The notes: generated from the sequence alone by a model not told the origin. Shown: positions 1-64,000, counted from the first letter of the stretch. The stretch: DNA of 64,000 bases from Corallococcus macrosporus DSM 14697 (GCF_002305895.1 NZ_CP022203.1:7164001-7228000); one strand, 5' to 3'. Translations and numbers: made by a program.

Positions 1-219
1 CAGGTGCCCCATCAACCCCCGGCCGCCCTCGAAGGCGAAGAGCAGGTACTTGCCCCGGCGGACCAGCGACTCCAGGCGGCCGGTCAGCAGGTTGAACTGC
101 TGGCGCTCGGCGCCCCGGAAGATGCGGGTGTCCTCGGATTCGGTGCGCACGAGGCGCCGGTCGCTGAACCAGCGCACCAGGTTGCGCCGGGCGATTTCGA
201 CTTCGGGTAGCTCAGGCAT
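1..219 (-). CDS. mutM: Formamidopyrimidine-DNA glycosylase family protein (5' end only)
   Basis: Only the first 73 codons are present; the gene runs off the left edge. The protein begins MPELPEVEIARRNL, the signature N-terminus of Fpg/Nei glycosylases. Pro2 becomes the Schiff-base nucleophile after Met removal, and Glu3 is the catalytic acid. A later RRGKYLLF stretch contains the Lys that corresponds to Fpg Lys57. The family excises oxidised purines such as 8-oxoguanine in base-excision repair. The MutM versus Nei choice cannot be settled from the N-terminus. The gene is divergent from the M48 protease; the 204-bp gap (220-423) shows no recognisable signal. Confidence 0.85.
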   Translation of the reverse strand, partial: MPELPEVEIARRNLVRWFSDRRLVRTESEDTRIFRGAERQQFNLLTGRLESLVRRGKYLLFAFEGGRGLMGHL

Positions 220-423
220 CCTGCGGGGCACATACACCGGCGGGGCGCCCCACGCACCGCCAACCTGCCGGGCAGCCAACACCGGCCCCCGGCCCGGGCG
301 GAGACCGGATGCCCGGAGGCTTGCACCACGCGGCCCTTGAAGGCAGGTGCCGATGTGGGCCAGCGTCCCGCAATCCCGCGCGGCAACGCGGCGAAGACCC
401 CTGGCACGAAAGGCACCACTCGC

Positions 424-1248
424 ATGCAGCGCATCCTCGTGGCGGTACTCGGACTCACCCTGACAACGGGCCTGTCGGCGGGCTGCACCCAGCAGCGCAT
501 CAGCGCGGAGAAGGCCGTGGCGCGCGCCTTCATCTCAGACGAGGAGGAGGAGAAGCTCGGCAAGCAGGTCAAGGCGGAGCTGGAGACGAAGGAGAAGATC
601 AAGTACGTGGAGGACCCCGCCGTCGTCGACTACGTGCGCGGCATCTCCGCCAGCATCCTGAAGCAAGCCTCCAAGGACCGGCCCGGGGTGAAGTGGAAGA
701 TCCACGTCATCGACGACCCGAAGACGGTCAACGCGTTCGCCACGCCCGGTGGCTACCTGTACGTGTACACGGGCCTCATCCTGGCCGCGGACACGGAGGC
801 GGAGCTGGCCGGCGTCATGGCGCACGAGGCGGGCCACGTGGTGGGCCGGCACTCGGCGCGCGCCATGGTCAACCAGATGGGCCTGCAGACCATCACCCAG
901 GCGGCGCTGGGGAAGAACCCGGGCACCGTGGCGCAGATCGCCGCGCAGCTCGTGAGCGGCGGCACGATGCTGGCGCACGGCCGCGGCGAGGAGATTGAAG
1001 CCGACGAGTACGGCGCGCGCTACGCCTCCGGCGCGGGCTACGACCCGCGGGGCCTCGTCACCTTCTTCGAGAAGCTCCAGAAGGAGCAGGGTGACACGCC
1101 CGCGATGATGAAGTGGCTGAGCACCCACCCCACCAACCGGGACCGCATCGCGAACATCCAGAAGATCATCTCGGAGAAGAAGCTGCGCGGCAGCAACAAC
1201 GGGCCGGGCGGGCTGCCCCCCATCAAGCAGTCGCTGGGCGGCAAGTAG
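424..1248 (+). CDS. M48 family metalloprotease, lipoprotein
   Basis: A 274-aa predicted zinc metalloprotease. Residues 1-20 form a lipoprotein signal ending LSAG before Cys21, so the protein should be membrane-anchored in the envelope. The HEAGH zinc motif is at 134-138 and the third-ligand motif EADEYG near 192-197, as in BepA/Oma1-type M48 enzymes that act in outer-membrane quality control. An in-frame upstream ATG at 337 was rejected because it would bury the signal peptide. The region before 424 has a weak GAAAGG ribosome site. The gene converges on the YihY gene with only 4 bp between stops. The exact substrate is unknown. Confidence 0.88.
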   Translation: MQRILVAVLGLTLTTGLSAGCTQQRISAEKAVARAFISDEEEEKLGKQVKAELETKEKIKYVEDPAVVDYVRGISASILKQASKDRPGVKWKIHVIDDPKTVNAFATPGGYLYVYTGLILAADTEAELAGVMAHEAGHVVGRHSARAMVNQMGLQTITQAALGKNPGTVAQIAAQLVSGGTMLAHGRGEEIEADEYGARYASGAGYDPRGLVTFFEKLQKEQGDTPAMMKWLSTHPTNRDRIANIQKIISEKKLRGSNNGPGGLPPIKQSLGGK

Positions 1249-1252
1249 CCGT

Positions 1253-2299
1253 TCAGTGCAGCGTGGAGGAGCGGGGGTCCTGCTCCTCCACGGTGGGCTC
1301 GGGCTCCTTGCCCCGGGCCACGCGCCGCCGCCACCGGAAGCGCGCCAGCTTCGAGCGCATGGCGGTGCTGGCGCTCTTGGCCGCGCCAGCCGTCTTCAGG
1401 GGCGGCTCCAGCGGCGCGGGCTCGTCGAAGCCACGCGCCCCCTTGGACTTCCCCTCCGCCGAGGCGTGCTCGAGGATGGCGTTGACTTCGCCGCCCAAGA
1501 TGAAGATGAGCCCGGAGAGGTAGAGCCACAGCAGCAGCACCATCACGCCGCCGATGGAGCCGTACGTGACGTTGTACTGGCCGAAGTGCTCCACGTACTG
1601 CGTGAAGCCCCAGGTGCTCGCCAGCCACAGGCCGGTGCCCAGCACGGAGCCGGGGGTGATGTACTTGAAGCGCTGCTTCACGTCCGGCAGCAGGTAGTAG
1701 CAGAGCGCCAGCACCAGCATCACCAGCGACGCGGTGAAGGGCCAGCGCAGCCAGGACCACACCAGGTGGAAGGCGTCCACGAGCTGCAGCTTCCCCGCCA
1801 GCCACAGCCCCAGCCGTCCGCCGAGCAGGAACACGGCGAAGGACAGCGGGATGAGCAGCGAGCCCATCACCGTCACCAGCATCGCCAGGCCCTGCGTCTT
1901 CCAGAGGGGCCGGGACTCCGTGACGTCGTAGGCCAGGTTGAGCGCGGTGCGCAGCGCGTTCACCCCGCGTGACGCGGACCACAGCGTGATGACCAGACCG
2001 GCCGTCAGCAGCTTGGGCTGGGGCTGGTTGACCAGGGACTCCAGGTGTCCGGTGATGAGGCCCAGCGCGTCGCCCGGCACCAGCGGGCGGACGCGGTCCA
2101 GCATCGCGTCCACCGCGCCCGGGGCGAACGGCAGGTACGCCACCAGCGTGACGAGGAAGAAGAGGAAGGGGAACAGCGAGAACAGCAGGTAGTACGAGAG
2201 CTGCGCCGCGATGTCGGTGACGCTGTCCTCCTGGAACTCCTTCACGAAGCGCCGGCAGAACTCGCGCCAGGACAAATGCTTGAGTCTGGGCAGCCGCAT
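1253..2299 (-). CDS. YihY/BrkB family inner-membrane protein
   Basis: A 348-aa protein with about six hydrophobic segments. The N-terminus carries the family hallmark in which an aromatic and polar helix (SVTDIAAQLSYYLLFSLFPFL) runs into the first membrane span. The C-terminal 60 residues are cytoplasmic, basic and Ala/Pro-rich. The family was once misnamed ribonuclease BN; its transport substrate is not established. The start at 2299 is supported by an AGGAGG-type ribosome site (GAGGAGGCGAGC) just upstream. A longer frame reaching 2383 lacks such support. Confidence 0.88.
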   Translation of the reverse strand: MRLPRLKHLSWREFCRRFVKEFQEDSVTDIAAQLSYYLLFSLFPFLFFLVTLVAYLPFAPGAVDAMLDRVRPLVPGDALGLITGHLESLVNQPQPKLLTAGLVITLWSASRGVNALRTALNLAYDVTESRPLWKTQGLAMLVTVMGSLLIPLSFAVFLLGGRLGLWLAGKLQLVDAFHLVWSWLRWPFTASLVMLVLALCYYLLPDVKQRFKYITPGSVLGTGLWLASTWGFTQYVEHFGQYNVTYGSIGGVMVLLLWLYLSGLIFILGGEVNAILEHASAEGKSKGARGFDEPAPLEPPLKTAGAAKSASTAMRSKLARFRWRRRVARGKEPEPTVEEQDPRSSTLH

Positions 2300-2421
2300 G
2301 CTCGCCTCCTCGCTCCGAGTCGTACCGGGGCACAGAAGGTGAAAACGGGCGCGCGCTTTGGCAGCAGGCGGCCGGCCGGGCACACGCTCCGTGGCTCGGC
2401 GGGTGGCGGGGCGCGGTGTCG

Positions 2422-3309
2422 TCAGGCGACGTTGGGCGGGAGGTATCTGCCCAGCAGTGGACGGAGGCTGCCGCGCACCTCGTCGGGGATGCGGCTGCGC
2501 TCGGTGCCAATGGCCAGGGCCAGCGCGGAGTCGCAGCGGCAGGTGGCGCGGGCTCCGGCGATGCGAGGCAGCGCGCGGCGGATGAGCGCGGCGCCGCTGG
2601 CGGTGACGGCCTTCCGGTGGTGGGAGATCAGCGCCAGCAGGTCGTCATGCGCCTCGCCCGGCGCGCGGGGCTGCCACGAGTCGTAGTCCGTGGGCAGCGC
2701 CACCATGGCGTAGTGGAGTTCCGCCTCCCGGGCGAGCCGGGCCTCGGGCATGCCCGTCATGCCCACCAGGTCTCCGCCCCAGGTGCGGTAGAGCATGCTC
2801 TCCGCGCGGGTGCTGAGGGACGGGCCCTCGATGCAGACGTAGGTGCCCTCGGTGTGGACGGTGGGCCCCAGCGGGTCCCTGGCCTCCGCGAGGACGTGGC
2901 GCAGGGTGCCGCAGAAGGGGCTGCCCAGGTCCACGTGGACGGCGACGTCGTCGTAGAAGGTGCAGGGGCGGCGGTAGGTCCGGTCGATGACCTGGTCCGG
3001 CACGGCGAGCTGGAGGGGCTGGATGTGCTCGCGCAGGCTGCCCACGGTGCCGGTGGCGAGGACGTGGGTGACGCCCAGCACCTTCAGCGCGTAGACGTTG
3101 GCGCGGTAGGGCGCGCGGGTGGCGTTGTAGACGTGGCCGGAGCCGTGGCGGGCGACGAAGGCGACGGAGACGCCATTGAGCTCGGTGGTGACGATGGGAC
3201 CCGCGTGAGGGCCGAAGGGCGTCTCGATGATGTGGGATTCGCCCTTGCCGGGGATGCCCAGCGCCTGGGCCAGCCCGGGGCTCCCGATGATGCCCACCCT
3301 GACAGCCAT
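2422..3309 (-). CDS. mtnP: S-methyl-5'-thioadenosine phosphorylase
   Basis: A 295-aa PNP/MTAP-family enzyme expected to split 5'-methylthioadenosine to adenine and 5-methylthioribose-1-phosphate in methionine salvage. Visible features are the N-terminal VGIIGSPGL strand, the phosphate-binding RHG at 54-56, the TEGTYVCIEGP loop at 153-163, the GMTGMPEA segment at 183-190 and TDYDSW at 207-212. Asp208 and Asp210 correspond to the human MTAP aspartates that select adenine, which argues against a 6-oxopurine phosphorylase. The start at 3309 has GAGGAGG upstream. The gene is divergent from the Cys-rich secreted protein, with a 10-bp inverted repeat in the shared promoter region. Confidence 0.9.
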   Translation of the reverse strand: MAVRVGIIGSPGLAQALGIPGKGESHIIETPFGPHAGPIVTTELNGVSVAFVARHGSGHVYNATRAPYRANVYALKVLGVTHVLATGTVGSLREHIQPLQLAVPDQVIDRTYRRPCTFYDDVAVHVDLGSPFCGTLRHVLAEARDPLGPTVHTEGTYVCIEGPSLSTRAESMLYRTWGGDLVGMTGMPEARLAREAELHYAMVALPTDYDSWQPRAPGEAHDDLLALISHHRKAVTASGAALIRRALPRIAGARATCRCDSALALAIGTERSRIPDEVRGSLRPLLGRYLPPNVA

Positions 3310-3333
3310 GTGCCTCCTCGTGGCGCGACCACC

Positions 3334-3366
3334 GCGCCAGGGGACCATAACGCGGCCCCCTGGCGC
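3334..3366. promoter_or_regulatory. 10-bp inverted repeat between divergent genes
   Basis: GCGCCAGGGG (3334-3343) is followed after 13 nt by its exact complement CCCCTGGCGC (3357-3366). It lies in the 93-bp gap between mtnP (minus) and the Cys-rich protein gene (plus). It could be a dyad operator controlling both genes or simply a GC-rich hairpin; the sequence alone cannot tell. Confidence 0.4.
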
Positions 3367-3402
3367 CGGAACCCCAGAAGACTGGTAGTTTTCGTAATCG
3401 CC

Positions 3403-4161
3403 ATGCGAGCCCTCCTGATTCTCGGCCTGACCCTCGCCGCCGGCCCCGCCGCGGCCGCCGTCCCTTCTGGCTGCCAGGAGGACTTCGGCACGTGCAAGGA
3501 GGACTGCTCCATCGAATTCGGGGGCAGCGGGCGCACCGTCGAGAAGCTCACCCACTGCCTGGCGGACTGTCAGGAGAACCTGGGCTTGTGCGCGGACCGG
3601 CACTCGTCGCTCAAGGGCCTGCCTTCAGGCGTGGTGGCGGACCCGCCGAGGCGGCGGAGGGGCAAGCGGCTGACGCGCGAGGAGGACCCCTTCGGGGACG
3701 GCGGCGCGCAGCCGACGCGCAGGCGCAAGTCCCGGGAGGAGGACCCGTTCGGGGATGAGCAGGGCTCCAACCGGAGGGATGGCTACCGCGCGTCGGAGTC
3801 CTCCGTGGCGGTGGAGCCCTCGCGCCCCGCACCAGAGCCCATTCCCCCGCCGCCATCCTCCGGTGTGGCGGTGGAGGCCACGCGGACCGGGTACCGGGCG
3901 ACTGAACCCGCGGCACCTCCGCCCCCGGCCCCGGCGGACCCGGCGTCCCTGGGGGACCTGGACTCGCCGGATGACGCGCCCACCCCCACCCCGCCCGCCG
4001 TCACCGCGAGCCCGGAGAAGGAGGACCCGCTGGTCGGCGACGACCTGCCGGAGGCGCCACCTCCGGCCGCGAAGAAGCCCGCGCCCAGCAAGTCCAGCCG
4101 GCCGGCGCTACCGCCCGAGCCCGAGTACGACATCTCCGACTGGGACCCGGACGGGGATTGA
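3403..4161 (+). CDS. Cys-rich, proline-rich secreted protein of unknown function
   Basis: A 252-aa protein with a clear Sec signal peptide (MRALLILGLTLAAGPAAAA). It is followed by a small six-Cys module spaced C-x6-C-x3-C then C-x3-C-x6-C, suggesting a disulfide-bonded helical hairpin. The rest (about residues 85-252) is low complexity, rich in Pro, Ala, Glu and Arg. It holds two copies of an REEDPFGD repeat, two copies of a GYR(A)-type motif and an acidic C-terminus. No enzyme motif is visible. The upstream in-frame extension to 2416 is the antisense of mtnP and was discarded. It converges on the trypsin-like protease with a 10-bp gap. Confidence 0.7.
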   Translation: MRALLILGLTLAAGPAAAAVPSGCQEDFGTCKEDCSIEFGGSGRTVEKLTHCLADCQENLGLCADRHSSLKGLPSGVVADPPRRRRGKRLTREEDPFGDGGAQPTRRRKSREEDPFGDEQGSNRRDGYRASESSVAVEPSRPAPEPIPPPPSSGVAVEATRTGYRATEPAAPPPPAPADPASLGDLDSPDDAPTPTPPAVTASPEKEDPLVGDDLPEAPPPAAKKPAPSKSSRPALPPEPEYDISDWDPDGD

Positions 4162-4171
4162 GCGGGGGCGC

Positions 4172-4975
4172 CTAGAAGTCGAAGGAGATGGCCTTGATGA
4201 ACGCGTCCACGCTGGCGTCGATACGGCGTCCGAAGTTCCGCTGGCACGGGTCAAAGCCGCACTTGAAAAGGTCGAAGTAGCTCCGGAAGCCCGTGTGCAT
4301 CGCGGCGACCCGGTGGACACCGCTCCCCATGTTTCGGGACCAGGGCCCGCCGCTCTGCCCGCCCGTCGTATCGATGTGCTCGGTCTCAATCCGATGGCCG
4401 TTGATTCCGGCCGCCCCGCTCATGCCACATTGGAACGTCGCCGGGCCGGGCGCGCCCGGGCAGGTATCGGCGGGATAGCCGAACATGTCGTAGGTGGCGG
4501 AGCCACTGTCGATGACGTAGCCCGTGAACATGGATGGCGCGGCGTGGCAGGGAAACGTATCCACGACGGCATAGTCCAGGGGCGAATCCAGTGCGCCGTG
4601 CGCGTACCCCGAAGGCACGCCGATGAGGATGTCGTTCGACGAGTTCGCGTCGTCGTTCCGGCAATCCACGCTCCCCAGCGGCAGGGACGTCCCGTTCTGC
4701 GCCGGGCCGAAGATGATGCGGTTCGTCGTCAGTCCATCTGGACGGCGGATGCAGTGCGCCGCGGTGACCAGCGTCCAGGGGCCGATGTACGAGCCCGTGC
4801 ACTGTCCACAGGAGCCGCCCGAGCAGACCGTCAGGCGAACGGTCGCGCGTCGCGGCTGCAGCATGGTGTCGACGACGCGCGTGCGACCATCACTCCATTC
4901 ATGACAAGCACCTCCGTCAGGACGCAGCGTTGATGCGCACGGCCCACGCGCCTTCCGTGGAGCGCCTGCCCTCAC
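4172..4975 (-). CDS. Trypsin-like (S1/V8-like) serine peptidase
   Basis: A 267-aa chymotrypsin-fold protease. The triad is visible as TAAHC (His), SPLDYAVV (Asp) and TTGGQSGGPW (Ser). CTGSYIGPWTLV before the His and paired cysteines are typical of bacterial secreted Glu-endopeptidase-like members. The only start in frame is GTG at 4975. The first 35 residues (MRAGAPRKARGPC...) are not a signal peptide, although the mature-like part from about residue 36 suggests secretion. Either export is non-canonical or the true N-terminus lies in another frame. N-terminal annotation is therefore uncertain. Confidence 0.75.
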   Translation of the reverse strand: MRAGAPRKARGPCASTLRPDGGACHEWSDGRTRVVDTMLQPRRATVRLTVCSGGSCGQCTGSYIGPWTLVTAAHCIRRPDGLTTNRIIFGPAQNGTSLPLGSVDCRNDDANSSNDILIGVPSGYAHGALDSPLDYAVVDTFPCHAAPSMFTGYVIDSGSATYDMFGYPADTCPGAPGPATFQCGMSGAAGINGHRIETEHIDTTGGQSGGPWSRNMGSGVHRVAAMHTGFRSYFDLFKCGFDPCQRNFGRRIDASVDAFIKAISFDF

Positions 4976-5117
4976 GCGGCGGGCCGCACGCAGCCCCGCA
5001 CCGCGAGACTCAATGCATGGGCAACCTGTCGAACGAGGTGGGCGCGGAACCTTCGCTGCCTGGATTTTCCGCGCGATTCACGCCGCGCTGAAGACGCTCG
5101 CGCACCGCCCTCGGCCC

Positions 5118-5771
5118 TCACCGCGCCTTCCGGAACGTCAGATTGATGCGATGCGCTCCGAGCAGGGGGTGGTGGCCCGCCTTCAGCGGCATGACGCCGT
5201 GGTAGCGCAGGCGGTCCGGTCCTCCCCAGACGACCACGTCGCCATGGCTCAGGCGCACGCGCTCCGGCTTGTCCGACCGCTCCGCCCCACCGAAGAGGAA
5301 GACGGCCGGGAGCCCCAACGAAACGGAGACGATGGGCGCGCTGAAGTCGCGCTCGTCCTTGTCCTGGTGCAGCGACATCTTCGCGCCGGGCTCGTAGCGG
5401 TTCACCAGACACGCGTCGGGGGTGAAGCCAGCGAAGCCCACCTTGGCGGCGGCCGTCTGCGCGAGCTGAAGGAAGACCGCCGGCATGTCCGGCCAGGGCC
5501 GCCCCTGCACCGGGTCCACCGCGTCGTAGCGATACCCCGTCCGGTCCGTCACCCAGCCCCACGCACCACAGCTCGTCATCGCCACCGACATGCGGAACCC
5601 GCCCGGTGTCTCCATGTGCCGGAAGGGCGAAGCGTTCGTGACGTCCTGGACCGCGCGCAGCAGCGCCCCCGCCTGGGCCAGCGCGAAGCCCCGGAGGACC
5701 CTGGCCCCGAGGCCCAGCGCTTCCTCGCGAGGTCCCGTGCCGCCGAGGTTGTCGAACAGGTCCAACGTCAT
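5118..5771 (-). CDS. alkB: Alpha-ketoglutarate-dependent alkylated-DNA dioxygenase AlkB
   Basis: A 217-aa Fe(II)/2-oxoglutarate dioxygenase, the same length as E. coli AlkB. It oxidatively removes methyl groups from 1-methyladenine and 3-methylcytosine. Iron ligands are His135 and Asp137 (HQDKDE) and His191 (RYHGV). The 2-oxoglutarate arginines are Arg208 and Arg214 in HRINLTFR. The N-terminal nucleotide-recognition lid with TDRTGYRYD is also present. It starts 9 bp after the stop of the upstream dioxygenase gene, so the two are almost certainly co-transcribed. No Ada-type regulator is nearby. Confidence 0.93.
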   Translation of the reverse strand: MTLDLFDNLGGTGPREEALGLGARVLRGFALAQAGALLRAVQDVTNASPFRHMETPGGFRMSVAMTSCGAWGWVTDRTGYRYDAVDPVQGRPWPDMPAVFLQLAQTAAAKVGFAGFTPDACLVNRYEPGAKMSLHQDKDERDFSAPIVSVSLGLPAVFLFGGAERSDKPERVRLSHGDVVVWGGPDRLRYHGVMPLKAGHHPLLGAHRINLTFRKAR

Positions 5772-5780
5772 GGGCGCGCC

Positions 5781-6548
5781 TCAAGCCGCATCATGGAAGA
5801 TGACGCCCACCGTGTGACGCTGTCCCGAGCGGATGCGGCTGACGCCATGCCGCAGGTTGACGCGGTACACGCCTCGCGTTCCCTGCACCGGGCGGTGGTG
5901 GACGGCGAACACCACCGCGTCTCCCTGGCGCAGCGGGACGACCTCCGCGCGTGACTGCATGCGCGGGCGCTGCTCGGTGAGGACGAACTCCCCTCCCGTG
6001 AAGTCCCGCCCGGGCTCCGACAGCAGAATCGCCACCTGGAGCGGGAAGACGTGCTCCCCGTAGAGGTCCTGGTGCAGGCAGTTGTAGTCGCCGGCCTCGT
6101 AGCGCAGCAGCAACGGCGTCGGCCGCACCTGCCCCGCCGCGTGGCAGCGTTCCAGGTACGCCGCATGCGATTCGGGGTACTGGACCTCGATGCCCATGGC
6201 GGTGTTCCAGCGGTTCGCCACCGGCGCGAGCCGGGGATACAGCGCCTCGCGCAGCCCGGCGACCCCGTCCGGCAGCGGGTACGCGAAGTACTTGTACTCG
6301 CCCTTCCCGAAGCCGTGCCGCGCCATCACCACTCGGCTGCGGAACACGGCGTCTTCCGGGTACAGCGCCGCCAGGGCCTCACACTCGGCCGGCGTGACGA
6401 GCCGCTCCAACGTCGCGCAACCGCGCGCGTCCAACGCCTCCTCGACGCGGGCCCAGTCGACCTCGGCCACCTGCTTCACTGCGCGGACGGCGCCGGGCGG
6501 ACGCGCCTTTCGGGCCGTCGCCTTCTGCGTGGACATGGTGTCTGCCAT
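5781..6548 (-). CDS. 2OG-Fe(II) oxygenase, DUF2086-type (predicted damaged-DNA oxygenase)
   Basis: A 255-aa dioxygenase distinct from AlkB. It has His159-x-Asp161 (in HQDLYGEHVFPLQVAILLS), His234 and, ten residues later, Arg244, which together form the double-stranded beta-helix iron and 2-oxoglutarate site. The TGGEFVLTEQRPRMQSR stretch is the hallmark of the family recalled as PF09859, which is often encoded beside alkB. It lies immediately upstream of alkB in the same operon, supporting a role in alkylation repair. ATG codons at 6548 and 6536 are both possible starts; neither has a strong ribosome site. The true substrate is inferred, not shown. Confidence 0.82.
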   Translation of the reverse strand: MADTMSTQKATARKARPPGAVRAVKQVAEVDWARVEEALDARGCATLERLVTPAECEALAALYPEDAVFRSRVVMARHGFGKGEYKYFAYPLPDGVAGLREALYPRLAPVANRWNTAMGIEVQYPESHAAYLERCHAAGQVRPTPLLLRYEAGDYNCLHQDLYGEHVFPLQVAILLSEPGRDFTGGEFVLTEQRPRMQSRAEVVPLRQGDAVVFAVHHRPVQGTRGVYRVNLRHGVSRIRSGQRHTVGVIFHDAA

Positions 6549-6597
6549 GACTGGAAGCTAAAAGGTCCAGGCAGCCCCGGCACTCCGGGTCTTGCTG

Positions 6598-7575
6598 CTA
6601 TCCGACGCGCGAGGAGGCTGGAGGCCGCTCCGGAACGGCCGCTGCCGCCGCGGGCGGCCGGACGTGCGCGCCCTGGGTCAGTCGCACGCCCAGGAGCACG
6701 AGCACGCCGCCCACCGCAAGCTCCCAGTGCAGCGCCTCGTCCAGGAGGGCCCAGGCGGCCAGCGCGGTCGCCGCGGGCTGGAGGTTGGAGAACACCGCCA
6801 CCTTCGACGCCGGCACCCGCGACAGCGCGAAGTACCAGAGCAGGTACGCCACCACCGACGTGAGCAGGCCCAGGTAGACGATGGAGTACCGGGCCGCGGG
6901 GCTGGCCGCGAGCACCGCCTCCGGCCTCGCGAAGAACGGCGCCATCAACAGCATCATCAACGTGGAGGCCGTCATGCTCCACGCCGTCGCGCGAATCGGC
7001 CCGTGCACGGCGACGAACGGCCTGCCCTCCGTCGTGTACACCACCCACGACATCACCGCGCCCAGGATGAGCAGGTCACCCTGCAGCGAGCCGCTCGCGT
7101 CCACCAGCCCGCGCCCCAGCAGGAGCACCACCACGCCCGTGAACGCCGTGACGATGCCGCCCACCGCCCGGAGCGAGGCCCGCTCATGCCCCCGCCCCAG
7201 GCTCAGCAGGTATACGCCCAGCGGCGTCAGTGCATAGAGCAGCGCCGCGTGCGCCGCCGTGGACCGGGACAGGCCATGGAAGAAGAACACCTGGTTCACC
7301 GGCCCCGCCAGCAGGCCCAGCATGAGCACGCGTCCCCATTCCTTGCGCGGCGGCAGCCGGGGCCCGGGCAGGAAGCACAGCAACAGCGCGAACACCGTCC
7401 CGCTCAGCACGAAGCGCCACAGCACCACCGTGAGCGGCGGCAGCTCCGACATCGCGCGCTTTCCCGCCAGGTACGTGCCCGCGCTGATGAGGACCTGGAG
7501 GATGAGCCCGGCATAGACAGGGCCCAGGGACTGCGCGGAGGTGGACGTCAGGGGTCGAGCTGAAGGAGCGCCCAT
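6598..7575 (-). CDS. EamA/DMT-superfamily transporter
   Basis: A 325-aa inner-membrane protein with ten predicted hydrophobic helices arranged as two EamA repeats (about 20-150 and 165-300), as in drug/metabolite exporters such as RhtA or YdcZ relatives. Typical sequences are WRFVLSG in helix 2 and ALLDEALHW near the ninth helix. Its first codons overlap the 3' end of queG by 28 bp, suggesting translational coupling as the last gene of the adenosyltransferase-queG operon. The transported compound cannot be predicted. Confidence 0.85.
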   Translation of the reverse strand: MGAPSARPLTSTSAQSLGPVYAGLILQVLISAGTYLAGKRAMSELPPLTVVLWRFVLSGTVFALLLCFLPGPRLPPRKEWGRVLMLGLLAGPVNQVFFFHGLSRSTAAHAALLYALTPLGVYLLSLGRGHERASLRAVGGIVTAFTGVVVLLLGRGLVDASGSLQGDLLILGAVMSWVVYTTEGRPFVAVHGPIRATAWSMTASTLMMLLMAPFFARPEAVLAASPAARYSIVYLGLLTSVVAYLLWYFALSRVPASKVAVFSNLQPAATALAAWALLDEALHWELAVGGVLVLLGVRLTQGAHVRPPAAAAAVPERPPASSRVG

Positions 7576-8567
7576 TGCGCGGCGGTACGTACCAATTCGC
7601 TCGAATCGCCGCAGAGCTTTTCCAGCAACGGTTTCGCGTCCGCCTGCTTCGCCACGCCCAACGCATACACGGCGTTGCGGCGCAGTCCGTCATAGCGTGC
7701 GCGCGCCAGCGCGGTGCCAGGTATTAGGTGCTCATACTGTTCCACCGTGAGTCCCGCGAGCTCACGCACCCCCAACTCCGCCACGGCGCGAGGCGCGAAG
7801 CGCGGGTGCTCGGCGAACACCGGCCGGCGGTTCAGCGGACACACCTGCTGGCAGATGTCGCAGCCGAAAATCAGGTTGTCGAACTTGAGCCGGAACGCCT
7901 CCGGCACCTGCTGCTCGCGGTTCTCGATGGTCTGGTAGGACAGGCACGCGCGCGCGTCCACGCGGCCGTTGCCCACCAGCGCGCCGGTGGGGCACGACAC
8001 GAGGCAGCGGCGGCACGCGCCGCACCGGTCCGCCGCCGGGCCGGTGCCGTAGTCGTCCACCTCCACGTCCAGGACGAGCGTGGCCAGCAGCACCCAGGAG
8101 CCGTAGGGCTCGGTGATGAAGCAGCCGTTCTTCCCCACGTAGCCGAGCCCCGCGCGCGCCGCCCACACCTTCTCCATCAGCGGGCCGCTGTCCACGCCGC
8201 CGTAGGTGCCCAGCCCCGGGTACATCACGGTGAGCGCCTTGCGGAACGCCTTCATCCGGTCGCGCAGCGTGGAGTGGTAGTCCCGGCCACGCGCGTAGCG
8301 CGCGATGGGCGAGCCCACCGTCTCCGCGTCGTCGCGCCAGTAGTTGTTCGCGAAGGAGATGACCGTCCTCGCGCCGGGGAGCAGGACGGAGACGTCCAGC
8401 CGCTCGGCCGCCCGCTCGCCCATCCAGTCCATGTCCGCCGCGTAGCCCGCGGCCACCCAGGACAGCAGGAAGTCGGGCGGGATGGGCTCGGCGCGCGCGA
8501 ACCCCACCAGGTCGAAGCCGACCGAGCTGGCGAGGTCACGCAGATGGGCGGTGGGCAGAACAGTCAC
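7548..8567 (-). CDS. queG: Epoxyqueuosine reductase QueG
   Basis: A 339-aa iron-sulfur, cobalamin-dependent reductase that makes queuosine from epoxyqueuosine in tRNA anticodons. Family marks are YARGRDYHSTLRDRM near residue 90, the GKNGCFITEPYGSW segment, and two ferredoxin-like clusters, CGACRRCLVSCPTGAL and CDICQQVCPLN. A short HEAT-like C-terminus (LLEKLCGDSSELVRTAAQWALLQL) follows. The start is GTG at 8567. It sits 13 bp downstream of the cobalamin adenosyltransferase gene, a suggestive pairing because QueG needs a cobalamin cofactor. Confidence 0.92.
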   Translation of the reverse strand: MTVLPTAHLRDLASSVGFDLVGFARAEPIPPDFLLSWVAAGYAADMDWMGERAAERLDVSVLLPGARTVISFANNYWRDDAETVGSPIARYARGRDYHSTLRDRMKAFRKALTVMYPGLGTYGGVDSGPLMEKVWAARAGLGYVGKNGCFITEPYGSWVLLATLVLDVEVDDYGTGPAADRCGACRRCLVSCPTGALVGNGRVDARACLSYQTIENREQQVPEAFRLKFDNLIFGCDICQQVCPLNRRPVFAEHPRFAPRAVAELGVRELAGLTVEQYEHLIPGTALARARYDGLRRNAVYALGVAKQADAKPLLEKLCGDSSELVRTAAQWALLQLDP

Positions 8568-8580
8568 GGGGCGCGTCCGG

Positions 8581-9141
8581 CTACCTGGAGGGCTTCGCCG
8601 GAATCCACTTCACGTCCTCGACGCCCGCACGGTGGTTGACCACCCGGGCGAGGACGAAGAGCAGGTCGGAGAGCCTGTTGAGGTAGACGACCACCGCCTT
8701 GGGAATCTTCCCTTCGCGCAGCAGCGGCACCGTGCGGCGCTCGGCGCGGCGGCAGACGGTGCGCGCCAGGTGCAGCGCGCTCGCGGCCTGCGTGCCTCCG
8801 GGCAGGATGAAGTGCGTCATGGGCGACAGCTCGGCCTCGAAGCCGTCGATGGCGCGCTCCATGTCCTCCGCCCACTCGGCCTTCAGCTCGGGGATGTGCG
8901 CTGACGCCTTCGTGTCCTCGGGCGTGGCGAGCACCGCGCCCACCGTGAAGAGCTGGTCCTGCAGCCGGTGCAGCAGCGCGTCCACGTCCGTGGGCCCCTC
9001 GAAGCTCCGCACCAGGCCGAGCGTCGCGTTCAGCTCGTCCACCTCGCCGTACGCGTCCACACGCACGTCGTCCTTCGCGACGCGTCCGCCACCGAACAGA
9101 CCGGTCTCTCCGGCATCACCGCTCTTCGTGTAGATTTTCAT
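8581..9141 (-). CDS. PduO-type cob(I)alamin adenosyltransferase
   Basis: A 186-aa ATP:cob(I)alamin adenosyltransferase that transfers the 5'-deoxyadenosyl group from ATP to cobalt. It begins with the PduO-family nucleotide-binding motif [14 protein letters not shown] (residues 5-18), then [12 protein letters not shown]. It carries the FILPGG...[14 protein letters not shown] helix that shapes the cobalamin site. The length matches the family. It is the first gene of a minus-strand operon with queG and the EamA transporter and is divergent from thyA across 139 bp, where no riboswitch-like fold was recognised by eye. Confidence 0.92.
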
Positions 9142-9280
9142 GCCCCGGCTTCTAACGGTGCGCGGCGACTGGCGTCCATGGGAAGCCGCACCGCGGGCAC
9201 GACGAGGTACAGCCCTGTACGGAGTTCACCGGCGGAATGGCCCCCTTGTGTCCGGCGCGGTCACGATCGTACATGGCCCC

Positions 9281-10075
9281 ATGCAGCCCTACCTGTCCCT
9301 GCTCGACCACGTCCTGCACCATGGGGTGAAGAAGGGCGACCGTACCGGCACGGGGACGCTCAGCGTCTTCGGGCCCCAGCTCCGCTTCGACCTCACGCAG
9401 GGCTTCCCGCTCCTCACCACCAAGAAGGTGCACACCAGGTCCATCCTCCATGAGCTGCTGTGGATGCTCGCGGGGGACACCAACGTGCGCACGCTCCAGG
9501 CCCAGGGCGTCACCATCTGGGACGAGTGGGCCAACGCCGACGGCAGCCTCGGCCCCGTGTACGGCCACCAGTGGCGTTCGTGGACGGCGCCGGGCGGCGA
9601 GCACATCGACCAGATGAAGGCGCTGGTGGAGGGGCTGAAGAAGAACCCGGATTCGCGCCGCCACATCATCAGCGCGTGGAACGTGGCGGACCTGCCGGCC
9701 ATGAAGCTGCCGCCCTGCCACGTCCTCTTCCAGTTCTACGTGGCCAACGGCAGGCTGTCCTGCCAGCTCTACCAGCGCAGCGCGGACATCTTCCTGGGGC
9801 TGCCCTTCAACATCGCCTCGTACTCGCTGCTGACGATGATGGTGGCGCAGGTGACGGGCCTGCAGGCGCACGAGTTCATCCACACCGTGGGCGACGCGCA
9901 CCTGTACCTGAACCACGTGGAGCAGGCGAAGACGCAGCTGTCGCGCGAGCCGCGCCCCCTGCCCCGCATGCGCCTCAACCCCACGGTGACGGACCTCTTC
10001 GCCTTCAAGTACGAGGACTTCACGCTCGAAGGCTACGAACCGCACCCCGCCATCAAGGCGCCCGTGGCCGTATGA
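9281..10075 (+). CDS. thyA: Thymidylate synthase
   Basis: A 264-aa enzyme, identical in length to E. coli ThyA, that converts dUMP to dTMP using methylenetetrahydrofolate. Seen are the phosphate-loop Arg21 (GDRTGTGT), the catalytic Cys146 in [12 protein letters not shown], the [19 protein letters not shown] block and the [12 protein letters not shown] block. The start at 9281 was chosen by alignment; upstream in-frame starts to 9140 add unrelated residues. The stop overlaps the folA start (ATGA), giving a classic coupled dTMP/folate operon. Confidence 0.97.
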
Positions 10076-10551
10076 AGCTGTCCGCCATCGTCGCCATGGC
10101 GGCCAACCGCGTCATCGGCGCGGCCAACCAGCTCCCCTGGCGCCTGCCCGCGGACCTCGCGCGCTTCAAGCGCATCACCATGGGCCACACCCTGGTGATG
10201 GGCCGGAAGACCTACGAGTCCATTGGCCGCCCGCTGCCGGGCCGCACCTTCATCGTCGTCACCCGCCAACGCGACTTCGCGCCGCCGGGCGTCCAGGTGG
10301 CGCACTCCGTGGATGAAGCGCTCGCCATGGCGGAGGCCAGCGGCGACCCCGAGGTCTTCATCGCCGGCGGCGCGGACCTCTACGCCCAGACGATGGACCG
10401 CGTGCAGCGCCTCTACCTCACGCACATCGACCGGGACTTCCCCGGCGACACCCGCTTCCCTGACGTGGACCTGACGGGTTGGACTCGCGTCGACGAAGAA
10501 GCGCATCCCGACGCGGAGCCGCCCCACACCTTCCTCACCTACGAGCGCTGA
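10072..10551 (+). CDS. folA: Dihydrofolate reductase
   Basis: A 159-aa enzyme that regenerates tetrahydrofolate from the dihydrofolate made by ThyA, using NADPH. Motifs are the N-terminal [28 protein letters not shown] with acidic active-site Asp28, the [21 protein letters not shown]-binding region and [11 protein letters not shown] near 103-113. The ATG overlaps the thyA stop by 2 bp, indicating translational coupling. The length equals that of E. coli FolA. Confidence 0.96.
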
Positions 10552-10672
10552 CGCCCCCACCCACCCGGTGGCGTCTACATGCATGCCTGGGTGAGGGCAC
10601 GCGCCCACATTCCTAACTTCAAGTGTTGGGCACACAATCCAGACTTCACCCGTCAGTCCCAAGGAGCTCTGG

Positions 10673-10909
10673 ATGCACAAGACGTGGATGCGAGGACTTG
10701 GATTGGTTGCGGCGGTGGTGATGATGGCCTGTGGCGGTCCCGTGGAAGAGGCCCCCGTGGGCGAAACGGGCAGCGCCGAGCAGGAGCTGCGCATGTGTGA
10801 TTTGCAGGGACGCTGCGCCGTCAACGAGGTCTGCGTGGGCGGCCCCGGCGGCACCTGCTACCCGTGCAACCGCTACCCGCAGTACTGCGACATCATCATC
10901 GAGCCGTAG
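10673..10909 (+). CDS. Small Cys-rich lipoprotein, unknown function
   Basis: A 78-aa protein preceded by a good AAGGAG ribosome site. The signal peptide ends with the lipobox VVMMACGG (Cys20). The mature part has six further cysteines (MCDLQGRC, VC, TC, PCN, YC), pointing to a small disulfide-stabilised domain. It resembles the many short lipoproteins of myxobacteria. No function is assigned. The next gene starts about 97 bp downstream on the same strand. Confidence 0.7.
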   Translation: MHKTWMRGLGLVAAVVMMACGGPVEEAPVGETGSAEQELRMCDLQGRCAVNEVCVGGPGGTCYPCNRYPQYCDIIIEP

Positions 10910-11006
10910 GTCGAAGGTGAGACACGGGGCGCCCGGCCATCCATCCGGCCGGGGGCCTCCCGTCCCGCCGGGTGGCACGCCCTGGCGCCGTGCGCACCTC
11001 CACGGG

Positions 11007-11366
11007 ATGCAGACCACCATCCTCTCCCGTCCCCTTGAAATGCCGTGGCGGACCGCCGCCCTCTCCAGCGCCGCGGTGCTCACGGCCTCCAACGTGGCCG
11101 CGCTCGTGGCCAGCCTCCGGCTCGCCCCCCTGCTGCGTCACCGGCTGAGGCCGCGCCCCCGGGCCCTGCCCGCACTCGCCGTGGGCGCCACCGCGCTGGG
11201 CGCGCTCGCCATCGGGGCGCTCAGCATCGGCACCCTGGCCATCCGCGCGCTGACCATCGGCAAGCTGCGGGGTGATGACTGGCAGGTGGACTCACTCCGC
11301 GTGGGCTCACTGCAGGTCGTGGAGACGATTGGCCCCACCGGTCTTTCCGAGAGCACCGTGTCTTGA
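11007..11366 (+). CDS. Hypothetical protein with pentapeptide-like hydrophobic repeats
   Basis: A 119-aa frame starting MQTTILSRPLEMPWRTAAL. After a hydrophobic helix (residues 16-36) comes a regular five-residue pattern, roughly A-L-x-I-G (ALAIG, ALSIG, TLAIR, ALTIG), followed by DSLRVGSLQV. Such spacing is typical of beta-helix or pentapeptide-like coils. The start was chosen at the ATG just before the hydrophobic helix; the longer frame from 10731 overlaps the preceding lipoprotein gene. No known function. Confidence 0.5.
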   Translation: MQTTILSRPLEMPWRTAALSSAAVLTASNVAALVASLRLAPLLRHRLRPRPRALPALAVGATALGALAIGALSIGTLAIRALTIGKLRGDDWQVDSLRVGSLQVVETIGPTGLSESTVS

Positions 11367-11432
11367 CTTCGGCTGTTTTTGAAGTTGCCTCGCAAGATTG
11401 AAAGGCCAACACACGGCTGGTAGAGGGGGGGC

Positions 11433-13292
11433 ATGACCCGCGCCGCCTCGCTGCTGCTGTTCCTCCTGCTCGCCCTGCCAGTGTCGTCCCGCGCGGACGA
11501 CGGCGCTTCGGAGGAACGTACGTGGCACCGGCTCATCGGCATCCTCCAGTACCTGGAGGCGGACTATCCGCTGGCCATCGAGTCGCAGTCCGCGTTCGAG
11601 CTGGCGGAGCAGAAGAGCTTCGCGGCGGAGGCGGTGGACGCGGCGCGTGGGCTGGGGCCCGCCGCGGCGGCCTTCCTGCCGCGCGTGCAGGACATCCAGG
11701 CCCGCGTGGACAAGGGCGAGGACCCCGCGGGCGTCAGCCGCGACTGCGGTGAGCTGGTGGAGAACCTCGTCACGGCCGGAGGTCTGGCCCGCAGCCCGCG
11801 CCGTCCGCCGGACCTGGCGCTGGGCCAGTCGCTGTTCGCCACCAACTGCGCCGCGTGCCATGGCGCGGACGGCAGCGCGAACGTGGCCATCGCCGCCAAC
11901 ATGGAGCCGGCCCCCGCCAACTTCCAGGACGCGGAGCTGATGGAGGGCCTCACGCCGTACAAGGCCTTCAACACCACCAGCTTCGGCGTGCCGGGCACCG
12001 CCATGCCGGCCTACCCCACCCTGTCCGAGGACGAGCGCTGGTCGCTGGCCTTCTACGTCTTCACCCTGCGCCTGCCCGAGTGCGAGGGCGCGCCGCCGCG
12101 CGTCTCGCTGGAGCGGCTGGCCAACGCCACCGACGCGGACCTGGTGAAGGCGTTCGGCCAGGAGAACCTGGCGTGCCTGCGCCGGAAGATGCTGGAAGCG
12201 GACGAGGAGCGCTCGCTGCTCGCCGCCCGGGAGAACGTGCAGGAGGCCATGCGCCTGGGCGCCGCGGGCGACGTCGCGGGCGCGAAGGCGGCGCTGCTGG
12301 ACGGCTACCTCAACGGCGTGGAGCCGGTGGAGCCCAAGCTCAGCGCGCGCGACGCCTCGCTGACGCTGAAAATCGAGCAGGGCTTCCTCAAGGCCCGCAT
12401 GGCGGCCGAGCGCGGCAGCCCCCACCTCCAGGACGAGGGCCGGGAGCTGCTGGCGCTGCTGGACCAGGCCCGGCGCGACTCGGGCAACACCGCGAGTCTG
12501 CTGTCCACCCTGTGGCTGACGCTGCTCATCCTGCTGCGCGAGGGCTTCGAGGCCACCATCATCGTCGCGGCGCTGCTGGCCGCGCTGCGGAAGATGAAGG
12601 CCACCGAGCACGCCCGCGTGGTGCACTTCGGATGGATTTCCGCGCTCGTCGTCGGCGCGCTGGCCTACGTGCTCGGCCGGCACCTGCTGGCCGGCGCCCA
12701 GCGCGAGTGGATGGAGGGCATCGCCGCGCTCGTGGCGGTGGCCATGCTGCTGTACGCGGCGCTGTGGCTCAACGCCCGCTCCAACATCAGCCAGTTCATG
12801 GGCGAGCTGCGCGAGAAGATGCAGGGCGCGCTGGGCCGCGGCAGCATGCTGGGCCTGTTCCTCATCGCGTTCACCGCGGTGCTGCGTGAGAGCTTCGAGA
12901 CGGCCATCTTCCTCCAGGGCCTCGCGCTGGATTCGCCGGAGGGCGTGGCCTGGGGCGCGCTCCTGGGCGCGGTGGCCATGGTGGTGCTGGTCCTCTTCAT
13001 CAACCGGCTGGGCTACCGCCTGCCGATGAAGACGCTCTTCAACGCGTCCACCGTCATCCTGGTCCTCACCGCGGTGATGCTGCTGGGCAAGGGCCTGCAC
13101 TCGCTGCAGGAGGTCGGCGCGCTGCCGCTGTCCCCCCTGCCCTTCCCGTTCATCACCGTGGACATGCTGGGCATCCATCCGGACGCCTGCTCGCTCGTTC
13201 CCCAGGTCCTCCTGGGCGGCATTCCGCTCGCCCTCGTGCTACTGCGCCGCAAGGGGCGTGCCCAGCCCGTCTCCCAGGCCTCCGCGGGTTAG
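11433..13292 (+). CDS. Cytochrome c - FTR1 family iron permease fusion
   Basis: A 619-aa protein. Residues 1-21 are a signal peptide. A helical region follows, then a cytochrome c domain with heme motif C139-A-A-C142-H143 (NCAACHGADG) and a likely distal Met in GTAMPAYP. From about residue 355 there are seven hydrophobic helices of the FTR1/EfeU permease fold with the ferric-binding REGFE (about 368) and RESFE (about 484) motifs. FTR1 permeases import iron after oxidation; the fused heme domain may supply the electron path, as in other bacterial cyt c-FTR1 proteins. No EfeO/B partners are adjacent. Confidence 0.88.
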   Translation: MTRAASLLLFLLLALPVSSRADDGASEERTWHRLIGILQYLEADYPLAIESQSAFELAEQKSFAAEAVDAARGLGPAAAAFLPRVQDIQARVDKGEDPAGVSRDCGELVENLVTAGGLARSPRRPPDLALGQSLFATNCAACHGADGSANVAIAANMEPAPANFQDAELMEGLTPYKAFNTTSFGVPGTAMPAYPTLSEDERWSLAFYVFTLRLPECEGAPPRVSLERLANATDADLVKAFGQENLACLRRKMLEADEERSLLAARENVQEAMRLGAAGDVAGAKAALLDGYLNGVEPVEPKLSARDASLTLKIEQGFLKARMAAERGSPHLQDEGRELLALLDQARRDSGNTASLLSTLWLTLLILLREGFEATIIVAALLAALRKMKATEHARVVHFGWISALVVGALAYVLGRHLLAGAQREWMEGIAALVAVAMLLYAALWLNARSNISQFMGELREKMQGALGRGSMLGLFLIAFTAVLRESFETAIFLQGLALDSPEGVAWGALLGAVAMVVLVLFINRLGYRLPMKTLFNASTVILVLTAVMLLGKGLHSLQEVGALPLSPLPFPFITVDMLGIHPDACSLVPQVLLGGIPLALVLLRRKGRAQPVSQASAG

Positions 13293-13320
13293 GGCGACGC
13301 GCGCCCGTCGTTGCGATAGC

Positions 13321-14085
13321 GTGTCCCAGGTGAAGGTTTCGCGAGCGCGCTCCATCGGGTTGGCCGTCCTGCTCCTCTCGGGCCAGGGCTCCGCCTGGGC
13401 CCAGGAGGCTCCCGCCGCGTCAGAGCCCGCCAGGGCGCCCGCGCCCGAGCTGACGCCGCCGCCCCTGATTCCCGCGCAGGACGACTGGGACGCCCCGACC
13501 TTTCGCGACGGTGACGCCCCGCCGGGTCAGGAGACGGAGGGCACCCACTCCGTCAGCGAGCAGGCCCTGCCCGACAAGGGACGGGCCCGCCCCGCGGACC
13601 CCGTGCCGCGCGTGGCGGTGGAGTTCGTGGCCGGCGCCGGTGGCGGCATCGTCGCGGGCACCGTGGGCCTCGTCACCGGGTTCCTCGTGGGAGCGTCCAC
13701 GGTGGGCTGCGACGAGTGCGGCATCGTCGCGGGTGTCGGTGGCCTCAGCGGCCTGGTGGTGGGCATCCCCGCGGGCACCTGGCTGGGCGGCAAGCTCATG
13801 GGCGGCCAGGGCACCTTCCTCGCCACCGCCGGCGGCAGCCTCGTGGGCTGGGGCGGCGCGCTGCTGGGCTCCGCGCTGCTGGGCATCGGCGATCAGGACC
13901 AGGGCGGCGCCGTGTTCCTGATGCTCCTCCCCGTGGTGGGCGCCGTGGCGGGCTACGAGCTCTCATCGCCCGCGGAGGAGCGCCCCGCGCCCCCCCGCAG
14001 GACCGCGGCGCACTCGTTCCAGGTCGTCCCCATCGCGGGGATGGGCGAGCGCGGGCCTCGCCTGGGCCTCGCGGGCCGCTTCTGA
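13321..14085 (+). CDS. Gly-rich membrane protein, paralogue 1
   Basis: A 254-aa protein of unknown function. It has a signal peptide (GLAVLLLSGQGSAWAQ), a Pro/Ala/Glu-rich linker to about residue 98, then three or four Gly-rich hydrophobic helices (VAGAGGGIVAGTVGLVTGFLVGAS, GVGGLSGLVVGIPAGTWLGGKLMGG, LLGSALLGIG) resembling glycine-zipper segments. The C-terminus ends in GLAGRF. The start is an inferred GTG. The frame 14501-15180 encodes a clear paralogue with the same layout and a GLTGRF ending, so the pair arose by tandem duplication. Confidence 0.65.
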   Translation: MSQVKVSRARSIGLAVLLLSGQGSAWAQEAPAASEPARAPAPELTPPPLIPAQDDWDAPTFRDGDAPPGQETEGTHSVSEQALPDKGRARPADPVPRVAVEFVAGAGGGIVAGTVGLVTGFLVGASTVGCDECGIVAGVGGLSGLVVGIPAGTWLGGKLMGGQGTFLATAGGSLVGWGGALLGSALLGIGDQDQGGAVFLMLLPVVGAVAGYELSSPAEERPAPPRRTAAHSFQVVPIAGMGERGPRLGLAGRF

Positions 14086-14132
14086 GACGAGGGCCCCCGG
14101 GGGCCTCGGCGCCCCTCGGGAGCTCGCTGTCC

Positions 14133-14177
14133 GGAAATGTCGGGACATTTGCGCGACACAAAACCCCCGACATTTCC
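14133..14177. promoter_or_regulatory. Nested palindromes with three AAATGTC/GACATTT half-sites
   Basis: AAATGTC-GG-GACATTT (14135-14150) is a 7-bp dyad with a 2-nt gap. The outer arm GGAAATGTCGGG (14133-14144) also pairs perfectly with CCCGACATTTCC (14166-14177), a 12-bp stem over 21 nt. The half-site is unusually AT-rich for this genome. Three half-sites within 45 bp look like a repressor operator or a structured repeat between the two paralogues. Confidence 0.5.
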
Positions 14178-14216
14178 AAACAGCAAGCCGTGGGACCGGC
14201 TCCGGCCCCCCTGTGA

Positions 14217-14410
14217 CGCCACTGTGAGGCGAGCGGCCTCCCTCGGGGGCGTCACCGTGAAGCGAGCGGCTCGCCCCGGGACGTCACCGCAGTGCGAGGG
14301 GCCCGCCCTGAGATGTCACCGCAGCGCGAGGGGCCTGGCTCCGGGACGGCACCCTGGCGCTGGCGTGAGGGACCCACCACGGGACGTCACAGTGGCGCAC
14401 AGGCTCTCGG
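14217..14410. repeat. Degenerate tandem repeat, about 33-bp unit, six copies
   Basis: Units begin near 14217, 14250, 14282, 14314, 14347 and 14385, with spacings of 33, 32, 32, 33 and 38. Each unit follows a loose pattern of CGTCACCG, then a GCGAG or GCGAGGGG block, then a GC-rich block ending in CGGG. Copies three and four (TCACCGCAG-GCGAGGGGCC) are the most alike. The repeat occupies most of the only gap above 300 bp in the window (14086-14500); no open frame in it looks coding. Confidence 0.55.
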
Positions 14411-14500
14411 GGCGGCGGCGGTCCGTTCAGCATGAAACCCGCCACGGAGGTGATGGCATCCGCGCGCAAGCCGTGCTCTCACTATGCGCTCCCGGCGCCC

Positions 14501-14674
14501 ATGCACTCGCTCGCGAACAGCTCCCTCCTCCTTTCGCTCCTCCTGCCCTGCCTGGCGCTCGCGCAGCCCACGGATGACGCGCCACGGATGCAGGAACTCG
14601 ACGGCGCCCCGCCGCAGCGGCCCGAGGCCCCCAGCGCGCGGCGCCCACGCGCACGGCCGCGCCTCTCCGAATGA
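14501..14674 (+). pseudogene. N-terminal part of Gly-rich membrane protein, paralogue 2 (frameshifted)
   Basis: This frame encodes a clean signal peptide (MHSLANSSLLLSLLLPCLALAQ) and a Pro/Arg-rich linker, then stops at 14674 exactly where the membrane domain begins in another frame. One extra C in the C5 run at 14628-14632 would join it in frame to 14671-15180, giving a 226-aa protein laid out like the 254-aa paralogue upstream. G/C third-position bias switches frame at this same run. A recent mutation or a homopolymer sequencing error is likelier than a real separate peptide. Confidence 0.55.
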
Positions 14675-15180
14675 GCGCGCCCCACGACGAGCCGTTTCCG
14701 CTGGGCGCGCGCCTCGTGGGCGAGTCGGTGGGCGGCGCGCTGATTGGCGCCACTGGCCTCGCGGTGGCCTTCCTCGGCGGCGTGCTGGTGACGGACCAGG
14801 TGTCATGTGGCTACAGCGAGTGCCGGAAGGGCCGCAGCGTCAGCCTCCTCAGCGCCTCGATTGGGATGGGGCTCGGCGCGGCGTCCGGGGTGTACCTGGG
14901 CGGCTCGCTGATGGACGCGCGAGGCGGCCTCCTGCCCACGCTGCTGGGCGGGCTCGCGGGAACGGCCGCGCCCCTGGCGCTGGTGGCGCTGTCGGACGGC
15001 GACGTGTCGTGGGGTGCCCTCACGGCCACCTTCGCGGTGCCCGTGGCGACGTCCATCCTCGCCTTCGAGCTGTCCCACGGCGCCGACCAGAGGCGCCGCC
15101 AGGAGGAGCACCCGGTGATGGTGCCCACGGTGAGCCTGGCCCCGGGAGGCGGGGCGCTGGGGCTCACCGGCCGCTTCTAA
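14671..15180 (+). CDS. Gly-rich membrane protein, paralogue 2 (membrane domain)
   Basis: A 169-aa frame whose ATG overlaps the preceding stop (ATGA). It has Gly-rich hydrophobic helices (VGGALIGATGLAVAFLGGVLV, SIGMGLGAASGVYLGGSLM, LLGGLAGTAAPLALVAL) and the C-terminal GLTGRF. It matches the membrane half of the protein encoded at 13321-14085. It lacks a signal peptide of its own, which fits a frameshifted single gene better than two genes. Its TAA stop is partly supplied by the IS630 element; the pre-insertion stop was TAG. Confidence 0.65.
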   Translation: MSAPHDEPFPLGARLVGESVGGALIGATGLAVAFLGGVLVTDQVSCGYSECRKGRSVSLLSASIGMGLGAASGVYLGGSLMDARGGLLPTLLGGLAGTAAPLALVALSDGDVSWGALTATFAVPVATSILAFELSHGADQRRRQEEHPVMVPTVSLAPGGGALGLTGRF

Positions 15181-15222
15181 ACCGCCTCGACGAATCCCCT
15201 AAACCCCGGAACGGTTGTTCCA

Positions 15223-15831
15223 ATGAAGGGGGTGGTGGTGATGGGGCAGCAGCCATTCAGGCTGACGCCCGAGCAGATGGAGGAGCGGCGATTGTTCGCC
15301 GCTTCACTGCTGAAATCGGGCTGGCGCCCAGTCGACGTAGCGGACGAGTGCGGTGTCACCCGGGGGGCGGTGTCTCAATGGTGCAAAGCCCTCGCACAGG
15401 GCGGTGTCAGGAAGCTGCGGCGCAAGCCGCATCAGGGGCGTCCCTCGCAGCTGAGCCCCTCGCAGTGGAAGCAAGTGGCCCGAGCGCTCAATGCCGGCGC
15501 TGTCAGGGCCGGCTTTCCCACGGAGCGGTGGACCCTTCCACGCATCGCACATCTCATCGAGCACCGCTGGGGCGTGCGGTACCACCCACGCTCCCTGACG
15601 AGGCCGCTGCATCGGCTCGGGTTCTCCGCGCACCGCCCTCGTTCCCAGGCCAGCGAGCGGGATGATGCGCTCATCGAAGCTTGGGTGCGAAGAGATTGGC
15701 CTCGAATAAAAAGGGGGCTCGAAGAAGCGGGAGGACAATTGCCTTCTTGGATGAGACGGGTCACACGTTTCGGGCCCGCCTGGGCACCACCTGGGCGCCG
15801 GTGGGACAAGTCCGAGTCCTCAAGCGTCTGA
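15223..15831 (+). CDS. IS630 transposase, upstream frame (HTH DNA-binding part)
   Basis: This frame encodes 202 aa, of which about 163 match a transposase N-terminus. It holds a helix-turn-helix (AASLLKSGWRPVDVADECGVTRGAVSQWCKAL), a second winged-helix region and an IS630-type stretch GVRYHPRSLTRPLHRLGFS. After 15711 the frame leaves the family. At 15708-15714 lies A-AAA-AGG, where a -1 slip puts the ribosome into the downstream frame and yields a 347-aa product, normal for the family. Starts at 15223 and 15241 are both possible. A GGAAC-GGTT-GTTCC dyad (15208-15221) precedes the gene. Confidence 0.85.
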   Translation: MKGVVVMGQQPFRLTPEQMEERRLFAASLLKSGWRPVDVADECGVTRGAVSQWCKALAQGGVRKLRRKPHQGRPSQLSPSQWKQVARALNAGAVRAGFPTERWTLPRIAHLIEHRWGVRYHPRSLTRPLHRLGFSAHRPRSQASERDDALIEAWVRRDWPRIKRGLEEAGGQLPSWMRRVTRFGPAWAPPGRRWDKSESSSV

Positions 15832-16265
15832 GCAGGCGCCGAGAGATTTCCAGCGTCGTGCTCCTGACGGCGCCGCGGGGGCGTGAACGCCCCAAGGTGT
15901 TCGCCCGCCACTTCGTCGGCGCTGTCCACGACAAGGAAGTCATCGCCGCATTGAGGTACTTCCATCGGCGCCTCGGACGTCCGCTCGTCATCATCTGGGA
16001 CCGCCTTCAGGCGCACCGTTCCAAGGCGGTCAGGGCCTGGCTGCAACGCCACTCGAAGGACGTCCTCGTCGAGTGGCTGCCCCCGTACGCTCCTGACCTC
16101 AACCCAGAGGAGGGCTGCAATGGCGTGGTGAAGGAGGCATTGCTCAACGCAACGCCCCCTGCCATTTCGGACCTCATGCGCCTGGCGCGAAGGGAATTTC
16201 GGGCCCTACAGCATCGTCCCGACGTCCTTCGCTCCTTCTTCGAGCACGCTGGGCTGGATGTTTAG
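15681..16265 (+). CDS. IS630 transposase, downstream frame (DDE catalytic part)
   Basis: This frame supplies the RNase H-like catalytic domain. First Asp: TIAFLDETGH. Then TTWAPVGQ, the second Asp in VIIWDRLQAHRS, and the catalytic Glu in PPYAPDLNPEEGCN, the standard D-D-E arrangement of IS630 transposases. It is most likely expressed as a -1 frameshift fusion from the upstream frame rather than from its own start at 15681. Its stop lies inside the right inverted repeat. Confidence 0.88.
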   Translation: MGAKRLASNKKGARRSGRTIAFLDETGHTFRARLGTTWAPVGQVRVLKRLSRRREISSVVLLTAPRGRERPKVFARHFVGAVHDKEVIAALRYFHRRLGRPLVIIWDRLQAHRSKAVRAWLQRHSKDVLVEWLPPYAPDLNPEEGCNGVVKEALLNATPPAISDLMRLARREFRALQHRPDVLRSFFEHAGLDV

Positions 16266-16283
16266 CGGACTCGTCGAGGCGGT

Positions 16284-17810
16284 TTAGACGCGGAAGTACT
16301 GAAGCGACTCCTCGCGCACGCGCCCTTCCTCCACCAGCTTCTCCAGGGTGGCCAGCGCGCTGCGCTCCGCGATGGGGTGCAACAGCGGCGGCGTGTCCGC
16401 GTAGGCCAGGGACACCACCTGCGCCAGCGTGGCGCCGCTGGGGGGCACCGACTGGAGGATGAGCGCCTCCCGCGCCGCGCGGTGGTCCAGGTACTCCTGG
16501 AGCTTCGCGGGCCCGTCTGGAATCGGCGAGCCGTGCGCCGGGTACAGCGTGCTCACGGGCCAGTCCCTCAGGCGCGCGAGCTGCGTCAGGTAGTCGCGCA
16601 TGTGGCCCTCCGGCGGGTCGATGACGATGGTCCCCACGCCGGCCACCATGTCGCCGACGACGGCCGCGCGGCTGCGCTCGTCCACGAGGCACACGTGTCC
16701 CTGGGCATGTCCCGGCGTGTGCAGCACGCGCCAGCGCTGCGGCACCGCGCCCGCAAGCTCCAGCACGTCCCCGTCCTCCAGCAGCCGCTCCACCGGGAAG
16801 TCCAACCGGTCCGCCGTGCGCGCATGGCACCACAGGGGAATGCCCAGCCGCTCCGTCACCGCGCGCGCGCCGCCCACGTGGTCACCGTGGTGATGGGTGA
16901 GCACCACGGCCACCGGCCGCAGCCCCTCCGCCTTCAGCCCCGACACCAGCGACAGCAGCTTCGCGTACTGCTTCACGTCCGCCGCGCCCGGGTCGACGAT
17001 GAGCAGCTCGCCGTTGCCCAGCACGTACGCGTTGGTGTGCGCGGCGGGCGGCAGCGTGGGCGTCTCCAGCGCCACCACGCGCACACCCTGCTGGAACTCG
17101 ATGCGCTGGGACACGTAGCCCGGGCAGAACGGAGGCGTCGCCAGGCGCGCGCGCGCGTCGGCCTCGTCCGTGAAGGTCTCCAGCACCTGGAAGGCATGCA
17201 CCGCGGGCGGGTGCAGCAGCGCCGAGCCATCCCCCCAGCGCGCCAGCGCGTCCGACGGCCTCACCCAGGCGCCTTCGGCCAGCTCCCCGGGCCACCACTC
17301 CGCCTGCGCGAACGCCGGCATCTCCACCAGGTAGAAGCGCGTGTCGAAGCGCACGGGCAGCGACGGCGGCGTCACCCACCGGCCCGCGGCCTGGAAGTCC
17401 TCCGCGTCCAGCGACAGCCCCTCATCCTTCAGCAAGGCGCCCCACCCGAGCGTCCCCGCCAGGAGCGCCTCGCGCAGCGCCGCCACCTTCACGGCGGACA
17501 GCGCCTGCGCGCCGCGGGCCACCAGCACGCCCGTCTCCTCGAAGAGCTCGCGCGCCGCGGCCGAGCGCAGCGCCGCCTCCTCTCCGCTGGCGCCCGCCAC
17601 CGGGACGTCCGCGTCGGCCGCGTCCAGCTTCCCGCCAGGGAAGGCATAGAAGCCCCCCGCGAAGCGGAGCGCCTTGCCCCGCTTCACCCAGAAGACCTCC
17701 ACGCCGTCCCCCGCGCGCCGGTACAGCAGCGCCACGGAAGAAGGCCGGGCCTCCACCGGGCTGTGGGTCAGGTCCAGGCCCAGGCCCAGACCGGGGAGAC
17801 GCTCACTCAT
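16284..17810 (-). CDS. NUDIX hydrolase - metallo-beta-lactamase fusion protein
   Basis: A 508-aa two-domain protein. Residues 1 to about 235 form a NUDIX domain with FAGGFYAFPGGKLD and RELFEETGVLV. A roughly 20-residue insertion splits the Nudix box, as in NUDT19/RP2p-type CoA or nucleotide diphosphatases. Residues from about 250 are a LACTB2-like MBL fold with THHHGDHVGG, HTPGHAQGHV, VGDMVAG and PAHGSPI, ending in a small winged helix. The ATG overlaps the stop of the HD gene (ATGA). A role in hydrolysing nucleotide, CoA or RNA substrates is inferred. The stop codon TAA is completed by the IS end. Confidence 0.85.
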   Translation of the reverse strand: MSERLPGLGLGLDLTHSPVEARPSSVALLYRRAGDGVEVFWVKRGKALRFAGGFYAFPGGKLDAADADVPVAGASGEEAALRSAAARELFEETGVLVARGAQALSAVKVAALREALLAGTLGWGALLKDEGLSLDAEDFQAAGRWVTPPSLPVRFDTRFYLVEMPAFAQAEWWPGELAEGAWVRPSDALARWGDGSALLHPPAVHAFQVLETFTDEADARARLATPPFCPGYVSQRIEFQQGVRVVALETPTLPPAAHTNAYVLGNGELLIVDPGAADVKQYAKLLSLVSGLKAEGLRPVAVVLTHHHGDHVGGARAVTERLGIPLWCHARTADRLDFPVERLLEDGDVLELAGAVPQRWRVLHTPGHAQGHVCLVDERSRAAVVGDMVAGVGTIVIDPPEGHMRDYLTQLARLRDWPVSTLYPAHGSPIPDGPAKLQEYLDHRAAREALILQSVPPSGATLAQVVSLAYADTPPLLHPIAERSALATLEKLVEEGRVREESLQYFRV

Positions 17811-19102
17811 GATTCCACCGCCTGGCCGAGGACCCGGCCCATCAAGTCGTGCGCCCTGTCCGCCTGGTCCGGCCGGACATAGAGCCGGACGAGCCGCACC
17901 GCGCCACTGTAGCGTTGATACAGCGGCGTGTAGCGCGCCACCTCCGTCAGCCGGCCGGTGGAGGCGTCGATGATGTACAGGCTCGGCCCCCGGCCGGACG
18001 GCCCGGAGGTGTACTTGCTGAGCACGTTCTGGGACTCGACGACGTAGTGGTCGAACTTGTGGGACACCAGCGCGCTGCGCAGCACGTCCAAGTCGTAGCC
18101 CGTGTCCCGCTCGGTGAACTGCGCCAGCAGCTTGTAGCCCTGCCGCCGGCTGATGCGCTGGGCCCACGGGTTCTTGGAGCGGCGCAGCGTGTACCAGAGC
18201 GCCGAGTCGTCACAGAGCAGGAACTCCTCCGGGTCCGCGGGAATCTCGAACTCGCCGGGCGACTCCTCGTAGTAGCGCCGCAGCATGTAGTCGAAGTTCA
18301 CCGACGTGTGGTGCAGGTAGACCGACACGAACATGTGGTAGCGGCTGAGGAGGAAGTCCTCGAAGGCGAAGGCCGCCGCTCGGCTGAGCGCGAGGTACGC
18401 GCACCCGTCCTTCAACGCGGGGTTGAGGTTGCTGACAATCCAATCCATGTCGTACCGGCCGTAGTTGACCCCTGTATAGAAGGAGTCGCGCAGCAGGTAG
18501 TCCATGCGGTCCGCGTCCAGCTCACCGGAGACGATGGCGCGCAGCAGCGGCGTCCAGTCCACGCCCTGGTGGGTGAAGCCCGGGTCCTTCGGCGGCTTCG
18601 CCCCCGTCACCAGCGCCACCGCCGCCATGGGCGTAATCCCCAGGTCGCCGAAGTGCTTCTCGATGATGGGCGTCAGGGAGCTGTCGAGCAGGATCTTCGC
18701 GGTATAGTCCTCGTGCGTGGCCAGCTCCCCCTCGGCCGTGCCGTCCAGCCAGGATGGCAGGCGCAGGAGCGAGCGCTTCGGGGCGATGCGCTCCGAGGCA
18801 TGGGACAGGGGCATGTGCCCCAGGTCATGGCAGAGCACCGCCAGCCGCACCGCCGCGCAGAAGCGCTCCCGCACGTCCTCCGGCAGCGACGAGCGCGCGG
18901 CCACCGCGCCGAACACCCGCGAGGCGACATGCATGGCGCCCAGGGAGTGGATGTGCCGCGTGTGCGTGGCCCCCGGAAAGGCCAGGTCCCCGAAGCCGAG
19001 CTGCCGGACATAGCGCAGCCGCTGGTAGTGGCGGCTGTCGATGACGGCCTTCTCGGGGTCGCTGACCGGGATGGTGCCGTGGATGGGGTCACGGATGCGC
19101 AT
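17807..19102 (-). CDS. HD-domain phosphohydrolase (dNTPase-like)
   Basis: A 431-aa metal-dependent phosphohydrolase. The HD signature appears as HTRHIHSLGAMHVA, CHDLGHMPLSHASE (His-Asp pair) and VSGELDADRMDYLLRDSFYTGVNYG, the pattern shared with SAMHD1 and bacterial YdhJ-like proteins. MRIRDPIHGTIPVSDPEKAVIDS is the usual N-terminus, so the start was set at 19102, which has GGAAAGGG upstream, rather than at 19147. It is first in a coupled pair with the NUDIX-MBL gene, hinting at joint nucleotide clean-up. The substrate is not determinable. Confidence 0.88.
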   Translation of the reverse strand: MRIRDPIHGTIPVSDPEKAVIDSRHYQRLRYVRQLGFGDLAFPGATHTRHIHSLGAMHVASRVFGAVAARSSLPEDVRERFCAAVRLAVLCHDLGHMPLSHASERIAPKRSLLRLPSWLDGTAEGELATHEDYTAKILLDSSLTPIIEKHFGDLGITPMAAVALVTGAKPPKDPGFTHQGVDWTPLLRAIVSGELDADRMDYLLRDSFYTGVNYGRYDMDWIVSNLNPALKDGCAYLALSRAAAFAFEDFLLSRYHMFVSVYLHHTSVNFDYMLRRYYEESPGEFEIPADPEEFLLCDDSALWYTLRRSKNPWAQRISRRQGYKLLAQFTERDTGYDLDVLRSALVSHKFDHYVVESQNVLSKYTSGPSGRGPSLYIIDASTGRLTEVARYTPLYQRYSGAVRLVRLYVRPDQADRAHDLMGRVLGQAVES

Positions 19103-19236
19103 GATTCCCTTTCCATACTCCTGGATACCCCCTCGGGACGTCATCAAACGTACCGCGAACCTCTCCGGGGGGCAGCCGGCCTCACGTGCGGACTGTGATG
19201 GAGGCAGGGGACGTGGTAACCCTCCGCCACCACCGA

Positions 19237-20316
19237 ATGCACATCATCCTGCTGCACAACCGCGACCACGACCTCCTCGAGGACGACCCTGGGCGGGAGG
19301 CCCGGGAGGATGTGGTCCGCGTCGTCTCCTCGCTGGCGGACGCCCTCAACCAGGGCGACACCCTGGCCGAGCCGCTCGCCATCGAAGGGGACCGGCTCGA
19401 CTTCGTGGACACGCTGCGCCGGCGCCAGCCGGACCTGGTCGTCAACCTCTGCGAGTCCCTGGCGGCCGACAGCCGCGGGGAGATGGCGGTGCCCTGCCTG
19501 CTGGACGCGCTGGGGCTGGCCTATACGGGCTCGTCCGCGCTGTCCCTGGGCCTGGCCCTGCACAAGCCCAAGGCGAAGGAGGTCCTCACCGCGCGCGGCG
19601 TGTCCACCCCGCCCTTCCGCGTGGTGGAGCGCCTGGAGGACGCGCTGGCGGTGGACCTGCCCTGGCCCCTCATCGTCAAGCCCGCGCGCGAGGACGCCAG
19701 CATGGGCGTGACGTCGGAGTCCGTGGTGCACGAGCGCGCCGCCCTGGTCCGCGCCTGTGACGCGGTGCTCCGCGAGTTCCATCAGCCCGCCCTGGTGGAG
19801 CAGTTCATCCCCGGGCGTGAAATCTATGTGCCGCTGCTCGGCAACCAGCCGCGCCGGGCGCTGCCCCTGACGGAAATCGTCTTCGGCCGTACGTTCGAGG
19901 ACAGACCCAACATCGTCTCCTACAACGCGAAGTGGGAGGCGGCGTCGGCGGAGTACCGGGACACCACCAGCGGATTGTGCCGGCTGGACGCGAACCTGGA
20001 GTCCCGTTGCGTGCAGGTTGCGCTGGAAGCCTTTGCAGCACTGGACTGTCAGGACTATGGACGGGTCGACCTCCGGGTGTCTCCGGAGGGCGTGCCCTAC
20101 GTCATCGACATCAACCCCAACTGTGACCTCCACCCGAGCGCGGGGTTCGCCAAGGCCGCCCTGGCCGCCGGCATGGACTACCCGGCCCTGGCGTCCCGGC
20201 TCGTGGAGGTCGCGCTCGAGAGAGCACATGGACATCCGTCCCATCGAAGAAAAGGACCGGGCGCCGATCGCCGCGCTGATTCGAAAGATCGAAACCTTCT
20301 CGCCGCAGGAGGTTGA
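19237..20316 (+). CDS. D-Ala-D-Ala ligase-like ATP-grasp protein
   Basis: About 359 aa with the ATP-grasp fold. The N-terminus (IILLHNRDHDLL) and VVNLCESLAADSRGEMAVPCLLDALG resemble the Ddl substrate domain. LIVKPAREDASMGVT and VEQFIPGREIYVPLLG form the nucleotide clamp. YGRVDLRVSPEGVPYVIDINPNCDLHP carries the Mg-binding Asp and Asn. The start could instead be 19198. The last 29 residues are encoded over the next gene's start and look like read-through rather than domain. It is probably not the housekeeping Ddl; it may ligate a small amino acid or peptide. Confidence 0.8.
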   Translation: MHIILLHNRDHDLLEDDPGREAREDVVRVVSSLADALNQGDTLAEPLAIEGDRLDFVDTLRRRQPDLVVNLCESLAADSRGEMAVPCLLDALGLAYTGSSALSLGLALHKPKAKEVLTARGVSTPPFRVVERLEDALAVDLPWPLIVKPAREDASMGVTSESVVHERAALVRACDAVLREFHQPALVEQFIPGREIYVPLLGNQPRRALPLTEIVFGRTFEDRPNIVSYNAKWEAASAEYRDTTSGLCRLDANLESRCVQVALEAFAALDCQDYGRVDLRVSPEGVPYVIDINPNCDLHPSAGFAKAALAAGMDYPALASRLVEVALERAHGHPSHRRKGPGADRRADSKDRNLLAAGG

Positions 20317-20695
20317 GGTCGCCACCGACCTGGCGAACACCACGCTCACGCCGGGCAACACGGACTACGCCATCATCGTCGCGGACCGGGACGGCGAGCT
20401 GGTGGGCTACATCTGCTACGGCCCCACGCCGATGACGGAGGACACCTACGACTTGTATTGGATTGCGTCCTCACCGGAAGTTCGCGGCCAGGGCGTAGGC
20501 GCGGCGCTGGTGTCCGCCATGGAGGGTGACTTGCGCCGCCGCAACGGGCGCCTCATCCGCGTGGAGACGAGCGCCACCGAGGCCTACGGCCCCACGCGCG
20601 GCTTCTATGCCTCCATGAAGTACGGCGAGGAGGCCCGCATCCGGGATTTCTACAAGGTGGGGGACGACCTCATCATCCTCACCAAGCGGCTGTAG
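20228..20695 (+). CDS. GNAT family N-acetyltransferase
   Basis: A 155-aa acetyltransferase with the GNAT motif A in LYWIASSPEVRGQGVGAALVSAME (acetyl-CoA pyrophosphate loop RGQGVG) and a motif B-like YGPTRGFYASMKYGEEARIRDFY. Its start lies 89 bp inside the ATP-grasp gene, so the two proteins are translationally coupled and probably act in one pathway, for example ligation followed by acetylation of an amino compound. The acceptor is unknown. Confidence 0.85.
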   Translation: MDIRPIEEKDRAPIAALIRKIETFSPQEVEVATDLANTTLTPGNTDYAIIVADRDGELVGYICYGPTPMTEDTYDLYWIASSPEVRGQGVGAALVSAMEGDLRRRNGRLIRVETSATEAYGPTRGFYASMKYGEEARIRDFYKVGDDLIILTKRL

Positions 20696-20731
20696 TCCGC
20701 GCTCCGCCGGGCCGGGCGGGTGAAGACAAGA

Positions 20732-20755
20732 GCCCCTTCCCTCGTTAGAAGGGGC
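20732..20755 (+). promoter_or_regulatory. Hairpin covering the ribosome site of the transglutaminase gene
   Basis: GCCCCTTC (20732-20739) pairs perfectly with GAAGGGGC (20748-20755) over an 8-nt loop, 3 nt before the ATG at 20759. The 3' arm contains the only Shine-Dalgarno-like bases (AAGGGG), so folding would hide the ribosome site. It could also end transcription from the upstream GNAT gene, although no T-run follows. Confidence 0.45.
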
Positions 20756-20758
20756 ACG

Positions 20759-22258
20759 ATGACTCGCACGCACCGACCGACCTTGCTGCCCCTCGTGTCC
20801 CTGTGCGCCCTGCTGGTGGGCGCACCGTCCGCGCTCGCGAGGGCGCCCGCCCCCGCGGCCAGGGCCACCGCCGCGCGGGCCGCCGTCTCGGACGTGGTGA
20901 AGGCCGCCCGTCCCAAGGGCGGCGAGTACTTCGGCCTCTACCTCATGGACAAGAAGGTCGGCTGGCTCTTCACCGACCTGGAGCTGCTGCCGGGGGAGCC
21001 CGCGCGGGTGAAGACGACCAACCAGCTCGTCTTCAAGGCCATGGTGGGCTCGCGCGTGTCGGAGCGCATGCACCACGAGGAGCGCTTCTACGAAGCGAAG
21101 CCCGGCGGAAAGCTGCTCTCCTTCGTGGTGAAGCAGACGGGGGACGGCGGCACGCAGACGCTGGAGGGCACCGCCACCGCGGACGGCTTCCAGGTGGTGC
21201 GCAAGCGGCCGAACCTCGCCGACGAGACGCTGCCCAGGCTGCCCCCCGCGAAGGAGCGCGTGGAGGACGCGGACCCGCCGCGCGTGGCGCTGCTGCGCAA
21301 GGCGAAGGTGACGGGCACCTCGCTGGACGGAATGGACCTGGAGTCCTACGGCATCACCACCACCGTGCAGCCCGAGGAGCAGCGGGTCATCAACGGCGTG
21401 AAGGTGAAGCTGGGCAAGGCCGTCACCGTCTCCGAGAAGGAGAAGGTCCCCGTCACCTCCTACGTCACCCAGCGCGGGGAGATGGTGCTGGTGGACTACG
21501 GCACGACGATGCAGGCCCGGAAGGAGACGGAAGCCATCGCGAAGCGGCTGGACCTGGTGGAGGTGTTCGGCCTCACCCGCGTGGTGCTCCCCAAGCCGCT
21601 GCCGGACTCCGCGCGCACGGTGCCCGGCCACGTCACCCTGGTGGTGAAGGGCCTGCCGGCGAAGTTCCAGGAGCAGACGTACCGGCAGCGGTTCAAGCCC
21701 CTGCCGGACGGCAGCGTGGAGGTGACGCTGTCCGCCGCCGCGCCCAGGACGCGCAAGCCCCTGCCGCTGAAGGACCCGGAGGGCGGGGAGAACCTCAAGT
21801 CCACCCTGATGGTGGAGAGCGACGCGCCCGCCATCCGCGCGCTGGCGAAGCAGCTCGTGGGGACGGAGAAGGACGCGTACCGCATCGCCCAGAAGGTGAA
21901 CGCCTGGGTGTACGCCAACCTGGAGAAGGACTACGGCGCCAGCGCGGACCGGGCCACCGACGTGCTGCGCCAGAAGAAGGGCGACTGCACGGAGCACTCG
22001 CTGTTGTCGGTGGCGCTGCTGCGCGCGGCGGGGGTGCCCGCCCGGCGCGTGGACGGCGTCATCTACATGGTGAACCAGGACGGCGTGCCCGCCTACTACT
22101 GGCACGAATGGGTGGAGGCCTTCGTGGGCGAGTGGACCCAGTTGGACCCCACCTTCAACCAGCCGGTGGCGGACGCCACGCACTTCGCCTTCGGCAAGGA
22201 AGGCAACGCCGAAATCACGCCGCTCATCGGCGCGCTGAAGGTGACGGCCGTCAAGTGA
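20759..22258 (+). CDS. Secreted transglutaminase-like domain protein
   Basis: A 499-aa protein with a Sec signal peptide (LLPLVSLCALLVGAPSALA). The long N-terminal region is beta-rich and unassigned. From about residue 375 it has a transglutaminase/protease fold with Cys in KKGDCTEHSLL (about 408), His in YYWHEWVEAF (about 448) and Asp in WTQLDPTF (about 462). The triad is complete, so it may be an active thiol enzyme acting on envelope proteins or peptides. The start at 20759 was chosen for the signal peptide. It ends at a strong terminator hairpin shared with the convergent gene. Confidence 0.83.
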   Translation: MTRTHRPTLLPLVSLCALLVGAPSALARAPAPAARATAARAAVSDVVKAARPKGGEYFGLYLMDKKVGWLFTDLELLPGEPARVKTTNQLVFKAMVGSRVSERMHHEERFYEAKPGGKLLSFVVKQTGDGGTQTLEGTATADGFQVVRKRPNLADETLPRLPPAKERVEDADPPRVALLRKAKVTGTSLDGMDLESYGITTTVQPEEQRVINGVKVKLGKAVTVSEKEKVPVTSYVTQRGEMVLVDYGTTMQARKETEAIAKRLDLVEVFGLTRVVLPKPLPDSARTVPGHVTLVVKGLPAKFQEQTYRQRFKPLPDGSVEVTLSAAAPRTRKPLPLKDPEGGENLKSTLMVESDAPAIRALAKQLVGTEKDAYRIAQKVNAWVYANLEKDYGASADRATDVLRQKKGDCTEHSLLSVALLRAAGVPARRVDGVIYMVNQDGVPAYYWHEWVEAFVGEWTQLDPTFNQPVADATHFAFGKEGNAEITPLIGALKVTAVK

Positions 22259-22267
22259 GGCCGTCCC

Positions 22268-22295
22268 CACCGGCCCCTGTCTTCAGGGGCCGGTG
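22268..22295. terminator. Bidirectional hairpin terminator
   Basis: CACCGGCCCCTG (22268-22279) and CAGGGGCCGGTG (22284-22295) form a perfect 12-bp stem with the loop TCTT. It lies between the convergent transglutaminase and DUF255 genes and overlaps the stop codon of the latter. No U-tract follows on either strand, so it is a GC-stem type of transcript end. Confidence 0.6.
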
Positions 22296-24373
22296 AGCGC
22301 CGCCAGCCGCTGGGCCAGCACGTCCGGCTCGGTGACGGGCAGCTCGCAGACGAAGCCCCGGCACAGGTAGGCGGCGGCGCGGCCCTTCACCGGCTCCCGG
22401 CCCTCGAAGGTGGCCTGCAGCAGCGCGGGCACCGGCTGCCCCGGCGCCTTCCACGACAAGGCCACGGTGGGCGCGAAGGCGTGGTCCACGGCGGCGCACA
22501 GCGGCGCCACGTCGTCGGAGGCGCCCGCCACGGTGACGGCCGCCGCGCCCTCCAGCAGCGCGTCCGCGGCCAGCCCCAGGTAGCCATAGCCCATGGCGTT
22601 GCGCACCAGCCCCTCGCGCATCCGCGCCACGTAGCGCTCCGGCAGCTCCAGGTGCTGCTTGTCCCCGGTGAGCGCCGCCAGCTCCACCTGCGCCTCCGTC
22701 ATCGTGGACGCGCCGGACGGGGAGGCGTTGTCGAAGAGGCCATACGTCGCCACCACCAGGTCCTTCTGTCCCCGGGGCGCCGTGAGGTACGCCGCCTTCT
22801 CCGCGTCCCAGAAGAGCGCCACGGCCCTGCGCACCAGCGCGTCCGCCGCCTCCAGGTACTTCACGTCGAAGGTGGCCTGGTAGAGCGCGGTGAGGCCCGA
22901 GGCCAGGTCGCCGTAGTCCTCCAGGAAGCCGTCGATGCGCGCCTGCCCTTCCTGGTACGAGCGCGCCAGCCGCGTGCCGTCCCACGCCTTCGCCAGCACG
23001 AAGTCCGCGGCCTCCGCCGCCCAGGTCGCCCATTCGGGCCGCTCGAAGACGCGCGCGGCCAGCGCGAGCCCGCGAATCATCAGCCCGTTCCACCCCGACA
23101 GCAGCTTGTCGTCCCGGCCCGGCTTCACCCGCCGCTCCCGCGCCTCGAAGAGCGTCTGGCGCGCGGCGGCCAGCTCGCGCGCCACCGCGTCCTCGGACAG
23201 CCCGCGCTCGCGCGCCAGCTCCGCCACCGGCACCACCACCTCCAGCACCGTGGCGCCGTGCTCGAAGTTGCCCTCGGGCTTGATGCCGAAGTGGCGCAGC
23301 ACCAGCTCCGCCTGGGCCTCCGGCAGCGCCGCGCGGACCTCCTCCGGACGCCAGACGAAGAACTTCCCCTCCTCGCCCTCGCTGTCCGCGTCCTGCGCCG
23401 CGTAGAAGCCGCCGCCCGCGTCGGTCATCTCGCGGCGCACGTACGCCACCGTCTCCTCCACCACCTTGCGCCACAGCGGACGCGGCTCCACCTGCTGCGC
23501 CTGCGCGTAGAGGTGCAGGAGCTGCGCGTTGTCGTAGAGCATCTTCTCGAAGTGGGGCACCCGCCAGCGCGCGTCCACCGAGTACCGGTGGAAGCCGCCG
23601 CCCAACTGGTCATAGATGCCGCCCAGCGCCATGCGCTCCAGCGTCAGGAACACCGCGTCCTTCAGGGGCGCGCCGCCGCCACGACGCCACGCCCGCAGCA
23701 TCAGCGCGAAGTTCATCGGGTTGGGGAACTTGGGCGCGCCGCCAAAGCCACCGTGCGCCGGGTCCACCTGCTTCGCCATCCCCTGCCCCATGGCCACCAC
23801 GTCCGCGGCCGTCAGCGCGGACGGCGCGGCGTCCAGGCCGTAGGTGGCCAGCTCCCCGAGCCCCTCCTCGAACTGCGCCGCCTGCCGCTGCACCTCGTCC
23901 TGCTTGTTCTCCCACGCGTCCCGCAGCGCGCCGAGCAGCCGCGGGAAGCCAGGGCGGCCATAGCGGTCCTGCGGCGGGAAGTAGGTGCCGCCGTAGAAGG
24001 GCTTCAAGTCGGGCGTGAGGAACACCGTGAGCGGCCAGCCGCCGCCCTGCCCCATGAGCTGCACCACGCCTTGATAAATCTGGTCCAGGTCCGGCCGCTC
24101 CTCGCGGTCCACCTTGATGTTGATGAAGCCCTCGTTCATCAGCCGGGCCGTCTCCGGCGACTCGAACGATTCGTGCGCCATGACGTGGCACCAGTGGCAC
24201 GCCGAGTAGCCCACGGAGAGCAGGATGGGCTTGTTCTCCGCCTTCGCCCGCGCGAGCGCTTCCTCCCCCCAGGGGAACCAGTCCACGGGGTTGTGCGCGT
24301 GTTGACGCAGGTACGGTGAGGGCTCTCGGGCCAGCCGGTTGGAAGTGTCAGGTGACGCGGGGGGCGTGGCCAT
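22283..24373 (-). CDS. Thioredoxin-domain protein, DUF255/YyaL family
   Basis: A 696-aa cytoplasmic protein of the DUF255 (SPATA20/YyaL) family. It begins with the conserved [24 protein letters not shown] region and a thioredoxin-like domain with Cys59-x-x-Cys62 ([14 protein letters not shown]). [14 protein letters not shown] and [11 protein letters not shown] follow. Residues beyond about 200 form an alpha-toroid resembling N-acylglucosamine epimerases. The biochemical role is not established. The start at 24373 has GGAGCCGCC upstream; the longer frame to 24502 is not conserved. Converges on the transglutaminase gene. Confidence 0.9.
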
Positions 24374-24492
24374 TGGCGGCTCCAGGAAAGGACCTGCGGT
24401 CGAGATACGAACCCGCGTGAAGGGGGGCAAGCCGAAAGCACGGGAGGGACGCTGGTCAACAGAGCGGCGGACGGGCCACGTCGCGAGCGTCG

Positions 24493-25203
24493 CTATCCCC
24501 ACCGGCGATGACGCGCCCGGAACAGGCCGTCATACATGCCCAGGAAGAGGTGCCCACCCAGCGCCAGTCCCTGCTCAATCTCGACCGCCGCCCCGGCGTC
24601 CGTCCCATAGGGCGCGTCGAGCTGCTGGTAGAAGCCCTCCGCGTGTTGCTCGTCGAGGTCCGCGTGCGTGGGGTAGTGCACCACCTCGCCCGCCCCGAGC
24701 CAGCCGCGCGCGACGATGCCGCGCCCCAGCTCCAGGGAGATGCCGCTGAACAGGTCCTCGATGATGCCGAACACGGCCAGCCCGGTGAGCGGCCCCTCGA
24801 ACGCGGAGATGCCCGTCAGCGCGACGTTGAAGGCACGCACCTCCGGCCACGGCACATGCTGCTCCACGCGGGCCGGGGCCACGCCCAGGCGCGAGAGGAG
24901 CAGCCGGAACGTGCGCTCATGCCCCTGCGCCAGCGCGCCGCGCCCGTGCTCGTCGAAGATGTTCTCCACCAGCGGCAACCGCTGGGCGGAAGTCGGCAGC
25001 CGGCTGGCGAGCATCGCCATGGGCCTGGGGAAGTGCGCCACCGCGGCGAGGAACTGGAGCTGCGTCTCGACGAAGTCCTCCCGCGAGAAGGAGCCCTCCC
25101 GCAGGGCGCGAAGATAGGGCAGCTCCAGCGCGCTCCACTCCGCCTTGAGACTGGCGATGTGCTGCCGCAGCTTCAGATTTCGGACGAGGGAAGGTGCACC
25201 CAT
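24493..25203 (-). CDS. Heme-oxygenase-like diiron protein (HDO, TenA/PqqC fold)
   Basis: A 236-aa all-helical protein with the iron-binding pattern of heme-oxygenase-like diiron oxidases such as UndA, BesC and Szn[10 protein letters not shown] (Glu and His near residues 80-87), a mid helix [16 protein letters not shown], and a late [13 protein letters not shown] helix give His, Asp and His. Known members cleave or oxidise fatty acids or amino acids using O2. Its start lies 31 bp inside the GNAT-like gene, making it third in the DUF3419 operon. The substrate is unknown; neighbouring lipid genes favour an acyl substrate. Confidence 0.75.
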
Positions 25204-26093
25204 GCTGGCGCTCGACTGGGAAAGGAGAGGTCCAGAGAATAGACGGTACACACCGAGTCCGGCGCGATACCCGCCGCTCGCAGCCAGTGGACATGGTCCT
25301 CCAGCCGCTCGTCGATGCTGAAGCAGGCCAGCGTCTCTCCGCCGAGCGCCGCCAGCTCCACACCGCAAGCACGAAGATACTCGCCCCAGCCGTGCGTCCA
25401 GGCCCCGGGAGGCGCCGCCAGATGGACCAGCGGCCATGGACGGCCCGTGGACAGACGCTGGAGGTCCTTGGCCCCCGCCGTGGAGCACCACCCGGCGCCC
25501 TCCAGCCGCCTGCCGGACGAAGGTCCCAGCCGGAGGCCCTCGCTCACGGGGCGCGGGGGGGCACGCCCTGTCTCCAGCGCCGCGAGCCGGGAAGGCGGGA
25601 CGAAGTAGAGCGCGAGCCGGCTGGCCGGGCGCCCCATCCGCAGAGGATTCCAGCCCCGGGCAATGCGCATCACGTCGCCCCGGGCCCCGCGCATCGCCGC
25701 GCCGTAGAGGAAGCGAATCCTGCGCAGCGGCGGAATCAGGAAGAGGTGCTTGAGCCCTTGCAGCAGGAGCCTCGTGGAGAGCCCGGAGCCCCGCGCGGGC
25801 TTCGCCAGCTTGAGGTCGCAGATGTAGAGCGCGGCCACCGTGCGAGCCCCATGGCCCACCGGGCGAAGCACCCCCGTCACCGACCCCAGCAACGTGTCGC
25901 CCCGAAGCGCCAGCAGGAAGTACGCCTCTCCCATGGAGGAGAAGAACGGGTGGTAGCCGGCCCCATGGTCGATGAAGAAGTGGTCCGCCCCATCCGCGAG
26001 CGGGTAGAGGATGTCGCGCTCCAGCTTCCGCAGCCGCTCGACATAGGGCCCGAGCGTGTCGGGCCGGACAACGACGAAACGCACGTCACTCAT
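25173..26093 (-). CDS. GNAT-like acyltransferase family protein
   Basis: A 306-aa protein whose first 170 residues resemble a GNAT fold: FVVVRPDTLGPYVERLRKLERDILYPL, an aromatic-rich AYFLLALRGDTLLGSVTGVLR core, then ALYICDLKLAKPARGSGLSTRLLLQGL as the CoA-loop equivalent. The C-terminal half (about 190-306) looks like a second, degenerate GNAT-like domain. The ATG overlaps the DUF3419 stop (ATGA). Coupling on both sides suggests it acts in series with the aminocarboxypropyltransferase-like and diiron proteins, perhaps as an N-acyltransferase. Confidence 0.62.
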   Translation of the reverse strand: MSDVRFVVVRPDTLGPYVERLRKLERDILYPLADGADHFFIDHGAGYHPFFSSMGEAYFLLALRGDTLLGSVTGVLRPVGHGARTVAALYICDLKLAKPARGSGLSTRLLLQGLKHLFLIPPLRRIRFLYGAAMRGARGDVMRIARGWNPLRMGRPASRLALYFVPPSRLAALETGRAPPRPVSEGLRLGPSSGRRLEGAGWCSTAGAKDLQRLSTGRPWPLVHLAAPPGAWTHGWGEYLRACGVELAALGGETLACFSIDERLEDHVHWLRAAGIAPDSVCTVYSLDLSFPSRAPAWVHLPSSEI

Positions 26094-27082
26094 GGGGCCT
26101 GGCGGGGCTGGCGGAAGCCGACCTCGATGCGCTCGTAGAACAAGCTCCGGTCCCTGGCCAGCAGCTCCGCGCCGAGCGCGTCATCGAAGGTGAAGGCGGG
26201 CTGGAAGAAGCGGCGGAGGTCCCGGCGGTTGTTGAGCTGGCGGAGGAGGATGGCGCATCCGGGCTTCGCCTCGCGCATGAGCACCGCCGCCCACTCCGCC
26301 ACGAGCGCGTCCTCCGACCAGTCGAAGATGTTGGAGAGCGAGATGACGTCGAAGCGGCCCAGCCGCGGCACGTCCGGCAGCGAGCCCTGGATGAGCGACA
26401 GCGCCACGGGCGCCTCGGCCCGCAGATACTCCGGCGCGTCCTCACGCAGGTACCCGCCGAGCAGCACATGCTGGAGGAAGGGATTGCGAGGGGCATCCTG
26501 CCGCTGGAGGCCGCGCTCGAAGACGGCCTGGAAATAGCCCGGGTAGGAGCCGGGCTCCGCGTGCTGGGTCGCGGCGGGGCCGAACATCGCGTTCAGCAAC
26601 GGCGCCGCCAGGGCCAGCTCGAAGGCCACGGGCCAGTAGGGCGACGCGAACCACCGGGCCAGCGCCGCCCGGCGCCGCGAGATGGAGGTGTCCGGCGCGA
26701 AGAAGGCCGCGAGCTCGTGCGCGGGCGCGACGAACTCCTCGATGAAGCGGCGGAGCGTGCGAAAGAGCCCCTCGAATTCGCCGCGCTGGTTCAGCGCCGT
26801 CACGGCGTCCGCCTCCACGCTGTAGTCCCTCAGTGGCAGGCGGCCGAGCCCCTCGGCCTTCTCCCGGACGTGCGCGAGCTGACGCGGATTGAAGTCGAAG
26901 CCCACCAGCTCCAGGTCTGGATGACGCCGCGCCAGCGTGAGGAGCGTGCAGCCTCCAGACGCCACCGTGAGCACGGCCCGCGCCTTCGTGCGTTCGACGA
27001 GCGCCAGCTCCAGCGCGGCATCCTCCCGGACGACGGCGAACTTCAAACGGTGAGACGGCGTCGAAACCGGAACAGGTTCCAT
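26090..27082 (-). CDS. DUF3419 / BtaA-like S-adenosylmethionine 3-amino-3-carboxypropyltransferase
   Basis: A 330-aa protein with the SAM-binding pattern of DUF3419. LTVASGGCTLLTLARR (38-53) and LVGFDFNPRQLAHV (59-72) correspond to the BtaA motifs for SAM binding, and FDVISLSNIFDWSED plus ILLRQLNN are typical of the C-terminal half. BtaA transfers the 3-amino-3-carboxypropyl group of SAM to diacylglycerol in betaine-lipid synthesis. No BtaB-type N-methyltransferase is adjacent, so a different acceptor or an unmethylated homoserine lipid is possible. It is first in its operon, only 26 bp from the divergent desaturase. Confidence 0.75.
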   Translation of the reverse strand: MEPVPVSTPSHRLKFAVVREDAALELALVERTKARAVLTVASGGCTLLTLARRHPDLELVGFDFNPRQLAHVREKAEGLGRLPLRDYSVEADAVTALNQRGEFEGLFRTLRRFIEEFVAPAHELAAFFAPDTSISRRRAALARWFASPYWPVAFELALAAPLLNAMFGPAATQHAEPGSYPGYFQAVFERGLQRQDAPRNPFLQHVLLGGYLREDAPEYLRAEAPVALSLIQGSLPDVPRLGRFDVISLSNIFDWSEDALVAEWAAVLMREAKPGCAILLRQLNNRRDLRRFFQPAFTFDDALGAELLARDRSLFYERIEVGFRQPRQAP

Positions 27083-27108
27083 GGCATGTTTCTACCTCGG
27101 AACCGCCC

Positions 27109-28041
27109 ATGCCGCTCGCGACAGAATCCCTCACGCCCTCGAAGTTGCGCGAACTGGAGCAGGTCGACGCGCGACACGTCCCACGGCTCGCGCTCTTCCT
27201 CGTGCTCTATCTGGGCGCGGCGGCGCTGTGCGTCGCGCTCGCGGGGCGGGACACCTCCGCGCCGGGCTGGATGGCCCGCGCCCTCCTGTACGTCATCGCC
27301 GCGGCCTCATTGCATGGCATCAGCCTGTTCACGCACGAGGCCGTCCATGGCGGGCTGGCGCGGCGGCCCTGGCTGAACCGGCTGGGCGGCATCGCCTGCG
27401 CGCTGCCGGTGCTCCAGAACTACGCTGCCTACAAGGTGTTGCACCTGAAGCACCACGCCGACCTGGGCGGGGGCAAGGACCCGGACCACTACGCCAACTA
27501 CACCGGCCGGCGCTGGCTGGAGTTGTTGATGCACATGGGCCGGCTGCTGCTCGGCTACCCCGCCTACATCACGATGATTCCCATCCTGGGCTGGCGGCAG
27601 GGAACGGCCGCCGAGCGGCGCTGGGTCGCCTTCGAGGTCGTCCTCGCCGGCGCCTGCGTGGCGGCCGCCGTGGCCTTCATCCCCTGGCAGGTGCTGCTCC
27701 ATGCCTGGGTGGTTCCCATGCTCATCCTCAACACCCTGGTGAACGTCCGGGGCATGAGCCAGCACACGTTCCTGCCGGAGAGCAGCCACCCGGTCCGGGG
27801 ATCGCGGACCATCCTGTCGAACCCGGTGACGCGCTTCTTCATGTGCAACGAGAACTACCACCTGGAGCACCACCTGTATCCCCGCGTGCCCTGGTACAAC
27901 CTGCCCGAGCTGCACCGGACGCTGCGCGCGGACCTCGTCGCCCAGGGGGCGCCCTTCATCCCCTCCTACTTCTCCTTTGTCCGAGGCGTCCTCTCCGGTT
28001 CCCTCATCCAAGGGACGAAGCCCGCCACGCCCGATGCCTGA
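27109..28041 (+). CDS. Membrane fatty-acid desaturase family protein
   Basis: A 310-aa integral membrane diiron enzyme with three His boxes: HEAVH (76-80), HLKHH (112-116) and NENYHLEHH (247-255). LYPRVPWYNLPELH follows, typical of the clade that contains small-molecule and acyl desaturases or hydroxylases. Four hydrophobic stretches surround the boxes. The stop overlaps the PAP2 start by 8 bp. The 26-bp divergent gap to the DUF3419 gene means promoters must lie inside the coding sequences or be shared. Confidence 0.87.
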   Translation: MPLATESLTPSKLRELEQVDARHVPRLALFLVLYLGAAALCVALAGRDTSAPGWMARALLYVIAAASLHGISLFTHEAVHGGLARRPWLNRLGGIACALPVLQNYAAYKVLHLKHHADLGGGKDPDHYANYTGRRWLELLMHMGRLLLGYPAYITMIPILGWRQGTAAERRWVAFEVVLAGACVAAAVAFIPWQVLLHAWVVPMLILNTLVNVRGMSQHTFLPESSHPVRGSRTILSNPVTRFFMCNENYHLEHHLYPRVPWYNLPELHRTLRADLVAQGAPFIPSYFSFVRGVLSGSLIQGTKPATPDA

Positions 28042-28879
28042 GCGGCCGTACCCGCACGAGCTCCTGCTGGCCGCGTTCGGACTCCTCCTGTCGTCCGCGC
28101 TGGCGTGGACCGCGGGCCTCAGCTCGCCCGTCACCCAGACGGTGGTTGGCGGCACGGTGCTGTTCATGGGGGCCACGGCGCTGCTGGCGCGCCTGGACGG
28201 CGTGGCCCACGTCTTCCGGGCGAGGCTGCTGCTCGCGTACGTCGCGACGTTCTTCTTCTACGCCTCCGTGAAGCAGACCGTCCCGGCGCTGGGGCTGTCG
28301 CCTCGCGACGCGTGGCTCCTCTCCGCGGACACAGCCCTGTTCGGCACCACGCCGGCCGCGTGGCTCCAGCGGTGGAGCACGCCCTGGGTCAACGAGCTCT
28401 TCAGCGCCAGCTACCTGGCGTTCCACGTCTACCTCCACCTCGCCATGGCCTGGGCGCTCGTGGGGCCGCGCGCGCGGGCCGAGCGGTTCTTCACGTCCAT
28501 CTTCTCCGCCTATGTCCCGGGCATCGTCGGCTACTACCTGCTGCCCGCCGTCGGTCCCACGGCGGCCTGGCCGGAGCTGTTCACCACCGCCATCGAGGGC
28601 GGCTGGCTCACCCGGCTCAATGCGTTCGTCGTGGCGAGCGGGTCCTCCACGTATGACCTCTTCCCCAGCCTGCACACGTACATCACGCTGGTGCTGCTCG
28701 ACCACGACCGGCGCCAGCACCCGCGGCGCTTCCGCCTGATGTTGCCCGTGGCCGTGGCCATCCTCATGTCCACGCTGATGCTGCGCTACCACTACGCCGT
28801 GGACCTGCTCGCGGGCGCGCTGTGGTTCCTGGCGTATCGCCTTGGCAAGGCCTGGTTTGGCCAGCCGTCCGACTCGTGA
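28034..28879 (+). CDS. PAP2-superfamily membrane phosphatase or phosphotransferase
   Basis: A 281-aa protein with six hydrophobic helices. FPSLHTYITLVLLDHDRR (from about 207) and LRYHYAVDLLAG (about 249-260) match the SLH and HYxxD boxes of the inositol-phosphoceramide-synthase-like PAP2 branch. That branch carries SLH rather than SGH and moves phospho-head-groups between lipids. The KX6RP box is not obvious. Translationally coupled to the desaturase, which supports lipid-linked chemistry. Confidence 0.8.
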   Translation: MPERPYPHELLLAAFGLLLSSALAWTAGLSSPVTQTVVGGTVLFMGATALLARLDGVAHVFRARLLLAYVATFFFYASVKQTVPALGLSPRDAWLLSADTALFGTTPAAWLQRWSTPWVNELFSASYLAFHVYLHLAMAWALVGPRARAERFFTSIFSAYVPGIVGYYLLPAVGPTAAWPELFTTAIEGGWLTRLNAFVVASGSSTYDLFPSLHTYITLVLLDHDRRQHPRRFRLMLPVAVAILMSTLMLRYHYAVDLLAGALWFLAYRLGKAWFGQPSDS

Positions 28880-28897
28880 AAGACTGACTGTCTTTCA
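28877..28897 (+). terminator. Intercistronic hairpin after the PAP2 gene
   Basis: TGAAAGAC (28877-28884) and GTCTTTCA (28890-28897) form a perfect 8-bp stem over TGACT, starting at the PAP2 stop codon. It lies 15 nt before the start of the NTF2-like gene. No T-run follows, so it is more likely an RNA-stability element or attenuator than a full terminator. Confidence 0.45.
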
Positions 28898-28912
28898 GGG
28901 GGCGTCCCGCAC

Positions 28913-29407
28913 ATGAGAGAGAAGGACACGCAGTACATCCTGGATTGGATTGCCATTCAGGAGCTGGTCGCGGAGTACGGGCAGGCCATCGACTTCGGCA
29001 AGGACACGGGTGACTGGAGCCGCTGGGTGAATGCCTTCACCCCGCAGGTGGTCGCGGACTACAGCCGGCTCTTCGGTGGCGAGCCCATCACCATCGCCCG
29101 CGAGGAGATGGGCAAGCTCGGGGGCGACGCCCTGGCCGCCTTCACCCGCGTCCAGCACGCCACGGCGAACACGGTGCGGACCCACTTCAAGAACGACACC
29201 GAGGCGCAGGTCATGGCCTATGCGGACGTGGCGCACTTCTTCACGGCCGGTGGTGTGCAGCAGGAGTGGACCGTGGTCATCCGCTACACGCACGACGTGG
29301 AGAAGACGTCCGAGGGCTGGCGCATCCGCCGCGTCATGCTGGACCCCATCCACTTCCGGGGCAACCCGGTGGGCCTGGAGCTCGTGAAGGGCAAGCGCCT
29401 CGTCTGA
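28913..29407 (+). CDS. NTF2-like / SnoaL-like protein
   Basis: A 164-aa protein of the nuclear-transport-factor-2 fold. It has an N-terminal helix pair (DWIAIQELVAEYGQAIDFGKDTGDWSRWVNAFTPQVVADYS) and a curved sheet ending in GWRIRRVMLDPIHFRGN. Such proteins serve as small dehydratases, isomerases or binding chambers in secondary metabolism. It is third on the plus side of the divergent lipid-like cluster, 33 bp after the PAP2 gene, with AGGGGG upstream. No catalytic residues could be singled out. Confidence 0.75.
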   Translation: MREKDTQYILDWIAIQELVAEYGQAIDFGKDTGDWSRWVNAFTPQVVADYSRLFGGEPITIAREEMGKLGGDALAAFTRVQHATANTVRTHFKNDTEAQVMAYADVAHFFTAGGVQQEWTVVIRYTHDVEKTSEGWRIRRVMLDPIHFRGNPVGLELVKGKRLV

Positions 29408-29411
29408 GGCG

Positions 29412-30677
29412 TCAATCCGGCGCGCGCGTCGCGGCCTCGGCTCGCAACGCGCCCGGAAGCCGCCAGGCCACCACCAGGGTGGCCAGCGTTCCGCCAGCCC
29501 CCGCCACCAGCAGCGTCACCGGGGCTGACGTCGCGTCGAGCAACAGCCCCCCGGCGACGTAGGACAGCCCCGCGGCCACGCCGATGGCCCCATAGAGATT
29601 GCCAAACACCCGGCCCCGCATCCCGGCCGGCACCCACCGCTGGATGAGGGTGTGGCAGGCGACATCCATGGCCGCGATGCCCACGCCTCGCACGGCTTGC
29701 ATCGCGAGCGCCGCGGAGACGGCCCAGGCCAGGCCGGTCAGCAGGTTGCCCACGCTGCTCACCGCGAAGCCCAGCACCAGCATCACCGGCATCACCGCGC
29801 CCGCGCCCAGGCGCGCCATCAGCGCGTAGCCCGCGACCAGCCCCAGCCCCACCGCGCCCAGGAGCAGCCCCACCGCGGAGTCCCCGGCCTGGAAGGTGTC
29901 CTTCGCGAGCAGCACCAGGGCCACGTCGTCCACGCCGTTGAAGGCCACCACGGCGCAGAAGCCCAGGGCGACGACGCGGGCCACCCGGGCACGCCAGAGA
30001 TAGAGCAACCCGTCCCGCGCCTGCCGGAACAAGGACACGGGCGGCGCGTCCTTCTCCCGCGCCGGTGACACGGAAGGCAGGGCCCGTAACAGCACCGCGG
30101 ACAGGAGGAAGGACGCCGCGTCCACCAGCAGCACGCCGCGGAGCCCCACGAGCGGGAACATCGCCGCGGCGAGCAACGGCCCCAGCGCCTCGGCCGCCTG
30201 GGTCCCGAATCCCACGCTGGCGTTCGCCGCCTCCAGGTCCTCGCCGCGCACCAGGGCGGGCACCACCGCCCGGGAGGCCGGCTGGAACACCTGTCCGACA
30301 ATCGCCCTCGCGGCCACCAGCACCAGCAGCACCGGCAGCGGCGGCAGGGTGAAGGCGATGAGCGCCAGCAGCGCGCCCTGGACCACCTCGCACAGCAGCA
30401 TCACCCGCTTGAGGTCGAACCGGTCGCTGATGGCGCCCGTGAGCGGCCCCAGCAAGGCGGGTGCGAAGTCTCCCACGAGGAGCAGCACTGACACCGCCAG
30501 CGCCTGCCCCGTCTGCTCCGCGACGTACAACATGAGCGCCACCAGGCTGAGCGAGTCCCCCGTGAAGGAGATGACTCGCGCGCCCCAGAGGGCCCGGAAC
30601 GCCGGGTGGCGTCGCAAGAGCCACAGGGCGCCCGTCCCGCGTCCGCTGGCGTCTGAATCACTTGCTGGAACCGACAT
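29412..30677 (-). CDS. MFS transporter (enterobactin-exporter-like, MFS_3)
   Basis: A 421-aa major facilitator with about twelve hydrophobic helices. The family loop between helices 2 and 3 appears as GPLTGAISDRFDLKRVML, and a matching one as RWVPAGMRGRVFGNLYGAIGVAAG in the second half. FRALWGARVISFTGDSLS is the usual MFS_3 start. The start at 30677 was preferred because the longer frame overlaps the divergent S41 gene. It converges with the NTF2-like gene (4-bp gap) and might export a product of that cluster. Confidence 0.87.
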   Translation of the reverse strand: MSVPASDSDASGRGTGALWLLRRHPAFRALWGARVISFTGDSLSLVALMLYVAEQTGQALAVSVLLLVGDFAPALLGPLTGAISDRFDLKRVMLLCEVVQGALLALIAFTLPPLPVLLVLVAARAIVGQVFQPASRAVVPALVRGEDLEAANASVGFGTQAAEALGPLLAAAMFPLVGLRGVLLVDAASFLLSAVLLRALPSVSPAREKDAPPVSLFRQARDGLLYLWRARVARVVALGFCAVVAFNGVDDVALVLLAKDTFQAGDSAVGLLLGAVGLGLVAGYALMARLGAGAVMPVMLVLGFAVSSVGNLLTGLAWAVSAALAMQAVRGVGIAAMDVACHTLIQRWVPAGMRGRVFGNLYGAIGVAAGLSYVAGGLLLDATSAPVTLLVAGAGGTLATLVVAWRLPGALRAEAATRAPD

Positions 30678-30839
30678 GCGCCGCGAGTCTCCCCTGGGGA
30701 ATGATGGAGCGGCGGCACCGTAGAGGAGACGCGTGGCGGGCTTCAATTCCCCCCGGGCGCCGCCGATATACGAGACAGGCGCCCACCGTTCCTTCGCGGG
30801 CGACCGCCTCACCACCACACCCCGAAAGAGAGCACTGAC

Positions 30840-33056
30840 ATGAGGATGCCTGAAAGCAACGCCAGGTCCCCGCTCGCCCGATGGTTGCTCGCGGCGGCCT
30901 GTGCGTTCCACTCCGCATGCGGGGACGACCCACCCTCCCCTCCCACCGAGCCACCGCCGCCGCAGGCCCTGGACTGGTGCCCCCACGTCACGCCCGGCGT
31001 CGCGAGCTCGTCCTCGTCCTCGTCCGCGCTGGCGATGTCCGAGGCCCACGCCCTGGTCCGCTTCTTCAGCCCCGGGAGCAGCTATCGGGAAATCGACACG
31101 GCGCTCACCACCGCCCTGGAGGGGACCACGGTGGATTGGAACGGCGTGGCGCGGGCCTACGCGGAGGCGCTGGATTCCGTCTGTGCCCATGACGCCACCG
31201 CCACCGCGCCCCTCCCCGCCGCGCAGGTCGAGCAGGCCGACACGGTCGCCATCCTCCGTCCCGGCACGGGCGAGCTCGTCCTTCCCGCCGGCACGCGGGC
31301 CGTCGCCATCGACCTGCGCGGCCTGCCGGACGCGCCAGGGCTGGAGGAGGCCCTGGCCCACGCCATCGCCGTCGTCAGCAACCGGCCCATCCCTCGCGTC
31401 TCGGCGCGCGTGCGCGTCCATGACGGCATGACGGACGAGCACAACGCCCAGAACGTCTACAGCAACTCCACGGCCCTCCTGGCCGCGCCGGACTACGCCG
31501 CCTCGGGAGCGGCGGACCTGCCCGTCGCGCTGCTCACGGGCCCCTCGCTGCCGCCCGCGGCGGCGCGCTTCGCCATCGACCTGCGCACGGCGCGACGCGC
31601 CTGGTTGTGGGGTGAGCCCGTGCTGACGGCCGTCGCCGAGTCCCGCTGGGCGCCCCTGGGGACCGTGGGCCTGTCGATCCGGACCTCACGGCTCGAGGAT
31701 GGCGCAGGTCCACTTCCCGACCAGCTTCCCGCTGACCAGGCACTGCCCGCCGTCGTGGCGGACAGCCTGCGCGAGCTTCCCAGCCAGGAGGCGCCCGCCG
31801 CGCTGGAGCGGAGCGCCGCGGTCGCTCGCACGGGCATGGCGCGGCGCCGGCTCCCGACGGGCTCGAACGCCCAGGTGGCGCGGACGGCTGGCATCGCGCG
31901 CGCGTCGCTCCTCATCGTCCACGGGGCCGTGCGGCGCTTCTTCCCCTACTTCCACGTGGTGGGGGATGGCATCGACGCGCGCCTGGAGGAGACGCTGGCC
32001 GCCGTGGACACCGCGCCCGTGAACACGCAGCGCACGCGCCAGCTCCTGCGCCGCTTCGGCAACGTGCTCCAGGACGGGCATGTCTTCGTGAACGCGTCAC
32101 CGTCGCCCGTCATCGGCATCCTCCCCGCCCTGCTGGAGGAGGTGGCTGGCGGGGACGTGGTCGTCCGACGCTCCCTGGTCCCGGAGTTCCAACCGGGAGA
32201 CACCCTGGTGCGAGTGGGCGAGCGCTCCACGGCGGAGTGGTACGCGGAAGAGCTGTCGCGCACCTCCGCCGCCACCCACGGCTACCGGCACGAGCTGGCC
32301 ACGCGGAGGTTGCGAGAGCTGACGGGGCCCCTGTCCCTGGTGATGCGCGGCCCGGATGGCACCGAGCGCACGGTGCAGGCCCAGCCCCATGCAGGCGGCA
32401 ACATCGTCGAGGCGCTCGGCGTCTCCCCCTCAAGGCGCGCCAGCGGCTGGCTGGGCGACCTGGGCGCGCCGTCGCTCTACTACATCACCATGAGCAGCGA
32501 TGTGACGACGGACCTGGACGCCGCGCTCCAGCACCTCGACACGGCCGCGAGCGCGCAAGGGCTCATCGTGGACATGCGCGGCTATCCCGGCTTCAGCCAC
32601 TACGACTTCATCTCGCATCTCATCCAGGGCCCGTACGTCAGTCCCATCTTCCGCGTGGGCCGCTGGACGGGCCCGGACCAGCATGAAATCCACGAGGACC
32701 AGTACGCCTTCACCGGAAGCGCGACGCGCGCCTACTCGGGGCCCATGGTGCTGCTCGTGGGGCCTCGCTCGGTGTCCGCGGCGGAGAACTTCTCCACCAT
32801 GCTGGTCGCGGCGAACCGCGCCCGCGTGGTGGGACAGCGCAGCGCGGGCACCAATGGCAGCATCACCAACCTGGTGCTCCCCGGCGGCTTCCGGTTCATG
32901 TACACCGGGACGGAAGTTCTTTGGCCTGATCGCTCCACATTCCATGGCGTGGGAATTGTCCCGGATGATGAGATTGCGCCCACCACGGAAGACTTCGCGT
33001 TGAATAGAGATTCGCAGCTCCTGAAGGCTCTCAACGTCCTCCAAGCACACGAGTAG
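30840..33056 (+). CDS. S41-family peptidase, lipoprotein
   Basis: A 738-aa protein with a lipoprotein signal ending FHSACG (Cys27), a Pro-rich tether and a poly-Ser patch. A long N-terminal region is unassigned. From about residue 350 there is a tail-specific-protease-like core including FGNVLQDGHVFVN, a PDZ-like segment (FQPGDTLVRVGERS), GLIVDMRGYPG and the nucleophile region LLVGPRSVSAAENFS. The catalytic Ser in SVSAAEN is clear; the base Lys is not certain. The last ~45 codons are visibly poorer in GC than the rest. Divergent from the MFS gene. Confidence 0.78.
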   Translation: MRMPESNARSPLARWLLAAACAFHSACGDDPPSPPTEPPPPQALDWCPHVTPGVASSSSSSSALAMSEAHALVRFFSPGSSYREIDTALTTALEGTTVDWNGVARAYAEALDSVCAHDATATAPLPAAQVEQADTVAILRPGTGELVLPAGTRAVAIDLRGLPDAPGLEEALAHAIAVVSNRPIPRVSARVRVHDGMTDEHNAQNVYSNSTALLAAPDYAASGAADLPVALLTGPSLPPAAARFAIDLRTARRAWLWGEPVLTAVAESRWAPLGTVGLSIRTSRLEDGAGPLPDQLPADQALPAVVADSLRELPSQEAPAALERSAAVARTGMARRRLPTGSNAQVARTAGIARASLLIVHGAVRRFFPYFHVVGDGIDARLEETLAAVDTAPVNTQRTRQLLRRFGNVLQDGHVFVNASPSPVIGILPALLEEVAGGDVVVRRSLVPEFQPGDTLVRVGERSTAEWYAEELSRTSAATHGYRHELATRRLRELTGPLSLVMRGPDGTERTVQAQPHAGGNIVEALGVSPSRRASGWLGDLGAPSLYYITMSSDVTTDLDAALQHLDTAASAQGLIVDMRGYPGFSHYDFISHLIQGPYVSPIFRVGRWTGPDQHEIHEDQYAFTGSATRAYSGPMVLLVGPRSVSAAENFSTMLVAANRARVVGQRSAGTNGSITNLVLPGGFRFMYTGTEVLWPDRSTFHGVGIVPDDEIAPTTEDFALNRDSQLLKALNVLQAHE

Positions 33057-33147
33057 ACGCTTGCCGGCGTGAGTGCGGACAGCGCCTTTCGATGCGGGCG
33101 TGGGGAGCGAGAGGATGGCGCTCCTCACCCCGTGGAAAGGAGCAGTC

Positions 33148-33756
33148 ATGAACTCACGTCCTCTTGCTGTCGTCGTCCTGGGCGCCGCGCTGTTCACCGG
33201 TTGTGGCGAGCCGGAGGCAATGCCAGACACGCCCACTGGCGAAGGCGTCGTCATCCCGCCGGTGGAGACGCAGGGAGGGTCCGCCACCGTCACCGCCGCC
33301 GCGTACTGCGATGACGTGGCGACGTGGAACGCCGCGTGGACGGCCCTCGAAGACCAGGTGCTCGTGCTCGTCAACGAGCGCCGCGCCGCGGGCGCCGTCT
33401 GTGGCGGCGTGGCCAGGCCGCCCGCGCCCCCGCTCACCAACAACGCCCAGCTTCGGTGTGCCGCGCGCAAGCACTCCAAGGACATGGGCACCCACAACTT
33501 CATGAGCCACACGGGCTCGGACGGCTCCTCGCCCTGGCAGCGGATGAACTGGGCGGGCTACTCGTACCGCAACGCCGCGGAGAACGTCGCGGCGGGCTAC
33601 GCCACGGCCCTGGCCGTGGTGAACGGCTGGATGGCCAGCACGGGGCACTGCAACAACATCATGAACCCGGCGCTCCTCGACATTGGCGTCGGCTACTACA
33701 ACGCCCCGTCCAGCACCTACCGGCACTACTGGACGCAGGCCTTCGGCCGGCAGTGA
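33148..33756 (+). CDS. CAP (SCP/PR1-like) domain lipoprotein
   Basis: A 202-aa protein with AAGGAG before the ATG and a lipobox LFTGCGE (Cys19). The CAP domain shows conserved blocks VLVLVNERRAAGAVCGG, LRCAARKHSKDMGTHNFMSHTGSDGSSPWQRM, AENVAAGYATALAVVNGWMASTGHCNNIMNP and DIGVGYY. The His and Glu residues that form the CAP cavity are retained. Bacterial CAP proteins are secreted and of mixed or unknown function. The start at 33073 was rejected because it precedes the signal peptide. Confidence 0.87.
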   Translation: MNSRPLAVVVLGAALFTGCGEPEAMPDTPTGEGVVIPPVETQGGSATVTAAAYCDDVATWNAAWTALEDQVLVLVNERRAAGAVCGGVARPPAPPLTNNAQLRCAARKHSKDMGTHNFMSHTGSDGSSPWQRMNWAGYSYRNAAENVAAGYATALAVVNGWMASTGHCNNIMNPALLDIGVGYYNAPSSTYRHYWTQAFGRQ

Positions 33757-33817
33757 CCTCGGGCTAGAGTGCGTGGCCGGGCGCTCACTCCAGGGCGCCC
33801 GGCTCGCCTCGCCCATC

Positions 33818-34360
33818 ATGGACCTCGTCCTCCTCTTCGTCGGCCTCATCAAGGTGGTGTTCGGCGGCCTCGTCGCCGCGCTGGGCATCTGGCTCGCGCT
33901 GCGCGGGCTGAGCCGCATCCTCGGCGCCAACCCCGTGGAGGAGTTGCGCCAGGGCAACGTCGCCGCCTGCCTCGTCCACGCCGCCAGCCTGGTGTCCCTG
34001 GGCCTGCTGGTCCAACACGCGGTGCAGGCCACGTCGGACGCGCTGGACCTCACGGTGCAGAATCCGCCCCTGCACCTGATGGTGGTCGGCCGGCTGGTCG
34101 CGGTGGCCGTCCTGCATGTGGGACTGTCATTGGGCGTGGGCGTCACGGTGCTCGGAACGGGTGTGCTGTTGTTCGACCGGATGACGCCGGGCATCGACGA
34201 GCTGGCGGAGGTGCGCAAGGGCAACGTCGCGGCGGCGCTCATCCTCGGCGCCATCCTGCTGGTGCTGGCGCTGCTCACGGCGCCGGGGCTTCAGGCGGCG
34301 CTCAACGGGCTCATCCCCTTCCCCCAGCTCCCCGAAGGGACGCTGCGCGCGCCCGCGTGA
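33818..34360 (+). CDS. DUF350 family membrane protein
   Basis: A 180-aa protein made of two similar halves, each with two hydrophobic helices. The repeats show as ELRQGNVAACLVHAASLVSLGLL and EVRKGNVAAALILGAILLVLALL. This is the DUF350/YjfL architecture of short inner-membrane proteins with no proven function, often encoded near transglutaminase-like or spermidine-synthase-like genes. Its TGA overlaps the GTG of the next gene, so the pair is coupled. Confidence 0.8.
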   Translation: MDLVLLFVGLIKVVFGGLVAALGIWLALRGLSRILGANPVEELRQGNVAACLVHAASLVSLGLLVQHAVQATSDALDLTVQNPPLHLMVVGRLVAVAVLHVGLSLGVGVTVLGTGVLLFDRMTPGIDELAEVRKGNVAAALILGAILLVLALLTAPGLQAALNGLIPFPQLPEGTLRAPA

Positions 34361-35217
34361 AGACGTTCTTCAAGTGGATGCTCGCGCTGGTGAGCCTGGC
34401 GAGCTGCTTCTGCTGCTGTGGCCTGGGCACGCTGGGCCACCTGGCGGGCATGGACATCGCGCCGCCCGAGCCCGGCCAGCCCCCCAGCGCGCGTGCGGTG
34501 GACCTGGGGCTGGTGCTCCTCCCACCGGGCACCCCGCCGCAGCGGGCCCGGGACCATGACTGGCGGGCGGACAGCATCCAGCCGCCCGAGCATCACGTCG
34601 CCTATGGCCTGGGGACGGCGCTGGCGCGAACCTTCGCGGACGAGCACGCGGCGCTGGGCCGGAGGTTGAACTACCGCGCCCTGGGCAAGGAGCGCTTCTC
34701 CTTCAACGCGCCGCCCGGCTGCAGCGCGGACATGCGCTGCATCTACGAGGAGCTGATGCGCACCAACGCCGAGCCCGTGCGCGCCCTGGGCGACAAATTC
34801 GTCACCTCCATCCGCGAGCGGGGGCTGGATGCCGCGCAGGCCACGCAGCTCGTCATCAACTTCGTCCAGCGCATCCAGTACGAACTGCCGGACCAGGAAG
34901 CCTTCGGCATCGTCCCACCGGCCCTGGTCCCCGCCGAGGACCGGGGCGACTGCGACTCCAAGGCGGTGCTCGCGGTGATGCTGCTGCGGCAGGTGGGTGT
35001 CGACGCGGTGGTGCTGTACTCGGACCCGCTGGCCCACGCCGCGGTGGGCGTGGGCCTCCCAGGCAAGGGCACCGCGCTGCGCTACGCCGGGCGCAGCTAC
35101 CAGTACGCGGAGGTCACCGCCGAGGGCTGGCCGCTGGGCATGATTCCGCCTCAATACGACAAGCCCCGGCTGTGGAAGGTCCTGCCCCTGAATGGAGGGC
35201 CGGACACGGCGGGCTGA
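34357..35217 (+). CDS. Transglutaminase-like membrane-anchored protein
   Basis: A 286-aa protein starting at GTG 34357 inside the DUF350 stop. The N-terminus is a hydrophobic anchor with four clustered Cys (SLASCFCCCGLG). The C-terminal half has FVQRIQYELPDQ, then DRGDCDSKAVLAVMLLRQVGVDAV (candidate nucleophile Cys), AHAAVGV (His) and YAEVTAEG (acidic residue), the order of a transglutaminase/cysteine protease core. It pairs with DUF350 as an envelope system of unknown purpose. A weak GACGC/GCGTC hairpin at 35218-35234 follows. Confidence 0.75.
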   Translation: MKTFFKWMLALVSLASCFCCCGLGTLGHLAGMDIAPPEPGQPPSARAVDLGLVLLPPGTPPQRARDHDWRADSIQPPEHHVAYGLGTALARTFADEHAALGRRLNYRALGKERFSFNAPPGCSADMRCIYEELMRTNAEPVRALGDKFVTSIRERGLDAAQATQLVINFVQRIQYELPDQEAFGIVPPALVPAEDRGDCDSKAVLAVMLLRQVGVDAVVLYSDPLAHAAVGVGLPGKGTALRYAGRSYQYAEVTAEGWPLGMIPPQYDKPRLWKVLPLNGGPDTAG

Positions 35218-35232
35218 GACGCCTCCAGTGCG

Positions 35233-35367
35233 TCAGTCCGCCTCCGCCCCTGGCGCCGCGAGCAGGCCCCGCACCAGGTGCTCGTAGGCCTCCTTCATCG
35301 GCAGCTCGGAGTCGACCTTGAGCCGCCGCCGGAGCGTCTGGGTCCGCCGGCCGTCACGCGGGGCCAT
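35233..35367 (-). CDS. Small 44-aa basic protein coupled to the P-loop kinase
   Basis: This short gene encodes MAPRDGRRTQTLRRRLKVDS then ELPMKEAYEHLVRGLLA and an acidic tail. It is preceded by a strong ribosome site (GGAAGGAGG, 6 nt before the ATG) and overlaps the 3' end of the P-loop kinase gene by 14 bp. The N-terminus is Arg-rich and the middle is a predicted amphipathic helix. G/C third-position bias supports coding. No homologue was recognised. Confidence 0.5.
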   Translation of the reverse strand: MAPRDGRRTQTLRRRLKVDSELPMKEAYEHLVRGLLAAPGAEAD

Positions 35368-35827
35368 CGGGTTCCTCCTTCCAGGGTTCGACGCGGAGCC
35401 CACCCTCGGCGTCGATCGTCACGTAGTACAGCGAGTCGAAGCCCTCCTCCAGCCGGGGCCGCTGGAGCTGCTTCACCGTGGCGCGCAACGCCACCTCCGG
35501 CACCCGGGCGCGCCCCTGTCGCAAGGCATTGCGCGCCAGGCAATCCTCCAGGTTCGACGCGAAGTAGTAGCCAAGGATACGTGCCTGGTATTCACGTCCC
35601 AGGGCGATGAGCGGCGCGCGAACCTCCTGAGAGGGGTTGGTGTTGTCCACCACCACCGAGCGCCCCGCGGCCAGCGCCTCCGCGACGTACCGGCGCTGCC
35701 GGGCCTCCTTGCGGACGGCATGCGGCCACAGGTCCTTGCTGACGTGTACGTGCGTGGCCTCGAAACGCTGCCGGTAGAGGCTGCTCTTGCCCGAGCCCTG
35801 CAAGCCAACGAAGAGAACGAGGTCCAT
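35354..35827 (-). CDS. P-loop AAA-family ATPase / small kinase
   Basis: A 157-aa protein with a Walker A motif at the very N-terminus (FVGLQGSGKSSLYRQRF, residues 6-22). HVSKDLWPHAVRKEARQRRYVAEAL and SVVVDNTNPSQEVRAPLI follow, the pattern of polynucleotide-kinase-like or zeta-toxin-like small P-loop kinases. ILGYYFASNLEDCLARNALR is the usual lid region. The DNTNP stretch matches the 5'-kinase domain of PNKP-like proteins. The substrate is unproven. Confidence 0.78.
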   Translation of the reverse strand: MDLVLFVGLQGSGKSSLYRQRFEATHVHVSKDLWPHAVRKEARQRRYVAEALAAGRSVVVDNTNPSQEVRAPLIALGREYQARILGYYFASNLEDCLARNALRQGRARVPEVALRATVKQLQRPRLEEGFDSLYYVTIDAEGGLRVEPWKEEPDGPA

Positions 35828-35998
35828 GACGTGCCGCCCCAGACGCCTCCGCGCGAGGCGGCCTGACGTCTACCGCGCCCAGTCGCGACGGTGTCACGCG
35901 AAAAAGACAGCCAAGCCGACACATCCGCGAAATCAGCACTGTCCGAAACAATTCACAAACACCTGCCATCCCAATGAATCCCCATGCTTGGGCACGCA

Positions 35999-36028
35999 TT
36001 GACACAATCAGATTAATCAGACTAACAA
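35999..36028 (+). promoter_or_regulatory. Candidate sigma70-type promoter of the S8 protease gene
   Basis: TTGACA at 35999-36004 is followed after 18 nt by TAACAA (36023-36028) in an AT-rich patch (about 35930-36060) that stands out in this genome. It lies about 68 bp before the start of the S8 protease gene. The -10 match is only partial. Confidence 0.45.
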
Positions 36029-36095
36029 GACCATCTTTCATTTCAAGGATTCAAGCGTCGTGCAGCACGGAGTGCCCTTTCACGGAGACACCACC

Positions 36096-38405
36096 ATGCG
36101 TATGCCGTCCTCGTTGTCCCCGCTGTCCCTCCTGGCCCTCGGTTGGGGCCTGTCCGCGCCGCTCACGGCGCTCGCGGCGAACCCGCCGGACGCGCGCCCG
36201 GACATCATCCGAAGCGCCTCGTCGCTCGGCCCCGCGCGGCTGCTCATCGGCGCCGAGGTGGAGAAGGCCCGCCTCGCCAAGGGGCTCGACCTCGCGGCGA
36301 GCGGCGCGTACGCCCTTGCCACGAGCACCGGGCACGTCTTCCACCGGACGGCCCGGCCCATCCATGCCCTGAAGACGCTCGAGGTGCCGCGCACGTCCGT
36401 CCAGCTCCACACCTGGCAGGAGGAGACGGCCAACGGCGGGCGCCAGGACCACTTCGCCTACAGCCAGGGCGGCGTGGCGCTGCTGGGCCGCGTGCAGACG
36501 ACCGAGTACCTGGTGCGGCTGGCGCACGCGCGCTTCGACCCGCTCCGGGGCGCGCAGCCCCTGGTGGCGGGCGTGCTGTCCGCGGACGCGCACAACACGC
36601 TGCACCTGGTGCAGTTCCACGCCACGCCCCTGCCGGAGTTCCGCGACGCCATCACGGCCGCGGGGGGCAAGGTGCTGCGCTTCCTCACCGACCACACCTT
36701 CCTGGTGGAGATGAGCCCCGCCACGCACAAGCGCGTGGCCACGCTGCCCTACGTGCGCTGGGTGGGCGCGTACCATCCCGAGTACCGGGTGGAGGGCGTG
36801 CTGCGTGACTCCCTCCAGGGCCGCGCCCTGAAGCTGGAGCCGCAGCGGTACTCCATCATGGTGGGCGAGCGCGGCGCGGCGCGGCAGGGCGAGGTCGCCT
36901 CGCTGGTCCGCACGCTGGGCGGCACGGTGGAGCTCGTCGAGGCGGGCGGCCTGCGCGTGGAGGCCACGCTCACGCAGTCCCAGTTGGAGCGGCTGGTCCG
37001 CTCCAACGCCGTGCAGTACGTCGACCGGTGGGGTGGCCCGGGTGAGACGGACAACAACAACGTCCGCGAGGTGGGCGGCGCGACCTACCTGGAGGGCGTG
37101 GCGGGCTTCACGGGCCAGGGGGTCCGCGGCGAAATCTTCGACACCGAGCTGCGCACCACGCACCAGGAGTGGGCGGCGCCGCCCATCATCCACAGCACCA
37201 GCACCACGGGCGGCTTCCACGGCAGCGCCTGCTACAGCATCAACTTCGCCCGGGGCGTGGACGGCGACGCGCGCGGTCTGATTCCCTCCGGACAGGGCAT
37301 CTTCTTCCGCTACAACGAGTCCTCCCAGTTCGGCGGCCCCAAGTCCCGCTACGACATCAACCGGGAGCTCATCGACCCGGCCGGACCGTACCGGGCCGTG
37401 TTCCAGACCTCCAGCGTGGGCAGCACGCAGGTGACGGGCTACACCACCATCTCCGCGGAGGTGGATGACTACCTGTTCCAGTACCCCATCCTCAGCACGC
37501 AGTCGCAGAGCAACACCGGCACCCAGCGCTCGCGCCCGCAGGCGTGGGCGAAGAACATCGTGTCGGTGGGCGGCATGTACCACTACAACAACGCCAACCG
37601 CGGGGATGACCGGTGGAACGGCGGCGCGAGCATCGGCCCGGCGGCGGACGGCCGGCTCAAGCCGGACCTGTCGTACTACTACGACTCCATCCGGTCCGCG
37701 TCGAACACCAGCAACACGTCCTACACCAACTTCGGCGGCACCAGCGCGGCCACGCCGCAGACGGCCGGGCACTTCGGCCTGCTGTTCCAGATGTGGCACG
37801 AGGGCGTCTGGGCGGGCTTCGGCGGCGGGGCGGACGTCTTCGCCAGCCGTCCGAAGATGGCCACGGCGAAGGCGCTGATGATCAACATGGCGCACCGCTA
37901 CAACTGGACCGCGGGGGGCTCCAACGGCGACCTGACGCGCGCGCGCCAGGGCTGGGGCACCGCGGACGTCAAGCGCCTGTATGACCGCGCCGCCGTGACG
38001 AGCATCATCAACGAGACGGACACGCTGCTGCCGCTCGGCACGAACACCTACCGCGTCGCCGTGCCCGCCGGACAGAAGGAGCTCAACGTCACCATGGTCT
38101 ACACCGACCCCGCCGGCACGGTGGGCGCGGCGCAGGCGCGCATCAACGACCTGTCGCTGCGCGTGACGTCTCCCTCCGGCATCGTCTACTGGGGCAACAA
38201 CGGCCTGACGGCGAGCAACGTCTCCACGTCGGGTGGCGTGTCGAACACGGTGGACACGGTGGAGAACGTGTTCCTCGTCGAGCCCGCCGCCGGCACCTGG
38301 ACCGTGGAGGTGATTGGCGACGAAATCGTCGAGGACACGAATCTGACGACGCGCGTGCTGGACGCGAACTACGCGCTGGTCGTGAGCGGCGGGCGCATCC
38401 AGTAG
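36096..38405 (+). CDS. Secreted S8 (subtilisin-like) serine peptidase
   Basis: A 769-aa protease. Signal peptide residues 1-27 (LLALGWGLSAPLTALA). A long propeptide-like region to about 330 contains two inhibitor-like repeats (PLPEFRDAITAAGGKVLRFL and GEVASLVRTLGGTVELVEAGGLRVEATL). Then come Asp in GEIFDTELRTTH (about 348), His in GGFHGSACYS (about 375) and Ser in FGGTSAATPQTAG (about 549). The His box lacks the usual HGTHVAG form. The last 130 residues are a proprotein-convertase-like beta-sandwich (LNVTMVYTDPAGTVG...VEVIGDEI). Start at 36096 has GGAG 8-11 nt upstream. Confidence 0.88.
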   Translation: MRMPSSLSPLSLLALGWGLSAPLTALAANPPDARPDIIRSASSLGPARLLIGAEVEKARLAKGLDLAASGAYALATSTGHVFHRTARPIHALKTLEVPRTSVQLHTWQEETANGGRQDHFAYSQGGVALLGRVQTTEYLVRLAHARFDPLRGAQPLVAGVLSADAHNTLHLVQFHATPLPEFRDAITAAGGKVLRFLTDHTFLVEMSPATHKRVATLPYVRWVGAYHPEYRVEGVLRDSLQGRALKLEPQRYSIMVGERGAARQGEVASLVRTLGGTVELVEAGGLRVEATLTQSQLERLVRSNAVQYVDRWGGPGETDNNNVREVGGATYLEGVAGFTGQGVRGEIFDTELRTTHQEWAAPPIIHSTSTTGGFHGSACYSINFARGVDGDARGLIPSGQGIFFRYNESSQFGGPKSRYDINRELIDPAGPYRAVFQTSSVGSTQVTGYTTISAEVDDYLFQYPILSTQSQSNTGTQRSRPQAWAKNIVSVGGMYHYNNANRGDDRWNGGASIGPAADGRLKPDLSYYYDSIRSASNTSNTSYTNFGGTSAATPQTAGHFGLLFQMWHEGVWAGFGGGADVFASRPKMATAKALMINMAHRYNWTAGGSNGDLTRARQGWGTADVKRLYDRAAVTSIINETDTLLPLGTNTYRVAVPAGQKELNVTMVYTDPAGTVGAAQARINDLSLRVTSPSGIVYWGNNGLTASNVSTSGGVSNTVDTVENVFLVEPAAGTWTVEVIGDEIVEDTNLTTRVLDANYALVVSGGRIQ

Positions 38406-38431
38406 CAACGGCTTGAGCTGACTCAGGCGCC

Positions 38432-38473
38432 GGGCCGGTGTCCCCTTCGCGGGGTGCCGGCCCGAGCTGTTTT
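38432..38473. terminator. Rho-independent terminator between convergent genes
   Basis: GGGCCGGTGTCCCC (38432-38445) pairs with GGGGTGCCGGCCC (38451-38463) over a TTCGC loop, with three G-T wobbles in the middle. TTTT follows at 38470-38473 on the plus strand. It closes the S8 protease transcript and sits just 8 bp before the stop of the convergent GyrB-like gene. Confidence 0.7.
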
Positions 38474-38480
38474 CGGCGTG

Positions 38481-39572
38481 CTACCTCGCGACGGGCTTGC
38501 GCCGGGCCAGGAGCTTTGGCGTCACGGGGTGATTTCGAAGCCGCTCGACCAAGCGGGGCTTGAGCTGCTTGCGAATGGCATCCTCCAACCCGACGATGGC
38601 CAGCAGCTCCTTCGTAGGCCCTGCGAACGCCATCCTTCTTTGGGGGCCGCTCACTGCGACGATGGCCGTCAACCCCTGAGACACCCGCGACCAGGGGAAC
38701 TCCCTCCGGAGCGTCCCCGCCAGCTTCGCCAGTGCACTCCTCAGCGCCTGGATGAGCCCATCCACATGTGCACCATGCCGCACCGTGCGCACGGTATTGG
38801 CGAACGACCGCAATACATGCGCCTCGCCCTCGCACCATTGAAATGCGCACTGCACACGCAGCTCGCCCCACTCGAGGTCGACAGCGATGGGCTCGGGATG
38901 CAGGCGAGGCTGCGCCTCCGTGAGGGAGTGGGCCCACTGCGCCACACCCCCAGGTAGATGCCACAAGCTGCGCTCACCGTTCCCGACACCGACGAAGCTG
39001 ACGCGCAGGCCGGGAGCGAGCGCCGCGAGTTCATTACAGCGCCTGGAGAGGCGGGCCCGGTCAAAGGCAAGCACTTCAAAGATGGTGGCGTCCGGGACGA
39101 AGTAGACGCGTATCCCCCGCGCTCCTGGGACAGGCATGGGCTCCCTTGGCGTCACCTTGGACGGTTCGCCCAGGGGGCGGCCGTGTTCTCCGAGCAAACG
39201 CCATTGCTGCCCGTCCGCCCACGTGTCCACCTGGTAGCGTGAAGACAGGGCCAGGGATACGACGAGCATGCTGCCCCAGCCCCAGCCGTCATCCGGCGGC
39301 CCTTCCAAAGCTCTCACTCCCAGAGAGCTCGCTCCCGTCGCCACCGCCACCAGGTTTTCGACAGACACCACGCGGCTCGTGGAGCAGAGCGCAACGGAGC
39401 CGTCCCCTCCCAACTCCAACACCACGTCCCGAGACTCCCCACGGCGAGCCTCTTCGTAGGCAACATCCAGGAGGAAGTAGACGAGGTGGTGCAACCCGTA
39501 CTCGCCAACATCCCCGCAGTACATCGCGGGGCGCATCCGGATGGACTCGATGAAGTCCTTGGGGATTCCCAT
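38481..39572 (-). CDS. Degenerate GyrB-like protein (GHKL plus transducer domain, no TOPRIM)
   Basis: A 363-aa protein that aligns by eye along the 43-kDa N-terminal part of gyrase B. IRMRPAMYCGDVGEYGLHHLVYFLLDVAYEEA matches GyrB residues about 18-50, and a GWGSMLVVSLAL segment matches the ATP lid. GIRVYFVPDATIF and AFQWCEGEAHVLRSFANTV match the transducer domain, and AGPTKELL retains the QTK-loop lysine. The catalytic Glu and the Mg-binding Asn of box N are replaced (FLLDVAYEEA versus FEVVDNAIDEA), and the DDGRGIP box is gone. It has no TOPRIM or C-terminal domain. GC content is below its neighbours. Function unknown; probably ATPase-dead. Confidence 0.72.
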   Translation of the reverse strand: MGIPKDFIESIRMRPAMYCGDVGEYGLHHLVYFLLDVAYEEARRGESRDVVLELGGDGSVALCSTSRVVSVENLVAVATGASSLGVRALEGPPDDGWGWGSMLVVSLALSSRYQVDTWADGQQWRLLGEHGRPLGEPSKVTPREPMPVPGARGIRVYFVPDATIFEVLAFDRARLSRRCNELAALAPGLRVSFVGVGNGERSLWHLPGGVAQWAHSLTEAQPRLHPEPIAVDLEWGELRVQCAFQWCEGEAHVLRSFANTVRTVRHGAHVDGLIQALRSALAKLAGTLRREFPWSRVSQGLTAIVAVSGPQRRMAFAGPTKELLAIVGLEDAIRKQLKPRLVERLRNHPVTPKLLARRKPVAR

Positions 39573-39664
39573 CCCAGCACTCTATTCGAGACCCCAGTTC
39601 CTCCCCAGGACAACGGGATACGGACCCACTGGCCCAAGCCGCGCCCCGGTGGCATGACGTGCCC

Positions 39665-41584
39665 ATGGCACGTGACGTCTCCTTCTTTGACCAGCTCGGC
39701 TCGCTCCTCGCCCAGGAGCGCGAGGCCGAGAAAGCCCGCCTGGCCGCGCTCGCCCAGAGCCTCACGCTGCACGAGCGCGAGGAGCACGGCCTGTCCGTCC
39801 TGGACCTGGAGTCCATCGAGGAGGAGGTCGGCCTGGGAGGCCGCTTCCTCGTCACGCTGGGCCGCGCGGACCGCCGCCCCCTGCCCACCCGCCTGCACAA
39901 CGGCGACCTGGTGGCCGTGCTGCCCCGCCGCGCGGAGGTGAAGGAGCCCGCCCGCGCCCTCATCTCCCGCGCCACCGCCACGCGCATCCAGCTCGCCTTC
40001 GACCGCTCCCCGCCCCCCTACGTCCACGAGGGCCTGCTGCGCCTGGACGTCGTCCCCAACGACGTCACCTATGACCGGCTGCGCGCCGGGCTCCAGCGCA
40101 TCAAGGCCCTGGACAAGGGCGCCGAGCGGCACCGGCGCGAGGTCCTCCTGGGCAACGAGCCGCCCCGCTACGACAAGCCCCGCGAGTTCGAGCCCACCCG
40201 CCCCCTCAACCCCGAGCAGCAGGACGCCACCGCCCGCGCGCTCGCCGCGGAGGACTTCTTCCTGGTCCACGGCCCCCCGGGCACCGGCAAGTCCACCGTG
40301 CTGGCTGAAATCGCCGCCCAGGCCGTGGCGGACGGCAAGCGCCTCTTGTGCACCGCCGCCAGCAACGCCGCCGTGGACCACCTGCTGGACCTGTGCCTGG
40401 ACAAGGGGCTGCGCGCCATCCGCGTGGGCCACCCCGCCCGCGTGGCCGCGCGCCTCCAGGAGCACACGCTGGACATCGTCGTGGAGTCCCACCCGGACCG
40501 CGGCGTCTCCCGCGACCTCTTCGACGAGGCCTACTCCCTGCTGGGCTACGCGCGCCGCCAGCGCACCCAGGGCCGCAGCCGCGAGCGCTTCGCCAACGCC
40601 CGCGCCTCCACCAGTGAAGCCAAGGGCATGCTCGACGAGGCCCGCGCCCTGGAGCGCAAGGCCGTGAGGTCCGTGCTCGCCAACGCGGACGTCATCTGCG
40701 TGACGCTCTCCAGCCTCGACTCCGGCGTGCTCTCCGGCGAGCAGTTCGACCTGGCCCTGCTCGACGAGGCCACCCAGGCCACCGAGCCCCTGGCGCTGCT
40801 CGGCTTCCTGCGCGCGCCCCGCGTCATCCTCGCCGGAGACCCGCAGCAGCTCCCGCCCACCGTCCTCTCCCAGGAGGCCGCGAAGGCGGGCCTGGGCGTG
40901 AGCCTCTTCGAGCGGCTGCTCAAGGACCACGGCGAGGGCGTCAAACGCATGCTGCGCGAGCAGTACCGGATGAACGCGCGCATCATGGACTTCCCCTCAC
41001 GGGAGATGTACGGCGGCGAGCTGCGCGCCCACCCCTCCGTGGCGGACCGCACGCTGGACGCCGTCCTCACGCCCCGCGCGGACGTGGACGCGCCCCCCGT
41101 GCTCTACCTGGACACCGCCGGCAAGGGCTTCGAGGAGGAGGTGGAGCCCACCACGAAGAGCCTCTTCAACCCCGGCGAGGCCGGCCTCGTGGAGGCCCGC
41201 GTGCGCGCCCTGCTCGCCGCCGGCCTGTCTCCCCGCGAGCTGGCGGTGATTACCCCCTACAGCGCCCAGGCCCACCAACTCCGCGAGCGCATCGAGGCGC
41301 TCAGCCCGGAGGTGGAGGTGGACACCGTGGACGCGTTCCAGGGCCGGGAGAAGGACGCCGTCATCGTCTCCCTCACCCGCTCCAACAGCGAGGGCCAGCT
41401 CGGCTTCCTCACGGACCTGCGCCGAATGAACGTGGCCCTCACCCGCGCCCGCCGTCACCTCTTCGTCGTCGGTGACTCGGCCACCCTCAGCGGACACCCC
41501 TTCTACGCCCGCTTCGTCGAAGGCACCCAGGCCCACGGCGGCTACCGCTCCGCCTGGGAATGGCCCGACGCCCAGGACACCTGA
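39665..41584 (+). CDS. SF1 DNA/RNA helicase (IGHMBP2/DNA2-NAM7-like)
   Basis: A 639-aa superfamily 1B helicase. The N-terminal 170 residues form an OB-like and stalk region. Helicase motifs: LNPEQQDAT (Q), GPPGTGKST (I), CTAASNAAVDHL (Ia), LLDEATQATEP (II), LAGDPQQLPPTV (III), LREQYRMN (IV), VDTVDAFQGREKDAVIVS (V) and MNVALTRARRHL (VI). These match the UPF1/IGHMBP2 group, which unwinds nucleic acids 5' to 3'. The ATG at 39665 was preferred over GTG 39659. It is divergent from the GyrB-like gene across 92 bp. Confidence 0.92.
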   Translation: MARDVSFFDQLGSLLAQEREAEKARLAALAQSLTLHEREEHGLSVLDLESIEEEVGLGGRFLVTLGRADRRPLPTRLHNGDLVAVLPRRAEVKEPARALISRATATRIQLAFDRSPPPYVHEGLLRLDVVPNDVTYDRLRAGLQRIKALDKGAERHRREVLLGNEPPRYDKPREFEPTRPLNPEQQDATARALAAEDFFLVHGPPGTGKSTVLAEIAAQAVADGKRLLCTAASNAAVDHLLDLCLDKGLRAIRVGHPARVAARLQEHTLDIVVESHPDRGVSRDLFDEAYSLLGYARRQRTQGRSRERFANARASTSEAKGMLDEARALERKAVRSVLANADVICVTLSSLDSGVLSGEQFDLALLDEATQATEPLALLGFLRAPRVILAGDPQQLPPTVLSQEAAKAGLGVSLFERLLKDHGEGVKRMLREQYRMNARIMDFPSREMYGGELRAHPSVADRTLDAVLTPRADVDAPPVLYLDTAGKGFEEEVEPTTKSLFNPGEAGLVEARVRALLAAGLSPRELAVITPYSAQAHQLRERIEALSPEVEVDTVDAFQGREKDAVIVSLTRSNSEGQLGFLTDLRRMNVALTRARRHLFVVGDSATLSGHPFYARFVEGTQAHGGYRSAWEWPDAQDT

Positions 41585-41657
41585 CACTGCGGGTTGTAAC
41601 AGGGTAAAGGCAGACCCGCCCTGGGGCGCTATGCAATCTATGCGAGGCTTTCCGGCC

Positions 41658-41688
41658 AATTTTGTCGCAACTGTGCACAAATTTTGTC
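41658..41688. promoter_or_regulatory. Direct repeat AATTTTGTC around a TGTGCACA palindrome
   Basis: AATTTTGTC occurs at 41658-41666 and again at 41680-41688, start to start 22 bp, about two helical turns. The 8-bp palindrome TGTGCACA (41672-41679) sits between them. The AT-rich, symmetric arrangement in a GC-rich 212-bp gap upstream of the small gene at 41797 suggests a transcription-factor site. Confidence 0.45.
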
Positions 41689-41796
41689 ACCCCGCCGGCG
41701 GGCAGGCCGCTTCAGCGCCGGAAATTCGGGCCTTTGAGGCGTACAAGCCGTGCGGCATGAAACATGCTCCTCCCCGCGGCGGGGAGGAACCGCCAC

Positions 41797-41976
41797 ATGT
41801 CCCAGCAGGCGAACGTGACGAAGGAAAACGATGTCTGGGTTCTCCGAATTGAGAAGGACAACGGCAAGCAGCAGGAGTACCGCTGCGCCACGGAGAACCA
41901 GGCGCGGCAGCTCGCGATGATTCTCTCCCGGCCCGACTCGGGCGGGCCGCCGCGGCAACCCGCCGGGCCCCGCTGA
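41797..41976 (+). CDS. Small hypothetical protein (59 aa)
   Basis: A 59-aa hydrophilic protein, MSQQANVTKENDVWVLRIEK followed by DNGKQQEYRCATENQARQLAMILSRP and a Pro/Gly tail. A GGGAGG ribosome site lies 9-10 nt upstream. The pattern of one beta hairpin (VWVLRIEKDNGKQQEYRCAT) and one helix (ENQARQLAMILS) is that of a tiny DUF-like fold. It is co-oriented with the hydrolase gene 76 bp downstream and is preceded by the AATTTTGTC repeats. No function recognised. Confidence 0.6.
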   Translation: MSQQANVTKENDVWVLRIEKDNGKQQEYRCATENQARQLAMILSRPDSGGPPRQPAGPR

Positions 41977-42052
41977 GCGCGGGCCACGCCCGGGCGTGGA
42001 TGACGGTTCTCCGGGGCGCGTGAACCGGGTAAGGCACGGGGCAGGAGGCCCC

Positions 42053-42907
42053 GTGTCCGACGCGCTCGAATCCCTCACCCTTGATGCCGAAGGCCTGGCG
42101 CTGCACGTTCGCCAGCGCCGCGCCGCTTCCACGCCCGCCGTCCTGTTCCTGCACGGCTGGCTGGACCACTCCCACAGCTTCGATGCCCTCCTCCCGCACC
42201 TGCCGGCCTCGTGGCGGCTGGTGCTGCTCGACTTCCGGGGCATGGGCCGCAGCGCCCACGTGGGCCCCGGCGCCACCTACCAGTTCAGCGACTACGCGCT
42301 GGACGTGGAGGCCACGCTGGACGGGCTGGGCCTGGACGCGGTGCACCTGGTGGGGCACTCGCTGGGTGGCATCGTCTCCCAGGCCTACGCCGCCGCGCGG
42401 CCCGAGCGCGTCCAGAGCGTGACGCTCATCGAGAGCCTGGGCCCGGCGGGTGGCCCCGCGGAAGGCGCCCTGGAGCGGCTGCGCAGCGCCCTGAAGGACG
42501 CGCGCCGCCCGCCCAACCGCAAGCGCTACCCCACCGTGGAGGCCGCCGCGGCGAGGCTGCTCGAAAACAGCCCCACGCTGACCCGGGACGCGGCGCTGTA
42601 CCTGGCCCGACACGGGACGGAGCCCTTCGAGGGCGGCGTGGCCTTCACCTTCGACCCGCGCCACCGCCGCCGCTTCGGCATGGGCTACGACGAGGCCCAG
42701 TGGCTGGCGCTCCAGGCCGGCATCGCCTGCCCTCTCCAGCTCCTCCTCGCCACCGGCGGCCTGCGCCACGATGAAGGCCTGATGCGGAGCCGCGTCCAGG
42801 CGCTCCACACGCTCGCCCACCCGCCGCTCCACATCCCCGGTGGACACCACGTCCACATGGAACAACCCGCGGTAGTCGCGGAGGCGCTACTTCGCCTCAT
42901 CCGCTGA
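42053..42907 (+). CDS. Alpha/beta hydrolase
   Basis: A 284-aa alpha/beta-hydrolase. Motifs are LFLHGWLDHSHSF (oxyanion HG), LLDFRGMGRS, VHLVGHSLGGIVSQAYA with nucleophile Ser in GHSLGG, and the final His in GGHHVHMEQPAVVAEAL. The acidic residue is not certain. A GTG start at 42053 is chosen because GCAGGAGG lies just upstream; the longer frame to 41996 lacks a ribosome site. The closest general group is MhpC/epoxide-hydrolase-like or serine hydrolase-like esterases. Substrate unknown. Confidence 0.85.
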   Translation: MSDALESLTLDAEGLALHVRQRRAASTPAVLFLHGWLDHSHSFDALLPHLPASWRLVLLDFRGMGRSAHVGPGATYQFSDYALDVEATLDGLGLDAVHLVGHSLGGIVSQAYAAARPERVQSVTLIESLGPAGGPAEGALERLRSALKDARRPPNRKRYPTVEAAAARLLENSPTLTRDAALYLARHGTEPFEGGVAFTFDPRHRRRFGMGYDEAQWLALQAGIACPLQLLLATGGLRHDEGLMRSRVQALHTLAHPPLHIPGGHHVHMEQPAVVAEALLRLIR

Positions 42908-43085
42908 CAAGCACCTACCTCACCTCACCGACAGAAGGACGGGAAAGTCTTTCACCCTCCAGGGTAGCGCTATTCCTCATTGCCGCCATCCCAACACTGC
43001 CAGAGCGCCAACCTACTGAAATCAGGGAACCTGCCCCTTGGCCCCTGCGTTGGTACGCGAATTGATTGAGGAGCAGGCGGCGGAT

Positions 43086-43112
43086 CACGCACCGGGACCA
43101 GGCGGGTGCGTG
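43086..43112. promoter_or_regulatory. Hairpin in the leader of the choice-of-anchor-D gene
   Basis: CACGCACC (43086-43093) and GGTGCGTG (43105-43112) form a perfect 8-bp stem with an 11-nt loop, 25 bp before the ATG at 43138. It lies in the 230-bp gap 42908-43137, where nothing else stands out. A role in RNA stability or translation control is possible. Confidence 0.35.
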
Positions 43113-43137
43113 TGGGGAGAAGGGTGGGGAGCGGGAG

Positions 43138-46131
43138 ATGCGGATGGGGCTGACAGGGCGTGGACTCACACTGGCGTTGCTCGTGGCGCTCGGGACGGCA
43201 TGTCACGAGGGGAAGGAGACCCGCGCGGTGCAGGCCACCGCGGTGGTGGACTCGAACCTCCTCGACTTCGGCGAAGTGCCCGTGGGTGAGTGGCGGGAAC
43301 GGGAGGTCCGCATCCGCAACGTCGGCTACGTGCCCTTCTCCGCCCTGGACGCGCTGGGCCTGGCCAACAACCCGTCCTTCGAGGTGGAGCTGACGGAAGG
43401 CGCTCGGGTGATGCCGGGCGAGTCCCACGTGGTGCTCGTGCGCTTCCACCCCCTCACCGAGGGCCTGGCGACGGAGACGGTGCACGTCACCACGGACGCC
43501 AACCAGGGCCAGGAGGCCCGGGTGCAGGTGATGGGCATGGGCACGCCCACCCAGATTGGCGTGGAGCCGCCCCTCCTGGACTACGAGACGCTCGAGGTGG
43601 ACAGCGAGCGGACGCTGGAAGTCACGGTGACGAACCCGGTGGACCTGCCGCTGACGCTGTCCGTCGCCGGCACGCATGCGGAGCCGTTCACCGCGGACAC
43701 CGTCACCATCCCGCCGCTGTCCTCGCGGAAGGTGAGCACCAAATACCTGCCTCGCGCGCTGGGCAACATGGGCGCGCGCCTGGAGATTCTCTCCTGTGCG
43801 GGCTGCACGCCGTCCACCGTGGAGCTGAAGGGCAACTCGGTGGCCTCCGCCTTCGTGTTCGACCCGGCGCCCGTCCCCTTCGACTTGACTCCGGTGCACG
43901 AGCGCACGCAGTCCTTCACGCGCGCGCGCAACATCACCTGGCGCCCCGTCACCGTGGAGCGGCTGGTCACCAGCGACCATGCCTTCGTGCCGGTTTCCCG
44001 GCCGGAGGGCTCCACCGTCGGGCCGGGCGAAACCGTGGAGATGCAGATGGAGTTCGCGGCGCGCTACTCCGGCCCCAACGTGGGCGACCTCACGGTGCAC
44101 TACACGTCCGACAAGGCGCGCCAGTCGCAGGTGATTCTGGACGCGCGCGGCGGCCGGCCCACGCTGGCGGTGACGCCGGTGGCGCTGGACTTCGGCGAGG
44201 TGCCGGTGGGCGGCAAGGTGGAGCGCGTCATCCGCATCTCCAACGCGGGCACCAACGGCAACCTCCTCTTCACCGGCGTGGCGTCGGGCGGGGACAGCCC
44301 CCAGTTCAGCGTGGACGTGCCCACGCGCGGCGCCGAGGCCTACCCGTGGAGCGGCGGCGTCTGGCCCGTGCTGGAGGCCAACCCGGGGCTGCCCATCGCC
44401 CCCGGCGCGGACGCGCTGGAGCTGAAGGTCTACTTCGAGCCCACCGCCGCGGGCACGTGGACGGCCTCGCTGCGCGTGCGCTCGGATGACCTGTTCAACC
44501 CGGAGCGCGAAATCATCCTCACCGGCCGCGCGCGCGCCACCGCGCCGTGCGTCTACGAGCTGGTGCCGCAGCCCCTCATGGACTTCGGCAACGTGACGCC
44601 GGGCCGCGGCGCGGTGCTGGGCTTCCAGTTCCGCAACCCGGGCAGCGCCGAGTGCGCCGTGAAGGACATCCACATCAGCAATGACGGCGGCGGCGTCTTC
44701 TTCATGCCCGGCGGCCGGCTCACCGGCGGCGTGGTGGCGTACGACACGGGCTTCAGCGCCATGGTGGCCTTCCGGCCGCAGGCGGAGGGCGACTACACCG
44801 GCGAGCTGCAGCTCACGGTGAGCAACCCGGCCGCGCCCACGGTGCGCCTGCCGCTGAGGGGCGTGTCCCGGCAGAGCTGCCTGGTGGCGACCCCGTCCTT
44901 CGTGGACTTCGGGCCCATCCGCTACGACTGCGCCGCGATGCCCCGGAAGACGTACGTGGCCAACCGGTGCAGCAGCCCCATCACCGTGACGGGCGCGGAC
45001 ATCGGCCACGGCACCAGCAACCAGTTCTCGCTGGTGACGCCCATGACGGCCCCCGTCACCCTGGGGCCGGGCGAGGGCTTCGAGCTGGAGGTGGGCTACG
45101 CGCGCAACGTGCACGGCCAGCACTTCAGCCCGCTGTACCTGCGCACGGCCAACGAGCCGTCGCCCTACCTGGTGCCGCTGCTGGCGGAGACGAACCACGA
45201 GGGCATCCAGGTGGACCGCTACACGCAGGGCACCGACAGCCAGCTGGACGTCCTCTTCGTGGTGTCCAACACCACCACCATGCAGCCGTACCAGGAGCGC
45301 CTGCAGGCGGCGATTCCGCAGTGGCTCCAGACGGCCCAGACGAACGGCGTGGACGTGCGCGTGGGCGTCACCAGCACGGGCCTGGTGGCCCGGGGTCCGC
45401 AGTGCGGCGGCGGCGCCAACGGCGGCGAGGCCGGGCGCCTCTTCCCGGTGGACGGCAGCCGGCCCCGCGTGGTGTCCAGCACCAGCGCCAACGCGGCCGC
45501 GGACATCCAGGCCAACCTGGGCGTGGGCATGTGCCACAACCTGGTGCAGGGCCTGGAGACGATGCGCCAGGCGCTCTCCGCGCCCCTGTCCGAGCAGATG
45601 GACGACTTGCGCACCCCGCAGCCCAACGACGGCAACGCCGGCTTCCTCCGCGCCGCGGCCCGCATGGCGGTGGTGGTGCTGGCCGACGAGGACGACAACT
45701 CCGGCTTCGGCCCGGAGAGCTACATCCAGTTCCTCCAGACGCTGAAGGGCACCGGCATGTCGCACCGCAGCCAGCTCTACGGCCTGGTGCCCACCGACGC
45801 GGCCTGCGCCACCGCGGGCAGCGGGGCGCCCCGCTTCACCGCCGTGGCCCAGGGCACGGGCGGCCAGGTGGCCAACGTCTGCGGCCAGAGCTACGACGGG
45901 CTGCTGGAGCAGGTCATCCAGCGCGCCGGTGAGCCGCAGGCGGACTTCCCGCTCACCGCGGCGCCCACGGGCCTGGGGGAGATGAGCGTGCGCATCCAGG
46001 GCCAGCCGGTGCCCGCGACGCAGTGGGTCTACGACGCGGAGCAGAACGCCATCGTCTTCCAGCCCGGGGCCATCCCCCTGGCCGGCCAGTCCGTGGAGGT
46101 CCGCTACCGCAGCGTCTGCGCGGCCCCGTAG
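43138..46131 (+). CDS. Choice-of-anchor D / vWA-domain lipoprotein
   Basis: A 997-aa surface lipoprotein, signal ending LGTACHE (Cys21). It has about five ASH/HYDIN-like beta-sandwich repeats, each opening with a variant of LDFGEVPVG (LLDFGEVPVG, PPLLDYETLEV, ALDFGEVPVG, LMDFGNVTPG, FVDFGPI). From about residue 700 there is a von Willebrand A-like domain: LDVLFVVSNTTTMQPYQERL, then MAVVVLADEDDNSGFGPESY. The MIDAS motif, normally DxSxS, reads SNTTT, so metal binding is doubtful. It ends with a small beta-domain. Such proteins are common in myxobacteria and are probably adhesive or scaffolding. Confidence 0.82.
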   Translation: MRMGLTGRGLTLALLVALGTACHEGKETRAVQATAVVDSNLLDFGEVPVGEWREREVRIRNVGYVPFSALDALGLANNPSFEVELTEGARVMPGESHVVLVRFHPLTEGLATETVHVTTDANQGQEARVQVMGMGTPTQIGVEPPLLDYETLEVDSERTLEVTVTNPVDLPLTLSVAGTHAEPFTADTVTIPPLSSRKVSTKYLPRALGNMGARLEILSCAGCTPSTVELKGNSVASAFVFDPAPVPFDLTPVHERTQSFTRARNITWRPVTVERLVTSDHAFVPVSRPEGSTVGPGETVEMQMEFAARYSGPNVGDLTVHYTSDKARQSQVILDARGGRPTLAVTPVALDFGEVPVGGKVERVIRISNAGTNGNLLFTGVASGGDSPQFSVDVPTRGAEAYPWSGGVWPVLEANPGLPIAPGADALELKVYFEPTAAGTWTASLRVRSDDLFNPEREIILTGRARATAPCVYELVPQPLMDFGNVTPGRGAVLGFQFRNPGSAECAVKDIHISNDGGGVFFMPGGRLTGGVVAYDTGFSAMVAFRPQAEGDYTGELQLTVSNPAAPTVRLPLRGVSRQSCLVATPSFVDFGPIRYDCAAMPRKTYVANRCSSPITVTGADIGHGTSNQFSLVTPMTAPVTLGPGEGFELEVGYARNVHGQHFSPLYLRTANEPSPYLVPLLAETNHEGIQVDRYTQGTDSQLDVLFVVSNTTTMQPYQERLQAAIPQWLQTAQTNGVDVRVGVTSTGLVARGPQCGGGANGGEAGRLFPVDGSRPRVVSSTSANAAADIQANLGVGMCHNLVQGLETMRQALSAPLSEQMDDLRTPQPNDGNAGFLRAAARMAVVVLADEDDNSGFGPESYIQFLQTLKGTGMSHRSQLYGLVPTDAACATAGSGAPRFTAVAQGTGGQVANVCGQSYDGLLEQVIQRAGEPQADFPLTAAPTGLGEMSVRIQGQPVPATQWVYDAEQNAIVFQPGAIPLAGQSVEVRYRSVCAAP

Positions 46132-46220
46132 GCCACGAGGGCCCCGGGTCGAGGTCGGGTCCGCCCCGGCCTCAACACGGAATTCCATGGAAGAATTGAA
46201 ATGATGCGCCGTGGACTTCC

Positions 46221-47471
46221 GTGTCCCCACCTGGCGCGGGTATCGTGGCGGACGTCGTGGAAACATTCGGCCGCTACGAGCTCCTCCGGAAACTCGCCAT
46301 TGGCGGCATGGGCGCCGTCTACCTCGCCCGGCAGAAGGGGCCGGTGGGGTTCCAGAAGCTGCTGGTGGTGAAGCGGCTCTTGCCCCACCTGTCCGAGGAC
46401 GACGAGTTCATCGACATGTTCCTGGACGAGGGGCGCATCGCCGCGCACCTCAACCACCCCAACATCGCGCAGATATACGACTTGGGGGACGTGGACGGGC
46501 AGTACTTCATCGCCATGGAGTACGTGCACGGCGAGGCCGTGGGTCCCCTGGGCGCCCGGGCGCAGCAGCGCGGCATCATGATTCCCCTGGGCCTCAAGTG
46601 CCGCATCATCGCGGACGCCGCCGCGGGCCTGGACGCGGCCCACAACGCGCGCAGCCCGTCCGGCCGCAAGCTGGCGTTGATCCACCGGGACGTGTCCCCG
46701 CAGAACGTGCTGGTGGGCTTCAACGGCGGCGTGAAGCTCATCGACTTCGGCGTGGCCAAGGCGTCCGGGAAGCTGTCCCAGACGATTGTCGGCACCATCA
46801 AGGGCAAGCACGCGTACATGTCCCCGGAGCAGGCCCGGGGCGAGCCGCTGGACTCGCGCTCGGACGTGTTCGGCCTGGGGACGGTGTTCTACGAGCTGCT
46901 GACGCAGCAGCGCCTCTTCAAGCGCGAGACGGAGCTGGCCACGCTCAAGGCGGTGGTGGGGACGAAGATTGTCCCTCCGTCGGAGGTGGTGCCGGAGATT
47001 CCCAAGGCGCTGGACGCCATCGTCTTCAAGGCGCTGGCGCGCAAGCGCGACGAGCGCTTCTCCACCGCGGGCGAGCTGCAGCTCGCGCTGGAGGAGTTCC
47101 TCCTCACCCAGAAGCTGCACGCGACGACGGCGCACCTGGCGGCCTTCATGCGGGGCATGTACGCGGAGGAGCTGGAGGAGGACCGCTTCGCCACCGAGCC
47201 CACCGTCATCAACTTCGACCCGCGTCAGGCGGCCCGGGCGCCCCGGTCCACGGCCCGGCCCCCCGGGAGCAGCGGTGGCTCCTCGCCCGCGGCGGCTCCC
47301 GTGCCCGGCGGACAGGCGCGGCCCGCCGCGCAGGCCCGCCCACCGTCCGCCGCGCCCGGCGCGAAGCCCGCCGCCCCGGCGAAGCCCGCCCGGACGATGA
47401 CGACGGAGGCCGCCGCCGCGAAGCGGCCGCCGCCCAAGGGCCCGGGGGGCCAGGGCGACGGCGGCAAGTAG
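46221..47471 (+). CDS. Serine/threonine protein kinase
   Basis: A 416-aa cytoplasmic eukaryotic-like kinase. Kinase domain about 15-290: glycine loop LAIGGMGAVYLA, ATP Lys in VVKRLLP, the HRDVSPQNVLV catalytic loop with a Val-Ser variation seen in myxobacterial kinases, DFGVAK, and HAYMSPEQARG in the activation segment. The C-terminal 110 residues are Pro/Ala-rich and lack a membrane span or sensor domain. The start is GTG 46221, with GTG 46245 as an alternative. It may phosphorylate partners through its disordered tail. It is 89 bp after the choice-of-anchor-D gene. Confidence 0.92.
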   Translation: MSPPGAGIVADVVETFGRYELLRKLAIGGMGAVYLARQKGPVGFQKLLVVKRLLPHLSEDDEFIDMFLDEGRIAAHLNHPNIAQIYDLGDVDGQYFIAMEYVHGEAVGPLGARAQQRGIMIPLGLKCRIIADAAAGLDAAHNARSPSGRKLALIHRDVSPQNVLVGFNGGVKLIDFGVAKASGKLSQTIVGTIKGKHAYMSPEQARGEPLDSRSDVFGLGTVFYELLTQQRLFKRETELATLKAVVGTKIVPPSEVVPEIPKALDAIVFKALARKRDERFSTAGELQLALEEFLLTQKLHATTAHLAAFMRGMYAEELEEDRFATEPTVINFDPRQAARAPRSTARPPGSSGGSSPAAAPVPGGQARPAAQARPPSAAPGAKPAAPAKPARTMTTEAAAAKRPPPKGPGGQGDGGK

Positions 47472-47479
47472 GCAGTGGA

Positions 47480-47842
47480 CTAGAAGCTCTTCCCGTCCAC
47501 CTTCATCACCTGCAGGCCGTCCAGCTCGATGCCATCCAGGCAGCGGACGTTGATGGCGCGCATCTCCTTGCCGTCCGGCATCGTGCCCTTCCCGAAGGAG
47601 CGGACGCCACACGTGGCACAGAACATGTGGTGGATGGCCTTCTTGCCGAACTGGTAGTCGGTGATGTGCTCGGCGCCCTTCTGCAGGTTGAACTGCTCGG
47701 CGGGCGCGAAGCTCAGCAGCATCCCCGTCTTGAGGCAGATGGAACAGTTACACGACAGCAGGGGCTGACCGAGGTCCAGGCTCACGTCGTAACGGACCTG
47801 ACCACAGTGGCAACCACCCTCGTAGCGCTTGGATTCGGACAT
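47480..47842 (-). CDS. GFA-family (Mss4-like fold) zinc protein
   Basis: A 120-aa protein with the GFA/CENP-V zinc motifs YEGGCHCGQVRYDV, CNCSICLKTG and FCATCGVRSFG, together supplying the two zinc sites. Family members include glutathione-dependent formaldehyde-activating enzymes, but function is rarely proven. The reading frame matches the usual length. It is last on the minus strand after the phnD-like gene, separated by 64 bp. Confidence 0.87.
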   Translation of the reverse strand: MSESKRYEGGCHCGQVRYDVSLDLGQPLLSCNCSICLKTGMLLSFAPAEQFNLQKGAEHITDYQFGKKAIHHMFCATCGVRSFGKGTMPDGKEMRAINVRCLDGIELDGLQVMKVDGKSF

Positions 47843-47906
47843 GCGCGCATCCTGCCCCAGCGCGCGCGGCGGCAGGGCAGCGAAAATATGGCACCTCGCT
47901 GCGGGG

Positions 47907-48731
47907 CTACAGGCTGGCCAGCGCCACGCGGTACAGCGCGCGGTAGCCCATGCGCGGCGCGGCCTCGAAGCGCTCCGCGTTGAAGATGTCCTTCAGCAGC
48001 GCCTGCCCGTCCGGCGACGCCTGGAGGCTCAGCAGCGTGGACTCCAGCGACGTCACGAGCTGCGGCGGCAGCCCCATGGCCACCGGGACGCCGTCGTTGG
48101 GGGCCTCGTCGGTGTACGCAATCAGCTCGAAGCGCCGGCCCGCGCCCGCGCCCAGCACGTCCTCCACGCCGGTGGCGAACGTCAGGCCCGTGGACGCCGG
48201 CGGACAGAAGACGCTGGTGACGTCCGCCTTGCCATCCAGCACCGCCTCCAGCGCGCCCTGGTACGAGCCGGCGAAGTGCTGCGCGAAGAAGGCCCGCGTC
48301 GGCTCCAGGCCCTGCGTCTTGAGGTAGGCGGTGGGCAGCAGGTAGCCGGCCACCGAATCCCGGTCCACCCACGCGGCGGAGGTGCCCTTGAGCCGCTCCA
48401 CCGTCAGGCCCGCGCCCGCCCGGCACACCAGGGCGGCCCGGTAGGACGACATGCCCCGGCGCACCCCGCGCACCACCACCCGCACGCCCATGGCCTCCAT
48501 CCGCGCGCAGACGAAGGGCGGCGCCCAGGCCGCGTCCGCGCGGCCGGAGAGCAAGTCCTTGGCGAGCGTCTCATAGCTGGAGGCGACGCTCACCTCCACC
48601 AGCTTGCCCAGCGCCCGTTGCAGGAACGAGGCAAGCCGGTCCGCGCGCTCTCGCGCCGTCTCGCTGCCCAGGGAGGGGGGCAGCCCGAACCGGAAGGAAT
48701 GCCGGGGCGTCGCGGGGGCTTGCAGGGTCAT
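47907..48731 (-). CDS. PhnD-like phosphate/phosphonate-binding protein without signal peptide
   Basis: A 274-aa type 2 periplasmic-binding-fold protein. FRFGLPPSLGSETARERADRLASFLQRAL, SYETLAKDLLSGRADAAWAPPFVCARME and AAWVDRDSVAGYLLPTAYL are recognisable PhnD/phosphite-binding family features. The N-terminus (MTLQAPATPRHSF) has no signal sequence, which is odd for an ABC substrate-binding protein. It sits 12 bp after the TerB-like gene in a ttcA operon without permease or ATPase genes, so it may be a cytoplasmic sensor. Confidence 0.72.
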   Translation of the reverse strand: MTLQAPATPRHSFRFGLPPSLGSETARERADRLASFLQRALGKLVEVSVASSYETLAKDLLSGRADAAWAPPFVCARMEAMGVRVVVRGVRRGMSSYRAALVCRAGAGLTVERLKGTSAAWVDRDSVAGYLLPTAYLKTQGLEPTRAFFAQHFAGSYQGALEAVLDGKADVTSVFCPPASTGLTFATGVEDVLGAGAGRRFELIAYTDEAPNDGVPVAMGLPPQLVTSLESTLLSLQASPDGQALLKDIFNAERFEAAPRMGYRALYRVALASL

Positions 48732-48743
48732 ACGACCCCCTAA

Positions 48744-49568
48744 CTACCCCTCCCTGCCCAGGCGCGCCACTTCATCGTCAGCCAGGCCGAAGGTGGCCTG
48801 GAGCATGTCCAGGATGCGCTGCTCTGGATGGCTCGGCGAGCCCCCCGCGTGGGCAATCTTGGTGGCCAGCCGGAAGGCCTTCACCCGCTGGGCGTGCGTC
48901 GTCAGGCCGTGGGCCAGGACGTGGAGCCGCTGGGGCAGCCCCTCCGCGGCCAGGGCCGACACGGCCTCGCTGACGAAGCTCTGGGCGCGCTCGGGGCTGA
49001 CGTTCTCGAAGAGGGGGTCCGCCGCGAAGCTCTCCACCAGCGCCCGGGCCTCCGCCTCCTGGAGCTTCCCGTCCGCGGCGCTGACCAGCACCATGACCTC
49101 CGCGAACAGCCGCTCCAGCGGCTCGCCCAGCGCCTCCGCCAGGCTGCCGCCGTTCTCGATGACGTCGATGATTTGCGCCACCTCGTCCTCGGAGATGCCC
49201 AGCGCGGCCTGGAACGTCTTGAGCAGGCCCAGCTCGTCCCGGGTGGCGCGCTGGTCCGCCAGCGCCACCGCCGCCGCCAGCCCGAAGGCCAGCATCCGGT
49301 TCTTGTGGTCCGGCAGCCGGCGCCGCAGCGACGCGAGCACGTCCTCCAGGTTCCGGGCCTCCGACAGCCGCGCGGCGCTGGTCTCCACCAGGGCGTTGAG
49401 CTCGTCGGGCCGGGTGCCCTCGAACTCCGGGCGCTCCAGGACGCGGCTGAGCAGCGTCTGCATCTCCCGCTGCGTGACGCGGCCGTCCGCCATGGCGGCC
49501 AGCAACATGGCCTCCACCAGCGCGCCGTTGCGGTCGTTCCGCGCCTTCACTGCCTGCTCTCGAGCCAT
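48744..49568 (-). CDS. Tellurite-resistance TerB-like helical protein
   Basis: A 274-aa helical protein with two TerB-like repeats: [29 protein letters not shown] and [28 protein letters not shown], each an acidic helix pair with the ADG pattern. An additional repeat-like [20 protein letters not shown] lies between them. TerB domains bind metals at the membrane in some systems. The start at 49568 lies 22 bp inside ttcA, giving coupling. The longer frame to 49787 is an antisense artefact of the overlap. Confidence 0.78.
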
Positions 49569-50401
49569 GGGCTGGCGCTCCCTTGCGTGTCCTTCGGTTC
49601 GGTCGTCGTGGCCCCGTCCTCGCTGGCGTTCAGCGGGTCGGGGTTGAGCGTCTTGTCCAGCAGGTGGGTGGGCCGCACGTTCGCCATGGCGTTGAGGACG
49701 CTCTGGCGGACGTTGGGAATCTCCTTGCCCAGCTCCTCCACCAGCCGCTGCATCCGCTTGCGCTGGAGGTTCTCCTGCGTGCCGCACAAGTCACACGGGA
49801 TGATGGGGAAGGCCATCAGCTCCGCGAACCTCGCGATGTCCTTCTCCGGCGCGTAGCACAGCGGGCGGATGACCACGTTGCGCCCGTCGTCGCTGCGCAA
49901 GAGCGGCGGCATCGCCTTGAGGGAGCCGGCGAAGAAGAGGTTGAGCAGCAGCGTGTGGATGAGGTCGTCGCGGTGGTGCCCCAGGGCAATCTTGGTGCAG
50001 CCCAGCTCCACCGCCGCCGTGTAGAGGATGCCCCGCCGCATGCGCGAGCACACCGAGCACTGCGTCTTGCCCGGCGGCGTCTTCTCCAGGACGATGCTGT
50101 AGGTGTCCTCCTTCAGCAGCTTGTACGCGTAGCCCTCACGCTGGAAGTACGACTCCAGCTTGTCCGCGGGGAAGCCGGGGTGGCCCTGGTCCAGGTTCAC
50201 CGCCAGCAACTCGAACTTCACGGGCGCGCGGCGCTGCAGCTCCCGCAGGAGGTGCAGCATCGTGTAGGAGTCCTTGCCTCCGGACACGCCCACCATGATG
50301 CGGTCCCCGTCCTCGATGAGGCGGTGGTCCGCGATGGCTCGGCCCATGTGGCCAAGCAGACTCTTTTCCAGGCGCTGGACGTCGTTCATCGGCGTGGCCA
50401 T
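49547..50401 (-). CDS. ttcA: tRNA 2-thiocytidine biosynthesis protein TtcA
   Basis: A 284-aa PP-loop ATPase that adds the 2-thio group to C32 of tRNAs. SGGKDS (40-45), [10 protein letters not shown] with Cys115 and Cys118 for the iron-sulfur cluster, a third Cys in IPCDLCGTQ, and [18 protein letters not shown] match the family closely. ATG at 50401 or 50389 are both plausible starts. First gene of a minus-strand operon with terB-like and phnD-like genes; divergent from RNase D across 65 bp. Confidence 0.9.
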
Positions 50402-50466
50402 CCTAGCGGCGGCCCGGGAAAAAACACCTCAATCCCAAAGCCCGGTCCGCTAGCCTGCCCCCCGCA

Positions 50467-51636
50467 ATGCCGACCTACCCACAAGGTGCCGTTGACGTCG
50501 TGGACGCCGCGGGAGAAGAGAGCGCCACCCACAAGCTGGAACAGGCGCGTGAAATCGCCGTGGACCTGGAGGCGGATTCGATGCACGCCTTCCGCGCCCG
50601 GCTGTGCTTCCTCCAGCTCGCCACCGATGACGAGGTCTTCCTGCTCGACACGCTCCAGCCGGGCGTGGTGCCGGGGATGCTCGCCCCGCTGATGGCCGAC
50701 CCGGCGCGGACCAAGTTCTTCCACGCCGCCCAGGGGGACCTCCAGTTCCTCGCCGAGGTGGGGGTGCGGGTCCAGGGCCTCTTCGACACCCACCGGGCGG
50801 CCACCCTGCTGGGCTGGCCCAAGGTGGGCCTGGCGGACATCGCCCGGGAGCGCCTGGGCGTGGAGCTGCCGAAGGAGCACCAGCAGTCCGACTTCTCCAT
50901 CCGCCCCCTGCCCCCGGGCATGAGGGAGTACATCGCCAATGACGTGCGCTACCTGTGCGAGCTGGGCCGCCAGGTGCGAGACGCCTGCCGCGAGGCGGAC
51001 ATCCTGGAGGAGGTCCTCCTGGACTGCGCGCGCCTGTGCGACGAGGCCGCGGCGCGCCCCGACGTGGGCGCGGACTACAAGCCCAAGCTGCCGCGCGCCG
51101 GGCTGAGCCCCGTGCAGCTCACGCTGGCGCACGCCATTGCCCAGGCCCTGCACCGCAAGCGGCTGGAGTGGGCGGAGAAGGAGAACGTGCCCATGGGGCG
51201 GATGCTCTCCAACATGGCCATTGGGGACATCGCGGTGAAGCTGCCCACCAACCCCAAGGAGCTGGCGCGGATGGCCGGCGTGCGGGGTTCGTTCATCCGC
51301 GCGCACGGCGAGGACCTCCTGGCCGTGGTGCGCGAGCTGCTGGAGAGGTCGCGCCGGGGCGAGCTGGCGCCGGAGCGCGAGTCCAAGGGCCCCAGGGACT
51401 CCAACAAGCGCAAGCGCGAGGAGGCCCTCAAGGCCTTCCGCGTGGAGAAGGCCACCGAGCGCAAGGTGACGCCCAGCGTGGTGCTGACCAATCCGCTGAT
51501 GGACGCGCTGGCCTCGCAGCCCCCCAAGGACGTGGAGTCCCTGAGCCAGGTGCCCTACTTCGGGGAGAAGCGGGCGCGGCTGTACGGCGCCGCGCTCGTG
51601 GAGCTGCTGGCCGCCTACCCCGTCCTCAACGCCTGA
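50467..51636 (+). CDS. rnd: Ribonuclease D
   Basis: A 389-aa 3'-5' exoribonuclease that trims tRNA and other RNA 3' ends. DEDDy motifs: EIAVDLEADSMHAF (Asp and Glu), FFHAAQGDLQFLAEVGV (Asp), and EYIANDVRYL (Tyr and Asp). HTHRAATLLGWPKVGLADIARERLGV-like linker residues follow the family. The region from about 210 is the HRDC domain (RLEWAEKENVPMGRMLSNMAIGDIA). The C-terminal tail is charged with a helix-hairpin-like QVPYFGEKRARLYGAALVELL. Confidence 0.9.
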   Translation: MPTYPQGAVDVVDAAGEESATHKLEQAREIAVDLEADSMHAFRARLCFLQLATDDEVFLLDTLQPGVVPGMLAPLMADPARTKFFHAAQGDLQFLAEVGVRVQGLFDTHRAATLLGWPKVGLADIARERLGVELPKEHQQSDFSIRPLPPGMREYIANDVRYLCELGRQVRDACREADILEEVLLDCARLCDEAAARPDVGADYKPKLPRAGLSPVQLTLAHAIAQALHRKRLEWAEKENVPMGRMLSNMAIGDIAVKLPTNPKELARMAGVRGSFIRAHGEDLLAVVRELLERSRRGELAPERESKGPRDSNKRKREEALKAFRVEKATERKVTPSVVLTNPLMDALASQPPKDVESLSQVPYFGEKRARLYGAALVELLAAYPVLNA

Positions 51637-51689
51637 AGCGCCGGGCCGAGGCCGCGACCTGCTCGCGGCCCTGGCCCCAGTCGTGGAGA

Positions 51690-52010
51690 ATGTCCGCCCG
51701 CGCGGGCGCCTTCGACTTCCTGCGCGAGCACTCCGAGACGCTCCGCGAGCGGCTGCCACGAGACGACGCGCCGTGGCTGGAGCGCTTCCTGACGCGCTAC
51801 CGAGCTCAGCGCTTGCGCGCGAGCATCATCCCGTCCCGCACCGTCAGCAGTACGTGCTCCACGCGCGGGTCCGCCGTCACCTTCGCGTTGAAGTCGACAA
51901 GGGCCTGGTCGCTGGCCGCCTCCGGCTGGAGCACCCGGCCCGACCACAAGACGTTGTCCGCGATGATGAGCCCACCTTGGCGCACGAGCGGCAACACCGC
52001 GTCCCAGTAG
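51690..52010 (+). pseudogene. Possible truncated gene running into antisense of the methyltransferase
   Basis: The frame starts MSARAGAFDFLREHSETLRE and continues through an APWLERFLTRYRAQRL-type helix (about 42 residues) that looks genuinely coding. After that the frame enters the antisense of the O-methyltransferase gene, whose stop is at 51806, and reads unlike a protein. It may be the 5' remnant of a deleted gene or chance. No homologue recognised. Confidence 0.25.
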
Positions 52011-52447
52011 GCGCCATAGCTGGGCTTGTCCGCGTCGATGAACGCCAGGTCGAAGGGCCCCTGGAGCGTCTTCAGCGTGTCCAACGCCGGTCCCATGCGC
52101 AGGTCGATTTTCCGACCGTGAGGGCTGCGCATGAAGAAGGCGCGCGCCACGTCGGTGGCCTCGGGGTCGATGTCGCAGGTGATGAGCGCCCCGTCCTCCG
52201 GGAGCGCCTCCGCCATCATCAACGCCGAGTACCCGGTGAAGGTGCCGATTTCCAACACGCGCCGCGCGCCGGTGAGCGCGACGAGCAGGCGCAGGAAGGT
52301 GCCTTCGACGGGCCCGACCTGCATGCCTGGGGAGGACATCCGCGCGTACGTGACGTCACGTAGCTCTTCGAGGAGGGGCGCGGGTGCAGTGGTGTGCGCG
52401 TCCGCGTACGCCTCGATTTCGGGAGGAACGAGCGTGAGCTTGGGCAT
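51806..52447 (-). CDS. Class I SAM-dependent O-methyltransferase
   Basis: A 213-aa cation-dependent O-methyltransferase of the catechol/caffeoyl-CoA family. VLEIGTFTGYSALMMAEALPEDGALITCDIDPEATDVARAFF holds SAM motif I with the ribose-binding Asp. FDLAFIDADKPSYGAYWD supplies the metal-binding Asp, and GGLIIADNVLWSGRV the second Asp-Asn pair. The length and order match the family. Start 52447 is chosen by the MPKLTLVPPEI N-terminus; the longer frame to 52483 is unsupported. Confidence 0.9.
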   Translation of the reverse strand: MPKLTLVPPEIEAYADAHTTAPAPLLEELRDVTYARMSSPGMQVGPVEGTFLRLLVALTGARRVLEIGTFTGYSALMMAEALPEDGALITCDIDPEATDVARAFFMRSPHGRKIDLRMGPALDTLKTLQGPFDLAFIDADKPSYGAYWDAVLPLVRQGGLIIADNVLWSGRVLQPEAASDQALVDFNAKVTADPRVEHVLLTVRDGMMLARKR

Positions 52448-52546
52448 GTCCCACCGATTAGCACGTACCGGAGGGCTCCCCACTTCGGGTTGCCGTCAGA
52501 CGCCTCGTGCATAACTTTGTCGTCGCTCTGGATGGAGGAGACCTCG

Positions 52547-52900
52547 ATGCTGGCAGCCAGAATCGGCGGTGCGCACGCGGAGGTGTCCCGCTGCATCGCC
52601 GCGAGCCTCCAGTGTCAGGTTTCCTGTGAAGAGGGCATGGCCCGCAGGGTGGCGCGCGGCGAGCCGCTGTCCAGTGAAGCGGTCCGCCTGCTGCGGCAGT
52701 GTGCCGAACTGTGCGAACTGAATGCCCGGGCGCTCCAGAAGGAGAGCCGGCTGGCCCGCCGCACCGCGAGCCTGTGCTTCGACCTGGCCAACCTGGTGGC
52801 CAGGGCCTCGTGGCTGGACGCGGAGGACCGGGACTCGTACACGCTCGCACGGGACGCGCTGCAACTGGCCCGCGCGTGCAGGCCCCTGCTCTTCACCTGA
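52547..52900 (+). CDS. Cys-containing four-helix-bundle protein (possible DUF326/Csp-like copper protein)
   Basis: A 117-aa helical protein with GGAGGAG 7 nt before the ATG. Cys at 16, 23, 27, 52, 56, 77 and 111 lie mainly on helix faces (CIAASLQCQVSCEE, LLRQCAELCELNARAL, SLCFDLANLVA), as in four-helix copper-storage proteins. The spacing is looser than in true Csp proteins, so the assignment is tentative. It ends 2 bp from the convergent outer-membrane gene. Confidence 0.5.
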   Translation: MLAARIGGAHAEVSRCIAASLQCQVSCEEGMARRVARGEPLSSEAVRLLRQCAELCELNARALQKESRLARRTASLCFDLANLVARASWLDAEDRDSYTLARDALQLARACRPLLFT

Positions 52901-52902
52901 AC

Positions 52903-53514
52903 TCAGAAGCGCAGGTGGGGGCTGAGCACCAGGGTCGGCCCGGCTCCCGTGCAGATGGGGTCATAGGGCTCATGGTTGATGTCGCAGCGCTGGTAGTAGC
53001 CGCCCAGGGTGACCCCCAGCGGACCGGCGATGCGCACGTCCAGCCCGGCGCCCGCGGCCAGCGCGAGATGGGTGCTGGAGTACAGGCGCGGGACAAAGGC
53101 ATCCGTATCGATTTTCGTGGAGGTGCTGGTCCCCACGCGGAGCGCCACCCAGGGCGAGACACGCCGGTCCCGAAGGAAGCGGTAACGCGCCTCGCCGGCG
53201 GCGCCCCAGAAGCTGCTTGACGGGTGCCGGGCAAGCGCATCCCCAGGACGCCAGTGGTCCAGGTCCGCGGCTTGCGACGTCCTGAAGGTCCGGCCCCACT
53301 GCAACACGAACCCGAACTCCACGTTGAACCGGGTCAGCACGAGCACCTGGGCGCTCAGGAGCCCTCCACGGTTGTTGCTGTTGTTCCCAGCGAAGAGGCC
53401 ACCGCCGCCGGCAAGCAGCAGCCCCCACTCCTGCGACGTAGGCGCCTGTGCCCTCGCGAGGCCAGGCAGCAGCAGGCTGAACAACACGGCGGACGTCATC
53501 AGACGCATGAACAT
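52903..53514 (-). CDS. Outer-membrane beta-barrel-like protein
   Basis: A 203-aa protein with a signal peptide (LMTSAVLFSLLLPGLARAQ). The mature part alternates hydrophobic and polar residues in strands (GLLLAGGGGLFAG, VLVLTRFNVEFGFVLQWGRTF, GAAGEARYRFLRDRRVSPWVALRVG, LALAAGAGLDVRIAGPLGVTLGGYYQR) and ends with a Phe (LSPHLRF), the usual mark of an outer-membrane barrel recognised by BAM. The ATG at 53514 has AAAGGA 7 nt upstream; GTG 53517 is an alternative. Function unknown. Confidence 0.72.
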   Translation of the reverse strand: MFMRLMTSAVLFSLLLPGLARAQAPTSQEWGLLLAGGGGLFAGNNSNNRGGLLSAQVLVLTRFNVEFGFVLQWGRTFRTSQAADLDHWRPGDALARHPSSSFWGAAGEARYRFLRDRRVSPWVALRVGTSTSTKIDTDAFVPRLYSSTHLALAAGAGLDVRIAGPLGVTLGGYYQRCDINHEPYDPICTGAGPTLVLSPHLRF

Positions 53515-53582
53515 CACGGCATCCTTTCAGACGCGCACGCCGGCCCGGCGCCGTCCTGGGTATCAACGGACAGCCCAGACAC

Positions 53583-53604
53583 GAGGCGGCCTCCCTGCCG
53601 CCTC
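53583..53604 (-). terminator. Hairpin downstream of the M32 carboxypeptidase gene
   Basis: GAGGCGGC (53583-53590) pairs exactly with GCCGCCTC (53597-53604) over CTCCCT. It lies 28 bp after the carboxypeptidase stop on the minus strand and before the outer-membrane protein gene. No T-run follows. Confidence 0.4.
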
Positions 53605-53631
53605 CCCACCGAGGCACGCGCCCTCGGCCGC

Positions 53632-55125
53632 TCAGAGCGAGAGACTGTAGAGCGCGCCGTACTTCTCCTTCAAGTACGCCAGGAAGTCCGTGTCCGTGAG
53701 GCCCTGTCCCGTCACCTGCTTCACGCGCTCCTCCGCGGAGAGGCGGAAGCCGTGCTGGTGCACGTGCGTGCGCAGCCAGTCTCGCAGGGGCAGCAACTCA
53801 CCGCGGCTCAATCCCGCCTCCAGGTCCGGCAGGTCGCGCTTCGCCGCGCGGTAGAGCGAGGCCGCGTAGAGGTTGCCCAGCGAGTACGTGGGGAAGTAGC
53901 CCAGCTCGCCCCAGGCCCAGTGGATGTCCTGCAGCACGCCCTGCGTGTCATCCGGCGGGGTGATGCCCAGGTACTTCTCCATGCGCGCGTTCCACGCGGC
54001 GGGCAGCTCGTCCACCGGCAGCTCGTCGCGCACCAGCAGCAGCTCCAGCTCGTAGCGCAGCGCGATGTGCAGGTTGTACGTCACCTCGTCTGACTCGATG
54101 CGGATGAGCGACGGCCCCACCGCGTTCACCGCGGCGTGGAACGACTCCACGTCCGTGCCGGACAGCGCCTCCGGGAAGGCCGCGCGCAGCACCGGGAAGT
54201 AGTGCCGCCAGAAGGGCAGGCCGCGGCCCACCATGTTCTCCCACAGGCGTGACTGCGACTCGTGCAGGCCCATGGAGGGCGCGGCGGACAGCGGCGTGCG
54301 GTGGAGCTCGGGCGCGAAGCCCTGCTCATACAGGCCGTGGCCGGCTTCATGGATGGTGCTGAAGATGGCGGGGAATGGCGTGGCCGTGTCCACGTGCGTG
54401 GTGAGCCGCACATCCAGCGGGTGCGTGCCGCCCGTGAAGGGGTGGATGCTCAGGTCCTGCCGGCCCGCCTCCAGGTCAAAGCCGATGTCCTTCAGCAGCC
54501 GCAGGGTGAAAGCCCACTGCGCGTCCTTGTCGTAGTGACGGCCCATCAGGAAGGGCGCCACCGGCCGGCGCACCGCGGTGAGCTTGCCCACCATGGGGAC
54601 GAGGTGCTCGCGCAGCGCGGACAGCACCGGCGTCAGGCGCGCCACGCGCATGCCGGGCTCATGGCCCTCCAGCAGCGCGTCGTAACGCTCCCCGTCGTGG
54701 CCATACGCGTCCGCCTGCTCCCGGCGCAGCGACAGCAGGCGCTGGAGCGCGGGCTGGAAGATGCTGAAGCGCCTCGCCTGCCGGGCTTCCCGCCAGGCGG
54801 GGATGGCGTCGCTGATGGCCCCGGCCAGCGCCTTCACCAGGGGCGCGGGGACGCGCACCTCCCGGTCCCGCTCGCGCGTCAGCACCGCCACCATGGCCCG
54901 GGCGTCTTCGGACAGGTCCGCTTGCGAGGCGGCCCGGGCCAGGGCCTCGCCCAGCCGGGGGTCCACCAGGCGCTCATGGTGCAGCCCCTGCAGGGTGGAG
55001 AGCTGGTGGGAGCGCGCGGGGCCCGCCTTGGAGGGCAGGTACGTCTCCATGTCCCACGTGGCCAGGCCAATGAGGCCCTGAAGGTCGCGAAGCTCCTGCA
55101 TCCGGGTCAGCAGCCAGGTATCCAT
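53632..55125 (-). CDS. M32 family carboxypeptidase
   Basis: A 497-aa thermostable-carboxypeptidase-type zinc enzyme. Family signatures: [15 protein letters not shown] near the N-terminus, [18 protein letters not shown], the zinc site [14 protein letters not shown] (HEAGH) and [57 protein letters not shown] and the final LKEKYG complete the fold. It removes C-terminal residues from peptides in the cytoplasm. Starts at 55137 and 55125 are both possible; neither has a good ribosome site. Confidence 0.93.
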
Positions 55126-55195
55126 GCCCGGAGTCATAGCCCGCTTCGCGGCGCACTATCGCGAAAGACGCAGTCAGGGGTATGAGGGCTGCGCG

Positions 55196-55738
55196 ATGGC
55201 CAACGTCATTCAGTTCTTCATGTCCCCCGAGGACGAAGTCGCCTTCTTCCGCTTCCTGGAGCGCTTCGTCCTGGAGGTGTACCCCCGGCGCGTCCCCGAG
55301 GACTGGGAGACCTTCCGCGCCAACATGGAGAACCTGGAGCGGCTGCCCCCGGAGGACCTCTACCTGGTGGCCTCCGAGCTGGGCGCGGCCATCGTGGACA
55401 AGGTGAAGCGCGGGCCGGACAAGGGCTACTGGCGCATCGACGAGGTGCGCTCCCCCGTCATCTTCATGGAGCGCTGCCGCCCCAACGAGGAGGGCGAGCT
55501 GCTCAGCGGGAAGATGTGGGCCGAGCTGGACATCACCGCCCAGACGGGCCGGAAGAACGCGGCCCCCGACAAGTTCCGGCGCCTGTTCCTCGAAATCGAG
55601 GAGTACATCAAGAAGACGCACCGCAGGAGCGAGCCCAAGGGCTTCTACGTGGGCCCGAAGACGGCGCGCCTCTGCAAGGAAGGGCTGGTGCTGCGCGACT
55701 CCGCCTTCCGCGGCGGCACGGTGACGCCCTACAAGTAG
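55196..55738 (+). CDS. Conserved hypothetical protein (180 aa)
   Basis: MANVIQFFMSPEDEVAFFRF opens a 180-aa soluble, charged protein. VLEVYPRRVPEDWETFRANM, YWRIDEVRSPVIFMERCRPNEEGELLSGKMWAELDI and PDKFRRLFLEIEEYIKKTHRRSEPKGFYVGPKTARL form a mixed alpha/beta fold without known motifs. The strong third-position GC bias and a clean start at 55196 support coding. It converges with the histidine kinase gene (10 bp). Function unknown; possibly a phage-like or immunity-like small domain. Confidence 0.65.
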   Translation: MANVIQFFMSPEDEVAFFRFLERFVLEVYPRRVPEDWETFRANMENLERLPPEDLYLVASELGAAIVDKVKRGPDKGYWRIDEVRSPVIFMERCRPNEEGELLSGKMWAELDITAQTGRKNAAPDKFRRLFLEIEEYIKKTHRRSEPKGFYVGPKTARLCKEGLVLRDSAFRGGTVTPYK

Positions 55739-55748
55739 CCGCCGCGCC

Positions 55749-57068
55749 TCAGGGCGAGGCCACGGGCAGGGTGAAGAAGAAGGTGCTCCCCTGCCCCTCC
55801 TGGCTCTCCACGTTGAGCGTCCCGCCGTGAGCGGCCACCAGGTTCCAGGCGATGCTCAGCCCCAGCCCCGTGCCGCGCCCCGGTGAGTGGCTGGCCCGCC
55901 AGAAGCGCTCGAAGAGGTGCGGCGCGTCCTCGGCGGGGATGCCCGGGCCAGAGTCCTTCACGGCGATGCGCACCCACGCCCCCGCTTCCTCCGGGCGGGC
56001 GCTCAAGACGATGGTGCCGCCCGGGGGCGTGAACTTGATGGCGTTGCTCACCAGGTTGGCCAGCACCTGGAGGACGCGCTCCCGGTCGGCGCGCACCGGC
56101 GGCGTCCGGGGCGCCAGCGCCACCGTGAGCCGCTGCTCCTTCTCCAGGGCGAGCGGCCGCAGCACCTCCAGCGACTGCGCCAGCAGGTCCTCCACCGGGT
56201 GGGGCTGGAGCGCCAAGGGGATGGGCATTCCGCGCAGGCGCGCCCGGTCCAGCAGGTTGCCGATGAGGCTGCTCATCTGCTGCTCGGCGAGGACGATGTT
56301 CTCCAGGTAGCGGCGGCGGCGGGACTCCTTCTCCGGCGCCGTGCCCGTCTTCAGAATCATCTCCGCGTTCATCCGCACCGCGAGCAGCGGCGTCTTGATG
56401 TCATGGGAGACGACGGTGAGCAGCTCGTCGCGCCAGCGCACCGCCTCCTGGGCCTGGAGGAACAGCGCCTCGGCGCGCTCGCGCAGCCACACCTCGCGGC
56501 GCAGGACGTGCTCCCTGGCCAGGGCCACCGCCAGCAGGTTCGCCACCGCGTCCAGGAGGGACAGCCCCTCTTCCTGGAGCCCCACCGCCTCCACGTGGAG
56601 CGCGCCCAGGATGCCCTCCTTCGCCACCAACGGCAGGGTGATGGCCCCCGGCGCCACGGCGGGCTCCGCCGCGAACACGCCCGCGGGGGCATCACGGCCC
56701 TGGAGCGCCACCTGCTCCAGTCCCACGAGGTAGGCGTACGCCGCGGCGGCATGGGCCACGGCCCGGGACAGCGTGGACGCCCCGTCCCCGGCGGGATGCC
56801 ACGCCGACAGGCAGGGCCGCTCCAGGGCGGGCTGCCCGGCCGCGTCCACGCCCTCCAGCAGCAGCGCGGCGCGCACCGGGAGCCAGCGCGTCAGGCGCTC
56901 CACCAGGGCGGAGAAGCTGGACGCGAGGGTGTCCGCGCCACAGAGCAACTGGCCAAGCTCATGGAGCCGCGCCTGGTGGCGGCGGCCGTGCCCGCGCTTG
57001 TGCCACGCGCGGCGCGGCCGCCTGCGAAAGGCGGGGCCGTTCCCCGCGGGGCGCCGTGGCTCCTTCAT
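55749..57068 (-). CDS. Soluble GAF-domain sensor histidine kinase
   Basis: A 439-aa kinase without transmembrane helices. Residues about 40-195 look like a GAF domain (ARLHELGQLLCGADTLASSFSALVERLTRWL ... LLDAVANLLAVALAREHVL). HisKA: LLTVVSHDIKTPLLAVRMNAEMI with the phospho-His. HATPase: LANLVSNAIKFTPPGG (N), DSGPGIPAED (G1) and GTGLGLSIAWNLV (G2). The ATG overlaps the stop of the upstream gene (ATGA). No response regulator is adjacent, so it is an orphan kinase in the myxobacterial style. Confidence 0.9.
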   Translation of the reverse strand: MKEPRRPAGNGPAFRRRPRRAWHKRGHGRRHQARLHELGQLLCGADTLASSFSALVERLTRWLPVRAALLLEGVDAAGQPALERPCLSAWHPAGDGASTLSRAVAHAAAAYAYLVGLEQVALQGRDAPAGVFAAEPAVAPGAITLPLVAKEGILGALHVEAVGLQEEGLSLLDAVANLLAVALAREHVLRREVWLRERAEALFLQAQEAVRWRDELLTVVSHDIKTPLLAVRMNAEMILKTGTAPEKESRRRRYLENIVLAEQQMSSLIGNLLDRARLRGMPIPLALQPHPVEDLLAQSLEVLRPLALEKEQRLTVALAPRTPPVRADRERVLQVLANLVSNAIKFTPPGGTIVLSARPEEAGAWVRIAVKDSGPGIPAEDAPHLFERFWRASHSPGRGTGLGLSIAWNLVAAHGGTLNVESQEGQGSTFFFTLPVASP

Positions 57069-57496
57069 CGCGGGCGACCGGCCCCTTCCGACCGGGCGCT
57101 GTCCACGGCCAGCAGCTCCTCGCGGAGCGCCGCGGAGAGGACCTCACCCGTCAAGGCATCCAGGACCCGCAGCCACTCCTCGACCAGGACCACCAGCGAC
57201 TCCTCCAGCCGCTCCGGGTCGAGCTCCGCCGCGACCGGATGCAGCCCGTCGAAGCGAACGCCCTCCGGCGTGACGGCCAGCACCGACAGGTGCGGATGGG
57301 CCATGGCCACCCGCTGGAGCACCCGCGCCAGGATGGCCACCAGGGTGACCTCGCCCAGGGCCAATCGGCCACGGCGCCAGAGCGCCTGGCAGAGCCGCTC
57401 GAACAGGTCCACCAGGGAGTGAGGGGATGGGCGCGGCGCCCGGCGCTCGAGCCAGGCACGCACGACCTCGTGAGGTAGGAGGTTCCGCTCTGACAT
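57065..57496 (-). CDS. Hypothetical protein operonic with the GAF histidine kinase
   Basis: A 143-aa soluble helical protein (MSERNLLPHEVVRAWLERRA ... LVDLFERLCQALWRRGRLALGEVTLVAILARVLQ ... LEESLVVLVEEWLRVLDALTGEVLSAALREELL). The alternating helices and one small sheet (HLSVLAVTPEGVRFDGLHPV) suggest a signalling partner domain. It is translationally coupled to the downstream histidine kinase and probably feeds or modulates it. No family recognised. A 14-bp palindrome GCTTCGCGCGAAGC (57515-57528) precedes its start. Confidence 0.65.
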   Translation of the reverse strand: MSERNLLPHEVVRAWLERRAPRPSPHSLVDLFERLCQALWRRGRLALGEVTLVAILARVLQRVAMAHPHLSVLAVTPEGVRFDGLHPVAAELDPERLEESLVVLVEEWLRVLDALTGEVLSAALREELLAVDSARSEGAGRPR

Positions 57497-57602
57497 GCAG
57501 GGGGCCGCTGCGGTGCTTCGCGCGAAGCCCCCTCCGCTTAATGAAGCCCCTGGCGAAAGTCCACTCGTACAGGGGCCCGACCCGTCCGGCGCCTCCCGGC
57601 GC

Positions 57603-59228
57603 TCAGGCGCCCGACGCCACCGGGGTCGCCTGCCGGAGCTGCGGGGCCTCCGAGAGGAACTTCAGGTCCGGGTGCTTGTCCTCGGCGTGCTGGAGCGCCC
57701 AGTCATCCCGGAAGAGCACCAGCGGCAGGCCGTCCCGGTCCTGCACCGTCTGGCGGTTGCCTTCCCAGTCGAACGCCTTCGGGTCGAAGTTGGGCCCCAC
57801 CACCCAGCGCGCATGGCTGAAGGGCAGCCGGTCGAGGGCAATCTTCGCGCCGTACTCGTGCTCCAGGCGGAACTGGAGGACCTCGAACTGGAGCGCGCCC
57901 ACCACGCCGACGATGGGGTCCTTCATGCCCATCTGGAGCTGCTGGAAGATCTGCACCGTGCCCTCCTCGGAGAGCTGCTCCAGGCCCTTCTCCATCTGCT
58001 TGCGGCGGAGCGGATCCTTGCTGCGGACGACGGCGAAGAACTCCGGGCTGAAGCGCGGCACGCCCTCGAACTCCACGCCGGTGCCTTCCGCCAGCGTGTC
58101 ACCGATGCGGTACTGCCCCGGGTCGAACAGGCCGATGACGTCGCCGGGCCACGCGTCCTCGATGGAGGTGCGCTCGGCGGCCATGAACTGGCTCGGCTTG
58201 GCCAGACGGACCTCCTTGCCCAGCCGCGAGTGGAAGGCGCTCATGCCCTTCACGTAGCGCCCGCTCACCACGCGCATGAACGCGATGCGGTCGCGGTGCG
58301 CGGGGTCCATGTTCGCCTGAATCTTGAACACGAAGCCGGCGAACTTCGGGTGGGTGGGCTCGCGCGGTCCATTCGTCGTCGGACGCGGGGTGGGCGCGGG
58401 GGCCAGGTCCAGGAAGGCGTCCAGGAACGGGCGCACGCCGAAGTTGGTCATCGCGCTGCCGAAGAACATGGGCGTGAGCTGCCCCGCGTCGCTCTTCTCG
58501 CGGGTGAACTCGTCGCCGCCAATGTCCAGCAGCTCGATGTCCTCGTGCAGCTTCGCCAGCTCCGCGTCGGTGAGGACCGACTTGATTTCATCCGAGTCGA
58601 TGGAGACCGAGCGCTCGCCCACCTCGGACTCGCCGTGGGAGCCCTCGGCGGAGAAGACGTGGACCACGCGGGCCTGCCGGTCATAGACGCCGCGGAAGTC
58701 CGGCCCCATGCCGATGGGCCAGTTCATCGGGTAGGAGCGGATGCCGAGGATCTGCTCCAGCTCGTTCATCAAATCCAGCGGCTCACGGCCGTACCGGTCC
58801 AGCTTGTTGACGAAGGTGAAGATGGGGATGCCCCGCAGGCGGCAGACCTTGAACAGCTTCTTGGTCTGCGGCTCCACGCCCTTGGCGGCGTCGATGAGCA
58901 TCACCGCCGCGTCCGCCGCGGCCAGGGTGCGGTAGGTGTCCTCGGAGAAGTCCTGGTGCCCCGGGGTGTCCAGCAGGTTCACCGCGTGGTCGCGGTAGCT
59001 GAACTGGAGGACGGACGAGGTGACGGAGATGCCGCGCTCCTTCTCCAGCTCCATCCAGTCGGACGTGGCGTGCCGCCTCGCCCGCTTGGCCTTCACGCTT
59101 CCGGCCAGGTGGATGGCGCCGCCGTAGAGCAGCAGCTTCTCGGTGAGGGTCGTCTTGCCCGCGTCGGGGTGGGAGATGATCGCGAAGGTGCGCCGCCGGG
59201 CGACCTCCCTTTGGAGCTCGTTCGTCAT
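57603..59228 (-). CDS. prfC: Peptide chain release factor 3
   Basis: A 541-aa translational GTPase that recycles RF1/RF2 from the ribosome. GTPase motifs: ISHPDAGKTTLTE (G1), RGISVTSSV (switch I), LDTPGHQDFSEDTYRTL (G3), TFVNKLDRYGREP (G4). Domain 2 and 3 features such as MFFGSAMTNFGVRPFLDAFLDLAP and VGALQFEVLQFRL match RF3 rather than EF-G. MTNELQREVARRRTFAIISH is the usual N-terminus, so the start was set at 59228 and the upstream extension discarded. Confidence 0.95.
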   Translation of the reverse strand: MTNELQREVARRRTFAIISHPDAGKTTLTEKLLLYGGAIHLAGSVKAKRARRHATSDWMELEKERGISVTSSVLQFSYRDHAVNLLDTPGHQDFSEDTYRTLAAADAAVMLIDAAKGVEPQTKKLFKVCRLRGIPIFTFVNKLDRYGREPLDLMNELEQILGIRSYPMNWPIGMGPDFRGVYDRQARVVHVFSAEGSHGESEVGERSVSIDSDEIKSVLTDAELAKLHEDIELLDIGGDEFTREKSDAGQLTPMFFGSAMTNFGVRPFLDAFLDLAPAPTPRPTTNGPREPTHPKFAGFVFKIQANMDPAHRDRIAFMRVVSGRYVKGMSAFHSRLGKEVRLAKPSQFMAAERTSIEDAWPGDVIGLFDPGQYRIGDTLAEGTGVEFEGVPRFSPEFFAVVRSKDPLRRKQMEKGLEQLSEEGTVQIFQQLQMGMKDPIVGVVGALQFEVLQFRLEHEYGAKIALDRLPFSHARWVVGPNFDPKAFDWEGNRQTVQDRDGLPLVLFRDDWALQHAEDKHPDLKFLSEAPQLRQATPVASGA

Positions 59229-59341
59229 GACCCGGGGCCAACTATCACGGGCGGTGTTTCCTTGCAGCTTGCAAGCGGCGCTTGCCGCCCGGCCGGTGCC
59301 CCGTGCGAGGCTGCCGCCCCTCACCTACCCCTGGAGAGCCG

Positions 59342-59737
59342 ATGAAGCGCACCCAGCATTCCACTGGAACCCCGTGGGAGCCCAAAGTGGGCTACTCGCG
59401 CGCCGTCCGTGTGGGCCCCTTCGTCTCCGTGTCCGGGACGACGGCCACCGATGGCCACGGAAACATCGTCGGGGTGGGAGACGCGTACATCCAGGCGCGG
59501 CGGGCCCTGCAGAACATCCAGGCCGCGCTCGAGGCCCTGGGCGCCCGCCTGGAAGACGTGGTGCGCACGCGCATGTACGTCACGGACATCCAGCGGTGGG
59601 AGGAGGTGGGCCGGGCGCACGGCGAATTCTTCGCCCACATCCGCCCCGCGACCTCCATGGTGGAGGTCAGCCGCCTCATCTCCCCTGAAATCCTGGTGGA
59701 GATTGAAGCGGACGCCGTCGTCACGGACGCCGGTTGA
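59342..59737 (+). CDS. RidA/YjgF family protein
   Basis: A 131-aa RidA-like protein: [65 protein letters not shown], then [27 protein letters not shown]. The Arg in ARxSMVEV-like position (RPATSMVEV) fits the family's key Arg. RidA members hydrolyse reactive enamine/imine intermediates of PLP enzymes. A GGAGAG ribosome site precedes ATG 59342. It is divergent from prfC across 113 bp. Confidence 0.88.
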
Positions 59738-59835
59738 GGACGGGGGCGGCCGTCCAGGCGTGCGCCGCCCTCCACAGTCCCTCAACACTTCTGCCGCAAG
59801 GTGGAGCCCTCAACGCAGCCAGAGGGGGTCTCCAC

Positions 59836-60786
59836 GTGAGTCTCAGCAAGTCGTTCAAGAAGGCCGTGAAGAAGGTGAAGAAGTCGGCGAAGAAGGCGGG
59901 CAACGCGGTGGTGGACACCGCGAACAAGGCGGCCGACACCGTCACCGATACCGCGGGCACCGTGACGAACCAGGTGAGCCGCGAGGCCGAGCAGCTCGCC
60001 CGGGAGGTGGACACGCTCACCCGTGACGCCGCGAAGCTGGCGGAGCAGGCGTATGCGGAGTCCCTGGCCGCCGGGGAGGCCGCCTGGAACGAGGTGGTGG
60101 AGCTGTCCACCCGCTTCCTCACGGACGCGCTGAGTGACGTCGCCCAGACGCTGGCCGAGGACGTCTACCGCGAGCACCTGGCCCTCCTGGAGGGCATGGC
60201 CGAGACGGGCTACGCGCTGCTGACGAACCCCACCCGCCACAAGCAGGTGGAGTTCCTCGTGGGCCAGTCCTCCCAGAAGAAGAAGGACGACGACACGCAG
60301 AAGACGGTGAGCTCGCTCTCCCAGGACGCGTCGGTCCAGCGCACCAACAACGACGCCCGGGGCAAGGGCTTCATCACCTTCTCCCTCGGCAGCGGCGGTG
60401 ACGCGGCCTACGGCGCTGGCGCCGAGGGCAACTTCGGCTTCGCCTTCGACCTCCCGGAGCTGAAGGAACTGCGCGGCTACTACGGCGTGGGCGGCGTCGC
60501 GGGCCTCGCGACCGGCGCGTCGCTGGACTTCCAGCTTGGCGTCTGGGCGGACAAGCCCTCCAAGCTCGACGGCCCCGAGCTGTCCGTGAGCCTGGGGGCC
60601 AGCCTCAAGTATGGCGGGAGCGTCCAGGTCGTCTTCAACGCGCCCGCCACCGAGCGGGAATGGACGGACTTCCTCACGAGTGGCAAGCTCGAGCTCGCCG
60701 GCCTCGTCGTGAGCCTCGGCGTCGGCGTCAGCCCCACCCCCGAGGTGAGCGCCACTGTCGGCTGTGGCTACACCTGGGTGTACTGA
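59836..60786 (+). CDS. Hypothetical protein with Lys-rich amphipathic N-terminus
   Basis: A 316-aa protein starting at GTG 59836 with a GAGGGGG ribosome site. Residues 1-100 are Lys/Ala/Thr-rich amphipathic helix (SLSKSFKKAVKKVKKSAKKA then a VDTANKAADTVTDTAGTVTNQV heptad-like run), reminiscent of apolipoprotein-type or LEA-like helices. The C-terminal half is Gly-rich beta structure (GFITFSLGSGGDAAYGAGAEGNFGF, YYGVGGVAGLATGASLDFQLGV, LGVGVSPTPEVSATVGCGYTW). No signal peptide. It could be a membrane-active or storage protein; not recognised. Confidence 0.6.
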   Translation: MSLSKSFKKAVKKVKKSAKKAGNAVVDTANKAADTVTDTAGTVTNQVSREAEQLAREVDTLTRDAAKLAEQAYAESLAAGEAAWNEVVELSTRFLTDALSDVAQTLAEDVYREHLALLEGMAETGYALLTNPTRHKQVEFLVGQSSQKKKDDDTQKTVSSLSQDASVQRTNNDARGKGFITFSLGSGGDAAYGAGAEGNFGFAFDLPELKELRGYYGVGGVAGLATGASLDFQLGVWADKPSKLDGPELSVSLGASLKYGGSVQVVFNAPATEREWTDFLTSGKLELAGLVVSLGVGVSPTPEVSATVGCGYTWVY

Positions 60787-60837
60787 CCGCCGCGAAGCAG
60801 CGAATCTGGCGACGCAGCCTGTCTGGGTAGAGTGTCC

Positions 60838-61527
60838 ATGAACCCATCGGCGCGCATCCTGGTCGTGGAGGACGATGCCCCCATCGCCGCGGGCATCGTC
60901 CGTGGATTGAAGCTCGCGGGCTTCCAGGTGGCGCTCGCCACGGACGGAGTGCTCGCGCTCGAAATGGCCGAGCGCGAGCAACCCGACCTGGTGGTGCTGG
61001 ACCTCAACCTTCCCGGGCAGGACGGCTTCGAGGTGATGGAAGCCTGGCGCTTCCGGCTCCGTGTCCCCATCATCGTCCTCACCGCGAGGCAGGAGCTGGA
61101 AGCCCGGCTGCGCTCCTTCGGCCTGGGGGCGGCCGACTACCTCCCCAAGCCCTTCTGGATGGAGGAGCTGGTCGCCCGCATCCGCGCGCGGCTCCTCCTC
61201 CAGGAGGAGCGCCCGCGACGCGTGCTGCGCTGGGACGACGTGAGCCTGGACCTCGACGCCCGCGAGGCGAGCCGCGAAGGCACCGGCGTCCTGCCGCTCA
61301 CGCGCCACGAGTTCGACGTGCTCGCGTACCTCGTGGAGCGTCCGGGACGGGCCCTGACGCGCGCCCAGATTGCCCAGCACGCGCTGCCGCCCAGCGAGGA
61401 GCGCGATGACCGGACCGTGGACTCTCACGTCGCGCGCATCCGCAAGAAGCTGGGGCCCGCGGGCGCGCGCATCCAGACCTCCTGGGGGATTGGCTACCGG
61501 TTCGTCCCCGACGAGGCGCCGCGGTGA
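60838..61527 (+). CDS. OmpR-family response regulator
   Basis: A 229-aa response regulator. Receiver: VVEDDAPIAAGIVRGL acidic pair, phospho-Asp in DLVVLDLNLPGQDGFEVM (about residue 53), Thr in IIVLTARQE and Lys in YLPKPFW. DNA-binding winged helix from about 135 (LPLTRHEFDVLAYLVERPGRALTRAQIAQHALP ... VDSHVARIRKKLGPAGARIQTSWGIGYRFV). Its stop overlaps the GTG of the kinase gene, forming a standard two-component pair. The ATG at 60838 was preferred to GTG 60832. Confidence 0.93.
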   Translation: MNPSARILVVEDDAPIAAGIVRGLKLAGFQVALATDGVLALEMAEREQPDLVVLDLNLPGQDGFEVMEAWRFRLRVPIIVLTARQELEARLRSFGLGAADYLPKPFWMEELVARIRARLLLQEERPRRVLRWDDVSLDLDAREASREGTGVLPLTRHEFDVLAYLVERPGRALTRAQIAQHALPPSEERDDRTVDSHVARIRKKLGPAGARIQTSWGIGYRFVPDEAPR

Positions 61528-62918
61528 GGCTGCGCAACCGCCTGGCCCAACGCATCCTCGTCGCCTCGGCGCTCCTCGGCCTGCTGGGAACGCTGGCCGC
61601 CTCCATCCTCGCGGTCTTCCTGGCCGTGGATGCCGCGCTGAAGCATGGCGCGAGGATGACCGCCGCGCTCGTGCTCGCGCCCCAGACCGCCGACTGCCGG
61701 ACGACGCCGGGATGGCGCTTCCGGAGTCCGGACGGCGTGGAGGTGGAGGCGTTCGACCTGGCCCAGGTCGGGACGGGCACGCCCGGCGCGCGGCCGGACC
61801 CCACGCTGCTCGCCCGGCTCGCCCAGGGCGAGCGTGAGCCCACCGTCTTCTACCCTCCGCTGTTCCATCCGGAAGCCGAGTGGGCGGGGGCCACCCTGCT
61901 GAAGCTCGGCGAGGCCGGCCCCTGCAGCCTCCTGGAGCTCCGCTGGCCCCTCATGCACGAGCGCGCCCTGGTGGGCCAGTGGGTCTTCGCGTCCGCCGTC
62001 CTCTTCACGCTGCTCGCGGCGGCGCTGTCCACCTTCGCCGTCGCCCAGCCCCTGCTCCAACGCCTGCGCGGGCTGCACCGGGCGGCGGGGATGCTCGGGG
62101 CGACCGGGTATCGCTCCGCGGCGGATGGCCAGGACGATGAGCTGGGCGAGCTGTCACGGGTGCTCGACGCCACCCATGCCCGTGTCCAGGAGGACGCCAC
62201 CCGCATCGAGGCCCAGAAGCACGCGCTGGAGCGGCACCTGGCCGACGTCGCGCACGACCTGAAGACGCCCATCGCCTCACTCCAGTTGTCGCTGGAGCTG
62301 GCCTCGACGACGCCCACCGAGCCGGCCGCCGCGCTCCTCCGCCAGGGCCTCGAGGACACCGTCTACCTCACCTCCCTGGTGGACAACCTCCACCTCGCCT
62401 GCCAGCTCGGAGAGGGCATTGACCCGACCGCGGGCGACCCGCGCGTGGAGCTGGGACAGACGATGGAGCGCGTCGTGCGCAGGCTCCAGCAGCTCGCGCG
62501 GCTGCTGGAGCGGACCGTGGAGTGCGCCCGGCCCGACGAGGCGCTCTGGGTGCGCTGCAACCCCACGATGCTGGAGCAGGCCCTGAGCAACCTGCTGCAC
62601 AACGCCGTCACGCACGGCGAGGCGGGGGGCCACGTCGTCGCCGTCCTCGAGGATGCGGAGCCCGGGCGCTTCCGGCTCACCGTGCTCGACGACGGCCCAG
62701 GGCTCCCGCCAGGGGACCTCGAGCGCCTGGGCGAGCGCGGGTTTCGAGCGCAGGCCACGCGGCGGCGGGCGACCCGGGGCAGCGGCCTTGGACTGTCCAT
62801 CGTCCGCGAGCTGTGCCACCGCGTCGGCTTCTCGCTCGCCTTCGCGCCCAACGTGCCCACGGGCCTGAAGGTGGTCATCGAGGGTCCTCGCGCGTCCGAC
62901 GAGCGCGTGCCGCGCTGA
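61524..62918 (+). CDS. Transmembrane sensor histidine kinase
   Basis: A 464-aa kinase with an N-terminal membrane helix (ILVASALLGLLGTLAASILAVFLAV), a periplasmic region of about 110 residues, a second helix (WVFASAVLFTLLAAALSTFAVA), a HAMP linker, then HisKA with LADVAHDLKTPIASLQ and the ATPase boxes NLLHNAVTHG, DDGPGLPPGD and GSGLGLSIV. The GTG start overlaps the response-regulator stop. The signal sensed is unknown; the periplasmic part (TADCRTTPGWRF...) shows no known domain. Confidence 0.92.
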   Translation: MRLRNRLAQRILVASALLGLLGTLAASILAVFLAVDAALKHGARMTAALVLAPQTADCRTTPGWRFRSPDGVEVEAFDLAQVGTGTPGARPDPTLLARLAQGEREPTVFYPPLFHPEAEWAGATLLKLGEAGPCSLLELRWPLMHERALVGQWVFASAVLFTLLAAALSTFAVAQPLLQRLRGLHRAAGMLGATGYRSAADGQDDELGELSRVLDATHARVQEDATRIEAQKHALERHLADVAHDLKTPIASLQLSLELASTTPTEPAAALLRQGLEDTVYLTSLVDNLHLACQLGEGIDPTAGDPRVELGQTMERVVRRLQQLARLLERTVECARPDEALWVRCNPTMLEQALSNLLHNAVTHGEAGGHVVAVLEDAEPGRFRLTVLDDGPGLPPGDLERLGERGFRAQATRRRATRGSGLGLSIVRELCHRVGFSLAFAPNVPTGLKVVIEGPRASDERVPR

Positions 62919-63047
62919 GCGCCGCGAACCCTCGAGCAGGCGGCGAGGCAAGGCCTCCACGGCCCGCCCCGAGGGCCCGGCGCCAGGCGTGGCGATTCGC
63001 GACGGCGGTGGGCACCGTCTTCGACGCGCCTCACCTTGGAGGCAGCC

Positions 63048-63950
63048 ATGGGCGTTGCCTGGAAGGACAACATCGACGTCGCGGATGCGCTGGAGCGCGT
63101 CGCGGACCTGCTGGAGGAGCAGGACGCGATGCCCTTCCGGGTCGGCGCCTACCGGAAGGCCGCGGACACCATCGCGCAGTGGCCCCAGCCCGTGGCGGAG
63201 CTGCTGGCGGAGAAAGACGAAGCGGGGCTGCGCGAGCTGCCCGGCGTGGGGAAGAGCATCGCCGCGGCGATGGCGGAGCTGATTCGCACGGGGCACCTGT
63301 CGCTGCTGCAGCGGCTGGAGACGGAGCACTCCCCGGAGCAGCTCCTGGCCAGCGTGCCGGGCATCGGTGCGGAGCTGGCCCGCCGCATCCACGACGAGCT
63401 GGGGGTGCGGTCGCTGGAGGAGCTGGAGCAGGCGGCGCACGACGGGCGGCTGGAGCGCGTGGAGGGCTTCGGCCCCCGGCGCGGCGAGCAGGTGCGCGAG
63501 CTGCTCGGCGCCAGGCTCGGCCGGGAGCGGCGCGGCGCCGCGCGACGGAGCGAGGCCCACGACGAAGGCCCCCGGCCCGACGTGGGCCTGATTCTCCAGG
63601 TGGACGAGGAGTACCGGCGCCGCGCGGACGCGGGCGAGCTGCGCCGGATCGCGCCGCGCCGGTTCAACCCTTCCGGCGAGGCCTGGCTGCCCGTGCTCCG
63701 CCGGAAGCTGGCGGGGTGGAACTTCCGCGTGCTCTTCTCCAACACCGCGCTGGCCCACCAGCAGGGGACCACCCGGGACTGGGTGGTCCTCTACTTCGAC
63801 CAGGAAGGCGACGAAGGTCAGTGCACCGTCGTCACCGCGCACGGCGGGCCGCTCGACGGCCGGCGCGTGGTGCGCGGACGCGAGGTGGAGTGCCTCGCGT
63901 ACTACGGCGTGGAGTCCGAGGAGGTCGAAGCGCCGCCGCCCGGCGCCTGA
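63048..63950 (+). CDS. Helix-hairpin-helix DNA-binding protein (PolX N-terminal-like)
   Basis: A 300-aa protein. Residues 1-70 resemble the 8-kDa lyase-type domain of DNA polymerase X (VADALERVADLLEEQDAMPFRVGAYRKAADTI). Two helix-hairpin-helix motifs follow (LRELPGVGKSIAAAMAELI and LASVPGIGAELARRIHDEL), then a third VEGFGPRRGEQVRELL. The C-terminal part lacks polymerase and PHP motifs and is a beta-rich domain (WNFRVLFSNTALAHQQGTTRDWVVLYF). GGAGGCAGCC precedes ATG 63048. Function is probably DNA repair-related; unproven. Confidence 0.8.
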   Translation: MGVAWKDNIDVADALERVADLLEEQDAMPFRVGAYRKAADTIAQWPQPVAELLAEKDEAGLRELPGVGKSIAAAMAELIRTGHLSLLQRLETEHSPEQLLASVPGIGAELARRIHDELGVRSLEELEQAAHDGRLERVEGFGPRRGEQVRELLGARLGRERRGAARRSEAHDEGPRPDVGLILQVDEEYRRRADAGELRRIAPRRFNPSGEAWLPVLRRKLAGWNFRVLFSNTALAHQQGTTRDWVVLYFDQEGDEGQCTVVTAHGGPLDGRRVVRGREVECLAYYGVESEEVEAPPPGA

Positions 63951-64000
63951 GCCGCCAGCCCGCCTTCCTGCGTGGCGATGTAGTGGATGAGGGCGGCGTA

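Follow-up and report, generated by a model that had tools for sequence, protein, structure and literature searches.

The locus at positions 24,493 to 29,407 of the window (the whole 64,000-nucleotide stretch of Corallococcus macrosporus DSM 14697 analyzed here) holds a core of three genes, not six, which encode a BtaA-like protein of the DUF3419 family, a GNAT-like protein, and a heme-oxygenase-like dimetal oxidase (HDO). This core is probably a stand-alone three-enzyme pathway that has spread horizontally. With a chance that we put slightly below even, the BtaA-like protein, a GNAT-like enzyme resembling the N-myristoyltransferase (NMT) of animals and fungi, and the HDO together make an N-acylated amphiphile derived from S-adenosylmethionine (SAM). 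Our firmest statements concern the module, its co-inheritance, and its conserved catalytic features; the chemistry we infer.

The core genes lie on the minus strand. Core gene 1, for the BtaA-like protein, a probable SAM-dependent 3-amino-3-carboxypropyl transferase (26,090 to 27,082; PF11899, E = 2.3e-18), overlaps by 4 bp the GNAT-like gene, core gene 2 (25,173 to 26,093), for which the predicted structure suggests a double-GNAT N-acyltransferase of the NMT type; this gene overlaps by 31 bp the HDO gene, core gene 3 (24,493 to 25,203; PF14518, E = 9e-18). Across a divergent intergenic region of 26 bp (27,083 to 27,108), the length of which varies among relatives, the plus strand carries genes for an FA_desaturase-type membrane enzyme (27,109 to 28,041; PF00487, E = 5.8e-49), a PAP2_3-type lipid phosphatase/phosphotransferase (28,034 to 28,879; PF14378, E = 7.7e-15), and a SnoaL_4/NTF2-like protein (28,913 to 29,407; PF13577, E = 6e-16), the first two overlapping by 8 bp and the third following after 33 bp. 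The six reading frames, their strands, overlaps, and gaps, and the 26-bp spacing of the operons are all as the original prediction had them. Its family assignments were borne out as well, by Pfam directly for five of the six proteins and by structure prediction for the GNAT-like protein, the match of which to PF00583 (E = 0.0019, 18.9 bits) falls under the 20.7-bit Pfam cutoff. A search for a conserved operator between the operons yielded just a short repeat, which was confined to the closest relatives. The source genome is a single contig of 8,973,512 bases, and its nearest relatives are Myxococcus and Pyxidicoccus species.

Scanning public genomes for the BtaA-like protein identified 37 loci in other genomes, against which all six proteins were compared by tblastn. 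The BtaA-like, GNAT-like, and HDO genes were found together in nearly all of these loci, with exceptions that were mostly contig ends; this, and a divergent five-gene layout kept in 30 genomes, indicates an arrangement beyond chance. The core genes are usually single-copy, occur in the orders BtaA-GNAT-HDO, BtaA-HDO-GNAT, and HDO-BtaA-GNAT (with the HDO gene divergent at one locus), and lie in varied surroundings. Their hosts include Myxococcota, Gammaproteobacteria (Kistimonas and an Oceanospirillales MAG), a Rickettsiales (Rickettsiaceae) MAG, a Planctomycetota MAG, and a plasmid of Mycobacterium riyadhense, on which the order DUF3419-HDO-GNAT is followed by an MmpL-type transporter gene. 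A survey of 293 genomes of the Kistimonas order revealed the triad in five further genomes, in one of them with the GNAT gene on the opposite strand. Among 217 genomes of the order to which the Rickettsiaceae MAG belongs, only this MAG carried the triad. Since the genes flanking the triad vary from locus to locus, with no further biosynthetic gene recurring beside it, the three genes appear sufficient. Conserved neighbors were rejected as a functional clue beyond the triad, given these varying flanks and the merely occasional exporters.

Within 195 Myxococcota genomes, strong matches (E < 1e-100) to the BtaA-like protein were present in 38 and to the GNAT-like protein in 37. They fall in the same genomes, adjacent and in one copy each; the sole genome with a BtaA-like match only (G161) has its locus interrupted by a contig end. 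One further genome (G159) carries its HDO gene (E = 6e-117) on another contig, away from the BtaA-like and GNAT genes. Distance matrices for 26 divergent loci correlated at r = 0.86 for BtaA/GNAT, 0.60 for GNAT/HDO, and 0.55 for BtaA/HDO, values that were equaled or exceeded in 0, 0, and 2 of 2,000 permutations, respectively; such correlation partly reflects shared species history and alone is no proof of function. Of these correlations, that of BtaA with HDO is modest, and in some triads the HDO is divergent. Solitary HDO homologues (in G013, G028, and G116) offered no clear pathway clue.

The plus-strand genes behave differently from the core. The desaturase subfamily (E <= 1e-30) occurs in exactly 30 of the 195 Myxococcota genomes, all with the core, and close PAP2 homologues (E < 1e-60) occur in the same 30, namely all 27 genomes of the Myxococcus genus and three others (G141, G142, and G144). 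Of the seven genomes in the genus of G141 and G142 (g33), no others combine core, desaturase, and PAP2. The desaturase and PAP2 genes adjoin the triad in the loci examined. Since every one of these Myxococcota genomes with the pair also has the core, whereas the core is often found without the pair, the two genes are coupled to it one way only and are a lineage add-on outside the core. The linkage of the two operons proposed originally thus holds across the 195 Myxococcota genomes in this one direction but not elsewhere, where cores lack the pair. Separation of the operons in most genomes, named beforehand as evidence against the proposal, is likewise seen in part, as the pair is missing beside cores outside the Myxococcus genus and the three further Myxococcota genomes. 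In 31 loci, the histidines of the three desaturase His boxes (HEAVHG, HLKHH, and HLEHH) and the FPSLH and RYHYA-D motifs of the PAP2 protein (55.6 bits against PF14378; cutoff, 27), which are of the S-x-H and H-x3-D types, are invariant.

The proposal that all six genes form one unit for synthesis and remodeling of a membrane amino-lipid is, in our judgment, very improbable. The five-gene block of 30 genomes, to which close desaturase and PAP2 homologues are confined, would fit it, but the core exists in other lineages without desaturase, PAP2, or NTF2-like genes, and on this ground the six-gene unit was rejected. The NTF2-like gene, with homologues in only a few loci of the Myxococcus genus and not conserved with the core, is probably incidental and no part of the module.

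The BtaA-like protein matches PF11899 with 67 bits (curated cutoff, 28.2), and no other protein of this family was found in the genome. With BtaA/BTA1, the SAM:diacylglycerol 3-amino-3-carboxypropyl transferase, it shares this family, the SAM motif ASGGC (A41, S42, G43, G44, and C45), and an SN..DW motif (S250, N251, D254, and W255). These features, together with D63 and an N-terminal KFAVVRED, are invariant or nearly so in 23 to 37 homologues; on a conserved SAM motif, the original prediction is thus supported. In contrast to BtaA, the protein is about 330 residues long, is tied to a double-GNAT protein and an HDO, and lacks DUF3419 profile positions of about 76 to 128. Divergent triad members (at loci L168 and L070) keep this segment, which suggests that it was lost in the main BtaA-like group; without it, the acceptor may be a non-lipid. 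Searching the PDB with the BtaA-like profile yielded nothing usable.

No BtaB methyltransferase was found among the locus neighbors (GNAT, HDO, desaturase, PAP2, SnoaL, MFS, and DsbH-like genes). Since the sole DUF3419 protein of the genome is encoded here, at a locus without BtaB, betaine-lipid synthesis was rejected. The original suggestion of an unusual SAM-derived, amino-lipid-like product other than a betaine lipid remains plausible. The sole DUF3419-family chemistry in a review is that of BtaA in betaine lipid (PMC10491745). Conceivably, the BtaA-like protein might instead cyclize SAM to azetidine-2-carboxylate or homoserine lactone, which the double-GNAT protein would N-acylate and the HDO tailor to give an N-acyl signal-like molecule. 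SAM-cyclizing enzymes with a methyltransferase fold are known (PMC10491745), no gene of the core is dedicated to an acceptor, and the DUF3419 protein is shortened here; yet BtaA, the characterized member of the family, transfers its group to a hydroxyl, and we regard cyclization as quite unlikely.

The AF2 model of the HDO protein (pLDDT, 93.4) lies closest to the solved folds of CADD (Z = 26.1), HrmI (23.5), BesC (23.0), and UndA (21.2), with PqqC and FlcD also among the closest. The HDO shares with CADD/PabS, HrmI, BesC, UndA, and FlcD both the fold and a complete 3H/3C ligand set, of which E85, H95, E149, H180, and D184 are invariant and H187 is present in 33 of 34 sequences. The metal ligands expected from the original prediction are thus conserved, and they align with the ligand positions of CADD. 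The HDO differs from these enzymes in the E-x9-H spacing of E85 and H95, an extra invariant histidine (H176), its linkage to BtaA-like and GNAT genes, and a score of 21.4 bits against the CADD/PabS model TIGR04305 (NCBIfam), far under the cutoff of 200. In the alignment, the position of Tyr27, the sacrificial tyrosine of CADD, is occupied by L31, next to an invariant Y30. A CADD-type p-aminobenzoate synthase was rejected in view of this leucine and the TIGR04305 score, as was an SznF-like 4C ligand set, the alignment showing no conserved extra glutamate at the expected position. Known reactions of the family act on fatty and amino acids (PMC13108848), and the fold and ligands of the HDO do not predict its own reaction.

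The GNAT-like protein provides the strongest mechanistic clue. Its AF2 model (pLDDT, 89.7) has a double-GNAT fold, and in the VIA-align comparison all 50 listed entries were N-myristoyltransferases (Z = 17.3 to 16.5; 252 to 263 residues at 3.5 to 4.0 Å). The top match (Z = 17.3; 260 residues aligned at 3.8 Å) places residues 1 to 306 of the model onto residues 153 to 496 of HsNMT. The last residue, I306, falls on Q496 of HsNMT1 and, in other NMTs, likewise on the C-terminal end. This terminus is conserved: an [ST]-x-x-[IL] ending is shared by 42 of 43 homologues, the exception being a frameshifted copy, and 40 of the 43 terminate exactly at the end of the model. At these loci, by contrast, the last three residues take 36 distinct forms in the HDO and 34 in the BtaA-like proteins. 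Highly divergent GNAT homologues still end alike, for example in TYEI, TNEI, TNEV, or SSEI.

The catalytic base of NMT is its C-terminal carboxylate (PMC7048800), a mechanism that, according to a 2016 review, no other member of the GNAT superfamily shares (PMC4964394). The conserved exact C terminus and the modeled fold match together suggest NMT-like catalysis, and the GNAT-like protein most likely N-acylates an amino acid with its own C-terminal carboxylate as the base, although the conserved terminus could instead be a binding motif. The resemblance to eukaryotic NMT covers the full-length predicted fold, the superposed terminal residue, and the exact C terminus conserved across the family, whereas identity is only about 10%, and the protein is bacterial, is encoded in a biosynthetic operon, and presumably acts on a small amino-acid derivative. 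Predicted structures of the NMT type have already been reported in bacteria and archaea, without function (PMC12219266). Foldseek also matches the histidine acetyltransferase HisAT, a double-GNAT enzyme that acetylates a free amino acid without C-terminal-carboxylate catalysis (PMC12219266). As double-GNAT proteins thus include acetyltransferases, the fold leaves the length of the acyl chain unsettled. That the middle gene encodes a double-GNAT, NMT-like protein goes beyond the original reading of the locus.

In the pathway that we favor, the BtaA-like protein would transfer the 3-amino-3-carboxypropyl group from SAM to an acceptor, either a common metabolite or a lipid, possibly at a hydroxyl by analogy with BtaA, leaving a free alpha-amine. 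The double-GNAT enzyme would acylate this amine from acyl-CoA, its own C-terminal carboxylate serving as the base as in NMT, and, before or after this step, the 3H/3C HDO would oxidize the intermediate by desaturation, decarboxylation, or C-C cleavage. The resulting N-acylated amphiphile would be exported in some lineages by adjacent pumps, and in the 30 Myxococcota genomes that have it, the desaturase/PAP2 operon may add tailoring or head-group exchange.

Adjacent exporters are of the HlyD/EmrB MFS (EmrAB) type in Kistimonas and LUC14, of the MmpL type in Mycobacterium, and of the AcrB-type RND family in one genome (G464). These exporters fit such a product; amphiphiles are frequent substrates of MmpL and EmrAB pumps. 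Exporter genes flank few triads only. They would also fit a module that makes a secreted small amino-acid metabolite, such as a metallophore or antimetabolite. Here, the BtaA-like protein would form an O- or N-aminocarboxypropyl compound, the HDO would oxidize it, and the GNAT enzyme would attach a short acyl chain that serves maturation or self-protection. For oxidation by desaturation, a comparison is offered by the vinyl ethers of homoserine of the rhizobitoxine type. The amino- and fatty-acid substrates of known HDOs (PMC13108848) and the acetylation of a free amino acid by HisAT (PMC12219266) are compatible with this route. However, the GNAT protein resembles the NMT type, known members of which take long acyl chains, the pump types point to amphiphiles, the add-on genes encode lipid-type enzymes, and no other biosynthetic gene recurs at the triad. 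We therefore consider a secreted small metabolite unlikely, though a more serious contender than SAM cyclization.

A search of the open literature, to which most subscription journals do not belong, found no characterized DUF3419-HDO-GNAT pathway. It is possible, and we suggest it tentatively, that the triad is a mobile, so far undescribed system for a new class of SAM-derived lipo-amino acids, built by an NMT-type acyltransferase with C-terminal-carboxylate catalysis. If so, the BtaA family would have a role other than betaine-lipid synthesis, HDO enzymes would gain a new biosynthetic context, and a bacterial enzyme may share the unusual self-carboxylate catalysis of NMT. Since myxobacteria, Gammaproteobacteria, a Rickettsiales MAG, and a Mycobacterium plasmid all carry the triad, its product probably benefits bacteria of many lifestyles.

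In the role proposed for it, N-acylating an amino acid to yield an aminolipid, the GNAT-like protein is comparable to OlsB, GlsB, and GluB, the PF13444 N-acyltransferases of ornithine, glycine, and glutamine lipids. It differs from these in its double-GNAT fold, and none of the six genes encodes an OlsA-type O-acyltransferase. PF13444 matched neither the window protein (E <= 0.1) nor three divergent homologues (E <= 1), and an OlsB-type enzyme was rejected accordingly. Another bacterial tandem GNAT with a role in biosynthesis is NpuN, which fatty-acylates lysine in the nostolysamides and uses acyl-CoAs including fatty ones (PMC13060382); it differs in having a peptide substrate and in that side-chain residues, rather than the C terminus, are the proposed catalytic groups (PMC13060382).

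The region in which the two divergent operons start is spanned by an inverted repeat, GGTTCC-N18-GGAACC (27075-27104), which is present in the closest relatives and absent from more distant ones. An MFS transporter gene on the minus strand (29412-30680) converges with the SnoaL gene; it lies near the block in some relatives and is missing in others.

Among the loci fetched from other genomes, L069 holds a triad copy (2073-4556) in which the reading frames of all three genes are broken, the GNAT gene by an internal TGA; this copy represents either a pseudogene or assembly errors. Its close relative in L067 is intact. The triad locus of L036 (BNCN01000001.1), titled Comamonas sp. KCTC 72670, is Myxococcus-like, with a BtaA-like protein 83% identical, and the Comamonas label of this public record looks wrong.

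On the Roseinatronobacter plasmid NZ_CP121116.1, another DUF3419 gene (L071, 3835-4935) stands in a tight run with genes for an AMP-binding enzyme, a UbiA prenyltransferase, a PEP/pyruvate-binding protein, and two hypothetical proteins. This run may encode a separate pathway that is as yet uncharacterised. The BtaA-family gene of the Streptomyces plasmid NZ_CP098484.1 (L072, 7482-8411) is flanked by DoxX-like and DUF2071 genes, with a methyltransferase gene close by; a DoxX gene likewise follows the triad in L168. Solitary HDO homologues of the same subfamily as the triad HDO, with no adjoining BtaA-like or GNAT gene, were found at L173, L174, and L175, in genomes G013 (as a second copy), G028, and G116.
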